Positions 1-39,884 of a stretch of 39,884 bases of DNA are shown here, in pieces. The DNA is from a virus, in IMG/VR virus record IMGVR_UViG_3300044655_000452, positions 1 through 39,884 of that record; one strand, written 5' to 3'. The first letter of the stretch is position 1, and the number at the start of each line of letters is the position of its first letter. Made by a program: the position numbers and the translations under genes. Under the pieces are notes generated by a model. It did not search any database, was not told the origin of the DNA, and saw only the letters and a program-made list of their open reading frames with translations.

Positions 1-127
1 TGAACCTTCACGGAACCCACCCAGATCGTAGGACAGCACAATAGAAGTGTCTGCCGAAGTAACCGTTGTCGCTAACTTGTTTCGTTCTTCAACGGTTCCC
101 GATAAAAGTTGGCGACTGGCTCTAGTT
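1..127. repeat. Left copy of 127-bp terminal direct repeat
   Basis: These 127 bases recur exactly as the last 127 bases of the window. Both copies encode the same stretch of the tail gene that crosses the join. The length of 127 equals the usual largest k-mer of common short-read assemblers, so this is most simply the overlap of a circular assembly, not a physical terminal repeat. Confidence 0.95.
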
Positions 128-150
128 AGTACCGCACCAGCAGTTGACAT
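1..150 (-). CDS. Tail adaptor-like protein, N-terminal part (continues at the right end of the window)
   Basis: This is the start of the gene whose remainder lies at 39023-39884. Reading the minus strand from the ATG at 150, the frame stays open through base 1 and continues in the same frame at the other end once the repeat is merged. The complete protein is 294 residues and begins MSTAGAVLTR. The ATG is 3 bases after the stop of the upstream small basic gene. There is no good Shine-Dalgarno, so translational coupling is likely. Function is discussed under the right-hand part. Confidence 0.85.
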   Translation of the reverse strand, partial: MSTAGAVLTRASRQLLSGTVEERNKLATTVTSADTSIVLSYDLGGFREGS

Positions 151-153
151 TTG

Positions 154-264
154 TTAGTAGTTTTTTGCTTTCTTCATCGGCATACCAGTTTTCTTGGCTG
201 CCTTCTTAGCGTCAGCTTTACCCTTCTTCGTGTATGGAAACTTCTTTTTTCCCACCATTGGCAT
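154..264 (-). CDS. Small Lys-rich basic phage protein (36 aa)
   Basis: This 36-residue protein is dominated by Lys and Ala (for example KADAKKAAKKTG) and starts MPMVGKKKF. GGAG lies about 9 bases before the ATG, supporting this start, although an in-frame ATG two codons later is possible. It overlaps the end of the glycosyltransferase gene by 47 bases and is followed 3 bases later by the tail adaptor gene. Similar tiny basic proteins are common among virion genes of environmental phages, and nucleic-acid binding is a guess from charge alone. A second Lys-rich small protein is encoded at 31251-31409. Confidence 0.75.
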   Translation of the reverse strand: MPMVGKKKFPYTKKGKADAKKAAKKTGMPMKKAKNY

Positions 265-1390
265 AATCGTTGCTCCGTTTCAGAATCTCGAAAGACTCAA
301 TATAGTTTGCTCTAACCAATATATCATAGACACCGTTGTTCACTATATAGTCAACCCCTGGCACGAAATCCCAATGATCGTTGTTAACCCCAGCCTCACA
401 AACACGGTTCACCCTAACTTTTACGAAACAAAGATACGGTTCAAACACAGGGTTATCTAAAACGTGGCCGACAGGTAACACGTTCAACAGTTTGCGGCAC
501 GACTTATCCCAACTGTATTCAGCAACCCGACCAACACGATTCAACGCCACAGCCTTATAACTGTCAGAAGCCCCGCAGACCCCTCTGAGAGCCTCTACAA
601 GCGCGTCAACATCAGGTTCATCCCAACAGCCAGCAAAACTGTCAATCTCGTAACCAGAGCAGTTCTGAGATGTAACCGGAACAACCACGGAAGCAAGATC
701 AGCGAACTGTGCCTGCCCAGAAGTCGGCGTAACAATCGTAGGAATACCCATAGCCATAGCCTGCAAAGGCATCAACCCGAACCCTTCGCCACGGCTCGCC
801 GCAATAAAACAATCAGCTTGATTAAACCAATTAAACTGTTCTTCTTTAGACATCCACCCCGTATGGATAATAATGTTTGACGGCCATTCTCTATCCGGTA
901 CAAACCGTTTCATCGGCACCTTGATATGTAACTCTGCGTCAACCCCAGCCTTCTCGAACGCTTCGACCACGACATCCAACCCTTTACGCAGCCACATAGA
1001 TCCGCCAGCATGAAACCTGAACCTGCTATTCGCCGGTCTAGGTGTCGGCTTCCAATAGTCAACGTTCACACCCAACGGCACAACAGAAACGTTAGGTGCA
1101 TACTTTGAGAACAGTTCACGGTTGTGTTCACACGGCACAATAACCTGATCGTAAGTATCTAAATATCTGTAATACTTTTCAGGTAACTCTGTCGTTTCCC
1201 ACATCGTATAAAGCGCACGATGTTGCCCACGCAAAAACCCGTGAACCAAAGACGGGTTATACATCAACACCGCAACAGAAGCCTGACCATGCAACTCAAC
1301 ATCGGCAGGCAACCCTGACCTGAACCCTTCCAACATGGCACCATACCCGTACTTGGATGCTTCAGTACCGAACCAATACTGGTAGTTCAC
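218..1390 (-). CDS. Glycosyltransferase, GT4 / GT-B fold type (390 aa)
   Basis: The protein probably transfers a sugar from a nucleotide-sugar donor to a protein or glycan. The C-terminal half carries the GT4 hallmark: RGEGFGLMPLQAMAMG around residues 200-214, an E-x7-E type donor site followed by GIPTIVTPTSG. Residues 128-140 (AGGSMWLRKG) fit the linker into the donor domain, and VVPLGVNVDYW near 103-113 is typical of the family. The length matches single-domain GT4 enzymes. Its start overlaps the stop of the GT2 gene by 4 bases, so the two are probably made together. Because the pair sits inside the virion gene block, modification of virion proteins or host surface glycans is more likely than DNA modification. 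That last point is inference. Confidence 0.85.
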   Translation of the reverse strand: MNYQYWFGTEASKYGYGAMLEGFRSGLPADVELHGQASVAVLMYNPSLVHGFLRGQHRALYTMWETTELPEKYYRYLDTYDQVIVPCEHNRELFSKYAPNVSVVPLGVNVDYWKPTPRPANSRFRFHAGGSMWLRKGLDVVVEAFEKAGVDAELHIKVPMKRFVPDREWPSNIIIHTGWMSKEEQFNWFNQADCFIAASRGEGFGLMPLQAMAMGIPTIVTPTSGQAQFADLASVVVPVTSQNCSGYEIDSFAGCWDEPDVDALVEALRGVCGASDSYKAVALNRVGRVAEYSWDKSCRKLLNVLPVGHVLDNPVFEPYLCFVKVRVNRVCEAGVNNDHWDFVPGVDYIVNNGVYDILVRANYIESFEILKRSNDYANGGKKEVSIHEEG

Positions 1391-2097
1391 GATTCAACAC
1401 TCACAAAATTCCATCTGTTCGCCTGCCCAAAACCTATCCGGTTTGCACCAACAGCCAGACTCCACGCCTGCAAATACTCATCCATCACAGTCTCAAAATA
1501 CGAAAACACGTTGTCACGATAGATGGCACCAATAGTCAAAGTAGGTGTCGGCATAACTTTGATTGTTTGCATACACAAACCAGCCCAAGCCAAAGGATAT
1601 CTTGTATCCAATTTATCTAAACCCAAACTAACGTTCATGGCATCCCTACGCCACACCGTAGACGTAATCGTTGTCGAAGCAACCAAAACAGATTTATCTT
1701 TCAACCCGTTCATATAGTCTCGAATCAACCCAACGAACCCTGGGTTCACTTCACCGCTTTTAACCGTGTAATGCAGCACCCGATCAACACCATCCAACAT
1801 TGGTAACAAAGCATCAACCGTTCCAGGGAACATTGTGTCATCGTCACCGAACACCCAAACATATTTACCGGAACCTTGCGTAACGCCACGAAACACGTTC
1901 GGGTCGCCATCAATGTTCTTTAACCGTTTACTGTATTGAACCTGCGGATACTGTTTAACGAACTGTTCAGCGTAACCATCAGGGTCATTGTCGCTAACAA
2001 TAAGTTCAACACCGTCAACAAGTTGCGGAACAATAGAAGCCAAACACGGCCCAATATCAGGCCGATTGAATGTTGGCACATAAATTGTTAAAAGCAT
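1387..2097 (-). CDS. Glycosyltransferase family 2, GT-A fold (236 aa)
   Basis: The N-terminus LLTIYVPTFNRPD is the classic GT2 opening. SDNDPDG near residues 35-41 lies in the nucleotide-binding region, and WVFGDDD at 81-87 is the metal-binding DxD motif. At 236 residues it is a minimal catalytic domain with no membrane segment, so it should be soluble. The gene overlaps the GT4 gene downstream by 4 bases and directly follows the Cys-containing 100-residue protein. The pair could act in series, GT2 starting or extending a glycan and GT4 adding to it. The acceptor is unknown; the Thr/Ser/Gly-rich repeat protein two genes upstream is one candidate. Confidence 0.88.
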   Translation of the reverse strand: MLLTIYVPTFNRPDIGPCLASIVPQLVDGVELIVSDNDPDGYAEQFVKQYPQVQYSKRLKNIDGDPNVFRGVTQGSGKYVWVFGDDDTMFPGTVDALLPMLDGVDRVLHYTVKSGEVNPGFVGLIRDYMNGLKDKSVLVASTTITSTVWRRDAMNVSLGLDKLDTRYPLAWAGLCMQTIKVMPTPTLTIGAIYRDNVFSYFETVMDEYLQAWSLAVGANRIGFGQANRWNFVSVES

Positions 2098-2400
2098 TTA
2101 GCCAACGATATTGGTTTTGTCAGGCAAAATACCTGTCGCAACCTGCCAGTTCTCCTCAGCACGTTTCTCAACAATCGCAGCACCATCAATAGATTTAGGT
2201 TGCTGACCATCCTGACGCAACCGGTGATAAGCGTCAAGGTCTTTATGTAGCACCCGTTCTTTCTCAATGATCCGTTTCGAACCAGGTTTGCGTGTAGGCA
2301 TAGCCTCAGCCGAAACATTGAAATGTGCGATACGACAACCGAAGCAGCCTTCGACATCTAAACCTGGATGAGTTTCCCTATGCTTCAATGTACGCCCCAT
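2098..2400 (-). CDS. Conserved phage protein with CFGC motif (100 aa)
   Basis: The protein has HPGLDVEGCFGCRIAHFNVS around residues 11-30, with a CxxC pair (CFGC) and nearby His residues that could bind zinc. A charged helical half follows, including LHKDLDAYHRLRQDG and EKRAEENW. I recall this layout from environmental phages of similar gene order but know no function. The gene overlaps the upstream 95-residue gene by 23 bases and ends right before the GT2 start. A role tied to virion assembly or to the glycosyltransferases is possible from position only. Confidence 0.7.
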   Translation of the reverse strand: MGRTLKHRETHPGLDVEGCFGCRIAHFNVSAEAMPTRKPGSKRIIEKERVLHKDLDAYHRLRQDGQQPKSIDGAAIVEKRAEENWQVATGILPDKTNIVG

Positions 2401-2665
2401 ATCCTGCTGCCGTCAACGAAGCAACCTCAGTAGCCGTAACTTGAATGTCGTGACCACCATAATATGTTTTAGCAACAGTAGCCATATCGCCAGGCTGTCT
2501 CTCAACATAGTTTCCGTCAGTCAACAAAAACACGTTGATACCACGCGCACTTGGCGCAACATGCCGAGCCAACCGTTGAGCCAACTTTTCTTCTGATGAC
2601 AACTCGTTTTCATCAACGGGCAACACCGCAACCACGTTCTCTGTAGGTGTCCTAAAAATAGCCAT
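2378..2665 (-). CDS. Small virion-associated protein (95 aa)
   Basis: The C-terminal segment, LTDGNYVERQPGDMATVAKTYYGGHDIQVTATEVASLTAAGYGAYI, closely parallels the C-terminus of the 321-residue protein just upstream: LTNGEYTTVEQRDQG...KLWHGGRDHFLTDVEYAELVADGFGANI. The shared order is Leu-Thr-x-Gly-x-Tyr, then Tyr/Trp-x-Gly-Gly-x-Asp, then an 'x-E-x-x-x-L-x-x-x-G-[FY]-G-A-x-I' ending. The two neighbours therefore share a small C-terminal module, perhaps used to attach to the virion. Start and upstream stop overlap as TGATG. Function is unknown. Confidence 0.7.
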   Translation of the reverse strand: MAIFRTPTENVVAVLPVDENELSSEEKLAQRLARHVAPSARGINVFLLTDGNYVERQPGDMATVAKTYYGGHDIQVTATEVASLTAAGYGAYIEA

Positions 2666-3630
2666 CAGGTTATATTCGCTCCGAATCCGTCTGCAACAAG
2701 TTCAGCGTATTCCACATCAGTCAAAAAATGATCCCTGCCACCATGCCACAATTTTTTAATTTGCCCTTGATCTCGTTGTTCCACAGTAGTGTACTCGCCG
2801 TTAGTTAACTTGTAAAGGTTTAGACCACGAACATAACTCTTGTAGTACGAGCCTAAACGGTTCTCAACATCGAACATACCGAACGCGCCACCACCGTATG
2901 TGTCTGTAAAAGGCACACGGAAAATGTGTGACTTATCCCAATCCGCTGTACCCGCACCAACACCTGAACCTGTCGCGGTACGCCTGTTAATTCTTGCACC
3001 CACAGCAGTTTCTGTACCTGCACCGGACCCTGTGGCTGTACGCAAAGACACCAACAACCAAACACCGGTACCGGCACCATCACCGGAACCTGTCGCTGTA
3101 CGGACACTAACAACAATGTCAACAGCAGTACCCGAACCGACACCCGAACCCGTTGCTGTACGAACAGGGATAAGCGCACCGATAACTGTTGCCGTACCAT
3201 CACCTGATCCTGTGGCGGTACGTGGCGCAATATGCAAACCTGTGGAATCCATAGTTCCAACACCCGAACCTGTCGCCGTACGAACAGCAACAAGAACCCC
3301 TATTCCAGTTTCACTACCAGTACCGCTACCTGTTCCTTGACGTTGACGCAAAACATTCGCAACAGAAGAAGCAGTACCCAACCCCGAAGCCGTAGCAGTA
3401 ACAGTAAGAACCGCACGAACACCAAGATAAAAACGGCCACCGTTCCTAAACGGAAAACTAAAATCGGTTAACTGACCTAAACGTATCTGAGCAGAACCAG
3501 AAGCAACCCCAGAAGTACCATCACCAGAACCCGTAGCAGTACGACTAACAACACGAAAATAAGTGCCACGATAAAACGGGCGTGTATCAGAAAACGGTTC
3601 TGCGAAACCTGTAACTGCTGCCTGCGCCAT
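2665..3630 (-). CDS. Virion protein with tandem 20-residue RTATGSG repeats (321 aa)
   Basis: Six copies of RTATGSG begin at residues 117, 137, 157, 177, 197 and 217, exactly 20 residues apart. A degenerate copy lies at 97, and isolated TATGSG or TASG segments occur near 31 and 80. Each unit is Thr/Ser/Gly-rich followed by a hydrophobic strand (such as GALIPV or DIVVSV), which suggests a beta-solenoid or repeated beta-hairpin rod. Residues 240-321 form a distinct C-terminal module shared with the next protein downstream. The gene lies between a cement/fibre-like gene and the glycosyltransferases. A fibre or head decoration role is inferred. GGGGG stands before the ATG. Confidence 0.75.
   Translation of the reverse strand: MAQAAVTGFAEPFSDTRPFYRGTYFRVVSRTATGSGDGTSGVASGSAQIRLGQLTDFSFPFRNGGRFYLGVRAVLTVTATASGLGTASSVANVLRQRQGTGSGTGSETGIGVLVAVRTATGSGVGTMDSTGLHIAPRTATGSGDGTATVIGALIPVRTATGSGVGSGTAVDIVVSVRTATGSGDGAGTGVWLLVSLRTATGSGAGTETAVGARINRRTATGSGVGAGTADWDKSHIFRVPFTDTYGGGAFGMFDVENRLGSYYKSYVRGLNLYKLTNGEYTTVEQRDQGQIKKLWHGGRDHFLTDVEYAELVADGFGANIT
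2962..3342 (-). repeat. In-frame 60-bp tandem repeat within the RTATGSG protein
   Basis: About six and a half units of 60 bp encode the 20-residue repeats. Units differ at many third positions and in the second half of each unit, so the array is old or selected at protein level rather than a recent slippage product. On the plus strand it creates a long Pro/Ala/Val-rich antisense frame that is a shadow. Confidence 0.85.
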
Positions 3631-3648
3631 AGGGTTTACCCCCTACGA

Positions 3649-4017
3649 CTAATCGAGAGACAGCGTAAGCGAAGTGATCTGAAAAGTATCCCCAGCAGTA
3701 ACAGCAGCAGACGACGACAAAGCACCAGTCCACAAAGCATTACCCGCAGTCGAAGCATCCCACAAAGACCAATGCGTAATCGTTTCAGTTGCCGCAACAT
3801 TAGTCCACTCCAAAGTTCCTGAAGTAGCAATCGCACCCGAAGCAGCCGCAGACCACGCAGCAACCTTACGAGTAGTTTCAGTAGCCGCATTAGATGTTGC
3901 AGCCTCACCAGGATCACCAGTATGTAGCTTCACATACACGTTTGTAGGAATAGTCCACGCCGCTCTACCCGTCGTGTGATCCAAAATTTTTAATTCAGCA
4001 TAATTAGAAATCGACAT
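3649..4017 (-). CDS. Phage structural protein, fibre/cement-like (122 aa)
   Basis: The sequence runs VYVKLHTGDPGE at residues 27-38, then a Thr/Ala-rich stretch, ITHWSLWDASTAGNALWTGAL, and a C-terminal AGDTFQITSLTLSLD. This order ('LhtgDPGe', then 'tithwslwda...G..L..', then '..Gdt....lt..l') is typical of a small beta-rich structural protein common next to phage capsid genes. GAGAGG lies before the ATG. It is the first gene after the hairpin that follows the capsid gene, suggesting it is made at a lower level. Decoration protein or fibre base are both possible. Confidence 0.7.
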   Translation of the reverse strand: MSISNYAELKILDHTTGRAAWTIPTNVYVKLHTGDPGEAATSNAATETTRKVAAWSAAASGAIATSGTLEWTNVAATETITHWSLWDASTAGNALWTGALSSSAAVTAGDTFQITSLTLSLD

Positions 4018-4054
4018 AAGAACCTCTCACACGGACACTATACACCATACGAAA

Positions 4055-4091
4055 GTAGGGCCAGGACAGAAGGGGAACTGCCTGGCCCTAC
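4055..4091 (-). terminator. Strong hairpin after the capsid gene, probable (partial) terminator
   Basis: The arms GTAGGGCCAGG (4055-4065) and CCTGGCCCTAC (4081-4091) pair perfectly over 11 bp around a 15-base loop. On the minus strand the hairpin starts 34 bases after the capsid stop and is followed by TTTCGTATGG, a weak T tract. Position and strength fit attenuation or 3' end protection of abundant capsid mRNA. Downstream genes would then need read-through or the weak -10-like TATAGT just below. Confidence 0.7.
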
Positions 4092-4124
4092 ATTCATTTA
4101 TTAACTTACTTCAACTAGATGGGT

Positions 4125-5075
4125 TTATGCGCCACCAAGTGAAGACGATGTGTTGATAACACGGATAGCTGCCTGACGGAAAATTCCGTAGCCACCCAAC
4201 CAGTACCAACCAACCGGATTGAAACGCATCAACGAATCCACTACTGGACCACGCACAACCTTCGGATATGCTCCGTTGCCGTCTGTGATCGAGTGTGCCT
4301 TCGCCAATGATTGACGACCCATGATGATTGTCTGATAGAGGTCAACTGTTGAAGCTGATCCACCAGTCAAATCCAATGGTGCGCGAGGAGTTTCAATGAA
4401 ACGAATTGACTCAAATGCGCCAATTTCGCCATTGTAAATACCTGCTGTATCCACATAGTTATGCGGGTCACGCCAAGACGCTGCACCGGTTTCGCGGCGA
4501 AGATCGTACGAAACGTCTGGGTGAATGAAACCCATGTACATTCCGTTGAATGACTGTGCCTTTGAACCACGCAACTGTGCTGTAGCGATACGAACATCGT
4601 TCGCTTCAATGATGTCTTCTGCTTGAACTGTGGCGTTCGATGATGGGGTTGTTGAACCGCCACCACCGTAAATCACGTTCGTTGCAGCCTTCAAAACGTT
4701 AGCGACAACAGTATCGATTGACGATCCTGCGTTGTAACCGATCAAGTTGGCTGCAACAGCGTCAACGTCAAGGAACGAAGTTCCACGAAGTTTTGCTGTC
4801 GTGTTAATTGTGTTGCCGTACTCTGCAAGAGTAACTTCAACTTGACTGTCCGCCATTGTTGTCGGAGTCAAATCGGTTGTTTCTGCGAGTGTTGATGTTG
4901 CGTCAGCGAGTTCCGAGAAAATCGTGAACTTAACTGATGAACCAGGCATTGATTGTGCAACAGGTTGAACGTCTGCTGCAGCGTCAAAAAGCATTTCTGC
5001 GCGAAGCGCGAAATATGCGATTTGGTCAAACGCTGTCTGATCGACTGATAGTGAACTTGCTTGTGTAATTGCCAT
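4125..5075 (-). CDS. Major capsid protein, N4-gp56-like (316 aa)
   Basis: This is the probable HK97-fold shell protein. Features recalled from the N4-gp56 group are visible: an N-terminal FDQIAYFALRAEMLFDA segment, FSELADATSTLAETTDLTP, GFIHPDVSYDLRRETG, then NGEIGAFESIRFIETPRAP and a C-terminal YWLGGYGIFRQAAIRV. The frame opens at a TTG at 5099. I choose the ATG at 5075 because MAITQASSLSVDQ begins the conserved part and GGGGAGAAAG/AAAGG precedes it. The gene follows the scaffold gene, and both lie behind a consensus promoter and before a hairpin, as expected for the most abundant virion protein. Confidence 0.8.
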   Translation of the reverse strand: MAITQASSLSVDQTAFDQIAYFALRAEMLFDAAADVQPVAQSMPGSSVKFTIFSELADATSTLAETTDLTPTTMADSQVEVTLAEYGNTINTTAKLRGTSFLDVDAVAANLIGYNAGSSIDTVVANVLKAATNVIYGGGGSTTPSSNATVQAEDIIEANDVRIATAQLRGSKAQSFNGMYMGFIHPDVSYDLRRETGAASWRDPHNYVDTAGIYNGEIGAFESIRFIETPRAPLDLTGGSASTVDLYQTIIMGRQSLAKAHSITDGNGAYPKVVRGPVVDSLMRFNPVGWYWLGGYGIFRQAAIRVINTSSSLGGA

Positions 5076-5114
5076 GACCTTTGAGGTCTTTCTCCCCAAA
5101 GACTTGCTTTGAGG

Positions 5115-5570
5115 CTAGATGTTTTGTGATGCCTGACTTGCTTGAGTCAATACCTGCATAACTTCGTCTTGAGATTTGGCGTTACGGATTTTGGTATTCC
5201 AATCCACTTCAGGTTCGCTGTTATCACCGAAACTTTTTGCCTTTGACACCCTGTTCCAAGCATTTTGTTCTGCCTGAACTTCCGGTTTCACTTGCGTAGC
5301 ACCAATGAGATTCACTTCCTGGGCGGCTTGTCGGATCGCTTCTGCTGTCATTTCGCCTTCGTAACCTTTAACAAAGTAGCGTGAAGAAGGTGCGTTAATA
5401 TCAACGCCTGCTTCCACAAACGCCAACTTGCGTTGGGCTTCTGTTGCTGCTGACAGTTTGGCTTCCAGTTCTTTGTTCTTAGCTTCAAGATTTCGAAGCT
5501 GTGCGCGTACTGGATTCCGTTCAACCTGGTCCTTAGCGTCTTCTTCAAACTCGTAGTTTGCATCTGACAT
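5115..5570 (-). CDS. Scaffold-like protein (151 aa)
   Basis: The protein is short, acidic and helical. Residues about 19-45 (VERNPVRAQLRNLEAKNKEL onward) form a heptad-type coiled coil, and the rest is polar with an Ala/Gln-rich helical C-terminus. This build and its place immediately before the major capsid gene are typical of capsid scaffolds. A near-perfect Shine-Dalgarno, AAGGAG, lies before the ATG at 5570. It is the first gene of the promoter at 5.7 kb, so it is likely made at the level of the capsid protein. No protease gene was recognised nearby, so removal of the scaffold may not need cleavage. Confidence 0.75.
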   Translation of the reverse strand: MSDANYEFEEDAKDQVERNPVRAQLRNLEAKNKELEAKLSAATEAQRKLAFVEAGVDINAPSSRYFVKGYEGEMTAEAIRQAAQEVNLIGATQVKPEVQAEQNAWNRVSKAKSFGDNSEPEVDWNTKIRNAKSQDEVMQVLTQASQASQNI

Positions 5571-5591
5571 GACCCACTCCTTCTGCCCACA

Positions 5592-5612
5592 TTTTGACCG
5601 GAGGGGTCAAAA
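5592..5612. promoter_or_regulatory. Perfect inverted repeat in the leader of the scaffold-capsid transcript
   Basis: TTTTGACC and GGTCAAAA pair over 8 bp around the 5-base spacer GGAGG. It sits about 70 bases downstream of the predicted start of transcription and 22 bases before the scaffold ATG. It could be an operator for a dimeric regulator or an RNA hairpin in the leader. The arms also resemble sigma70 -35 boxes on both strands. Confidence 0.55.
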
Positions 5613-5686
5613 TGGCTGCAATCTCACCCGTGTGTTACACGTCGAAATCGGGGGGTCCGACGGTTATCCCTAATGGGATAGATGTG

Positions 5687-5715
5687 AGTATATGACCACT
5701 AAGGGTGGTTGTCAA
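5687..5715 (-). promoter_or_regulatory. Consensus sigma70-type promoter for scaffold and capsid
   Basis: On the minus strand a perfect TTGACA (5710-5715) is followed by 17 bases and then TATACT (5687-5692). The spacer holds a 5-bp inverted repeat, ACCAC and GTGGT around five bases, that may be an operator. The promoter lies in a 154-bp gap, one of the few on this strand, directly before scaffold and capsid. Start of transcription is predicted near 5680. Confidence 0.8.
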
Positions 5716-5724
5716 GTATACGAA

Positions 5725-6828
5725 TTATTCGGCTACACCAAGACCGGTTTGTACGGTACCTGATGTTTGGCCAGTAGTTTTAGCGAACCCGCCGCCACCT
5801 TGGAACGCCGCTTTGCGGGTTCCTCTACGTTCAGCGAGTTTTCGTTGCGCTTCAACATCGTAGCCAAGTGCGGCCCCAACCTTTTGTTGCTGTGTCAAAG
5901 CCTGCTCGCCCATCATCTCGGTAAACAGACCTTGTTGCAAACCTAAAGCCGTGAACCCTGCTTCGGCTTCCTGTGCTGTGATGCCACGTGCCGCAATCTC
6001 CTCAGCGGTGGCAGACTCCAACTGGATACGGCCTTGCTCTTTGGCTCGTGCCGCAATCTTCGCAGCCTCAGCCTGACGTTTCAAAGCCACAACACCACGA
6101 TCAGGGTCAATGAAATAAGCAGCCAACTCTTGTTCACCAACATTGTAAAGTTCTTGCATCTGCCGTTTCACTTCAGGGTCAGCATCCAACACTTTGCGAT
6201 ACCCCTGTTGGATACGATCCTGTAATTCGGCAGGCGACACATCACCTTCAATGAATTTTGCAAAATCATCTGTTTCGTCATAAAAACCGATAGGCAAATT
6301 ATTTGACCTTAACGTTTCACGGAAAGACTGTTCTAACCCCACATAAGTTGATGGGTCAAGTTCTGGTAAACCTTTTTTGGCTCTAGCAGCATTGGCTTTG
6401 AAACGGGTTTTGAAAGTCTCCGTTTCCCGCAACTCAAACAAAATAGCATTATCATCGGTAACTCCACGAGCAATCAAATCTCGCACATTACTTTCTAAAG
6501 CCCCTAAACCAACCCGACCCAACAAAGCACGTAAACGCGCAAAAGCATCTGCCCTGTTCTGTTGTGTTTGTGCTTCCTGTACTCTTTGACCTGCATTAAA
6601 CTGTCGAGCTGATTCTTCTCGATCTAAACGAGCGATACGTTCAGCCTCGGTTTCGGGTGTTGTTGTATCGGGTGTTGTTGTAGTGGTTGTGACAGGTGTT
6701 GTTTCCTGAACAGAACCAGGTGTGCCAGCCGCAGCCAAAGCCTCAGGATCAATCTGACCTAGCTGTTCAGGCGTAAGGGGCGCAATACCAAGATCAAGCA
6801 GATCTCCGCTAAAACTCATATCACTCAT
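5725..6828 (-). CDS. Ala/Glu/Gln-rich protein, possible internal virion protein (367 aa)
   Basis: The N-terminal 60 residues include a Thr/Pro linker (TTPVTTTTTTPDTTTPETEAE). The remainder is highly charged and helical, with repeated Ala-Glu-Gln segments such as RQAEAAKIAARAKEQG and ARGITAQEAEAGFTALG, and ends in a Gly-rich tail. No catalytic motif is seen. With the 307-, 271- and 1519-residue proteins it fills the space between portal and scaffold. In short-tailed phages, large helical proteins near the portal are often internal core or ejection proteins. Start and previous stop overlap as ATGA. Confidence 0.65.
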   Translation of the reverse strand: MSDMSFSGDLLDLGIAPLTPEQLGQIDPEALAAAGTPGSVQETTPVTTTTTTPDTTTPETEAERIARLDREESARQFNAGQRVQEAQTQQNRADAFARLRALLGRVGLGALESNVRDLIARGVTDDNAILFELRETETFKTRFKANAARAKKGLPELDPSTYVGLEQSFRETLRSNNLPIGFYDETDDFAKFIEGDVSPAELQDRIQQGYRKVLDADPEVKRQMQELYNVGEQELAAYFIDPDRGVVALKRQAEAAKIAARAKEQGRIQLESATAEEIAARGITAQEAEAGFTALGLQQGLFTEMMGEQALTQQQKVGAALGYDVEAQRKLAERRGTRKAAFQGGGGFAKTTGQTSGTVQTGLGVAE

Positions 6829-7748
6829 ATACGCAAACCAAACGCTTTCTCCAAAGTTGAAACCATAGACGAAACCTCGGCATTAGCCTGATTCGTGTAC
6901 TGATAACCATACTTTGGATTAGTTTTCAAAGTAGTCATCCATTGACCCAAAGACATCGGGCCATCTTGCCCTTGCAAAGCATCAGCGTACATCGTTGGTA
7001 CACCGTTTGCGTCAATGAAATCAATTTGGTCAGGGGCTTTTTCTAACAACGCAGCGGCATACTGTCGATAAGGAGCAAAAACTTGTTGAATGGTCAGACC
7101 GCCATCAATGTCTTCTTCAGCACCCTTATACAATTTGCGGGCAACCATTCTGTAAGATTGACGCAAATCTTCTTTCGATTTACGGCCAGTCAAAACATCT
7201 TGGACTTCTTGATCTGATAACTTCACACCATAATCTCGACCAATAGCACGGATACTGTTGGCTTCAGCAGACGACAATGCGCGTGACGCAGGTGTAGCAG
7301 CAACAAAACCCGTTGCCCCAGGTACCGTGGACAAAGCCTGTTGATAAACAAAGAGTTCTAAAGATTTATCGTTCTTTTGATCTCGTGCAGATTTCTTTGC
7401 TATCTCAGCCAACTGCGAATCTGTGAATTGTAGATTACCGTATTTGTCTTTCAAAACCGTCAAATACTTATCAACCGATGCCTGCTGGTTCGCTGGAGTT
7501 GATTTATCAAATGCTTGTTGTGCTGTAGTGGTATTGCGGTAATAGCCAGTTCCAGTAACACCTTGAGTCATCAAGGTTTCTAATTGATCTGAGTCGTACC
7601 AATTTTCGGTAACTGCTCGACGCAACACGTCACCCATATCTGCGCCAAATATTGTTTCGTCAAGAAGATATGCGTATTGCGGAAATTTTTGTTTGAAAGT
7701 TTCTTCCCACGAAACAACAGCAGGTTTCTTTTTCTTTTTAGCAGCCAT
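6825..7748 (-). CDS. Uncharacterised helical virion-associated protein (307 aa)
   Basis: It starts with a Lys run (AAKKKKKPAVV), then WEETFKQKFPQYAYLLDETIF and a mostly helical body with AAxRALSSAEANSIRAIGRDYG and QEVQDVLTGRKSKEDLRQSYR. Two partners nearby, the 271- and 367-residue proteins, share the same style. No signal peptide, membrane segment or enzyme motif is seen. The start overlaps the preceding stop as TGATG, so the genes are coupled. A role as internal or ejection protein, or head-assembly factor, is inferred from the gene order only. Confidence 0.65.
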   Translation of the reverse strand: MAAKKKKKPAVVSWEETFKQKFPQYAYLLDETIFGADMGDVLRRAVTENWYDSDQLETLMTQGVTGTGYYRNTTTAQQAFDKSTPANQQASVDKYLTVLKDKYGNLQFTDSQLAEIAKKSARDQKNDKSLELFVYQQALSTVPGATGFVAATPASRALSSAEANSIRAIGRDYGVKLSDQEVQDVLTGRKSKEDLRQSYRMVARKLYKGAEEDIDGGLTIQQVFAPYRQYAAALLEKAPDQIDFIDANGVPTMYADALQGQDGPMSLGQWMTTLKTNPKYGYQYTNQANAEVSSMVSTLEKAFGLRI

Positions 7749-8563
7749 CAGCGACCTAACAACCTTTCAAGAACGGAAGCAGCACGAGCCGCACCTTGCA
7801 CCTGCATCTCAGATTCACGACCCTCACCAACAGCCAACTCACCTAAAGTAGATAACGCAGGAACATCCCCACCTGACAACTGTTTAGTCGTCTGCGATTG
7901 TTGCACATACGAAACAGCATCACGAACTTCGGCAGGGGTCATAGCACGACCCAACAAACGCAACGACTCCCCACGCAACACTTCACTAATATCCTCTTTA
8001 GAAGAAACACGAACACGAACACCAGCCTTCTCAACAACCGGATACTCGGAACGCAAATAAGCCAAAGCCGGTGAACGCAAACTATCGGCAGTAACACCAA
8101 AACGATTAGCCAACAACAAATACTGTTCCATAGCACGAACATCTTGGCTATCAAAACCTGACACAGATGGTTTACTGCCACCATAAAGACCACGCGCGTA
8201 CAGTTCGTTTTGCAACGTCATCCGTTCAGCTTTGGTTTTAATCGAAGCCAAAATACCGTAAGCCTCATCAGGATCATAAACTCCACGGTTTGTAATAACT
8301 CCACGTTCGTTTACAAGACGTGGACCTTCGTACAACAAAAATTTGTCTTGACCGACAGGTACAGGGCCGACAGTCGGTTTGAAAAAACCTTGTTCTAAAC
8401 CTGCATCGGTGTTAACTAAAGCAGCGGTAGATGGCACAACTTGACGAGCAGGGAACTGATAAGTTGAAGGCAACGAAAAACTATCACCAACAGTATTCAC
8501 CGTTGGGCGTGGTTCAACATCGATTCCTGTTTCGCTAGTAATATCTGTGCCTGTGTCACTCAT
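7748..8563 (-). CDS. Uncharacterised virion-associated protein (271 aa)
   Basis: The N-terminal third is Thr/Pro/Val-rich and probably disordered. The middle holds NRGVYDPDEAYGILASIKTKAERMTLQNELYARGLYGG, and a helical C-terminus contains TPAEVRDAVSYVQQSQ. The phrase 'DVRAMEQYLLLANRFGVTADSLRS' has parallels in the neighbouring 307-residue protein (ANSIRAIGRDYGVKLSDQ), both leading into a 'fSxEDxxxxLR' segment, hinting at a shared helical module. Start and previous stop overlap as ATGA. Function is unknown. Confidence 0.65.
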   Translation of the reverse strand: MSDTGTDITSETGIDVEPRPTVNTVGDSFSLPSTYQFPARQVVPSTAALVNTDAGLEQGFFKPTVGPVPVGQDKFLLYEGPRLVNERGVITNRGVYDPDEAYGILASIKTKAERMTLQNELYARGLYGGSKPSVSGFDSQDVRAMEQYLLLANRFGVTADSLRSPALAYLRSEYPVVEKAGVRVRVSSKEDISEVLRGESLRLLGRAMTPAEVRDAVSYVQQSQTTKQLSGGDVPALSTLGELAVGEGRESEMQVQGAARAASVLERLLGR

Positions 8564-11500
8564 AATTCATCTACCTCAGATGATAGTTCCTGATCCCATA
8601 AACGTTGAAAGTCGGGTACACGTTCAGCCAAAGCCGACCCAATCGAATATAGCCAATCACGCAACGGTTCAGCTTTTTTACCTGACAAATCACGCAACCC
8701 CAAAGCCGCAGCATCAGCATACGCTTCATCTCGATAACGCAAATAGTCGCGCACAGCACTAGCAATTTCGTTGTTGGCAAGTTTCGGATCAACAACAATT
8801 TGCTTTAATTGGGCAATACGGACATCTGATTTGTTTACTTCAAAAACTGCTTTAGGTGGGAAACCTGGATACTTTTCGTGGATTTTGAGCCGTTGACGAG
8901 CCAACCAATCTCGTTCTTCCTGCTTAGGGTACTGACCGACTTCGGCTTTCAGGTCACGATACAAAGCCGAACCGATACGGTATTGAGCCAAAGTCAGCAT
9001 TTCTTGATCGTCTAACTGTTTACGACCACCGGTTCGAATTTGGCGTTCCCAAACAGAGAAAGAAAAGTCATCACCACCTGGAGCAAAATAGGCTGCTACT
9101 TCAGAATATGTACGCAACAAATCTTGGTTTGTGCGTTCCCAATCCCCAAACTGTTCCGTAGCCAACAATCCAGGTTGCTGACTTCTAGTTTTTGATGACA
9201 GATACATGAAAGCATCGCCACCAAATTTTTTAATAAACTCCTGTACAGCCGTGTCATAGTTTTGTTGTTGTAGATCATAAAAAGTTTTTGTCAACAACGA
9301 AGCCATAACATCGCCGTCTTTAGTTGGAACAATAAATTCTGTTGTAGCCGAAGTAGGTCCAATGAATTGAGATAACGCTCGCAAACCTGTCAAAATTCTT
9401 GCTTTGCTTTTAGCGTCATCAAAAAGTTTTTGTTGTTCAAGAGGGTTAGCAAGATCGTATTCTCCTGATGCCGACAACGCCCGCGCAGTCTCCATGTATG
9501 TGTTTGCGTAAATGGAATCAAGTTTGCCTGGGTTTGCTTCAATGGCTGATTGCAGTTTTGAAAGCCAACCTGGGGTAAATTGCACTCCTTCTTTACGACC
9601 ATAAGGCAACAAAATTTCGGCAATAAAATCTGTTTTAGGTGTATCCGGCAATAATTTTGATGCCGCTAATTGCACCATAGGGCCGACACTAGGAATAACT
9701 TGCAAACCAAGCGACAAACGTTTTACGGGTGCTTGCAACTGTGCTTCTGTACCTGTCAACAATTTTGTCAAACTTCCCGAAAAAGGAAAGTTAAACATTT
9801 TTTCGTTAGTAACTGGATCAGGGTAAAAGAAACCTTGCCCGTCATTATCTGGGTCAAAGTTTGTTGCGCCGTTATAGATCAGTTGTGCGCGACGAATACG
9901 GGCAGGGTTTTCCAACAAATGACCTACCCAAGTTGACATAACTTCTCGATAAGCAACACCGAAAGGAACAACGATACGAAGTATGTCTTCAAGATTGTTC
10001 CGTGAATGAGCATTATACAAAGATTCTTTGGTTAAATCTGCTGCACGAAGTTGCGCATAGTCATCTAATTGTTGCAATGTTCCTTCGCCGTTAGCCGCAG
10101 CAAGTTTGGTTTGTATTGTTTTCCATGTTTTTTGACCACCAACAAATGCTTCTTTTGTCATGCCGTAATCTTTGGCAAGTCGGTCAACGGTTTTAACAAA
10201 TTTTGTTGCTTCTTCTACTGAAAGCAAATCCGCATAACGGGCTACGCCTTCGTAATAAAATTGGCGAAACAATGGGGAACGTTCAAGCAATTTTTGTCCT
10301 GTGCCATAAAGCGAACCAAAGAACCAGTCGGTCACTTTGTCTTTTCCTGTTTGGAACTGTTGTTTCAAATTGCCGTCAGCCTGACGGATGTATTCAGGGC
10401 CTTTAACGTTTTGCGGTAATTTAGCGTTGTATGCAGGATCGGCTGCTCTGCTTTTAATGTATTCAGCAAATTCTAATTTGCCTTCAGGCGTGTCAAACAC
10501 ATCATATTTTGAAACTTGTTGAACACCCCATCGAGCGTCATTTGTTGCATCAACCACAACCCCTAAAATTTCGTCACCATTTTCGTCAACACCAAGACGC
10601 ACCAATGAACCTCTGCCTGGTGTTACGGGTCCATCAAGATAAGAACCTTCTAAGTCGCGTGGGTCAACAGTAATTCTGTCACCCATCGGAACTCGACGAT
10701 GACCAAGAATAAATCGCATTTCTTCGTCGCCACCAGTTTTTAATGCGACACGAGAATCACCTAAACGTTCAATCCATTCTCGTAAAACTTTGTCATCAAC
10801 TTCCTGCACCCGCAACATTTGACCGTAACCGTTTTTGTCAACAACACGGAAACCACCCTGCAAAAACTTTGTTAAACTTTCTAACGCCCTTTGACCTTTT
10901 GGTGCTTCACGCAAATAATCAATGATCGTGTCCGTACCAATACCTTTAGATAAAGCGTTCATAATCGGGTCAAACGCAATTTGTTGATATTCGTATTGCA
11001 AAGCCTCTAACCATTCATCGCGTTCGGCGGTGCGATTATAGGTTTTGAAATTACCTGATTTAATTGCTTTGGCTGTCTCAGTTATTGGGTCATCAAGGTT
11101 TTTACGAATACCATCGTTCATTGCGTTAGCAAAAAAATCGGTTTCTTCATCCCAATTTTGGGCAGTTTTTGTAATAAAGTCATCAAATTCTTTGCCGACA
11201 ATAGAAGCAGGTGCTTTTTTGTGAGCTGCCCACATAACGTATTCCCACGGTTTATTAAAAAATGATGCTTTACCTAATGTCGCCATGCGCAACTGTGCGT
11301 CAATCATGTTGCGCATAACATAACCACCGGTAGCCAAAGCCAACGGTTTCCAAATTTCATTTTGCAAATAATCAGCGGCTACTATCGCAAAACGTGGATC
11401 GCCATTTTGTTTAGAAAGAGCTGCTTTAATAATTGGATCAGTTGTTATTCGTCGAGTTACCCGAACATCAGGCAGAACTAAAGCCGAATCCAACAATTCA

Positions 11501-13119
11501 ACGATTGAACCTGGGCCTTGTAAACGAAGCGAATTTAATGCCCCAGGCGCAATGTCATCTATGTTGTCAATGTACCCGCCATCAATCATCGCTTTTACAA
11601 AACCAGCGTCAGTTGGGTTGCCTGATGCGTCAATAAAATAACGTCGAGTTTCATCAAGACTCTGCCTTGTCCGAGTAAATAATTCTTTAACAAACTGTGG
11701 TTCTAACCCCAAATATCCAGCAACCTGACCGGATTCTTCAAGAACAGGTTTAGTTAAAACTTCCGTAACAACTTGTTCAAATAATTCGTAAGTTGATTTA
11801 ACTTCACTTTCCAAACCTGTAGAATAAGCAACCGTCGCTTGTTTAAGAAACTCTCTGCCTTTACCAATCTCGGTATTTATGCCAGCAGTTTTCATCCAAT
11901 TTTCATAAGATTTTACCGCATTAGCACGATCTATTGAAGAACCATTAACTAACTTGACATCAGGGACTTCAGTTAGCAAACGTGTTACTGGAGTCAAAAA
12001 AGAACTATTACGCCAAGAATTAAAACCAGGCAAACGTTCTCGCAAAAACTCTCGGCGTTGCGCACCAGGCAACTCGGTAATATATTCAGGCAAAATACTT
12101 CGACCAGCCTGACTCATTCTGTCAGCCTGTTGACCGATCAAAGCCAACACCTGTTCTGTGTTTTTAGCGTCAGCCAGTTTTACAGCCACATCGGGATCAA
12201 TTTTGTACTTAAACAAATCTGAAAGAATGTCAAACGAATCATCGTTTTCAACTAAACGACCAACCAACGCTTTAGCGCGAGTGTCTTTTACCATGAACGA
12301 ACGAAACTTAGATGCGTTCCATGCTATTTCTTCCGCTTGACTTAAACCAGCAATGCCACGTTCAGCAATTTTTGCTGCCGCAGAAATTTCTGCACCTTTA
12401 GCCAAAGCAGGAATAAACCGCAAAGATTTAACAGCACCAGAAATTTTGCTACCAACAACGGTCGGGTCGGCAAAAATTGTTACCCCAGCATCAAGAAAAC
12501 CTGACAAAAAATTGTATTCTTTACTGCCTGGAGTAAAATAAATATTCGCAGCACCACGGCCAACAGTCCACGCTTTGCCGTTAATTGTGCCACGGACTTG
12601 ACGTGCGCGTTCGGCTTGTTTAACTGCCGCTTCGCCACCCAAAAAATATCCTTCGCCTGCTTGTTCAGAATTAGCAAGCATCGTTCCCAAAGATGTTGAC
12701 TTAAACCAACCGTCAAAACCATTAGGGTCGTTTTCTGAATACAGTTGCGAAGCAACATTGGTCGCTAATTCAGGGCCAGCGTTCAATGCAGCAAAAGTCC
12801 AACGAGTACCTGTTTTAAGTTTGTCATGGATATTTCTTCGAAACCAACCTTTTTGATCTGGTGGGTCAACACGGTTCGGTACTTGATTTGCAGACAAATC
12901 AGATGTCGCATTAACAAGTTCAGGGGAAGCCTGCGCTTTTGCTAACGCCAAAATTTCGCCAGCTTTCATCCACGGGTTAGCACGATAAATTTCTCCGATA
13001 CGTTGCGACAAATCAACGGTTGCGGTAGTTGCTAAACGGTTTTGGTTTTCGTTTAACGCTTTTGCTTGGGCAAGTACCGTGTCTTCGTCAATGGCATTAA
13101 GCCATGATGTCGTTGACAT
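8560..13119 (-). CDS. Giant internal virion / possible ejection protein (1519 aa)
   Basis: This is the largest gene, over a tenth of the genome. The sequence is mixed alpha-helical, with no transmembrane run long enough to be convincing and no coiled coil of tape-measure type. A C-terminal portion near residues 1030-1150 (DILRIVVPFGVAYREVMSTW, then a FPFSGSLTKLL segment) resembles C-terminal parts of large phage polyvalent proteins, a comparison I hold only loosely. It lies between portal and scaffold, not between tail genes, so a core protein injected with the DNA is more likely than a tape measure. AAGGATACTA before the ATG gives a ribosome site, and TAATG couples it to the previous gene. 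Confidence 0.75.
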   Translation of the reverse strand: MSTTSWLNAIDEDTVLAQAKALNENQNRLATTATVDLSQRIGEIYRANPWMKAGEILALAKAQASPELVNATSDLSANQVPNRVDPPDQKGWFRRNIHDKLKTGTRWTFAALNAGPELATNVASQLYSENDPNGFDGWFKSTSLGTMLANSEQAGEGYFLGGEAAVKQAERARQVRGTINGKAWTVGRGAANIYFTPGSKEYNFLSGFLDAGVTIFADPTVVGSKISGAVKSLRFIPALAKGAEISAAAKIAERGIAGLSQAEEIAWNASKFRSFMVKDTRAKALVGRLVENDDSFDILSDLFKYKIDPDVAVKLADAKNTEQVLALIGQQADRMSQAGRSILPEYITELPGAQRREFLRERLPGFNSWRNSSFLTPVTRLLTEVPDVKLVNGSSIDRANAVKSYENWMKTAGINTEIGKGREFLKQATVAYSTGLESEVKSTYELFEQVVTEVLTKPVLEESGQVAGYLGLEPQFVKELFTRTRQSLDETRRYFIDASGNPTDAGFVKAMIDGGYIDNIDDIAPGALNSLRLQGPGSIVELLDSALVLPDVRVTRRITTDPIIKAALSKQNGDPRFAIVAADYLQNEIWKPLALATGGYVMRNMIDAQLRMATLGKASFFNKPWEYVMWAAHKKAPASIVGKEFDDFITKTAQNWDEETDFFANAMNDGIRKNLDDPITETAKAIKSGNFKTYNRTAERDEWLEALQYEYQQIAFDPIMNALSKGIGTDTIIDYLREAPKGQRALESLTKFLQGGFRVVDKNGYGQMLRVQEVDDKVLREWIERLGDSRVALKTGGDEEMRFILGHRRVPMGDRITVDPRDLEGSYLDGPVTPGRGSLVRLGVDENGDEILGVVVDATNDARWGVQQVSKYDVFDTPEGKLEFAEYIKSRAADPAYNAKLPQNVKGPEYIRQADGNLKQQFQTGKDKVTDWFFGSLYGTGQKLLERSPLFRQFYYEGVARYADLLSVEEATKFVKTVDRLAKDYGMTKEAFVGGQKTWKTIQTKLAAANGEGTLQQLDDYAQLRAADLTKESLYNAHSRNNLEDILRIVVPFGVAYREVMSTWVGHLLENPARIRRAQLIYNGATNFDPDNDGQGFFYPDPVTNEKMFNFPFSGSLTKLLTGTEAQLQAPVKRLSLGLQVIPSVGPMVQLAASKLLPDTPKTDFIAEILLPYGRKEGVQFTPGWLSKLQSAIEANPGKLDSIYANTYMETARALSASGEYDLANPLEQQKLFDDAKSKARILTGLRALSQFIGPTSATTEFIVPTKDGDVMASLLTKTFYDLQQQNYDTAVQEFIKKFGGDAFMYLSSKTRSQQPGLLATEQFGDWERTNQDLLRTYSEVAAYFAPGGDDFSFSVWERQIRTGGRKQLDDQEMLTLAQYRIGSALYRDLKAEVGQYPKQEERDWLARQRLKIHEKYPGFPPKAVFEVNKSDVRIAQLKQIVVDPKLANNEIASAVRDYLRYRDEAYADAAALGLRDLSGKKAEPLRDWLYSIGSALAERVPDFQRLWDQELSSEVDEL

Positions 13120-13478
13120 TAGTATCCTTCGCGCAAAGTTGAATCAATTAGATCAGCAAGATCACCGTTTGGAAATCGTTGATAGATCGCTTTAAGTTCT
13201 TCCATCACATTGTCGGCTGATGGTGGCAACATAGGAATACCTGCAGCTACAGGACCCATACCTGGGCCAAATGATGCACCAGCTGTAATCGGTTCGTTAG
13301 GTCGCGCTGTTGACGCAACAAAAGAACCTGCTGGTGCTGGTTGTGGTCGTTCTCTTACCGGTGAAGGAACTGTTGTTGGGGATTGCGCCATCGGTACGGC
13401 TTCTTGTGCGCGTTGTTGCGCTAAACGTTGACCGTACTGTTGGTTTGATGCCGTGGAGATTGGGAGTTGTTCAGCCAT
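13119..13478 (-). CDS. Small Pro/Ala/Gln-rich protein after the portal (119 aa)
   Basis: Residues 1-90 are Pro/Ala/Gln-rich and low in hydrophobics, with an opening of ISTASNQQYGQRLAQQRAQE. The last 30 residues form a probable helix, DNVMEELKAIYQRFPNGDLA. This fits a mostly disordered assembly factor. The gene lies between portal and the giant protein, coupled to both (GCATAAATG and TAATG). Function is unknown; a portal-bound or head-assembly role is a positional guess. Confidence 0.65.
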   Translation of the reverse strand: MAEQLPISTASNQQYGQRLAQQRAQEAVPMAQSPTTVPSPVRERPQPAPAGSFVASTARPNEPITAGASFGPGMGPVAAGIPMLPPSADNVMEELKAIYQRFPNGDLADLIDSTLREGY

Positions 13479-15236
13479 TTATGCCCCTAGTTGTGCTAAT
13501 AGTGCTTCCAACGGTGGTGCGCCCTGTGGTCCTTGTACTGGTGCTTCTGCGCCCATGCCTGGCATTGCGAGTCCTGGCATTGTTTCTGGTGCGCCTTGTG
13601 GCATTGCTGCGGCCTGACGGTCACGTGCGCGTTGGTCTGTTCGTTTGACTGCTTCGTAAAGTGTTACGTCTTTTTCTAGTACGAGCGATGTCAGGTAGGC
13701 GAGGTCGTCTGGCTGGTATGGGCCTTGCGGGTTTACTGCTTGCTGTTGAATGGATGACAGTAACGCCGATTCGACACCTTCGGCAACGATGCGGTCATGT
13801 TCTAGTTCTGGGTCTGTGATTAGTGGGTCGGCTTCTCGTGCCGATTCTTTTGACATTAGCCCTGTGCCAAGTCGTTGCCCTAAGCCAATGATGAGACTGT
13901 TTACGTCTGAGCCTGCTGCCGAGTATGCAACATAGTGGAAGTCGGTTTCCCAAATTTTGTTTGCTACATAGCTTTCTTGTCCGACTGATGATCGTGACGG
14001 AATGAAGAACGTTTTTGTTACGTCACCCCAATAGGCTTTTTCGATTGCGATAGCGACTTTATCTTCTTCGAACAATGATGCTTCGAATGTTGATTGTGCT
14101 TCTTGTACACGGTAGTCAACTGTTGCTGACAGTACGGAATCTCCGCGTCGACCTGTGCGGATGTTTGATCCTGATTCGCCACCGAACTCTGCTGGGATAG
14201 CACCTTCAAGTCGTTCTTGGCGTTCAAGACGGTCTAACGCTGTATCGGTTTTGTAGCCTGGGTTGAGTTGTAACTGTTGAATGTCTCCACCTTTGACGAC
14301 ACCGAGTACACCGTTTTTGCCGTCAGCTAACTGGAGTATTTCTGGGTTCTCACCGACACGGGCAACAAGATATTCTTCAGGGAAAATACCGCGCTCAATA
14401 GCGATCTCTGTTAACGCTTGTAGGCGAGCGCGAGTGTAATACATTCCCATAACGCCATCAAATTGTCCACGGGGTTTGTCAAGTGTGATTCTGTTTGCTA
14501 CAACAGCTAATGGCATACCGGTGCGGTTCGGGATGTTTTCTAAACCTAAAGCGTTTAGTCCTGCGCGTTCAGCGATGTTGAGTGACGGGTTATCTTCTGC
14601 GCCGAGAACGATTAACTGTAACGAGTCTGCGTCAACGTATTCGAGCATGGTGTATCGGCTGTCCGAATCAACTCTGCCCATGCGTAGTTTGTCTGATAGT
14701 TCTTGCCCGTAGTTGGCGAGAAGGTATGATGCTGATGCGCGGAAGGTGAAGATGCAGTCGTCTGGCAGCATGTTGTCTGGGTCGTCTACCGGTGCGGCGA
14801 ATGTGTCTAACGGGTTGCGTACAGTCCATGTTGGTGTGAGTGTGCGGAAGTTTGGTTTGAGAACTACAGCCGATTGCGAGTAGCCGAGTAGGTGTCGGGC
14901 GCGTCGACGTAGTTTCATTTGCATTTTGTTTTCATCCCAGATGGATAGCATTGCTTTGCGTCGTTGACGTGCAGAAGATTTTGCTCGTTCTGAGCCTTCT
15001 TTGATTGGTGGGAAGTATGGTGTTGGCATGGTGCTGGATACACGCATGGACATTTGATCTAAGCCTTGTACCAACAGGTTTGCTACTGAGGCTTTAGCGT
15101 TTTTGTCTAATTCGTTTAATGGTACGATTACGTCACCGTTTGCTAGTTCGCGTACGCGCCGCATCTGGTTGTGGACAGGTCCAGCCGCTATGCGCCTCTG
15201 GTTATAGAGTTCAACAATTTCTTCAACTGTACGCAA
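13479..15236 (-). CDS. Portal protein (585 aa)
   Basis: This is the probable ring at the capsid vertex through which DNA enters and leaves. The sequence starts RTVEEIVELYNQRR, goes through VNLLVQGLDQMSMRVSSTMP-like helical and loop segments, ARHLLGYSQSAVVLKPNF and PLDTFAAPVDDPDNM, then a long helical region (GVMGMYYTRARLQALTEIAIERG) and an Ala/Pro/Gly tail. This order and length fit portal proteins, and the gene follows terminase as expected. The start is TTG: AAGGAT lies 6 bases upstream, and no other start keeps the conserved N-terminus. Confidence 0.78.
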   Translation of the reverse strand: MRTVEEIVELYNQRRIAAGPVHNQMRRVRELANGDVIVPLNELDKNAKASVANLLVQGLDQMSMRVSSTMPTPYFPPIKEGSERAKSSARQRRKAMLSIWDENKMQMKLRRRARHLLGYSQSAVVLKPNFRTLTPTWTVRNPLDTFAAPVDDPDNMLPDDCIFTFRASASYLLANYGQELSDKLRMGRVDSDSRYTMLEYVDADSLQLIVLGAEDNPSLNIAERAGLNALGLENIPNRTGMPLAVVANRITLDKPRGQFDGVMGMYYTRARLQALTEIAIERGIFPEEYLVARVGENPEILQLADGKNGVLGVVKGGDIQQLQLNPGYKTDTALDRLERQERLEGAIPAEFGGESGSNIRTGRRGDSVLSATVDYRVQEAQSTFEASLFEEDKVAIAIEKAYWGDVTKTFFIPSRSSVGQESYVANKIWETDFHYVAYSAAGSDVNSLIIGLGQRLGTGLMSKESAREADPLITDPELEHDRIVAEGVESALLSSIQQQAVNPQGPYQPDDLAYLTSLVLEKDVTLYEAVKRTDQRARDRQAAAMPQGAPETMPGLAMPGMGAEAPVQGPQGAPPLEALLAQLGA

Positions 15237-15245
15237 TGCGTATCC

Positions 15246-15488
15246 TTATCTGCCGCTGCTACGAAGCCCGCCGCCACGCATAAATGATTTTAATTGTTCT
15301 AGGGTTGACCTAGCAGCAAATCCGCTTTCTTTGTAAACTCGATTTGCTTTAGACATATCGCCAGGCATATAGTTTGCTTCGCCGCCAACTACACGTGACC
15401 CGTATTTTTGTTCTTCCCGTCTATCTAGATAATCGCCAACAGGTGATGGTTCTTGAACTTTTTTTGCTGGTTTCTTTTTAGCGGCCAT
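15246..15488 (-). CDS. Small basic protein between terminase and portal (80 aa)
   Basis: The N-terminus is Lys/Ala-rich (AAKKKPAKK), followed by a polar middle and an Arg/Gly C-terminus (FMRGGGLRSSGR). An ideal AAGGAG lies before the ATG. The position between terminase large subunit and portal, and the high charge, suggest a DNA-packaging or head-assembly accessory. It has no helix-turn-helix and does not look like a small terminase subunit. Function is unknown. Confidence 0.7.
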   Translation of the reverse strand: MAAKKKPAKKVQEPSPVGDYLDRREEQKYGSRVVGGEANYMPGDMSKANRVYKESGFAARSTLEQLKSFMRGGGLRSSGR

Positions 15489-15520
15489 GACTTCTCCTTA
15501 ACATAAGTGCTGTTATAGTA

Positions 15521-17503
15521 TCACGCCACGAACCATGAAGGCCGCCACATGCGCGGCGGGGCTACAGACGGGCGTAACTGCGGAACATGTAACTCTGCGA
15601 ACCAATGCGCCATCACAAGGTCGGTACCGTTCTTTTTGTTACGGGTCCAACTGCACATCTCCTCAACGAACGCCAACGTTTTCCAGTTCTCCCGCATAGA
15701 CGGCAACCTGACCTGACCGGTACGCCACAACGGGGGTAGCAAAGCTTCGACACCCAAGTTTTCATCCAGTTTGTTTCGGCTCGTGGTGTGCGGGACAACG
15801 TTTACTCCTTGTAACGACTGCCATTTGCGCACAAAATCGTGTGCCAACAGGAAGCGTTGCGCAGCGTTTACTTCAACTATCCAATGGGAGATCGGATATC
15901 CCATGTCAAAAGACCTGTTCTGCCATTCTTCCATAATCCCTGAATAGGTGCGTGTAGAAGTGTCGTAACCCAACAGTTCTTCTGCTGTAAGTTTGCAACG
16001 CTCAACATCAACAAGGTACCTAAGGTTCGTTTCAGGCTGATACAGCCACCATTGGATAGCCCAAAACATTGTTGGCGACGGATCAACGGAAGCAATCGAA
16101 ATGATCGGTGGCCGTAAATCTTGCGGAATGTAACCTGGTCTGCGTTCCTGATCGATACACCCTGGGTACACCACACCGTCAGGCCCCATGCCACCGGTAG
16201 CCCACACCCTTTCGATCAGATATGTGCCTTGCGCCAAGTCTTGTTGCTGATAGACGACATCAAATTTTTGTGGGGTACTGTATCGGATGTACGATAAATC
16301 TTTCCACGACAAACGATACGGGTCCAACAGAGGGCCGTCAGGCCATGCTGGTGCGTTCACCCGTCTAGATTCCTTACCGGTGTCCAACTCGTCGTAGTAT
16401 GCCTTGTAGACAAGATGATGATATTTGGATTTTTTTTCAGGCTCGACACTAGTGGTTTGGTCGGTGACATCGGAACCGTCGTAGTTGTCCTCGAAATCTT
16501 CGTAAGTGATTTTAGAGAGACAATGTGCGTACAAATCACCGGAACCCAAACGTTGCCCTATTACGGCCAACAGGCCACCTGGGTCGCATCGTGCTTCGGC
16601 CATCGTATCCCACCGTTCCAACAGTTTGTCTCGCGCAACTGATTCCTTGCTGTTCTCCGAGGATGCAACGTCGTCAAACAAACATAGGTCGGCGCGATGT
16701 CCGATGAACTCTGAGTCAATACCGTACGCCGAAACTGTCGGCTCTTTGTTGTCTAGACCGCCCAAAGATTCTTGTTCAACCACAAATTCTTCTGCCCGCC
16801 ACAAAGCACCAGACGACTGCGGCTTAAACCTGCCATAGTCAATAGATAGACAGGCTTCAGCGTTCAAAGCCAACCCTTTCTCCACAAGAATCGCATCAGG
16901 TTCCAACGGAAACGGCCGTTCAAGGGTTTCGCGGATACGACGCGAATACTGTTTTGCCAACGTTTGTGTAACAGAACCGATCAACACACGAATCTTACGG
17001 TTACGAACAATCATCCACACCGCAACATCATGAAACAACGTCGACTTACCTGCACCTGGCGGCACGTTCAAACAAACAAACTCTTTCTCCGGTGACTCCA
17101 ACCATGCCACAATCTTGTACGCAGCATCAACCTGCCACGGCGAAGGCACACGACCCAGATAACGTCTACGGAAATAGTCGAAATCAACTAAAGCTTGTTG
17201 CGCCTCGGGACACAACCGGTCATGCGGAATAACCGGTGGCAGATCAGCAACATCCATAACCTGTTTCCATTGATCGGCTTGCACACCGCCTTCCTGTTTA
17301 CGTACCTTCCCTTTATCAATACGTGCCAACTCCAAATCGGCTTGTGCTACACGCCGTTTAGCATCCCATTTTTGTGCCGTGTTGTAATGGACCGCAGCTA
17401 TCTTCGCTGCTTCTTTTATAGACATACCTGAGGCTCGTGCCTGCCAGTATCGTGCCACATCTTGCGGCGGTACTTGTCGCCGCCCCGAACGGCCAGCAAC
17501 CAT
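15521..17503 (-). CDS. Terminase large subunit with N-terminal helix-turn-helix (660 aa)
   Basis: This is the DNA-packaging motor. The ATPase domain has Walker A NVPPGAGKST at residues 146-155 and Walker B LCLFDD at 273-278. The nuclease domain begins SIASVDPSP near residue 472 with the first acidic ligand, and DLVMAHW near the end fits a later ligand region. Residues about 24-49 (SGMSIKEAAKIAAVHYNTAQ onward) look like a helix-turn-helix of the kind found in small terminase subunits or transposases. No separate small subunit was recognised, so DNA recognition may be fused here. It starts at a TAATG overlap with the 289-residue gene. Confidence 0.9.
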   Translation of the reverse strand: MVAGRSGRRQVPPQDVARYWQARASGMSIKEAAKIAAVHYNTAQKWDAKRRVAQADLELARIDKGKVRKQEGGVQADQWKQVMDVADLPPVIPHDRLCPEAQQALVDFDYFRRRYLGRVPSPWQVDAAYKIVAWLESPEKEFVCLNVPPGAGKSTLFHDVAVWMIVRNRKIRVLIGSVTQTLAKQYSRRIRETLERPFPLEPDAILVEKGLALNAEACLSIDYGRFKPQSSGALWRAEEFVVEQESLGGLDNKEPTVSAYGIDSEFIGHRADLCLFDDVASSENSKESVARDKLLERWDTMAEARCDPGGLLAVIGQRLGSGDLYAHCLSKITYEDFEDNYDGSDVTDQTTSVEPEKKSKYHHLVYKAYYDELDTGKESRRVNAPAWPDGPLLDPYRLSWKDLSYIRYSTPQKFDVVYQQQDLAQGTYLIERVWATGGMGPDGVVYPGCIDQERRPGYIPQDLRPPIISIASVDPSPTMFWAIQWWLYQPETNLRYLVDVERCKLTAEELLGYDTSTRTYSGIMEEWQNRSFDMGYPISHWIVEVNAAQRFLLAHDFVRKWQSLQGVNVVPHTTSRNKLDENLGVEALLPPLWRTGQVRLPSMRENWKTLAFVEEMCSWTRNKKNGTDLVMAHWFAELHVPQLRPSVAPPRMWRPSWFVA

Positions 17504-18372
17504 TAACGACGTTTATTTTTGTTGTTTAGTTTAGTACCAATTTTTTGTGTAGCCACACCCGCAACACCGCGAACAGCGTTCAAAGTTGTTTGCGCATTAG
17601 ATTGCGTAACTTCTTCTGCACGAAGTAAAGCCTTCAAAATTGATTCTGTGTTTTGCTTCATATGTGTTTCTCGCCGTGGATTGCCAAATTCTAAAAACCC
17701 AGAATCGTCTAGTTTTGCTTTACCTATAACACGTTGATTTGGCACCATATACGCCGGAATGTTTGGATTAACATTAGGGTCGCGCACTCCAACTTTGCTT
17801 TTAGTTACATACGCATACAGTTGAGGGTTTTTATTTAATTTTTGGCTTACATCTAAATTAAAATCCGCAACTTTGTAAGCCAAATCGTTTTTTGAAATAG
17901 AGCCAACAGGAACACCATTTTTTACATCACGGTATGGAGAAAACTTAAAAGTTGTTTCTGGTTGAGGCACATTAGTACGGCCAGGTCCAATACCTTTTCC
18001 TATTCGATCGGAAGAAAAAGTAATGTTTCGCAACTTGTTGGTGTCTGAAAGATGTACACCAATTTCGTTACCTAACTTTGTTTGCACAAGAGGTAAAACT
18101 TTTTGCGTTATTTTGCCAGCGACATAGCCGGTAGCCAACGCAGCCGCATTAACACCAGCCTGCTTCACCAAAGCCTTATTCCCTTGTGTCCCAGCTTTAA
18201 TCATCCCACCAGCAACAGTCTGATCCAAAGTCTCCGCAGCCACACGAGTAGCCTGCTTAAACTGTGTAACCTGCTTCAACTCCCCAGGGGGTGTACCAAG
18301 CCACGGCGAAACAATATTCGTAACACCTTTATAAATATCGTCGACAATACCTTTAGGTTTGCGTGAAGCCAT
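17503..18372 (-). CDS. First gene of the late block, unknown function (289 aa)
   Basis: The protein begins MASRKPKGIVDDIYKGV, has a helical Ala/Gly/Val region around residues 45-100, a beta-type middle (VHLSDTNKLRNITFSSDRIG) and a basic end (LNNKNKRR). No domain is recognised. The frame extends 15 codons further up to an ATG inside a long stem, but I choose the ATG at 18372: a -10-like TATCAT lies just upstream, and a leaderless message would start there. It overlaps terminase as TAATG. The place, first before terminase, suggests a packaging or head role. Confidence 0.7.
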   Translation of the reverse strand: MASRKPKGIVDDIYKGVTNIVSPWLGTPPGELKQVTQFKQATRVAAETLDQTVAGGMIKAGTQGNKALVKQAGVNAAALATGYVAGKITQKVLPLVQTKLGNEIGVHLSDTNKLRNITFSSDRIGKGIGPGRTNVPQPETTFKFSPYRDVKNGVPVGSISKNDLAYKVADFNLDVSQKLNKNPQLYAYVTKSKVGVRDPNVNPNIPAYMVPNQRVIGKAKLDDSGFLEFGNPRRETHMKQNTESILKALLRAEEVTQSNAQTTLNAVRGVAGVATQKIGTKLNNKNKRR

Positions 18373-18378
18373 AACAAC

Positions 18379-18384
18379 ATGATA
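18379..18384 (-). promoter_or_regulatory. -10 box of a possible leaderless promoter for the late block
   Basis: On the minus strand TATCAT ends 6 bases before the ATG at 18372, the spacing at which transcription would begin on or beside the start codon. There is no Shine-Dalgarno. No good -35 box lies 17 bases up; that stretch is instead one arm of a perfect 11-bp inverted repeat. Leaderless mRNAs are common in Actinobacteria. The assignment is inference. Confidence 0.45.
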
Positions 18385-18395
18385 CACTAACAGAC

Positions 18396-18462
18396 GTTGG
18401 CGGGTACCGTTGAGCATCCCTACCGTGGTTGAAGGAAAGTTCCGGACTCCCTACCCGCCAAC
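18396..18462. promoter_or_regulatory. Perfect 11-bp inverted repeat closing a 45-base loop upstream of the late block
   Basis: The arms GTTGGCGGGTA (18396-18406) and TACCCGCCAAC (18452-18462) pair without mismatch. The loop contains a smaller GGAA/TTCC hairpin. One arm covers where the -35 box of the late promoter would be, so a bound regulator could control it. Alternatively this is part of a structured RNA; on the plus strand it is followed by a T-rich stretch (ATTATTTTCTT). Confidence 0.6.
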
Positions 18463-19120
18463 ATTATTTTCTTCGAACAGTAGCAACGAACAAAACTGTC
18501 TGCTACGATCACAACCGCAACTCACGGCCGTACACCCCTTGCAAGGTGCGGGGCATTGAACACCTGGGAACAGGGGTAGATCTCTATGTCATGTAGAGAA
18601 GCAGCGTAACTAACGTCAACTAGTTAAACATGGTGTCGGCTAAAACAATGGCTAACGGCTACCAACTCTCACAAAGAGTGAACAGTGGGGGGAAGCACCT
18701 GTCGCACATACGTTTGACCTAGCGCACTCGCATACGCTCGCTTGCTCGCAGCGACAACCAGCACCCTTTGTCGACATGCCTCTTTTTTTGCCGTTTTTTT
18801 CTATGGCAAAACGTTCTCGTCGCCCACCCACAGCGGCCACAAAACCACACACAGAGACACACCCTTATACATATCTATAGCCCCCCGCGCCAAGGCAGAC
18901 CCCCACCTAGCACCCCCGCCTTGTCGGTGCGTCGTCGTGCCTTTGGATCTGCGTCTATTGTGCGCTCATAATAGCCATTATGTAAAGTTAGGGAGCAGCC
19001 GCCCCCCGCCGGTGGCAATTTCGACACGCCATCGGGGCATCGTTGGCAGCTTAAGAGTGTTCGCATCGGTTAATTCGTAATATCGGAGCAACTGCGCCTA
19101 GTTGTTTTGTTGGGGGGTAT
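18463..19120. other. Gene-free control region, candidate origin or structured RNA region
   Basis: No convincing gene was found in these 658 bp. Contents include a CTCTA/TAGAG hairpin near 18582-18598 and a region rich in GCTCGC-type repeats near 18727-18752. The palindrome TGTCGACA lies at about 18769-18776, and two runs of seven T lie at 18782-18800. Four runs of five or six C lie between 18881 and 19007, G-runs on the minus strand that could form a quadruplex. An interrupted palindrome, CATAAT and ATTATG, lies near 18966-18981. The frames that cross it are low-complexity and lack ribosome sites. It separates the two divergent transcription units. Confidence 0.6.
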
Positions 19121-19149
19121 TTGACTTTTGTTTATTGTTGGTATATTGT
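19121..19149 (+). promoter_or_regulatory. Sigma70-type promoter of the plus-strand cassette
   Basis: TTGACT at 19121-19126 is followed by 17 bases and TATTGT at 19144-19149, or by 15 bases and TATATT at 19142-19147. The surrounding stretch is AT-rich and stands just before the first plus-strand gene. Start of transcription is predicted near 19156, at the left arm of an inverted repeat. Confidence 0.7.
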
Positions 19150-19156
19150 TATGGAT

Positions 19157-19177
19157 AGATCATTAGTCAAATGATCT
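19157..19177. promoter_or_regulatory. Operator-like inverted repeat at the start of transcription
   Basis: AGATCATT and AATGATCT pair perfectly over 8 bp around AGTCA. The repeat overlaps or follows the predicted start of the plus-strand transcript, the classic place for a repressor operator. It is not followed by a T run, so it is unlikely to be a terminator. Confidence 0.55.
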
Positions 19178-19202
19178 TTGCACTTCGGGAGTGGTGCTTA
19201 TT

Positions 19203-19547
19203 ATGTCTAGTCATTACGAAGATCAAGAGAGAGCAGCTAACGAGTTCGCTAAGTTGTCGGGGTTGCCATTCGTTTATACTTTTACGGGTGGCGGTTGCGA
19301 TGCTATTTATGGTGAAACTATTAAGCACCGTGTTTATATTACTGATGATGCGAGCGTGCCTAGCCCTAATGCCACCCACTATGTCGGGGTTTATTCGTTA
19401 GATGACGATGATCTAGTGGGGGAGTGTTGGGCTGCTAATCGTGGCGAGTTGTTGGAGTTGTTTAGTAAGTTTTCTACGCTTGATGAATTAGTAGATACGA
19501 TTATCGGCGACGGGTTTAACGGTTTCGCAAATGTGGGGGCGTTGTGA
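19203..19547 (+). CDS. First gene of the plus-strand cassette, unknown (114 aa)
   Basis: The protein starts MSSHYEDQERAANEF and is acidic, with a predicted mix of strands and helices and a C-terminal FSTLDELVDTIIGDGFNG. No domain is recognised. I choose the ATG at 19203; GGGAG lies 11 bases upstream. An in-frame GTG at 19191 overlaps that site and is less likely. Being nearest the promoter, it should be among the first phage proteins made. It overlaps the next gene by 4 bases (GTGA). Confidence 0.7.
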   Translation: MSSHYEDQERAANEFAKLSGLPFVYTFTGGGCDAIYGETIKHRVYITDDASVPSPNATHYVGVYSLDDDDLVGECWAANRGELLELFSKFSTLDELVDTIIGDGFNGFANVGAL

Positions 19548-19693
19548 TCCGAACTAGGGGCGAGATCACCTATTGTTATGTCTGTGGCGAGCTGCTTAGT
19601 CTTTGCGAGTGCCGACGGTGCCAAGAGTGTGAAGAATTAACGCCTATCGATATCGCCGATAAGCGTTGCGAGTGTGGGGGCGAGTTCTATTAA
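19544..19693 (+). CDS. Tiny Cys-rich zinc-ribbon-like protein (49 aa)
   Basis: The 49-residue protein carries CYVC at 11-14, CECRRCQEC at 21-29 and CEC at 42-44, nine cysteines in all, and ends GGEFY. The spacing of CxxC pairs indicates one or two zinc knuckles. It starts with GTG, overlapping the previous stop as GTGA. Cassette position and small size suggest a protein-binding or nucleic-acid-binding regulator, but nothing specific can be said. Confidence 0.72.
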   Translation: MIRTRGEITYCYVCGELLSLCECRRCQECEELTPIDIADKRCECGGEFY

Positions 19694-19701
19694 GTTGGCA
19701 G

Positions 19702-19787
19702 CCTAGCCCGTTAGGGGTGCGCCCGTCGTAGGGCGACTAGGCACTAGCGGGGCAATTCCGCCCCGTGAATAAATAGATGGGAGTCTA
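19702..19787 (+). promoter_or_regulatory. Repeated leader, copy 1: hairpins plus TAGATGGGAGTCTA
   Basis: Copy 1 has CTAGCCCG, then GCCC/GGGC arms at 19721-19734 followed by GACTAG, then a strong hairpin with arms CGGGGC and GCCCCG near 19748-19765. The 14-base element TAGATGGGAGTCTA is at 19774-19787, 5 bases before the ATG. TAGA and TCTA can pair around the ribosome-binding GGGAG. The same 14 bases occur before two other cassette genes. Confidence 0.8.
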
Positions 19788-19792
19788 TATAT

Positions 19793-20104
19793 ATGGATAC
19801 GAAACAGTTAGAGCCAATTAAGGCTTGCCAGATTAGGCAAACTTATAGAGTGAGCTTGTCGGCTAAATATTTGCCGACAACTAATAATCGGGGCAGTCGA
19901 ATAGCGGTATGTCGTGCCGATGGTGGGCGTGATCCTATGCGGCTTGTCGTTAGTTGGGACTATGCGCTAGATGTTGCCAACAATTACGCCCAAGCGTTTA
20001 GCCAATATGTCGCCCGCCAGAATTGGGGCGGGTCTTGGGTTATCGGCAGCACCGATAGCGGCTATGTCGCCGTTTGTGATGATCCGCAATGGGCGGGGGC
20101 GTGA
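19793..20104 (+). CDS. Small conserved phage protein of unknown function (103 aa)
   Basis: The protein has AKYLPTTNNRGSRIAVCRADGG at about residues 24-45, MRLVVSWDYALDVANNYAQAF, and a WGGSWVIGSTDSGYVAV end. I have an impression of similar small proteins ('tNxRGSRI... yDYal... nhxxA... W...w..g....gyv.v') in marine and freshwater phages, none with a known role. Its start is fixed by the repeated leader, whose GGGAG lies 9 bases upstream. The stop overlaps the next ATG (TGATG-type). Confidence 0.75.
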   Translation: MDTKQLEPIKACQIRQTYRVSLSAKYLPTTNNRGSRIAVCRADGGRDPMRLVVSWDYALDVANNYAQAFSQYVARQNWGGSWVIGSTDSGYVAVCDDPQWAGA

Positions 20105-20316
20105 TGTCTAACGAGATCACGACGCTAGGCGATGCGCTTAATTATTTTGGGGCTATCGGCGGGCTTGTCTTGTCGATTGTCGCCGTCGTTGTTGGTGGTG
20201 CGTATATTGGGGAGCGATGGCAGCGGGCAGCTTGTCGTCGTCGCCACCCCGCAAGTGTTGGGCGACGGGCGCGGATAGTTGCGCAACGTCGCGCACGTTT
20301 AGACGGGCGGGCGTAA
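20104..20316 (+). CDS. Small membrane protein with Arg-rich tail (70 aa)
   Basis: Residues about 12-37 (LNYFGAIGGLVLSIVAVVVG onward) form one transmembrane helix. The remaining half is Arg-rich, which by the positive-inside rule would face the cytoplasm. The ATG at 20104 overlaps the previous stop; GGGGG lies upstream. An early membrane protein could affect superinfection or host envelope functions, but this is a guess. A holin role is less likely because the lysis genes lie elsewhere. Confidence 0.65.
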   Translation: MSNEITTLGDALNYFGAIGGLVLSIVAVVVGGAYIGERWQRAACRRRHPASVGRRARIVAQRRARLDGRA

Positions 20317-20591
20317 TGATTGATCAACAATTAAGCCAAGCTGCCCTACTAAATAACGCTCTAGCCGTCATTGAGAATGAGCTAACAGCGTGGGGGATCG
20401 ACAACTATTTAGGGTATCGCCCACCAGATCACGGGATCATTCGGCTATCGGTTAGCGGGGCGACGAATATTGCCGAACTAATCAACATATTTAACCGCGA
20501 GATTGAACGGCTAACAAGTATAAATAAAAGCTTTAGAGAGAGATTAAAGCTTTGTATTGAACAAGTAAACGAATTAGACGGCGGGGGGTGA
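20316..20591 (+). CDS. Unknown small early protein (91 aa)
   Basis: The protein has a helical N-terminus (QQLSQAALLNNALAVIENEL), a central DNYLGYRPPDHGIIRLSVSG strand region and a long C-terminal helix (LINIFNREIERLTSINKSFRERLKLC) with heptad character. No enzyme motif is seen. The last Ala codon/stop of the previous gene and this ATG share a base (TAATG). The coiled-coil tail suggests it works as an oligomer or binds a helical partner. Confidence 0.68.
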   Translation: MIDQQLSQAALLNNALAVIENELTAWGIDNYLGYRPPDHGIIRLSVSGATNIAELINIFNREIERLTSINKSFRERLKLCIEQVNELDGGG

Positions 20592-20595
20592 TTAT

Positions 20596-20841
20596 ATGAA
20601 CGGGGCAGATTATGACACGGAGCTATTCACGGAGATCTCTAGCGCGTCGTCGTCGGGGCAAGTTCTTCGAATTGAGAGCGAACTAGCCAACATTGAGACA
20701 GGGCTAGGGCTAGACGGGCGGGCGTTGGAGCTTGTTAGCGCGATAATGAACGCCGACGGGGAGCTATATACCGACGGCGAATGTTTAGACATAATTGGGC
20801 GCATCGTCGATATCTGGCGAGCAACTAATTTAGACGCTTAG
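20596..20841 (+). CDS. Unknown acidic early protein (81 aa)
   Basis: This very acidic protein (theoretical pI clearly low by inspection) has a helical middle, LRIESELANIETGLGLDGRALELVSAIMNADGEL, and ends DIIGRIVDIWRATNLDA. A run of six G bases lies 6-11 bases before the ATG. Small acidic early proteins of phages are sometimes DNA mimics, but composition alone does not establish that. It is the last gene before the second repeated leader. Confidence 0.68.
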   Translation: MNGADYDTELFTEISSASSSGQVLRIESELANIETGLGLDGRALELVSAIMNADGELYTDGECLDIIGRIVDIWRATNLDA

Positions 20842-20849
20842 AGCGTCGC

Positions 20850-20937
20850 CCTAGCCCGATATTGGGGCAGCCCGTCATTGGGCAACTAGGGGCAAGGCTT
20901 AACGGCCGATTAACAACCAACAATAGATGGGAGTCTA
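20850..20937 (+). promoter_or_regulatory. Repeated leader, copy 2: hairpin plus TAGATGGGAGTCTA
   Basis: Copy 2 has CTAGCCCG at 20851-20858, then GCCC/GGGC arms at 20870-20883 around GTCATT, followed by AACTAGG. The 14-base element is at 20924-20937, 4 bases before the ATG at 20942. An ATG inside the element (20927) would give a longer frame but would destroy its own ribosome site, so the later start is chosen. Confidence 0.8.
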
Positions 20938-20941
20938 TGAG

Positions 20942-21565
20942 ATGATAGATAAAGACACGGCGACATCGACAACGACGGCGACACTAGGGGATCTAGTGCG
21001 CATCGTTGGGGCGATGTCTCAACACGTAAGCACCGATACGGCGCGGCAAGGGTTATGCGCAATCGTTATTGGGGCGGGGCAGATAACGGCGACGGATAGT
21101 TACACGGCGGCGATATTCACCCCCGACACGGCGATAACCACCGGCGATACCGTAATGATTAACGGGCGGGAACTACTGACGGCGATAACTAATGCGCATA
21201 AGACATTAAAGCGCGACGGGGTGCCGACAATAGAGCTAGTGAGCGACGGGCGACGATGGGTTATGACGGCGACGGGGGCGACGGCGACGACAACGGCGGG
21301 CGGCGATATCATCGACGCGTCGTATCCGAACGTAAACGCCGTATTCAACTTGTCGGGCGACAAGTTCGACGGGTGGTTGCCAACAGGCGTGAACGGCGAC
21401 TATCTCGCCAGAATCACAACTGCGCACGACAAGCTAATCGGCAGGGCTACGGCTACACCGCTAGTCATAAAGAATTGGCAAGGCAACACCAAGCCGATTC
21501 AATTTGAGACAACTACAGATCTAGGCATATTGGCACAATTACTAATGCCGGTTCGTCTAAAATAA
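20942..21565 (+). CDS. Short DNA polymerase sliding-clamp-like protein, beta/DnaN-like (207 aa)
   Basis: This is probably a processivity clamp or a clamp mimic. LGDLVRIVGAMSQHVSTDTA at residues 15-34, then LCAIVIGAGQITATDSYTAA at 38-57, match the opening of beta clamps ('L..al..v...vs.d..rp.L.gv.....g.l.atDgy..a'). ASYPNVNAVF at 126-135 resembles the 'YPdy..v.P' segment, and LLMPVRL at 200-206 resembles the clamp C-terminus ending in MPMRL. At 207 residues it lacks about 150 residues of the normal 360-380, roughly one of three domains. Bacterial clamps are dimers of three domains; this might form a trimer, as two-domain clamps such as T4 gp45 do. No phage polymerase is seen, so it may serve or compete for host polymerase. 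Confidence 0.6.
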   Translation: MIDKDTATSTTTATLGDLVRIVGAMSQHVSTDTARQGLCAIVIGAGQITATDSYTAAIFTPDTAITTGDTVMINGRELLTAITNAHKTLKRDGVPTIELVSDGRRWVMTATGATATTTAGGDIIDASYPNVNAVFNLSGDKFDGWLPTGVNGDYLARITTAHDKLIGRATATPLVIKNWQGNTKPIQFETTTDLGILAQLLMPVRLK

Positions 21566-21578
21566 ACCCCCCTACCGG

Positions 21579-21659
21579 TAGCCCGTCGTCGTCGATGTTG
21601 GCGGCGGCGGGATACTATCAACCTACCCCTACCAGATAGGGCAACTAGATGGGAGTCTA
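21579..21659 (+). promoter_or_regulatory. Repeated leader, copy 3: hairpins plus TAGATGGGAGTCTA
   Basis: Copy 3 has TAGCCCGTC at 21579-21587 and CCCT/AGGG arms at 21627-21641, followed immediately by GGGCAACTAG, which overlaps the 14-base element at 21646-21659. That element ends 3 bases before the ATG at 21663. The order of parts matches copies 1 and 2, but the spacing between hairpin and element has collapsed. Confidence 0.75.
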
Positions 21660-21662
21660 GAA

Positions 21663-21818
21663 ATGATTATCGTTCGCAACCGCGACGGAAGCTACCTGAT
21701 CTCCGATGTCATCGACGGCTACCGTGTAGCCCGCCGATATGTCGGCCACACTAAACGCTACGCGCAACAACTATTTAGGCAAGAGATTAAACAACTAAAC
21801 AAAGGAGACAACCAATGA
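21663..21818 (+). CDS. Small basic protein (51 aa)
   Basis: The 51-residue protein opens MIIVRNRDGSYLISDVIDGY, a strand-rich segment, and ends in a helical, basic region (YAQQLFRQEIKQLNKG). GGGAG of the repeated leader lies 8 bases upstream. The pattern 'I.r.dGsYli.d..dGyrvarryvGhtk.ya..lF..e' looks like a small DNA- or RNA-binding adaptor, but this is only an impression. Overlap with the next gene is ATGA. Confidence 0.7.
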   Translation: MIIVRNRDGSYLISDVIDGYRVARRYVGHTKRYAQQLFRQEIKQLNKGDNQ

Positions 21819-21982
21819 TCCGCACGAACACTACCGACGCGTTCACAACGACGTGCCTGATCCTATTTGTGATCGCATTGTTTACCGGCAACGATAGCAC
21901 CGGTCTCGATTGGTTTATCCGCGCTTTATGCGTCTACCCGTTTACGCATTTAGCGTGGCGGGCATACCGCCGCACCCGTTAA
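21815..21982 (+). CDS. Small membrane protein (55 aa)
   Basis: A hydrophobic segment at residues 13-24 (TCLILFVIALFT) and a second around 34-49 (WFIRALCVYPFTHLAW) suggest one or two membrane passes, with a basic tail (YRRTR). A strong ribosome site, AAAGGAG, lies 8 bases before the ATG. It overlaps the preceding gene by 4 bases. Function is unknown. Confidence 0.68.
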   Translation: MIRTNTTDAFTTTCLILFVIALFTGNDSTGLDWFIRALCVYPFTHLAWRAYRRTR

Positions 21983-22036
21983 GTTAGGCAAGTTATTCGA
22001 CGGCATCTCATATCGCGCTACCGCCTACCCCGACAC

Positions 22037-22279
22037 GTGTGGGTAGCGCAACGCCACGACGGGCGTTATTGGGCGGGGGAATACAAGTGGCTTGGCACGA
22101 CGTTCGTGCGCGACCTACACGCCGCATACGGTTGGGGTAGCCGGTCAGCTTGCGAGTGTGCGATTCGATCTACAGAATGGAATACAGCGAACTTTACGGT
22201 GGATACGGTGCTACCGGTGCGCGTGAACTACGGCGATCTAGTCGCCGATAAACCGCCACGACGCAACAAGTTCGCCTAA
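22037..22279 (+). CDS. Last plus-strand gene, unknown (80 aa)
   Basis: The protein begins VWVAQRHDGRYWAGEYKWLG and continues with aromatic and charged residues to CECAIRSTEWNTANFTV. The GTG at 22037 has no good ribosome site. The same frame is open back to the stop of the membrane-protein gene at 21982, so the true start is uncertain. In another frame, bases 21984-22046 read LFDGISYRATAYPDTCG before a stop, which looks equally protein-like. A frameshift between the two, programmed or from assembly, is possible. Its last 42 bases run opposite the minus-strand gene at 22238. Confidence 0.5.
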   Translation: MWVAQRHDGRYWAGEYKWLGTTFVRDLHAAYGWGSRSACECAIRSTEWNTANFTVDTVLPVRVNYGDLVADKPPRRNKFA

Positions 22280-22366
22280 CTCGATGTCGGTATAGTCGGC
22301 GAGTGGCGTATCGTTGTCGGCTAACGGGTCGGTGATGTCATCGAATAGCGACGGCTGCCAATTCAT
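22238..22366 (-). CDS. Small acidic protein at the end of the minus-strand block (42 aa)
   Basis: The 42-residue protein begins MNWQPSLFDD and is rich in Asp/Glu (DITDPLADNDTPLADYTDIE), ending LVASWRFIGD. The start overlaps the previous stop as ATGA, exactly as elsewhere in this block, which is the main support for it being real. It is the last minus-strand gene before the convergent plus-strand cassette. Its 3' end overlaps that of the plus-strand gene by 42 bases, tail to tail. Function is unknown. Confidence 0.6.
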   Translation of the reverse strand: MNWQPSLFDDITDPLADNDTPLADYTDIELGELVASWRFIGD

Positions 22367-22671
22367 ACGGCTTGCCATACCCTGATCGGTCTAGCGTGGC
22401 ACTCAGGCCTATTTGATGGCCGATACCGGTTCGTTGGTGCGATTAACCCTAAGCGTTTAACGGCGACCACTACCGCGCCGATTGCGCGTGGTTCGTGCGG
22501 GGTTGCGATACTTTGGCGTTCAAGTTCGCACCAAATGTCATCGGTAGTGAAGTCAAAACTGGTTGCTGCTATGTCTTGAACGATGTTTACGGCGTGTTGC
22601 CACCAGTCGGGGTCGGCATTTACGGCGACATCTACCAAAGCTTGATTGCGTAGTTGGGTGCCGGTGTTCAT
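22363..22671 (-). CDS. Conserved phage protein, possible winged-helix fold (102 aa)
   Basis: The protein has RNQALVDVAVNADPDWWQHA, then FTTDDIWCELERQ, PHEPRAIGAVVVAVKRLGLI and a C-terminal NRPECHARPIRVW. I recall proteins of this pattern ('ftxDDvWxxL...pxepRalGxvxxxaxrxGlixxt...s.r...HxrpvxvW') in many unrelated phages. The alternation suggests a winged-helix nucleic-acid-binding fold; the role is unknown. The frame opens upstream at 22722, but AAAGGA 9 bases before the ATG at 22671 and the domain start support this choice. Confidence 0.72.
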   Translation of the reverse strand: MNTGTQLRNQALVDVAVNADPDWWQHAVNIVQDIAATSFDFTTDDIWCELERQSIATPHEPRAIGAVVVAVKRLGLIAPTNRYRPSNRPECHARPIRVWQAV

Positions 22672-22805
22672 TTTGGTTTGTCCTTTGTGGTCATGGTTCG
22701 TGTTTGGTGGTTGTTTGCGCATGTCGGTGGTTCAGATAGTTTTATGTAGGTGGTGACGGTGTTGCCGCATGTTGGGCAGAGCCATTGTTGTATCGGTGTT
22801 CTCAT
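22668..22805 (-). CDS. Small zinc-ribbon protein (45 aa)
   Basis: CPTCG at residues 10-14 and CANNH at 29-33 form a Cys-x2-Cys...Cys-x3-His zinc-binding set, with a PPTC turn typical of tiny phage zinc ribbons. The N-terminus starts MRTPIQQW. It begins at an ATGA overlap with the methyltransferase stop and ends overlapping the next ATG by 4 bases. Probable nucleic-acid or protein binding; target unknown. Confidence 0.75.
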   Translation of the reverse strand: MRTPIQQWLCPTCGNTVTTYIKLSEPPTCANNHQTRTMTTKDKPK

Positions 22806-24424
22806 AGTTTAAGTAAATGTTTGGCAATCCATTGCGCTACTGGTGACGCTACGCCGTTGCCGCATTGTTTGTAGCGATTTGTGTCGGCTTGTTCGGTGCC
22901 GTCTGCTTTGTATCGGGTATGGTCATCAGGCCAGCCCATTAGTCGTTCGCACTCCAACGGTGTGAGTCGTCTGACTGCCATTGTTGGTTCGGCGTTGTGT
23001 ATTTGAATGTGCGGTTCATTGTCGCCACGTTTAGATTCTGCTCGAAGTGTCGGTACTGTGCCTTCCCATACTCCACCGTTGAGCCGTACCATTGTGCCAG
23101 GTTGAAACACGGTTGGTTCTTCTTGCGAAACTGCATGAACATCGGTGCTGGTGAGTGTGAACATCGGGTCGCCTTCTTCGGTGTGTCCTTTGCCTGCTGG
23201 CCCGTTGTGATCCTGTCTGCCGATCATGCTGCCTTGAATACCGTAAGCAACCGCTTGCGCACCTGTCTGGTCGATTGTGTACGCTGGTGAATGTTCGTCG
23301 CCTACACCTAAACCGTTCTGATGTTTTTCTATGTCTCGCCCATCTTGGATCGGGTAGGCAACTGATGGTGGTGCTTGTGATGATTTGAGTGTTGGTGCAA
23401 TGTTTTCGGTGACGTTTGCGTTGCTTCCGAACTGTGTGTCAAAGGCGAGCATCGGTGTGTTGCCACCACCAGTACCCATCTTCGCCGACAAGGTTTGTGT
23501 TACACCGTCGTTTGCTATTCGTGCGCCATCACGATACGAGTTCTCGAACACGATGGCTGTTGTGGCTCGAACATCGCCCTGGTCAAATGAGTTGAGTGTT
23601 GGGTTTACTGCGCCTTCTACCCATGTTTCGGAGTCATCTGCTGTTTGTGCGCGACTAGATTTCACGAACGGTTCTACTACACATTTGTTCTCACGAACAT
23701 ACTGGCTGCTAATCATCTTGGCATCCGAAGTATTTAGTGAACCAACTATGTCTGATCCGAGGATGCCACCATCTGTTCCAACGCTCGTTGCAGTCTTGCT
23801 GGTAGCACTTTTCCTCGCCGGTTTGCCCTTCGCAAGATGCCCTGGCAAGCTTTCGGCGACAGGTAATAACGTTTCTGGACATCGTTCGGCGAGGACAGGA
23901 TCGAAGATAGCGATGACGAACACGCGCCTTCGTCGTTGGGGTACTCCGAAGTATTGCGCATCCAAGACTGCCCATTCAATGACCATCGCGCCTGCTTCAG
24001 CCATTTCGTCAAGGATGATCCCGAAGTCAGCACCTCGGTTGGAGTTGAGTGCGCCGACGACGTTTTCCCAAATAGAGATTCGTGGATATTGTCCATTAGT
24101 TTCCTTTCGTAGTTCTTTGATGATGCGTATACCTTCGTGAAATAATCCTGATCGTTCGCCTTCTAATCCGCTGCGTTTGCCTGCGACCGATAGGTCTTGG
24201 CATGGTGAACCCCAAGCAACAACATCTATGACGGGTGCTTTGCTAAGGATGTGTTCACCTGTGAGCGTTGATACGTCATCCCATTTCGGGACATGCGGCC
24301 AATGCTTGTTGAGGATTGTGTTGGCGTGTTTGTCCCATTCGCATTGGAATACGGTTTCCATGCCTGCGTTTTCTAAACCCATGTCGAAGCCGCCGACACC
24401 GCTAAATAAACTTAAAACTTTCAT
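22802..24424 (-). CDS. DNA (cytosine-5) methyltransferase (540 aa)
   Basis: The enzyme transfers a methyl group from S-adenosylmethionine to C5 of cytosine in a DNA site. The motifs are complete: motif I SLFSGVGGFDMGL at 5-17, the catalytic GSPCQDLS at 72-79 (Cys75), motif VI ENV at 120-122, motif VIII QRRRR at 163-167 and the C-terminal QCGNGVASPV motif. A long variable section between about 190 and 470, full of Gly/Thr/Asp, is the target-recognition part and is longer than in typical enzymes. No restriction enzyme is adjacent, so it is an orphan that may protect phage DNA from host restriction. AAAGGGGC precedes the ATG. Confidence 0.92.
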   Translation of the reverse strand: MKVLSLFSGVGGFDMGLENAGMETVFQCEWDKHANTILNKHWPHVPKWDDVSTLTGEHILSKAPVIDVVAWGSPCQDLSVAGKRSGLEGERSGLFHEGIRIIKELRKETNGQYPRISIWENVVGALNSNRGADFGIILDEMAEAGAMVIEWAVLDAQYFGVPQRRRRVFVIAIFDPVLAERCPETLLPVAESLPGHLAKGKPARKSATSKTATSVGTDGGILGSDIVGSLNTSDAKMISSQYVRENKCVVEPFVKSSRAQTADDSETWVEGAVNPTLNSFDQGDVRATTAIVFENSYRDGARIANDGVTQTLSAKMGTGGGNTPMLAFDTQFGSNANVTENIAPTLKSSQAPPSVAYPIQDGRDIEKHQNGLGVGDEHSPAYTIDQTGAQAVAYGIQGSMIGRQDHNGPAGKGHTEEGDPMFTLTSTDVHAVSQEEPTVFQPGTMVRLNGGVWEGTVPTLRAESKRGDNEPHIQIHNAEPTMAVRRLTPLECERLMGWPDDHTRYKADGTEQADTNRYKQCGNGVASPVAQWIAKHLLKL

Positions 24425-24444
24425 GTTGCCCCTTTAATGTTTGG

Positions 24445-24708
24445 TTAGAACGGTTCTTCGTCAGCCAAGTTTACTTGTGCTGGTGCTGGTTTTGGTGCTG
24501 GTTTTGTTGTACTGACGTTCACGGTGCCTGTTGGTGTGAGTGACCATAGTTCTGCGTCATCGAATTTGGCGACACGTTTGCCGAGGATCACAGTCTTTGT
24601 GTCACCGGCTTTCGTTGTGACTTCGACTTCCATGTTTGGTTCGCCTGCGAACTCTTTGATGCGCACACCCCATGTGTCGTCTTTAAGTTTGTAGAATGAT
24701 GCTGACAT
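24445..24708 (-). CDS. Small protein with SSB-like acidic C-terminal tip (87 aa)
   Basis: Residues 1-62 look like a compact beta-barrel: FYKLKDDTWGVRI, VEVTTKAGDTKTVILGKRV. They are followed by a Pro/Ala/Lys linker (TTKPAPKPAPAQVN) and the tip LADEEPF. The layout of beta domain, flexible linker and acidic tip ending in Pro-Phe is that of single-stranded DNA-binding proteins, whose tip recruits partners (DDDIPF in E. coli). The domain is shorter than a normal OB fold of about 110 residues, so this is a suggestion. The neighbours are recombination genes. AAAGGCGG lies before the ATG. Confidence 0.55.
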   Translation of the reverse strand: MSASFYKLKDDTWGVRIKEFAGEPNMEVEVTTKAGDTKTVILGKRVAKFDDAELWSLTPTGTVNVSTTKPAPKPAPAQVNLADEEPF

Positions 24709-24755
24709 AAATGTTCCGCCTTTAAGATAGTTTTTTAGTGGGTTAATTATTTGGA

Positions 24756-24971
24756 TCAGAGTTCAATACCCTGGGCCATTGCTACTCTCATTCGTTCAAC
24801 CATTTGCATATAGATGGCGAGCTGTCGTTGAGATTCTGTTAACGCTGCTTCTAGTATTCGTGCTTCTGTTTTTAGGTCGTCGCGTTCTTCTCGTACACGA
24901 TCTAAACTGTTTTGCAAATCGTTGCATCGGGCATCCCACATCGCTAACTCTGCTGCCAATGTATCGGTCAT
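24756..24971 (-). CDS. Coiled-coil protein (71 aa)
   Basis: Almost the whole length is one heptad-patterned helix (ELAMWDARCNDLQNSLDRVR, then EERDDLKTEARILEAALTES). It starts at an ATGA overlap with WhiB. Such small coiled coils often act as oligomerisation partners or anti-host factors; no specific role can be inferred. The conserved position next to whiB makes a shared regulatory task possible. Confidence 0.65.
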   Translation of the reverse strand: MTDTLAAELAMWDARCNDLQNSLDRVREERDDLKTEARILEAALTESQRQLAIYMQMVERMRVAMAQGIEL

Positions 24972-25252
24972 AACCCCATCCTAGCCTTATATTTGCGGCT
25001 GTGTAAAGTTCTGCGACGATCCGACGATGACTTGCCACCCCAAACTCCGTACATGATTTCGTTGTCGAGCGCAAACTTTAAGCATCGTTCCCGCACCGGA
25101 CAGTTTGAGCAGAACTTTTTTGCTGCGCCGACAAGATGGCTTTCACCGATCTCAGGGAACCACGATATGCCGTCTTTGGTGTGGCATTTGGCGTTCTCCA
25201 TCCAGTCGGTGTTCTTGTCCATCAATTTGTATGAAGTAAGTATTTCTCCCAT
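24968..25252 (-). CDS. whiB: WhiB-family Fe-S transcription regulator (94 aa)
   Basis: WhiB proteins bind a [4Fe-4S] cluster through four cysteines and interact with the principal sigma factor of Actinobacteria. The cysteines are at residues 23, 48, 51 and 57 (C-x24-CxxC-x5-C, within FCSNCPVRERC), followed by YGVWGG at 68-73, the usual G[VI]WGG turn, and a basic tail SDRRRTLHSRKYK for DNA contact. The frame opens further up at 25360, inside the lysozyme-like gene. I choose the ATG at 25252, 4 bases after that gene's stop, with GGAAAG upstream. It probably redirects host transcription or competes with host WhiB proteins. Confidence 0.88.
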   Translation of the reverse strand: MGEILTSYKLMDKNTDWMENAKCHTKDGISWFPEIGESHLVGAAKKFCSNCPVRERCLKFALDNEIMYGVWGGKSSSDRRRTLHSRKYKARMGL

Positions 25253-25256
25253 AGCT

Positions 25257-25772
25257 TCACTTTCCCCAGGGTGTGAACCCGTTTCCGTTGGTTTTTTGGG
25301 CGTAGTCATAGATTGCTTTGGCTGATCTAAGGTTTGTTTGCGGATCGAATAAGTCTTCACAATACTGGATTAAACCTAATGTTTGCAAGTATCCGGCAGG
25401 ATAGTAGCGGGTTGGTTTGCACCATGACCTGTCGTTGATTTGGGTTAGGCCAAGATCGGTTGACCCGTCGGCGTTCAGGGTGGTGTTGTGGGCCAGTTTC
25501 AGGCACCGTGATTCGCGGTGAATGATTTGGTCTAGGGTGCGGAGTTGGTCGGGTTGCCAGCCTGCTGTCAGGGCTACATCCCACCATTGGGGGCATAGGG
25601 CTTTGGTTTTGGTGTTGGCGGCAGGGTCACGCCAGACGCGCTGTATTGCGTTCTGTGCGACGATAACCGTCGGTGCTGTGTTCACCACAGGGGGTGTTTC
25701 GGCGAGGCTTGTGACACCCCCAACCGTGAAACTTACCGTGAGTACGGCAAATAGCCGTGATAGTGCATCCAT
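25257..25772 (-). CDS. Secreted lysozyme/transglycosylase-like enzyme (171 aa)
   Basis: A signal peptide or membrane anchor spans residues about 5-24 (SRLFAVLTVSFTVGGVTSLA). The domain from 58 on carries HRESRC with the probable catalytic Glu87 and STDLGLTQINDRSW at 104-117, the typical 'DxGLxQIN' of lytic transglycosylase/lysozyme folds. It should cut the glycan strand of peptidoglycan. It lies far from the M15 peptidase lysis group, inside the DNA-metabolism cluster, which is unusual. It may be carried in the virion or act in a separate step. GGGAG before the ATG. Confidence 0.78.
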   Translation of the reverse strand: MDALSRLFAVLTVSFTVGGVTSLAETPPVVNTAPTVIVAQNAIQRVWRDPAANTKTKALCPQWWDVALTAGWQPDQLRTLDQIIHRESRCLKLAHNTTLNADGSTDLGLTQINDRSWCKPTRYYPAGYLQTLGLIQYCEDLFDPQTNLRSAKAIYDYAQKTNGNGFTPWGK

Positions 25773-25810
25773 TTTGTTCTCCCTTTACCTTAGTTGATTC
25801 GGTTTAACCC

Positions 25811-26266
25811 TTACCGTATAAGGGCTATCAGTTCTGCGAACTCGTTGAGTGTCATCAACACTATCCCATCAGAGTTACCTTCAGGCATAGCGATCATAGC
25901 GAACGGTCTGATATCTCCCAACGCTTTCGAAGCATCCGATTGCTGTTTCGCTGACCGAAACCTTGTCTCGATAGGGCCAACTTGCGCACCGGCTTTAACT
26001 TCAACGCGAAATAGACCGCCCCAATGTTCTTCATGCCGAGAACCTGCGTTACCTGTCGCAGATAATCCCAGCTTGCGTCGGGCATGTCGGGCTTTAGCAT
26101 CACCTTTAGTTCGATTCCTTTTCCCCCTAGCCGCAGGATCGTTACATCCACGGACCCGTCGCTTACCGTCACGAGATGGGCGAGTGAGCAGCCCGAACTT
26201 CGGACATTCAGGTAGGTTGCATTTGTCTCGGTTGCCTTGACATTCACCTTTGCGTTCATCGGTCAT
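25811..26266 (-). CDS. Nuclease candidate with N-terminal Cys cluster (151 aa)
   Basis: The N-terminal 45 residues are basic with Cys at 9, 16, 21 and 41, a possible zinc site. The C-terminal part has HEEHWGGLFRVEVKAGAQVG, where E-x-K in RVEVKAG fits the core of PD-(D/E)xK nucleases, followed by RFRSAKQQSDASKALGDIRPFAMIAMP. A Holliday-junction resolvase-like or repair nuclease role would suit the neighbours (annealing protein and exonuclease), but homology is not certain. It is coupled to the upstream gene by ATGA. Confidence 0.55.
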   Translation of the reverse strand: MTDERKGECQGNRDKCNLPECPKFGLLTRPSRDGKRRVRGCNDPAARGKRNRTKGDAKARHARRKLGLSATGNAGSRHEEHWGGLFRVEVKAGAQVGPIETRFRSAKQQSDASKALGDIRPFAMIAMPEGNSDGIVLMTLNEFAELIALIR

Positions 26267-27129
26267 CGAGGGTCTAGGGTTTCAATAAGTTCCCAGACCT
26301 CACCTTTTGTCATCTCGTTCAAGTCATGTAAAGGATGCTTCACCGAACCGACAGCCAACTCCAGTTTGGATTCCGGTGTGTCAAAACCTTTAGCGAACAT
26401 CAATGCTTTAAGTTTGCCAACCTGTGCCGCTGTTGCCCTGGTGTTAAGGTCTTTCGGTTTAATGTTCGGTGAATGTACCGCTTCGACAGGCGTTGCGTTA
26501 AACAAGGCGACGACTGCTTCTTCGGCTTCCAAGTTTGACAACGGAATATCTGTCGGCTTTGGTGCCGGTGCGTCTTTCATTTTCTTGAACGTGTCACGCA
26601 ACTTAGCCATGTCTGTGTCTTTCAATCCGACAAGTAGTACGCCTGCTTCTTTGGCGACCAGGTTCGGGTCAAGGTTCGCTTCTTTGCAAGCTGTTTTGAA
26701 TCGGTCAATGTTTTCTTGGCTGACAACACCGGCAGGTTTCGGTGCCGCAACAGGGTGTTCTTCCCACTCTGACTTGGACCAGAGTGATAAGCAGATCCCG
26801 AAACGCATAGATGCGTTACGCAAGAAGTCGCCGACAAGTTCTTTGTCTAAGTCAGGTTTGTCTGAACGTACCGAACCGACACCCAACATTGTTTTGCCGA
26901 GGATAGTTAAATGTCCCCACATGGTTGCCATGCCGTTTGTTTCGGTGATCGCTGGTCTGCCGTTCACAAACTCGACAGGCGACCAGTTCCACATCGGATC
27001 AATGTCGATGAGGATGCGGTTGATTTCTGCGTGACCCACGAAGTCGAGCGTGATGCCGCCTCGCGGTAGTTTCCCGACGATAGACGGATCAGGTACCCCG
27101 TATGCGCTGATGATTTCTTTTAGTTCCAT
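26263..27129 (-). CDS. ERF/Rad52-like single-strand annealing protein (288 aa)
   Basis: This recombinase promotes annealing of complementary single strands. The N-terminal domain has LDFVGHAEINRILIDIDPMWNWSP at 28-51, TMWGHLTILGKTMLGVGS, and DKELVGDFLRNASMRFGICLSLWSK at about 94-118, a pattern I associate with ERF/Rad52-like phage annealing proteins ('yvghaxvtxxLxxvDPxWxWxP', then 'KexxgDaxRnAamrFGvaLxLWsK'). The C-terminal half is a helical, charged tail (ATAAQVGKLKALMFAKGF). The gene directly follows the YqaJ-type exonuclease, the usual red-type pair. AAAGGAG before the ATG. Confidence 0.75.
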   Translation of the reverse strand: MELKEIISAYGVPDPSIVGKLPRGGITLDFVGHAEINRILIDIDPMWNWSPVEFVNGRPAITETNGMATMWGHLTILGKTMLGVGSVRSDKPDLDKELVGDFLRNASMRFGICLSLWSKSEWEEHPVAAPKPAGVVSQENIDRFKTACKEANLDPNLVAKEAGVLLVGLKDTDMAKLRDTFKKMKDAPAPKPTDIPLSNLEAEEAVVALFNATPVEAVHSPNIKPKDLNTRATAAQVGKLKALMFAKGFDTPESKLELAVGSVKHPLHDLNEMTKGEVWELIETLDPR

Positions 27130-27131
27130 TG

Positions 27132-28091
27132 TTATTCTCCTTTGGTTGTCACACGGAATGTGCGAATGGTTGATGTTTTCTTATACTTCTCTACTAACGC
27201 AGGGTGTTCTTGTTCTAGTTTCTTTTGATCTAACGATGTGCGTGTCGAAGTTTTCCAAGTGCAAGCCAACTTGTTTCCCAACGTGGCGTACTCTGCTTCT
27301 CCCATGATCGCACAAATTTCTGCTTTCAATTTATCTTCGTGGTCTTCTAGTTCTTTCATCTGTGTCTTAATCTTTTTAAGATAAACAAAATGTTCTTTGA
27401 TGTTTGCCGGTAAATCAACTGTCGTATCTTGGCCTTGCGGATATATGTTCGAGATGTGACGGTACTCGTACTCTGCACCGTCAGGCAACATCCCTAAATC
27501 AATCGCTGCCAAAAACTTTCGGCAAGCATCAATGTGTAACTGTTTCTCATCCGAAGAAACCTTCTGCACATGATGATGCAAGTCCAGGTCTGAGTCAAAG
27601 ATTGCCCAATCAACACTAAACACGTTCGCACAGATCGCCTGCTGTACACCCTGCCAATACCAGTAGTCAGGCAGTTTGCCAGTCCAACGTTTCTTAGTGG
27701 TCTTAACCTCGATCACTTGGCGTAAGTCAGGTTCATCCATGCTTAACGCGTCGAGTGTTGCCATGAGTCGTACGCCGTCTTCTTCGTAGCAGTACAGCAC
27801 GTCTGGTGTGTACAAAACTTTGTTCAGTTTGTCTGCCGCCCATTTGATGAGTGTCGGTTCAAGCCGGTTGCCTCTGTCCATAGCGGCGTTCGGTGCTTCA
27901 GGTTGTGGTGGTTGCGCAGCCAATAGTTCTGTTGCCAGGTCTGCTGCGGTTTTGAACGGGTGCGCCCCGTGAACTACAGCTGCTACTGATGCGGTGATTT
28001 GTGGTTCACCTAACCCGTTTTTCCATCGGGCTTTCAACCATTCGGTTGTGCCGTGTTCAGGTTTCGGTCTTGTGTACCAATTCTTTTTCAT
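27132..28091 (-). CDS. YqaJ/lambda-exonuclease-type recombination nuclease (319 aa)
   Basis: The enzyme should resect double-stranded DNA ends for the annealing protein downstream. The PD-(D/E)xK core is visible: GNRLEP (Glu78), MATLDAL (Asp114), VIEVKTTKKRW (Glu128, Lys130) and the helix YWYWQGVQQAICAN with the conserved Gln. The N-terminus GTTEWLKARWKNGLG is the 'W...R..giGaS' start of the family. The C-terminal 100 residues are helical. Length is normal for the group. AAAGGGGAG precedes the ATG, and the two genes are only 2 bases apart. Confidence 0.88.
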   Translation of the reverse strand: MKKNWYTRPKPEHGTTEWLKARWKNGLGEPQITASVAAVVHGAHPFKTAADLATELLAAQPPQPEAPNAAMDRGNRLEPTLIKWAADKLNKVLYTPDVLYCYEEDGVRLMATLDALSMDEPDLRQVIEVKTTKKRWTGKLPDYWYWQGVQQAICANVFSVDWAIFDSDLDLHHHVQKVSSDEKQLHIDACRKFLAAIDLGMLPDGAEYEYRHISNIYPQGQDTTVDLPANIKEHFVYLKKIKTQMKELEDHEDKLKAEICAIMGEAEYATLGNKLACTWKTSTRTSLDQKKLEQEHPALVEKYKKTSTIRTFRVTTKGE

Positions 28092-28113
28092 AACTCCCCT
28101 TTGTTTGATTTAC

Positions 28114-28416
28114 TTAAAGCATACGGGCAGGGTGTTGCAAAGTCAAATCAATTTTTGCTTGATCCAAAACTTTCACGTTCTGCACCATAGACACAGGGAT
28201 ATGTGTGACCATCCCTATAGTTTTAAGGTTCGGTACCTCGTCAGGCATGTATGAACCGGTGATCGAAATGTATCCTGGCAGGCAGTCAGGCCATAGGAAA
28301 CCTACCGACACAACATGGCAGGCTTCAGGTTTATAGGTTTCTATTTCAATCCAACCGTTATCGGAATCGTATGCGTCTATCCAATGAACTGACACAAGCG
28401 ACCACGGGCAAGACAT
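28114..28416 (-). CDS. Conserved small phage protein (100 aa)
   Basis: The protein has VHWIDAYDSDNGWIEIE at residues 10-26, CHVVSVGFLWPDCLPGYISITG, and a C-terminal GMVTHIPVSMVQNVKVL. This order ('ihWvDa..dxGW', then 'svGwl', then 'xxIPxgmixxxxxL') is familiar from phages of many hosts, without known function. The start overlaps the preceding stop as TAATG. It might be an adaptor for a nucleic-acid enzyme by position only. Confidence 0.75.
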   Translation of the reverse strand: MSCPWSLVSVHWIDAYDSDNGWIEIETYKPEACHVVSVGFLWPDCLPGYISITGSYMPDEVPNLKTIGMVTHIPVSMVQNVKVLDQAKIDLTLQHPARML

Positions 28417-28583
28417 TAGTTTTCTTTCGGCATGTATTCGTATGATGCGTAACTCATCGACAGTATGCGCCCGTCACGTGCTATACCGATCCACGTCGGG
28501 GCATCCGGATCGCAGAGACATCCGACCACTTTTGTCTCATCATGGATAACCATGCCGTCACAATGCTGGCAACAGATTCTCAT
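28416..28583 (-). CDS. Tiny Cys-rich protein (55 aa)
   Basis: The 55-residue protein has CCQHC at 4-8 and CLCDP at 22-26, a possible zinc site, followed by a strand-rich PTWIGIARDGRILSMSYASY. It begins at an ATGA overlap with the metallophosphoesterase stop and ends at a TAATG with the next gene. That phasing on both sides is the main support. Function is unknown. Confidence 0.65.
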   Translation of the reverse strand: MRICCQHCDGMVIHDETKVVGCLCDPDAPTWIGIARDGRILSMSYASYEYMPKEN

Positions 28584-29566
28584 AGCCAGCACACATACTC
28601 TGAAGTGACACGACCTTTGATCGGGTCAACGAAATGCAGGCGTTGGCTTGGCTTACCGACAGCAGCGATGAACGTGCGGGCATACTCGTTGTGCGACTCA
28701 GGTGAACCTGTTACGAACACACGGCCACCGTTCGCCATCGTGAGCGCGGTAGGTGTATGGAAATGCCCCATGTAACAGTCATGGAATGATTCTACGACAC
28801 CGGTAGACCAGGCTGAAACCTTGCGCAGAATAGAGCCGAACGCCCCTATTTCGTCGCCGTGAACCAACAGCACATTGTAGTTGCCGATAGCAAATATCTG
28901 GTACCAGTCATCAGACATCTGCCATTTGACATGCTTGATGTCGGCACAGTTGTTTGACGCAATCTGGTAGGCGATGCGATCAATGTTGTCACCGGCAGGC
29001 ATGTCGCCTTTGCGCCCAAGCCGACCATGATTACCGAACTCGCACACCACTTTGACTGACTCAAAGTTTGTGGCAAGGGTACGGATAGATGACTCGATGA
29101 TGCGCACGACAGCAAACATTTGTTCGTACAGGTGCGCACCGATCTCGAACTGTTGGCCTGGGAATATGCCTACGCCTTCCACCATGTCGCCACCCAACAT
29201 GACTACACATTCTTTGACAGGATGGTGGGCGCGTTGAATGTCGGTGAGTTGTATCACTTTGCGAATCATGTCAGCGATACGGGTTTCTAGTACAGAGATG
29301 TCGTACGAGATGGTTTGTTTACCTGCCTGCCAGTCGGTCAAATGTACGAGGGCAACCTCAGGTTTGATTTTGCGTTTATCTTTCACCGGTAAGATAACTG
29401 TTGGGCGTGGTGTCGCCAACAAAGACAGACGTGCTGCTTCGAACACGGCTTCCACATAGTCTGCTGTCTTCAGTTTTGCTTTCGCTTCAGCTAACTGTGC
29501 TTTGCGTAAAGCGGTACGCAGGTCTATGATCTGCTGTTCGTAGTTCGCTTCGTCAGATATTTTCAT
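28580..29566 (-). CDS. Calcineurin-like metallophosphoesterase (328 aa)
   Basis: All family metal-ligand motifs are present in order: HLTDWQAGK near residue 75-83, GGDMVEG near 125-131, FGNHGR near 177-182, LLVHGDE and GHFHT towards the end. An N-terminal helical segment of about 50 residues precedes the domain. The fold includes Mre11/SbcD nucleases and phosphodiesterases. Next to exonuclease and annealing genes, DNA end processing is possible, but a cyclic-nucleotide or RNA substrate cannot be excluded. I choose the ATG at 29566 over one seven codons earlier (29587). It overlaps the upstream gene by 14 bases. Confidence 0.85.
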   Translation of the reverse strand: MKISDEANYEQQIIDLRTALRKAQLAEAKAKLKTADYVEAVFEAARLSLLATPRPTVILPVKDKRKIKPEVALVHLTDWQAGKQTISYDISVLETRIADMIRKVIQLTDIQRAHHPVKECVVMLGGDMVEGVGIFPGQQFEIGAHLYEQMFAVVRIIESSIRTLATNFESVKVVCEFGNHGRLGRKGDMPAGDNIDRIAYQIASNNCADIKHVKWQMSDDWYQIFAIGNYNVLLVHGDEIGAFGSILRKVSAWSTGVVESFHDCYMGHFHTPTALTMANGGRVFVTGSPESHNEYARTFIAAVGKPSQRLHFVDPIKGRVTSEYVCWL

Positions 29567-29780
29567 TGAACGTCTTTCGTAAAGCATTAAATGTGCTTAA
29601 CCCAATGACGTTGATGCCACGTTTAACCAACGCAGCATGAATAGCCCGACCACTAATTGACGAGTCTTTCATTGCTTTAACTAGATCCTTGAAATCTTCT
29701 TCACCTAAAGCTTTACGTAACTTGTACAGGCTGTCGTTCTCTATGTGTGCCGACTTCAACTCATCGTAGAAAGCACCCAC
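29553..29780 (-). CDS. Small helical protein (75 aa)
   Basis: The whole sequence is helical, MGAFYDELKSAHIENDSLYK, with a helix-turn-helix-like end: SSISGRAIHAALVKRGINVIGLSTFNALR. The spacing 'SGRAIHAALVKRGINVIGLSTF' resembles a DNA-binding helix pair, in which case it may be a small regulator. It starts with GTG, sharing the G with the previous stop (TAGTG). Support is from phasing and composition. Confidence 0.65.
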   Translation of the reverse strand: MGAFYDELKSAHIENDSLYKLRKALGEEDFKDLVKAMKDSSISGRAIHAALVKRGINVIGLSTFNALRKTFNENI

Positions 29781-30073
29781 TATTCTGCCGCCATGTTTAA
29801 GCAGGCGAGATAGCCGAGCGCATCCACGAGACTGTCGTGATGAATGATGTCGTGTTCAAGGTTCGTGCGAAGGCGGGCCAGTTTGACTGACACCATAAAC
29901 AGGATTGCTTCAGATACTTCCAACTCGATGCCGGTGAGAGTATAAAAAATGTCTGACACTTTACGGTAGTCGTCAGCTGGATGACCGTAATCGTTTTGTC
30001 TAGCACCGTTAACAAGGGTGTGTGCTTCTAAAAGAACTTCACTTCCGGCTGTTGGCTTTGTTTTGTTTGTCAT
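29780..30073 (-). CDS. DUF6378-like, MazG-type helical protein (97 aa)
   Basis: RQNDYGHPADDYRKVSDIFYT at about residues 25-45, EVSEAILFMVSVKLARL, then DSLVDALGYLACL match the DUF6378 group ('R..dYGhp..ny...a.iw....g.....dva..M...KlaRl.....Ds..DiaGYa..'). These small helical proteins resemble MazG-type nucleotide pyrophosphohydrolases and may act on nucleotides, though the activity is unproven. GGGGCC lies before the ATG, and the start is within the previous gene's end. Confidence 0.78.
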   Translation of the reverse strand: MTNKTKPTAGSEVLLEAHTLVNGARQNDYGHPADDYRKVSDIFYTLTGIELEVSEAILFMVSVKLARLRTNLEHDIIHHDSLVDALGYLACLNMAAE

Positions 30074-30212
30074 GTTTGGCCCCTTCGATAATGAGTTTGT
30101 CTAGTTTAGAAATAACATCCCACAGGTCGTCTTGTTCAGCGACCCCTGGATATACCTTACTTAGATACTTTCTTATCCGCCGTAACTCTAGTGTGGTCAA
30201 CTTTTCGCCCAT
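30039..30212 (-). CDS. Small basic protein overlapping both neighbours (57 aa)
   Basis: The protein begins MGEKLTTLELRRIRKYLSKVYPG, continues DDLWDVISKLDKLIIEGAKHDK and ends Lys/Asn/Arg-rich. An excellent ribosome site (GGAG and AAGGA) precedes the ATG at 30212. It overlaps the end of the holin-like gene by 56 bases and the start of the DUF6378-like gene by 35 bases. These overlaps are long for this genome, but the ribosome site and coherent amphipathic helices argue for it. Function is unknown. Confidence 0.6.
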   Translation of the reverse strand: MGEKLTTLELRRIRKYLSKVYPGVAEQDDLWDVISKLDKLIIEGAKHDKQNKANSRK

Positions 30213-30441
30213 TGTCAAGTCCTTCTTCTCCGTGTGACACTAGATGTTTTGTCAGTCGGGTGTCAACCTTATCCACTTTTGTTTCAACACGGCTCACACT
30301 ACGGTAAATATGTTGCAACATTCCTGTGACAACAGCATGATCTGACTTGTTTTCTTTGCGGAACACACTAATTATTGTGACGATCACTCCACCGACTGCT
30401 GTTACTACAGCCGAAAGAATTAACGCCCAACCGCCATCCAT
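30157..30441 (-). CDS. Holin-like single-pass membrane protein (94 aa)
   Basis: The protein starts MDGGWALILSAVVTAVGGVIVTIISVF, one transmembrane helix at residues about 5-27, followed by a charged helical cytoplasmic part (YRSVSRVETKVDKVDTRLTK) with coiled-coil character. This is the shape of one class of phage holins and of small lysis accessory proteins. It follows the M15 peptidase gene by 1 base, the classical endolysin-holin pair. I choose the ATG at 30441 because the domain starts there. Confidence 0.68.
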   Translation of the reverse strand: MDGGWALILSAVVTAVGGVIVTIISVFRKENKSDHAVVTGMLQHIYRSVSRVETKVDKVDTRLTKHLVSHGEEGLDNGRKVDHTRVTADKKVSK

Positions 30442-30442
30442 G

Positions 30443-30997
30443 TCATACGGCCTTGTGTGTGTCAACCCATGCTTGTACAGCAGGGGTAGGGCTATCACCG
30501 GTGACTAGTCGCAAATGCCACGGTTCGCTCGGTACAACTTCCCAAGAAAATCCGAAGTCTTTGACGTTTGCTATCAACCATTTGATTCGTGCTGGTTCGC
30601 CAGCGGAATGAACATCAACAGCCAAACCGAGATTATGGTTCGACTTCCCAGGGGTTGCCAACATCGCCATACCTTTTCGTAGATACCAAGTTTTACCTTC
30701 AAACGTTTTCGTTGACGCACCAGGAATCGGATCAAGCCGGTACCGTTGCAGAAACCCTGCCTTCTGTGACTCGTATGTGCGATACAGGTCGCCGGAACTA
30801 GTCGGTTTAAGAAGCACACCATCCAATGTGGCTTTCGTGACCATAGCGTTCCATGCGTCAGCGGCCCGCCAATGCAGTTTGCCGCCACCTTTGATTGGGC
30901 GTAACAAGTTCTCAGGTAGTTTCCCTGGCTCAACACCTTTCAGGTCGGCTGGCATAACGATAGGGACAATGTAATCCCACGCAACTTTCTTGGACAT
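30443..30997 (-). CDS. M15-type D-Ala-D-Ala peptidase, probable endolysin (184 aa)
   Basis: The zinc peptidase motif is visible as KSNHNLGLAVDVH at about residues 118-130 (His121, Asp128) and SEPWHLR with His161 and a preceding catalytic Glu158. R-Y segments upstream (YRTYESQKAGFLQRY) are typical of the VanY/endolysin fold. It should cleave peptide cross-links of the cell wall at the end of infection. No signal peptide, so release would need a holin, which the next gene and others nearby may supply. The start at 30997 follows a TGATG overlap with the upstream gene. Confidence 0.85.
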   Translation of the reverse strand: MSKKVAWDYIVPIVMPADLKGVEPGKLPENLLRPIKGGGKLHWRAADAWNAMVTKATLDGVLLKPTSSGDLYRTYESQKAGFLQRYRLDPIPGASTKTFEGKTWYLRKGMAMLATPGKSNHNLGLAVDVHSAGEPARIKWLIANVKDFGFSWEVVPSEPWHLRLVTGDSPTPAVQAWVDTHKAV

Positions 30998-31251
30998 CAA
31001 CAATCCCACTTTCGTAACGCCAACGCTTTACGTGTCGGTCTACCTTTAGAGTCTTTCATAGGGCCTGGCATACCACCCATTCTTGCACAGAACGATTTGC
31101 GTCGAGCCGCAGCTTTAGGTGATCGTTTCGCTTGCGCAGCAGACACAGGTGGTTTGAGGGTGCCACCTTTGTAAGAGGCTCGACCTTTAGCGTTCAACCC
31201 ACCGGTGGGGTCTTTGCCTTCTTTGCGTTGCCATGCCGCAGTTTTAGGCAT
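30997..31251 (-). CDS. DUF6321-like small basic phage protein (84 aa)
   Basis: KTAAWQRKEGKDPTGGLNAKGR at residues 3-24, YKGGTLKPP, then SFCARMGGMPGPMKDSKGRPT and KWDC at the end match the DUF6321 group seen in cyanophages and pelagiphages. The protein is strongly basic and is usually encoded among virion or lysis genes; function unknown. Start overlaps the preceding stop as TAATG. Confidence 0.8.
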   Translation of the reverse strand: MPKTAAWQRKEGKDPTGGLNAKGRASYKGGTLKPPVSAAQAKRSPKAAARRKSFCARMGGMPGPMKDSKGRPTRKALALRKWDC

Positions 31252-31409
31252 TACTTCTTTTTCTTAGCCGCGTTCATGTTGTCAACAAGGTTCGGGTATG
31301 GGCGACCAGCTTTCTTCGCTGATGCTTTCGCTGAAGCCTTTTGATTTTTGCTGAGTGGTGTAGATTTTTTCTTTGGGTTTTTTGTTTCCCAAACTGGTTT
31401 CTTTTTCAT
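31251..31409 (-). CDS. Small Lys-rich protein ending RPYPNLVDNM (52 aa)
   Basis: The first 35 residues are Lys/Ser/Ala-rich (KASAKASAKKAGRPYPNLVD), followed by NMNAAKKKK. The RPYPNLVDN motif recurs in small basic proteins of many environmental phages. It resembles the protein at 154-264 in composition. Its ATG overlaps the previous stop (TAATG). Function is unknown; nucleic-acid compaction in the virion is a guess. Confidence 0.75.
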   Translation of the reverse strand: MKKKPVWETKNPKKKSTPLSKNQKASAKASAKKAGRPYPNLVDNMNAAKKKK

Positions 31410-31654
31410 TACTTCTTTTTGGCTTTGGTTCCGAACGCTGCCGAGATTTCTTCTGATGTGAGTTCGCCGTCAACTGATGCGGCGGCAAGTTTCTGTACAA
31501 CACCGAACAAGGCTGTCAGGCCTGCGACACCAGCGGATTTAACTACGTCGACTCCGAGGATTGCGCCACCGGTGATGATCGGTAGGGCTGATGCGATGAA
31601 CAGCGATACGAGGCGTTGTGTAAGGTCTAAGGTTTTGGCAATCATGGAGTTCAT
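31409..31654 (-). CDS. Holin-like membrane protein (81 aa)
   Basis: Residues 15-65 contain two hydrophobic segments, LVSLFIASALPIITGGAILG and AGVAGLTALFGVVQ, and the C-terminus is Lys-rich (GTKAKKK). AAAAGGA before the ATG at 31654 supports this start over the longer frame. It is a reasonable holin or antiholin and lies close to the M15 peptidase. With the 55- and 94-residue membrane proteins there are three candidates in this group. Confidence 0.68.
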   Translation of the reverse strand: MNSMIAKTLDLTQRLVSLFIASALPIITGGAILGVDVVKSAGVAGLTALFGVVQKLAAASVDGELTSEEISAAFGTKAKKK

Positions 31655-31818
31655 TCTGGGTCCTTTTGTGTTAGGGATATCAACGAGTGTAGCACTATGC
31701 CGATACCTGTTAAGAGTAACGCCTGTCTTAAGGTAGGCCCTGACAAGGTGATTAGAACCATGCCGGTACCCACCCAGGTCCAAGTGTTATCCCTCACGTA
31801 GTTGATGATGTGTTTCAT
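31651..31818 (-). CDS. Small two-pass membrane protein (55 aa)
   Basis: Hydrophobic segments lie at residues about 13-28 (WTWVGTGMVLITLSG) and 33-50 (ALLLTGIGIVLHSLISL), with a basic N-terminus. It starts by a TAATG overlap after the PA14 protein and ends overlapping the next ATG (ATGA). A lysis accessory or holin partner is a fair guess by position. Confidence 0.68.
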   Translation of the reverse strand: MKHIINYVRDNTWTWVGTGMVLITLSGPTLRQALLLTGIGIVLHSLISLTQKDPE

Positions 31819-33410
31819 TATCTTCTGATCCTAGTAGGTGGGATTGCTGCGATGAGCGCACCTACAGCGACGAGGGTTCGGCGTTCACCGACGGGGATGT
31901 TTGAGCCTGTCGGTACATAGTTTTCGAATTGTGAACTGAAGATGTCAATAGTTTTTTCGAACGCTTCTTTGATTTCTGTTGGGGCTTCTTGGATGGCTTC
32001 GGTGAAGGCTTCTAGTTGGGTGTCGGATAGTTCTTCTACGACGATTTGTTCAAAGAGTTCTTCAGCCTGAGTTTCGGTGATGGCGGCTAGGACTTCGGGT
32101 GTTGACGCTATTTCGGTGGCTTGGTCTGAGGTGATGTCTGCGGCTAGGACTTGGGTGATGGCGGCAACAATTTGTTCAGGTGCGGCTTCGGTGAGGGTTT
32201 CTAGGATTTGTTCTACTTGTTTATCGGTGACAGGTTCATCTTCGATGACTTCTTCTAATACTTCTGCTACTTGTTCGTCGGTCACAAGTTCGGGTAGGGT
32301 GATGGGTGATGAATCCTGTACTTCTAATAGTGTTGTTTCTGATATATATTCCGGCAGCTCTGTTATGTCTGTTGGCTGTTCTGTTTCGTCAAGAACAGGC
32401 CCATCTTCGTAGTCGGGAAAAAATGTCTCAAGAATGGTTGTCTGAACAGGCAAAACAGGTTCTTCTACAGGACCGTCAGGATCGGTTATAAATGTTTCGG
32501 GTCCGGTTGTGGTTGTTGTCGCTTCTTCTAAAGGTTCGGTTATAAATGTTTCTGGTGCTGTGGTTTCGGGTAAGACAACTATGGTTTCGGGTACGGTTAT
32601 GGTGGTTATCGGTTGAGTCTCGATGGTGGGAATAGCAATCGTTGTCTGAGGGGGAGTGTATGGTGCAGAAGTTGTGGTCGTTGTTTGAATTGGGATGGTC
32701 GTCGTTGACGTTGTTGTTGTCGTTTGCGTGGTTGTTGGTGCAAGAGTTGTCGAAGTCGTTGTGGTCGTTTCTTGTGGAAGGGTTGTTGTAGATGAAGTCG
32801 TGGATGTGGTTGAAGTTGTTGTTGTTGTTTCTGGCAACGTGCTTGTGGTTGTCGTGGTCGTGGTTGTTGTTGTGGTGGTTGGGCTACTACTAGTAGTGAA
32901 CGCGGAGTCGGGGATCATTTCCCAGCCTTGACCGTTGATGTTCCAGGCAAGCATTATGCAGGTGCCGCCACCATTCTCGTACATCCACAGTTCTAAAGGT
33001 TGGCTGCCTGCGTCTAGTTGTAGTGGACCTGATTCGGTTGCTGAACATCCTTGGTCATACCAAACACCGAACGTGTTGCCGTCAATAGTTATCTCACCGC
33101 CGTCATCTGACGCCAACCAGAACTCAATCGTGTTGTGTTCAGGGATGTCTATGTAGCCTGTTATGTGAACCATGAACAGGTCGCCTGTGCAGTTCTCGTA
33201 TGGTTCACCGTCATAGGAACGGTTGATGTTGTTCTCTGTCTCTGTACCGCAGACAGGATATTCGTTAGTCGACTGGACTGGTGGTATTGCGTCGACGGTG
33301 TAGTAGGTTGTTGCTAAACCTGGTGTCGGTTCAGCGTTGGCGTTCTGTGGTATTAACGCAAACAGGATTGCTGGTAGCGGTATAAGCCACCTAGTTAGAT
33401 TGCGACCCAC
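31818..33410 (-). CDS. Secreted PA14-domain protein with Thr-rich mucin-like stalk and C-terminal anchor (530 aa)
   Basis: Residues 1-26 form a Sec signal peptide (LIPLPAILFALIPQNANA then EPTP). Residues about 27-172 resemble a PA14 beta-sandwich, a carbohydrate-binding module: GYIDIPEHNTIEFWLASDDG, then ITIDG. A stalk of nearly pure Thr with Ser/Pro/Glu spans about 173-260, followed by an acidic, repeat-containing region (TDEQVAEVLEEV, TDKQVEQILETL, SDTQLEAFTEAI) and a C-terminal hydrophobic stretch with Arg tail (RTLVAVGALIAAIPPTRIRR). It looks like a bacterial surface adhesin rather than a virion protein. It starts with GTG and lies between fibre and lysis genes. Thr tracts of this sort are typical of Acidimicrobiia proteins. 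Confidence 0.75.
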   Translation of the reverse strand: MGRNLTRWLIPLPAILFALIPQNANAEPTPGLATTYYTVDAIPPVQSTNEYPVCGTETENNINRSYDGEPYENCTGDLFMVHITGYIDIPEHNTIEFWLASDDGGEITIDGNTFGVWYDQGCSATESGPLQLDAGSQPLELWMYENGGGTCIMLAWNINGQGWEMIPDSAFTTSSSPTTTTTTTTTTTTSTLPETTTTTSTTSTTSSTTTLPQETTTTTSTTLAPTTTQTTTTTSTTTIPIQTTTTTSAPYTPPQTTIAIPTIETQPITTITVPETIVVLPETTAPETFITEPLEEATTTTTGPETFITDPDGPVEEPVLPVQTTILETFFPDYEDGPVLDETEQPTDITELPEYISETTLLEVQDSSPITLPELVTDEQVAEVLEEVIEDEPVTDKQVEQILETLTEAAPEQIVAAITQVLAADITSDQATEIASTPEVLAAITETQAEELFEQIVVEELSDTQLEAFTEAIQEAPTEIKEAFEKTIDIFSSQFENYVPTGSNIPVGERRTLVAVGALIAAIPPTRIRR

Positions 33411-33751
33411 TCAAGTTCTTCTTCGTTCCAAGAGTACTCGCCTTCAGGCTTTGGTGTTGGTGGTTGCCAATCATGGTTGCTGTCCAAAGCCCACGAAGGA
33501 TACGGTTGTGGTGCTACGAACACATCGGCAGCCGAATCGTAGGTGTATCCGATGCCAGCGTATTGTTTGCGAAAGTTTCCGTTGTATGAAACTTGTTTCC
33601 ATACGCCATCAAACTTTAGGGTGTTAGCAATGAACGCACGACCAGCAGCGCAAGTGTCAGGGAATGTCAATGTCGGTTCACCGCAGACATCGTTGCTAAT
33701 AACGATTCCGTTTGTTACCAGATTGTTTTCTATTTTTACGAAATGTGCCAT
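33395..33751 (-). CDS. Conserved phage fibre-associated protein (118 aa)
   Basis: MAHFVKIENNLVTNGIVISN, then VSYNGNFRKQYAGIGYTYD, APQPYPSWALDSNHDWQPP and a C-terminal YSWNEEELEW form a pattern I know from cyanophages, pelagiphages and others ('f..id...V..vivv.N', 'tSYN.nfR..yA.iGytYd', 'F..pqPypSW.L', 'W.P..P'). It is normally encoded beside tail fibre genes and may be a small fibre subunit. TAGGAGAAAAACTT before the ATG. Confidence 0.82.
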   Translation of the reverse strand: MAHFVKIENNLVTNGIVISNDVCGEPTLTFPDTCAAGRAFIANTLKFDGVWKQVSYNGNFRKQYAGIGYTYDSAADVFVAPQPYPSWALDSNHDWQPPTPKPEGEYSWNEEELEWVAI

Positions 33752-33762
33752 AAGTTTTTCTC

Positions 33763-34683
33763 CTAAAATGTAATTGTTCCGCTACCCGTGAACGAGTAGA
33801 TTCTGTATCCGCCTGAAGTTGTTACTGTAGGCGAACCTGTTGTTGTTTGGGCTAAAGCGTATGAGTCTGAGTATCTAAGGATTACGATTCCGCTACCGCC
33901 AGCACCACCAGCAAAAGCAGGACTGGTAAGCGTTGATGAACCACCACCACCGCCACCCGAATTTGCTGTGCCAGCAACGCCAACCGTATTTCCACTACTG
34001 CCGTTACCGCCACCACCTGTGCCACCACTCCCACCAGTTGTATTACCGCCACCGCCACCACCACCAGCGTATGAAACCGAACTGCCCGTAATGCTAACTG
34101 CTACGCCTGCACCACCAGCAGAACCAACTAGATTAGTTGCCAAATTACTGCCAGCAGCACCTGCACCACCGCCACCACTAGCCTCTTGACCACCAGATTG
34201 TGCGCCTTTAGTGCCACCAGCAAAACCTTGATTAGCAGTTCCTGAACCTTGAGCGGTTGTTGCGCTTGAACCACCACCACCACCAGACCCACCGCTTAAA
34301 CCTTGTTCGTTATATTTTCCACCACCACCACCGCCAGTTGATGTAATTGTTGCAAACGACGAATCGCTACCATTTGTTCCTGTATTAGTTGATGCACCTG
34401 TTCCGCCTGCACCGATTACGATTGTGTAGGTTGTGTTTGGGGTAATACCTAATGCCGTTTCTAAAGAACCGCCACCACCTGTTGCTGTAACACTTGAACG
34501 CAAACCACCTGCACCACCGCCACCGCCAGCAGTATCTTGAACTTGAGAACCACCACCCGAACCACCGCCAGCAACAACAAGATAATCAACCGTAGGAGTA
34601 ACACCCAAAGTCGTAGCAGAAACCACAACCTGCGAAGAAACATAACCCAAAGAACGACGAGAACGGTCAGAGTAAGCAGACAT
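33763..34683 (-). CDS. Glycine-rich fibre/adhesin protein, paralogue 1 (306 aa)
   Basis: From residue about 32 (VDYLVVAGGGSGGG) the protein is a Gly-rich domain with many GGGGG blocks, ending in a compact strand region (TTTGSPTVTTSGGYRIYSFT then GSGTITF). Poly-glycine segments of this style form a polyglycine-II bundle in some phage adhesins, where the loops bind the host receptor. It is a tandem duplicate of the 283-residue gene upstream; the last 26 residues are almost identical while the DNA differs at many third positions. TGATG overlap at the start. Confidence 0.82.
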   Translation of the reverse strand: MSAYSDRSRRSLGYVSSQVVVSATTLGVTPTVDYLVVAGGGSGGGSQVQDTAGGGGGAGGLRSSVTATGGGGSLETALGITPNTTYTIVIGAGGTGASTNTGTNGSDSSFATITSTGGGGGGKYNEQGLSGGSGGGGGSSATTAQGSGTANQGFAGGTKGAQSGGQEASGGGGAGAAGSNLATNLVGSAGGAGVAVSITGSSVSYAGGGGGGGNTTGGSGGTGGGGNGSSGNTVGVAGTANSGGGGGGSSTLTSPAFAGGAGGSGIVILRYSDSYALAQTTTGSPTVTTSGGYRIYSFTGSGTITF

Positions 34684-35534
34684 CAGAAAGTAATCGTTCC
34701 CGAACCAGTAAAACTGTAGATTCGATATCCGCCCGAAGTTGTTACAGTCGGTGAACCTGTCGTGGTCGCTTCTCGTGCAGTAGATACTGTTCGCACAATA
34801 ACAATACCTGAACCGCCAGCACCACCAGCCTCGCTTGTGCTTCCACGACCACCACCACCGCCACCGCCCGTGTTGGCTGTGCCTGCTACAACTGCTGTAG
34901 GGGCATCATTATCGCCACCAGCACCACCACCGCCAGCACCACCAGCACCAGAAGCCGCACCGCCGCCGCCGCCACCGCCAGCATAAGTTACAGATGAACC
35001 AGAAATTGAAGTTGCGACACCCGCACCGCCAGTAGCAGTATTACCAGCAACACCAGCCGCACCTGCACCGCCACCCCCACCGCCGCTGTCACTGCCGCCG
35101 TTACCGCCAGCAAAACCTTGATTTGCTGTACCAGCCGCACCAGTACCTAAACTGAAACCACCCCCGCCACCACCTGAACCACCAATAGCAGCCGCATTTG
35201 TACCATCACCACGACCACCACCAGTCGAAGTAATAGTACTGAAAACGCTGTCGGAACCATTCGTGTTAGATGCACCGCCAGTACCAACAGTTACGGTGTA
35301 ACTTGTGCCTGGCACAAGAAATAACGCAGTTTCTAAATCACCACCGCGACCTGTTGCGGTAACTGTGCTACGCAAACCACCAGCACCGCCACCGCCACCG
35401 TTTTCTACACTAATCGCACCGTTACCGCCACCGCCACCACCTGCGACAACGAGGTAATCAACCACAACCTCATTAGCGGGTGTTGGCAGAATCGTGTAAG
35501 CCGAAACATATCCACCATCACGGCGAGAACCCAC
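34683..35534 (-). CDS. Glycine-rich fibre/adhesin protein, paralogue 2 (283 aa)
   Basis: The layout matches the downstream copy: a short N-terminus, VDYLVVAGGGGGG at about 25-37, a long Gly-rich domain with GGGG runs broken by short variable segments, and a conserved C-terminal TTGSPTVTTSGGYRIYSFTG. It starts at a GTG 3 bases after the stop of the 82-residue gene. Two paralogues could make a mixed fibre or serve two receptors. Role in host binding is inferred from similarity of style to known glycine-rich adhesins. Confidence 0.8.
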   Translation of the reverse strand: MGSRRDGGYVSAYTILPTPANEVVVDYLVVAGGGGGGNGAISVENGGGGGAGGLRSTVTATGRGGDLETALFLVPGTSYTVTVGTGGASNTNGSDSVFSTITSTGGGRGDGTNAAAIGGSGGGGGGFSLGTGAAGTANQGFAGGNGGSDSGGGGGGAGAAGVAGNTATGGAGVATSISGSSVTYAGGGGGGGAASGAGGAGGGGAGGDNDAPTAVVAGTANTGGGGGGGRGSTSEAGGAGGSGIVIVRTVSTAREATTTGSPTVTTSGGYRIYSFTGSGTITF

Positions 35535-35537
35535 GAC

Positions 35538-35786
35538 TTAGCCCAGTAACGCTTGTGCTTCGTCTGCTGTCAAACCAAGTTTATCCAACACCGATTGACG
35601 GGCAGCCTGCTTCAATGATGTTTCGTTAGCAATTTCTGTTTGCACTTCTGCCCACAAATTATCAAGGGTTGCTTTGCTTGGCTTCGGAGAATCTGATAGC
35701 CAAGTTAAACCGTCATAGTTGTCGCCGTCTAATGTCCATTGTTTGCCTGCGTAACGGCTTGTCAAAATTGCTGCGTAGTCGCTCAT
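35538..35786 (-). CDS. XkdW-like / fibre-associated small protein (82 aa)
   Basis: YAAILTSRYAGKQWTLDGDNYD at residues 4-25, then LTWLSDSPKPSKATLDNLW and LGLTADEAQALLG form the pattern of XkdW-type proteins ('Ya.iL..rY.gk.wtldgd.yd.l.W.d...Kpt...L...w'). These lie next to tail fibre genes and are thought to help fibre assembly or form a fibre part. ATGA overlap with the upstream gene. Confidence 0.75.
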   Translation of the reverse strand: MSDYAAILTSRYAGKQWTLDGDNYDGLTWLSDSPKPSKATLDNLWAEVQTEIANETSLKQAARQSVLDKLGLTADEAQALLG

Positions 35787-36286
35787 ACGATTACTTCCAT
35801 AACTGTAATAGTTGATGATGTTCGCATATACGCAACATTATCGGTGTCGGTCGGACTTCGGTTAATAGTCCAAGTTCCCGAACCTGCAACCATTTTACCT
35901 TGAATTTTGTATGTTGTCGCAGATGTTGTCGCAGGACTATCCAAATAAATGCCTGCACTATTACGATTACTGCCAGTTGATGCGTCTAATTCAACATAGC
36001 CAATACTGCGGCTACCAGCCGTATCACCACTACCAATGACTGTTGCACCTCGCAAAAGTTGCAAAGCAACAGAACCTTGAGCAGACACACCCGAACCATT
36101 TACGATTGACATAACTAAAATTTTGTTTGAAGATGAAGTCGGCGTAATAGTTACGCTTAAACCTGTAATATCTGCATAACTTGTGCTACTTGAAGTAAAA
36201 GTATCTGATTTGAATGCTTGTACAACCTGAATAATTCCTTTAGGAATCGGAACTGCTTGAACAATTTGGCTAGAAGTATAAGCCAT
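35783..36286 (-). CDS. Tail fibre or tail surface protein (167 aa)
   Basis: The protein is beta-rich: IVQAVPIPKGIIQVVQAFKS, then YADITGLSVTITPTSSSNKILVM at about 36-58, VALQLLRGATVIG and a Thr/Ser C-terminal half. The 'vqvv....t.......y.dtglsvtITPtSasskIlv' block is very common in fibre-type proteins of environmental phages. I choose the ATG at 36286, 2 bases after the previous stop, over an opening 13 codons up. ATGA overlap with the 82-residue gene. Confidence 0.75.
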   Translation of the reverse strand: MAYTSSQIVQAVPIPKGIIQVVQAFKSDTFTSSSTSYADITGLSVTITPTSSSNKILVMSIVNGSGVSAQGSVALQLLRGATVIGSGDTAGSRSIGYVELDASTGSNRNSAGIYLDSPATTSATTYKIQGKMVAGSGTWTINRSPTDTDNVAYMRTSSTITVMEVIV

Positions 36287-36288
36287 AA

Positions 36289-36651
36289 CTAAACCGTAAT
36301 CTGATTCACATAACCATGAAGACAAATAACATTCGCAGTCCCAGCAAAAGCCTTAACCACAAGCGCAGTTGCATTACCCTTCAACAACAACCCTGGAATA
36401 ACTGTCACCAAACCAGCTTCAGGCAACACAGTCACCTCGATGTTGCCATCAGGTGCAGTAGCCTCGCCCCACTCAATCGTCAACTTAACCGATGACGCAG
36501 AACTGTTTACCGCATAGATCCAAACCTCATCAAGTGTGGTCGCTGTAGCCGAACCTGTATGAATCGTTGTACCAGCAGTAGCGGTAGCAGCAACCTTAAT
36601 TGCTTTACCGTCTGTGCTACCTGAAAGAATCTTTTTAGTGAATGTTGCCAT
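36289..36651 (-). CDS. Small beta-rich virion protein (120 aa)
   Basis: The protein is compact and beta-rich: LDEVWIYAVNSSASSVKLTIEWGE at about residues 40-63, VLPEAGLVTVIPGLLLKGNATALVVKA near 77-103, and HGYVNQI at the end. This Ig- or jelly-roll-like pattern recurs in phage structural proteins encoded near fibres. AGGAG before the ATG. Role unknown; fibre or baseplate component by position. Confidence 0.7.
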   Translation of the reverse strand: MATFTKKILSGSTDGKAIKVAATATAGTTIHTGSATATTLDEVWIYAVNSSASSVKLTIEWGEATAPDGNIEVTVLPEAGLVTVIPGLLLKGNATALVVKAFAGTANVICLHGYVNQITV

Positions 36652-36663
36652 GTTTCTCCTATA

Positions 36664-37161
36664 TTAAGCGAATACCTGTGAACCTATAACCAACTGGTCG
36701 CTGTCACCAGCAACACTCGGCGGAAGAACAGCCCAAGCAGCATCCGTACCATCAGAAGTTAGCACATAACCCGAAGCACCAATAGCGATACGACCAACCG
36801 TAGGACCAGCACCCATCGTCAACAAATCACCACGAGTAGTCATCGTCGACGCAAACTGATTCGCCTCATCAGCATCATCAGCCGTGAACACCGGATAGAT
36901 CGTCGCACCCGAAGCATGAACCGCAGCAGTCGTATCATCCTGCGCACGAGTCAAAGTCAAAGTAGAACCAGAGATCGTCGCCGAACATTTCTCCTCAGCT
37001 GAAGTACCTGGATCAATCACCACATAAAACGGCACACCAGCAGACGAAGGCCAACCTGTAGTCGCCGTCAAAGTTACCGAAGTATCACCAACACCGAGAG
37101 CGTTCGTCGTCGTAGTAGCCGCCGCCGCACCTTTGTACTGTCGTCTAGTTACTGCTGCCAT
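36664..37161 (-). CDS. Tail fibre-like protein (165 aa)
   Basis: The N-terminal part (GVGDTSVTLTATTGWPSSAG, then YVVIDPGTSAEEKCSATISG) is an 'attachment' module seen in many phage fibres ('l.ttdttitvts..gwPs....fyvvid.gt..eEk.....sgt.ltv.R'). The C-terminal part (MGAGPTVGRIAIGASGYVLT) is a common 'G....RlaiGt.g.vLtsdGt...W' trailer. AGGAGACTT before the ATG. It probably joins fibres to the tail. Confidence 0.78.
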   Translation of the reverse strand: MAAVTRRQYKGAAAATTTTNALGVGDTSVTLTATTGWPSSAGVPFYVVIDPGTSAEEKCSATISGSTLTLTRAQDDTTAAVHASGATIYPVFTADDADEANQFASTMTTRGDLLTMGAGPTVGRIAIGASGYVLTSDGTDAAWAVLPPSVAGDSDQLVIGSQVFA

Positions 37162-37180
37162 AAGTCTCCTGAAGTATACA

Positions 37181-39019
37181 CTACGCTACTGATCGCATAA
37201 TAACAGTAGCGGTTCCTTCCCAATCCCAACGGTTATGAACATTCGAGTCATCCAAAACCTCAAACTGGACATTCTCAACAATCACCGAAAAAGTCTCCTC
37301 GTTCTCCTGATAGGTGACAATACGGGGGGTGTCCACCAAATCGCGTAAAAACCGCATCTCGTTGTCAACATCCTGGAAATACTCCCTGCCACGAATACTC
37401 AACTTGTGGTGCATAATGAGTGGCACCGAAAAAATCTGTGAACGCAACGGTGCAGCATAAGCACGACCCATCCACCTAGTTACCTCAGGGCTAACCGTGT
37501 TACTGGTAGCCGACCTACCCAAAGTAAGTTTCACCTCAGCCTCAAACACTCTGTCCTCTAAACCGTTAATCGTTTTCTCTTTACCGCCAACCAAACTGAA
37601 CGCCTGAAAATCGTGGTACGAACCACCATCAGTTTTAATAGACAAAGTTACAGACCCGTTCAAAGGTCGGCAACGCAAATCCCATTTCGGCACAAACTTC
37701 GCATCCGGTACACCCCAACGATAAATACCTGACTCCAAATATCCTGACGCAACAAGATTGGTTGCATGTTCAACATAGATACCTGAACCCACCACCACGA
37801 ACACAGGCCGACTATTGATCGTGTTCACCGAACTGACAGCACCTTGCGCTGTCACCATCAGATCAGAAGCATAAGCAGGCTGGTTAGTTGAAATGAACAC
37901 ACCCAAATCTAAACGACCCAACCCTGTCGAAGTGCCATCAAAGTTAGTCCAGTTAAACCAAACAAACCTGCCTTCACCACTAAACGAAGTAACCGACGAA
38001 CCAATCTGAATAAGTGGACCTGACACAAGGTTCCCGTTAGTGTCCGACGTAGCCACACGGATACCTTTCGTAGTGCCAATCAAAACAAAATCTAAATACG
38101 AATCCAAACCCGTGATGATCTCACCGGCAGGTAACTCCAACGCAACAATCGGAGTATCCAACGATGTTGCATCAGCTTTAATAGTTGTTCGATAAACAAG
38201 CGACTGATTACCGGCGAACCCACCCATATAGATTTGGTTCTGACCGCCAGCGAAACCAACCCAACGAAACCCTGTGTTTGCGTGACTGAACAACGGTGAA
38301 CCTGGGCCACCCGAAGAAGTGAAGTTATAGACATCGTTATCTTCCGAAGCCATTAAACGGCCTTTAACGTAACGCAAATTAACGAACGTGTCAGTACCCG
38401 AAATGTACGAACTGAACGCATCGGAACTAGTAGTGACCTTATGGATACCGTGACTTGCGAACGCAACAAACACATTGAAACCGTCAGTAGCTATACCGCC
38501 AACGTTGCCAGCAGGTTCACTCGTACAGTTCGTGAACGTCGAAAGATCCGTTGTATATTTAACATCGCCACCAGTACCCACATACAGTCGTGTACCAACA
38601 GTCAAAGCCTGCAACGTCGCCGCACTATCAGCCAACACCTGTGTCGTATCCTTTAATAAAGTTGCTTCACCTTTGCTCCAAACATCAACACCTTTCGAAG
38701 TGTTAAACCTGAACGCTTCAGCGTCAGCAGTATCACCATAAGTTTGACCGGCACCATAATGCCAAGACGACTGAGAACGTCGCCACAAACCTTGCGGGTT
38801 AATCGCCGACTCGCCAGGTTCAGCAGACTGGTCAACCGAATCACGGACACGCGCATCATATTGCCGTTGAAACGAACCAGCTTTCAAATCAATCAGATAC
38901 GGTCTACCGTTGATAGCGACAGGGAAAATGTTAGGTACAAGAGTTGTTGCACCCGTACCCGTATAAAACGTGGGCGCAGGACTATAAGCGGTAGTAAAAT
39001 CTATTAAGTATGCAGCCAT
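37181..39019 (-). CDS. Tail nozzle/hub-like beta-propeller protein (612 aa)
   Basis: This is the second largest virion gene of the tail region. The sequence is beta-rich with repeated blade-like segments (LQALTVGTRLYVGTGGDVKY, GGIATDGFNVFVAFASHGIHKVT, EIITGLDSYLDFVLIGTTKGIRV), suggesting a propeller. NPQGLWRRSQSSWHYGAGQ and KGVDVWSKGEATLL precede it. The C-terminal 130 residues form a separate domain ending WDWEGTATVIMRS. Tail tube proteins of long-tailed phages are absent, so a nozzle or hub of a short tail fits. AGGAAG before the ATG. Confidence 0.7.
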   Translation of the reverse strand: MAAYLIDFTTAYSPAPTFYTGTGATTLVPNIFPVAINGRPYLIDLKAGSFQRQYDARVRDSVDQSAEPGESAINPQGLWRRSQSSWHYGAGQTYGDTADAEAFRFNTSKGVDVWSKGEATLLKDTTQVLADSAATLQALTVGTRLYVGTGGDVKYTTDLSTFTNCTSEPAGNVGGIATDGFNVFVAFASHGIHKVTTSSDAFSSYISGTDTFVNLRYVKGRLMASEDNDVYNFTSSGGPGSPLFSHANTGFRWVGFAGGQNQIYMGGFAGNQSLVYRTTIKADATSLDTPIVALELPAGEIITGLDSYLDFVLIGTTKGIRVATSDTNGNLVSGPLIQIGSSVTSFSGEGRFVWFNWTNFDGTSTGLGRLDLGVFISTNQPAYASDLMVTAQGAVSSVNTINSRPVFVVVGSGIYVEHATNLVASGYLESGIYRWGVPDAKFVPKWDLRCRPLNGSVTLSIKTDGGSYHDFQAFSLVGGKEKTINGLEDRVFEAEVKLTLGRSATSNTVSPEVTRWMGRAYAAPLRSQIFSVPLIMHHKLSIRGREYFQDVDNEMRFLRDLVDTPRIVTYQENEETFSVIVENVQFEVLDDSNVHNRWDWEGTATVIMRSVA

Positions 39020-39022
39020 CGG

Positions 39023-39884
39023 CTACTTCCTAAAAACTAGTGGATACTGCTGTTTAAGTCGTGCCGCTTCAGCGATGATACGTTCACGACGCAACCTTTG
39101 AATGTTCGTCAACGAATCCCGTGTAGAACCAGCAGGCACCTCATCCGATCTACGGGTATCACCTTGCGATTCGATAAAGTTCCGTTTAATTTCACGCCCG
39201 TTCATCATCCGCAACAAAACACCCATCTCCAAAATGTCCTCACAAGATTGCGGCACGAAACACGCCGACTGCAAATCCGATGACTCACTAGAAGCACGAG
39301 TGAACTCACGTTTCGTAACAACCCGCAAAGAACCAGCCATAACCGGTTCATCAAAAACGATAGCGAAACCTGACGCAAAATCTGCTGTCGGCAAATTACG
39401 TTGCAACCTGACCTTACGGATCACCGGATAGTCGTCAGCCAAATAACGCAACCTGACATCAATCAGGTCGATAATTCCCGTAGCTGAAGTCAAATTGATT
39501 TGACGGTCAGACCCGTTATAAGTAATGTCTTGTGCCACGACACGGAACAGGCCGTTCATTGTGGAACTCAGATCATCAATGTCAGAGTTCAAAGAATCCA
39601 ACATTTGTTGACGTGGGAATCTTGGGTTTACTGTGGCGAGAACACCATTGGTGTGTGCTACTGCGGTAGTGCCGTCGTAGCCTCGTTGAACAGTCAAAGT
39701 TTTGGTTGCTGTGGAAGACTCCCATACATACATCAACTCTGATTCAATCTCAATAACTGAACCTTCACGGAACCCACCCAGATCGTAGGACAGCACAATA
39801 GAAGTGTCTGCCGAAGTAACCGTTGTCGCTAACTTGTTTCGTTCTTCAACGGTTCCCGATAAAAGTTGGCGACTGGCTCTAGTT
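39023..39884 (-). CDS. Tail adaptor-like protein, C-terminal part (continues at the left end of the window)
   Basis: With 1-150 this encodes a 294-residue protein. In this part are VIEIESELMYVWESSTATKT and LTVQRGYDGTTAVAHTNG, a module ('i.ie.E.m.V.....t..l.V.RG..gT.a..H..g') typical of phage tail or head-tail connector proteins. They are followed by beta-rich and helical segments with ILEMGVLLRMMNGREIKRNF and a helical C-terminus (RRERIIAEAARLKQQYPL). Its place right before the nozzle-like gene fits a tail adaptor. Bases 39758-39884 repeat bases 1-127. Confidence 0.75.
   Translation of the reverse strand, partial: TRASRQLLSGTVEERNKLATTVTSADTSIVLSYDLGGFREGSVIEIESELMYVWESSTATKTLTVQRGYDGTTAVAHTNGVLATVNPRFPRQQMLDSLNSDIDDLSSTMNGLFRVVAQDITYNGSDRQINLTSATGIIDLIDVRLRYLADDYPVIRKVRLQRNLPTADFASGFAIVFDEPVMAGSLRVVTKREFTRASSESSDLQSACFVPQSCEDILEMGVLLRMMNGREIKRNFIESQGDTRRSDEVPAGSTRDSLTNIQRLRRERIIAEAARLKQQYPLVFRK
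39758..39884. repeat. Right copy of 127-bp terminal direct repeat
   Basis: Identical to bases 1-127. It shows that the assembly closes on itself. Merging the two copies gives a circle of 39,757 bp and restores one uninterrupted reading frame across the join. Confidence 0.95.

Follow-up and report, generated by a model that had tools for sequence, protein, structure and literature searches.

Short non-structural gene units of an actinobacteriophage family probably carry, in their 5' leaders, an RNA element that serves translation initiation, as judged from the comparison of related sequences. The core of the element is a hairpin (H2) which holds the Shine-Dalgarno (SD) sequence in its loop; the loop is constant, the stem is kept by pairing and not by sequence, and this looks like a selected structure. 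The element was studied in an IMG/VR virus record of 39,884 bases, the whole of which is referred to as the window. Terminase and portal genes are encoded on its minus strand, and the window also codes for a C5 DNA methyltransferase, recombination proteins and a WhiB-like protein (24968-25360). To our knowledge, WhiB proteins are limited to actinobacteria and their phages and, therefore, an actinobacterium was assumed as the host. Streptomyces phages, among them Stella (Beephvirinae, Flowerpowervirus), are the nearest isolates, with ~ 25–30% protein identity. A search of phage records for near matches to the DNA of the window gave no match, and no relatives of the terminase were found in cellular genomes. 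Relatives were collected by protein similarity with the clamp-like protein (8 loci), the terminase (79 loci) and the protein of cluster c0 (33 loci, many of them on contigs already in the set). The leaders sit in a plus-strand island at ~ 19.2–22.3 kb, flanked by two minus-strand blocks, and the units headed by them are probably early, judging from their non-structural gene content.

A preliminary description of the window had reported three exact copies of TAGATGGGAGTCTA in front of start codons. Indeed, these copies are located at 19774-19787, 20924-20937 and 21646-21659, all on the plus strand and separated by 5, 4 and 3 nt from the ATGs at 19793, 20942 and 21663. Apart from ACC/GCC simple repeats, TAGATGGGAGTCTA is the sole 14-mer occurring three times in the window, and not a single 14-mer reached three occurrences in 50 first-order simulations. 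The count was incomplete, since a diverged fourth copy at 19180-19197 had been missed. The arms TAGA and TCTA do pair, as had been suggested, but the real stem has 5 bp, ATAGA/TCTAT in two copies and CTAGA/TCTAG in one; two stem types differing by one compensatory pair are therefore present already inside the window. No exact copy precedes the minus-strand genes, as stated before, and the best matches of the hairpin model on that strand were at noise level.

The diverged copy belongs to leader 0, which starts with a sigma-70-like promoter (TTGACT-17 nt-TATTGT, 19121..19149) that matches the consensus and has the same layout in relatives at this slot. After a gap of 7 nt follows a hairpin at the predicted 5' end of the transcript (H1; AGATCATT(agtca)AATGATCT, 19157..19177) and then H2 (GCACT-T[CGGGAG]T-GGTGC, 19180..19197). 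Since the hairpin model gave only 13.2 bits (E 0.35) for this H2, its assignment was based not on the score but on six relatives which have both hairpins, with covariation, at the orthologous slot. The gene behind it (19203..19547) heads the plus-strand cassette and encodes a protein of 114 aa with no assigned function and an orthologue in the related contig L177; it is overlapped by an ORF for a zinc-ribbon-like protein of 49 aa (19544-19693). Leader 1 comprises a three-way junction (19701..19742; P1 GCCTAG/CTAGGC, P2 and P3), H1 (CGGGGC(aattcc)GCCCCG, 19748..19765) and H2 (ATAGA[TGGGAG]TCTAT, 19773..19788; 25.2 bits) in front of ATG 19793. Leader 2 is built from a three-way junction (20849..20892; P1 CCCTAG/CTAGGG), a small hairpin (GGC(ttaacg)GCC, 20896..20907) and an exact copy of the H2 of leader 1 (20923..20938), also recognised by the hairpin model. 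The outer P1 pair changes from G-C to C-G between leaders 1 and 2. The gene of leader 2 (20942..21565) encodes a DNA clamp/RusA-like protein of 207 aa (PHROG 3007, E 2e-12; PHROG 947, E 5e-6), and between this gene and leader 3 lies a strong 10-bp hairpin (CCCGTCGTCG/CGGCGGCGGG, 21582..21611). Leader 3 has a -10-like TACTAT (21613..21618), identified by comparison of leaders, and lacks the stretch which carries the -35 in the related contigs L108, L110 and L112; it continues with H1 (CCCTA(ccaga)TAGGG, 21627..21641), supported by covariation at the slot, and H2 (CTAGA[TGGGAG]TCTAG, 21645..21660; 27.1 bits). The CCC/GGG hairpins, GGGC-R-ACTAG and TAGCCCG which had been described as common to the leaders are all present, but their structural roles differ: they make up the three-way junction of leaders 1 and 2, whereas the ACTAG of leader 3 is an arm of H2. 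A second hairpin (H1) directly upstream of each H2 had escaped notice.

H2 was found in ~ 30 related uncultured phages with a stem of 4–6 bp, an invariant TGGGAG or CGGGAG loop and a start codon 0–8 nt downstream. With rules allowing an inner mismatch and G-U pairs, 79 distinct leaders with 25 arm sequences were obtained; besides the arms of leaders 1–3 these include CTGAA/TTCAG, ATAGT/ACTAT, ACACT/AGTGT, ACAGT/ACTGT, ACGCT/AGCGT, GCCTA/TAGGC and GACTC/GGGTC. The compensatory arm changes that had been named beforehand as the support to look for were found in these 25 stem sequences, in which two-sided changes keep the pairing. In a scan of the relatives for perfect 5-bp palindromes around each of the 4096 possible hexamer loops, TGGGAG ranked first by far on its strand with 30 distinct contexts versus 0.28 expected; all 30 are followed by a start codon, and 9 different arms are used. 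Covariation analysis of 39 sequences revealed 94% paired positions and a score of 0.94, versus 0.26 after shuffling and at most 0.11 with slid partners, but pairing was in part a criterion for the choice of these sequences, and the counts are inflated accordingly. Tests on orthologues and start sites are free of selection on pairing and, therefore, weigh more. Orthologues chosen by protein similarity alone carried H2 at 7/7 close clamp genes and at 14/16 members of cluster c0, with differing stems in both cases; no such hairpin was seen at orthologues of the c0 protein with 35–40% identity. Among 561 starts with a GGAG at 4–13 nt, a hairpin was present at 53 of the 88 YGGGAG starts versus 3 of the 473 other NNGGAG starts. 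Since the latter are rarely hairpinned, H2 is a distinct signal rather than a feature common to the starts of these genomes, and the reading as a general "SD in hairpin" was rejected. The related sequences are not independent, so that these counts are given without a p-value.

The element appears to travel with the position of a gene. The gene at 21663 comes first in its unit in the window and has the hairpin; inside an operon, as in L116, L118, L122, L177 and others, the hairpin is absent. The same difference between first and internal genes was observed for clusters c10 and c19 and in part for c5. Thus, on comparative grounds, the leader behaves as belonging to the first gene of a unit and not to a gene family, and the genes behind it as exchangeable; they encode, for example, the clamp/RusA-like protein and ArdA-like antirestriction proteins (c2). 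In the terminase tree, one clade (support 94/94) has the element in 33 of its 38 rows, versus 0 of the 13 other rows; this distribution needs three changes and fits one gain and two losses. The element has been kept among phages whose terminases share as little as 77% identity. The exact 14-mer was found in 104 stretches among 2.9 million viral contigs, mostly unrelated. Matches with a start-codon context were either members of the clade or lacked the two-hairpin architecture, and the match in contig L055 lies inside an apparent coding region, again without this architecture; the exact matches outside the clade look like chance. The hairpin model found nothing in Streptomyces phage Stella or Mycobacterium phage Anaya. 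None of 4227 Rfam covariance models scored above its gathering score in the window, L130, L140 or L148, and the best match within 18900-22400 (E = 3.5) was at chance level.

Upstream of H2, H1 was detected within the search distance in 69/79 leaders with a stem of 4–10 bp and ~ 25 different arms, in most leaders 0–8 nt from H2. At slot B, that of leader 3, three of five H1 pairs showed two-sided changes. A TTGAC starts 34–38 nt upstream of H1 in 49 of the 69 leaders, versus 6/69 in a control stretch; these putative promoters have a spacer of 17–18 nt and their -10 ends 5–8 nt upstream of H1, which predicts a transcript start at H1 or directly beside it. No promoter was recognisable for leaders 1 and 2, which have a three-way junction in front, so a role of H1 at the 5' end is not general. 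In L110 and L112 the outer P1 of the leader 2 junction is kept and P2 and P3 are wholly different, and more distant phages have a fold resembling the junction with unrelated sequence. Under a strict alignment the covariation of the junction amounts to one two-sided pair, a modest support.

T-type loops were closed by a Watson–Crick inner pair in 59/59 cases (one of them TTGGAG), whereas the inner pair of CGGGAG loops was A.A, T.T or T.G in 20/20 cases and Watson–Crick in none; the search rules permitted other combinations of loop and inner pair. Thus, the stability of H2 is balanced. The predicted mean energy of H2 was -5.45 kcal/mol (sd 1.65) versus -7.1 kcal/mol when 5-bp stems of random sequence enclosed these loops. 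In phage MS2, the energy of a hairpin over the initiation site sets translation of the coat gene, and a stability below that of the wild type gives no extra yield (PMC9894550). By analogy, the stems of H2 may lie near the point at which the ribosome can just open them. The preliminary description had suggested that the site could be hidden in a mini-hairpin. When each leader was folded from H1 to 30 nt beyond the start, H2 formed with a median predicted probability of 0.91 and with more than 0.5 in 78% of the leaders; the stem probability was below 0.5 in ~ 22% of the instances, among them leaders 0 and 2 of the window, when folded as isolated leaders. The GGA of the loop was predicted to be unpaired with 85–94%, versus 47–69% at 136 ordinary AGGAG starts of the same phages. 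According to these predictions the SD is displayed in the loop, not buried. The GGGA of the loop can also be viewed as a GNRA-type tetraloop closed by U-G or C-G, but the single TTGGAG case breaks this pattern and, therefore, the idea is optional.

From these findings we propose a model in which H1 would cap the mRNA at its 5' end and so protect it from 5'-end-dependent decay, and H2 would isolate the GGA(G) and display it in its loop to the 30S subunit, with a stem (~ -5.5 kcal/mol) weak enough to be melted by the ribosome as the AUG enters the P site. A trans-acting factor, a phage or a host protein, would recognise H2, lock it and thereby time gene expression, in the manner of operator hairpins known from other phages. 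This recognition is plausible and probably takes place, but the existence of such a factor is the weakest step of the model. A putative regulator reading the loop is suggested because the fixed second G is suboptimal for pairing with 16S rRNA, ordinary starts of these phages favouring an A at the equivalent position, and because the stability is balanced. A search for gene families tracking the element gave mostly shadow frames and no convincing trans factor. Tentatively, the leaders may even represent a new class of translational operator, in which one Y-GGGAG hairpin serves several units and one factor switches the early genes by acting on ribosome docking; possibly, the GGA would be pre-stacked for base pairing to the 16S tail, the GGGA adopting a GNRA-like tetraloop with a U-G or C-G closing pair. 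The compensatory changes are comparative evidence for selection on a loop-placed SD in actinobacteriophage leaders that occur in multiple copies, and the leaders, being ~ 45 nt long, modular and independent of the gene, are suited to reporter tests.

How far a regulator is involved divides the two closest alternatives. H2 could be a translational operator proper, at which an RNA-binding protein of phage or host origin reads the YGGGAG loop and the shape of the stem, excludes the 30S subunit and shuts the genes off, comparable to the MS2 coat protein, T4 gp43 or CsrA on their own hairpins; we regard this as a substantial possibility, though a doubtful one. A loop invariant beyond the needs of an SD together with a free stem is the signature of hairpin-binding regulators, and one signal is common to several units. 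Furthermore, the GGA occupies positions 3–5 of a hexaloop as in the ANGGAN sites of CsrA/RsmE, which often lie over an SD and for which weak stems are preferred (PMC7652899). However, the loop is YGGGAG (TTGGAG once) and starts with T or C, never with the conserved A of CsrA sites; a lone AAGGAG was the only hairpinned NNGGAG start beginning with A. CsrA was absent from the 10 phage records searched, and the searches for CsrA, RegB and tracking genes gave no candidate protein; CsrA and RegB are the two proteins known to recognise GGA(G) at sites of this kind (PMC7652899, PMC3014915). The presumed actinobacterial host is a further difference from the CsrA/RsmE hairpins. The operators of MS2 coat and T4/RB69 gp43 are likewise phage mRNA hairpins that cover or adjoin the site of initiation, and letters of the loop are conserved (gp43, PMC3014915), but they serve a single gene, whereas here one signal is shared by several units and the SD itself is the loop. 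Passive presentation of the SD, by which H2 keeps it unpaired in GC-rich leaders and H1 adds mRNA stability with no regulator at all, we consider rather unlikely. It would fit the more open GGA predicted for these starts, stems weaker than random ones and the location of H1 at the predicted 5' end, but it leaves unexplained the strict rule for Y and the inner pair as well as why xAGGAG, which is commoner and better-pairing elsewhere, was hairpinned at only 1/222 such starts.

Other readings explain less. RegB of T4 cuts GGAG in the SD sites of early mRNAs, and a RegB-like endoribonuclease cutting the loop could turn the first genes off. The loop would suit such an enzyme, which needs no S1 if the GGA is free of pairing and the last G constrained, but RNA structure generally protects from RegB and strong sites have an A-rich 3' context (PMC3014915), which is absent here; with no RegB homologue in 10 records, we hold this to be improbable. 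A function at the level of DNA, as an operator palindrome or a promoter part like that proposed for the extended start-associated sequences (ESAS) of mycobacteriophages, would agree with the many copies that follow a promoter at a distance of a few tens of bp. The element also occurs in leaders 1 and 2, which lack a recognisable promoter; it always lies on the coding strand with start-codon spacing, and its 25 arm sequences vary freely around an asymmetric fixed centre; the DNA-operator reading was rejected for this arm variability, and binding as DNA, which the preliminary description had considered, is very improbable. A recent duplication of leaders, conserved by descent alone and functionless, is hardly credible in view of the compensatory evolution over 25 stem types and terminases down to the identity given above, even though leader 1 is near-identical between the window and L112, an indication that leaders move or convert.

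The likeness to the start-associated sequences (SAS) of cluster K mycobacteriophages, which had been noted before, holds for place, strand bias and gene class. Both systems belong to actinobacteriophages and have an SD core with symmetric outer bases near the ATG of non-structural genes, in multiple copies of one orientation, and the start-associated, strand-fixed occurrence in a non-structural cassette was borne out for the leaders described here. SAS is a fixed 13-mer (GGGATAGGAGCCC) located 3–7 bp from the start (PMC3203893), with near-invariant arms of 3 bp around a centre of 7 nt, whereas in our leaders YGGGAG is fixed and a stem of 4–6 bp covaries. Some SAS also carry an extended upstream element (PMC3203893), as the leaders carry H1. 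The ESAS, a 17-bp imperfect inverted repeat overlapping a promoter, was judged to be non-pairing as RNA (PMC3203893), and putative promoters within the extended repeats were described later (PMC11373665); H1, in contrast, is a covarying hairpin of 4–10 bp that follows the promoter. Thus, by sequence comparison the element is SAS-like in place and possibly in working, but it is not a member of SAS. A ribosome-binding site displayed in a loop is, nevertheless, a testable model for the function of the cluster K SAS, an open question since 2011. With up to 2 mismatches, the SAS 13-mer had 0 matches in the window, versus 16 same-strand copies in a stretch of Anaya used as positive control; most of the Anaya copies do not differ from one another, and the few that do have disrupted arms or an altered centre, with no compensation.

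The leader-bearing cassette, a plus-strand island of non-structural genes (19203-22279), was compared with its equivalents in loci of related uncultured phages. In the window, L112 and L110 the cassette is transcribed in the opposite direction to the terminase, whereas in L117, L118, L119 and L120 the two are co-directional, and the similar leaders enclose differing genes. This arrangement of the sequences suggests that one site has been a place of cassette exchange or inversion. At the leader before ATG 21663, a stretch of about 30 nt with the TTGACA (-35) of the third promoter, which is present in the relatives L108, L110 and L112, is missing from the window (21580-21620), and this loss coincides with the absence of the unit's first downstream gene; judged from these comparisons, the unit of the third leader may be decaying in the window. 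A 49-aa zinc-ribbon-like ORF with Cys pairs (19544-19693, plus strand) overlaps the 3' end of the first cassette gene; among the loci searched, tblastn matched it in L177 only.

The non-coding gap 5' of the terminase operon includes a plus-strand stretch of ~170 nt (18522-18693) that is ~70-80% conserved across dozens of related loci (L160:8560-8724, L218:9680-9870 and others) and was also kept in phages without the SD hairpin, the stem-loop holding the Shine-Dalgarno sequence. RNAalifold predicted 36 pairs, 9 of them showing two-sided changes, and an Rfam search gave no matches, even at an E of 5. The stretch is a candidate for a structured phage RNA outside known families.

On the minus strand, the start region of a 271-aa ORF (7748-8563) carries TCATCT[GAGGT]AGATGA (about 8560-8600), in which 6 bp flank a GAGGT Shine-Dalgarno sequence, with the ATG immediately downstream; this single palindrome possibly arose by chance.
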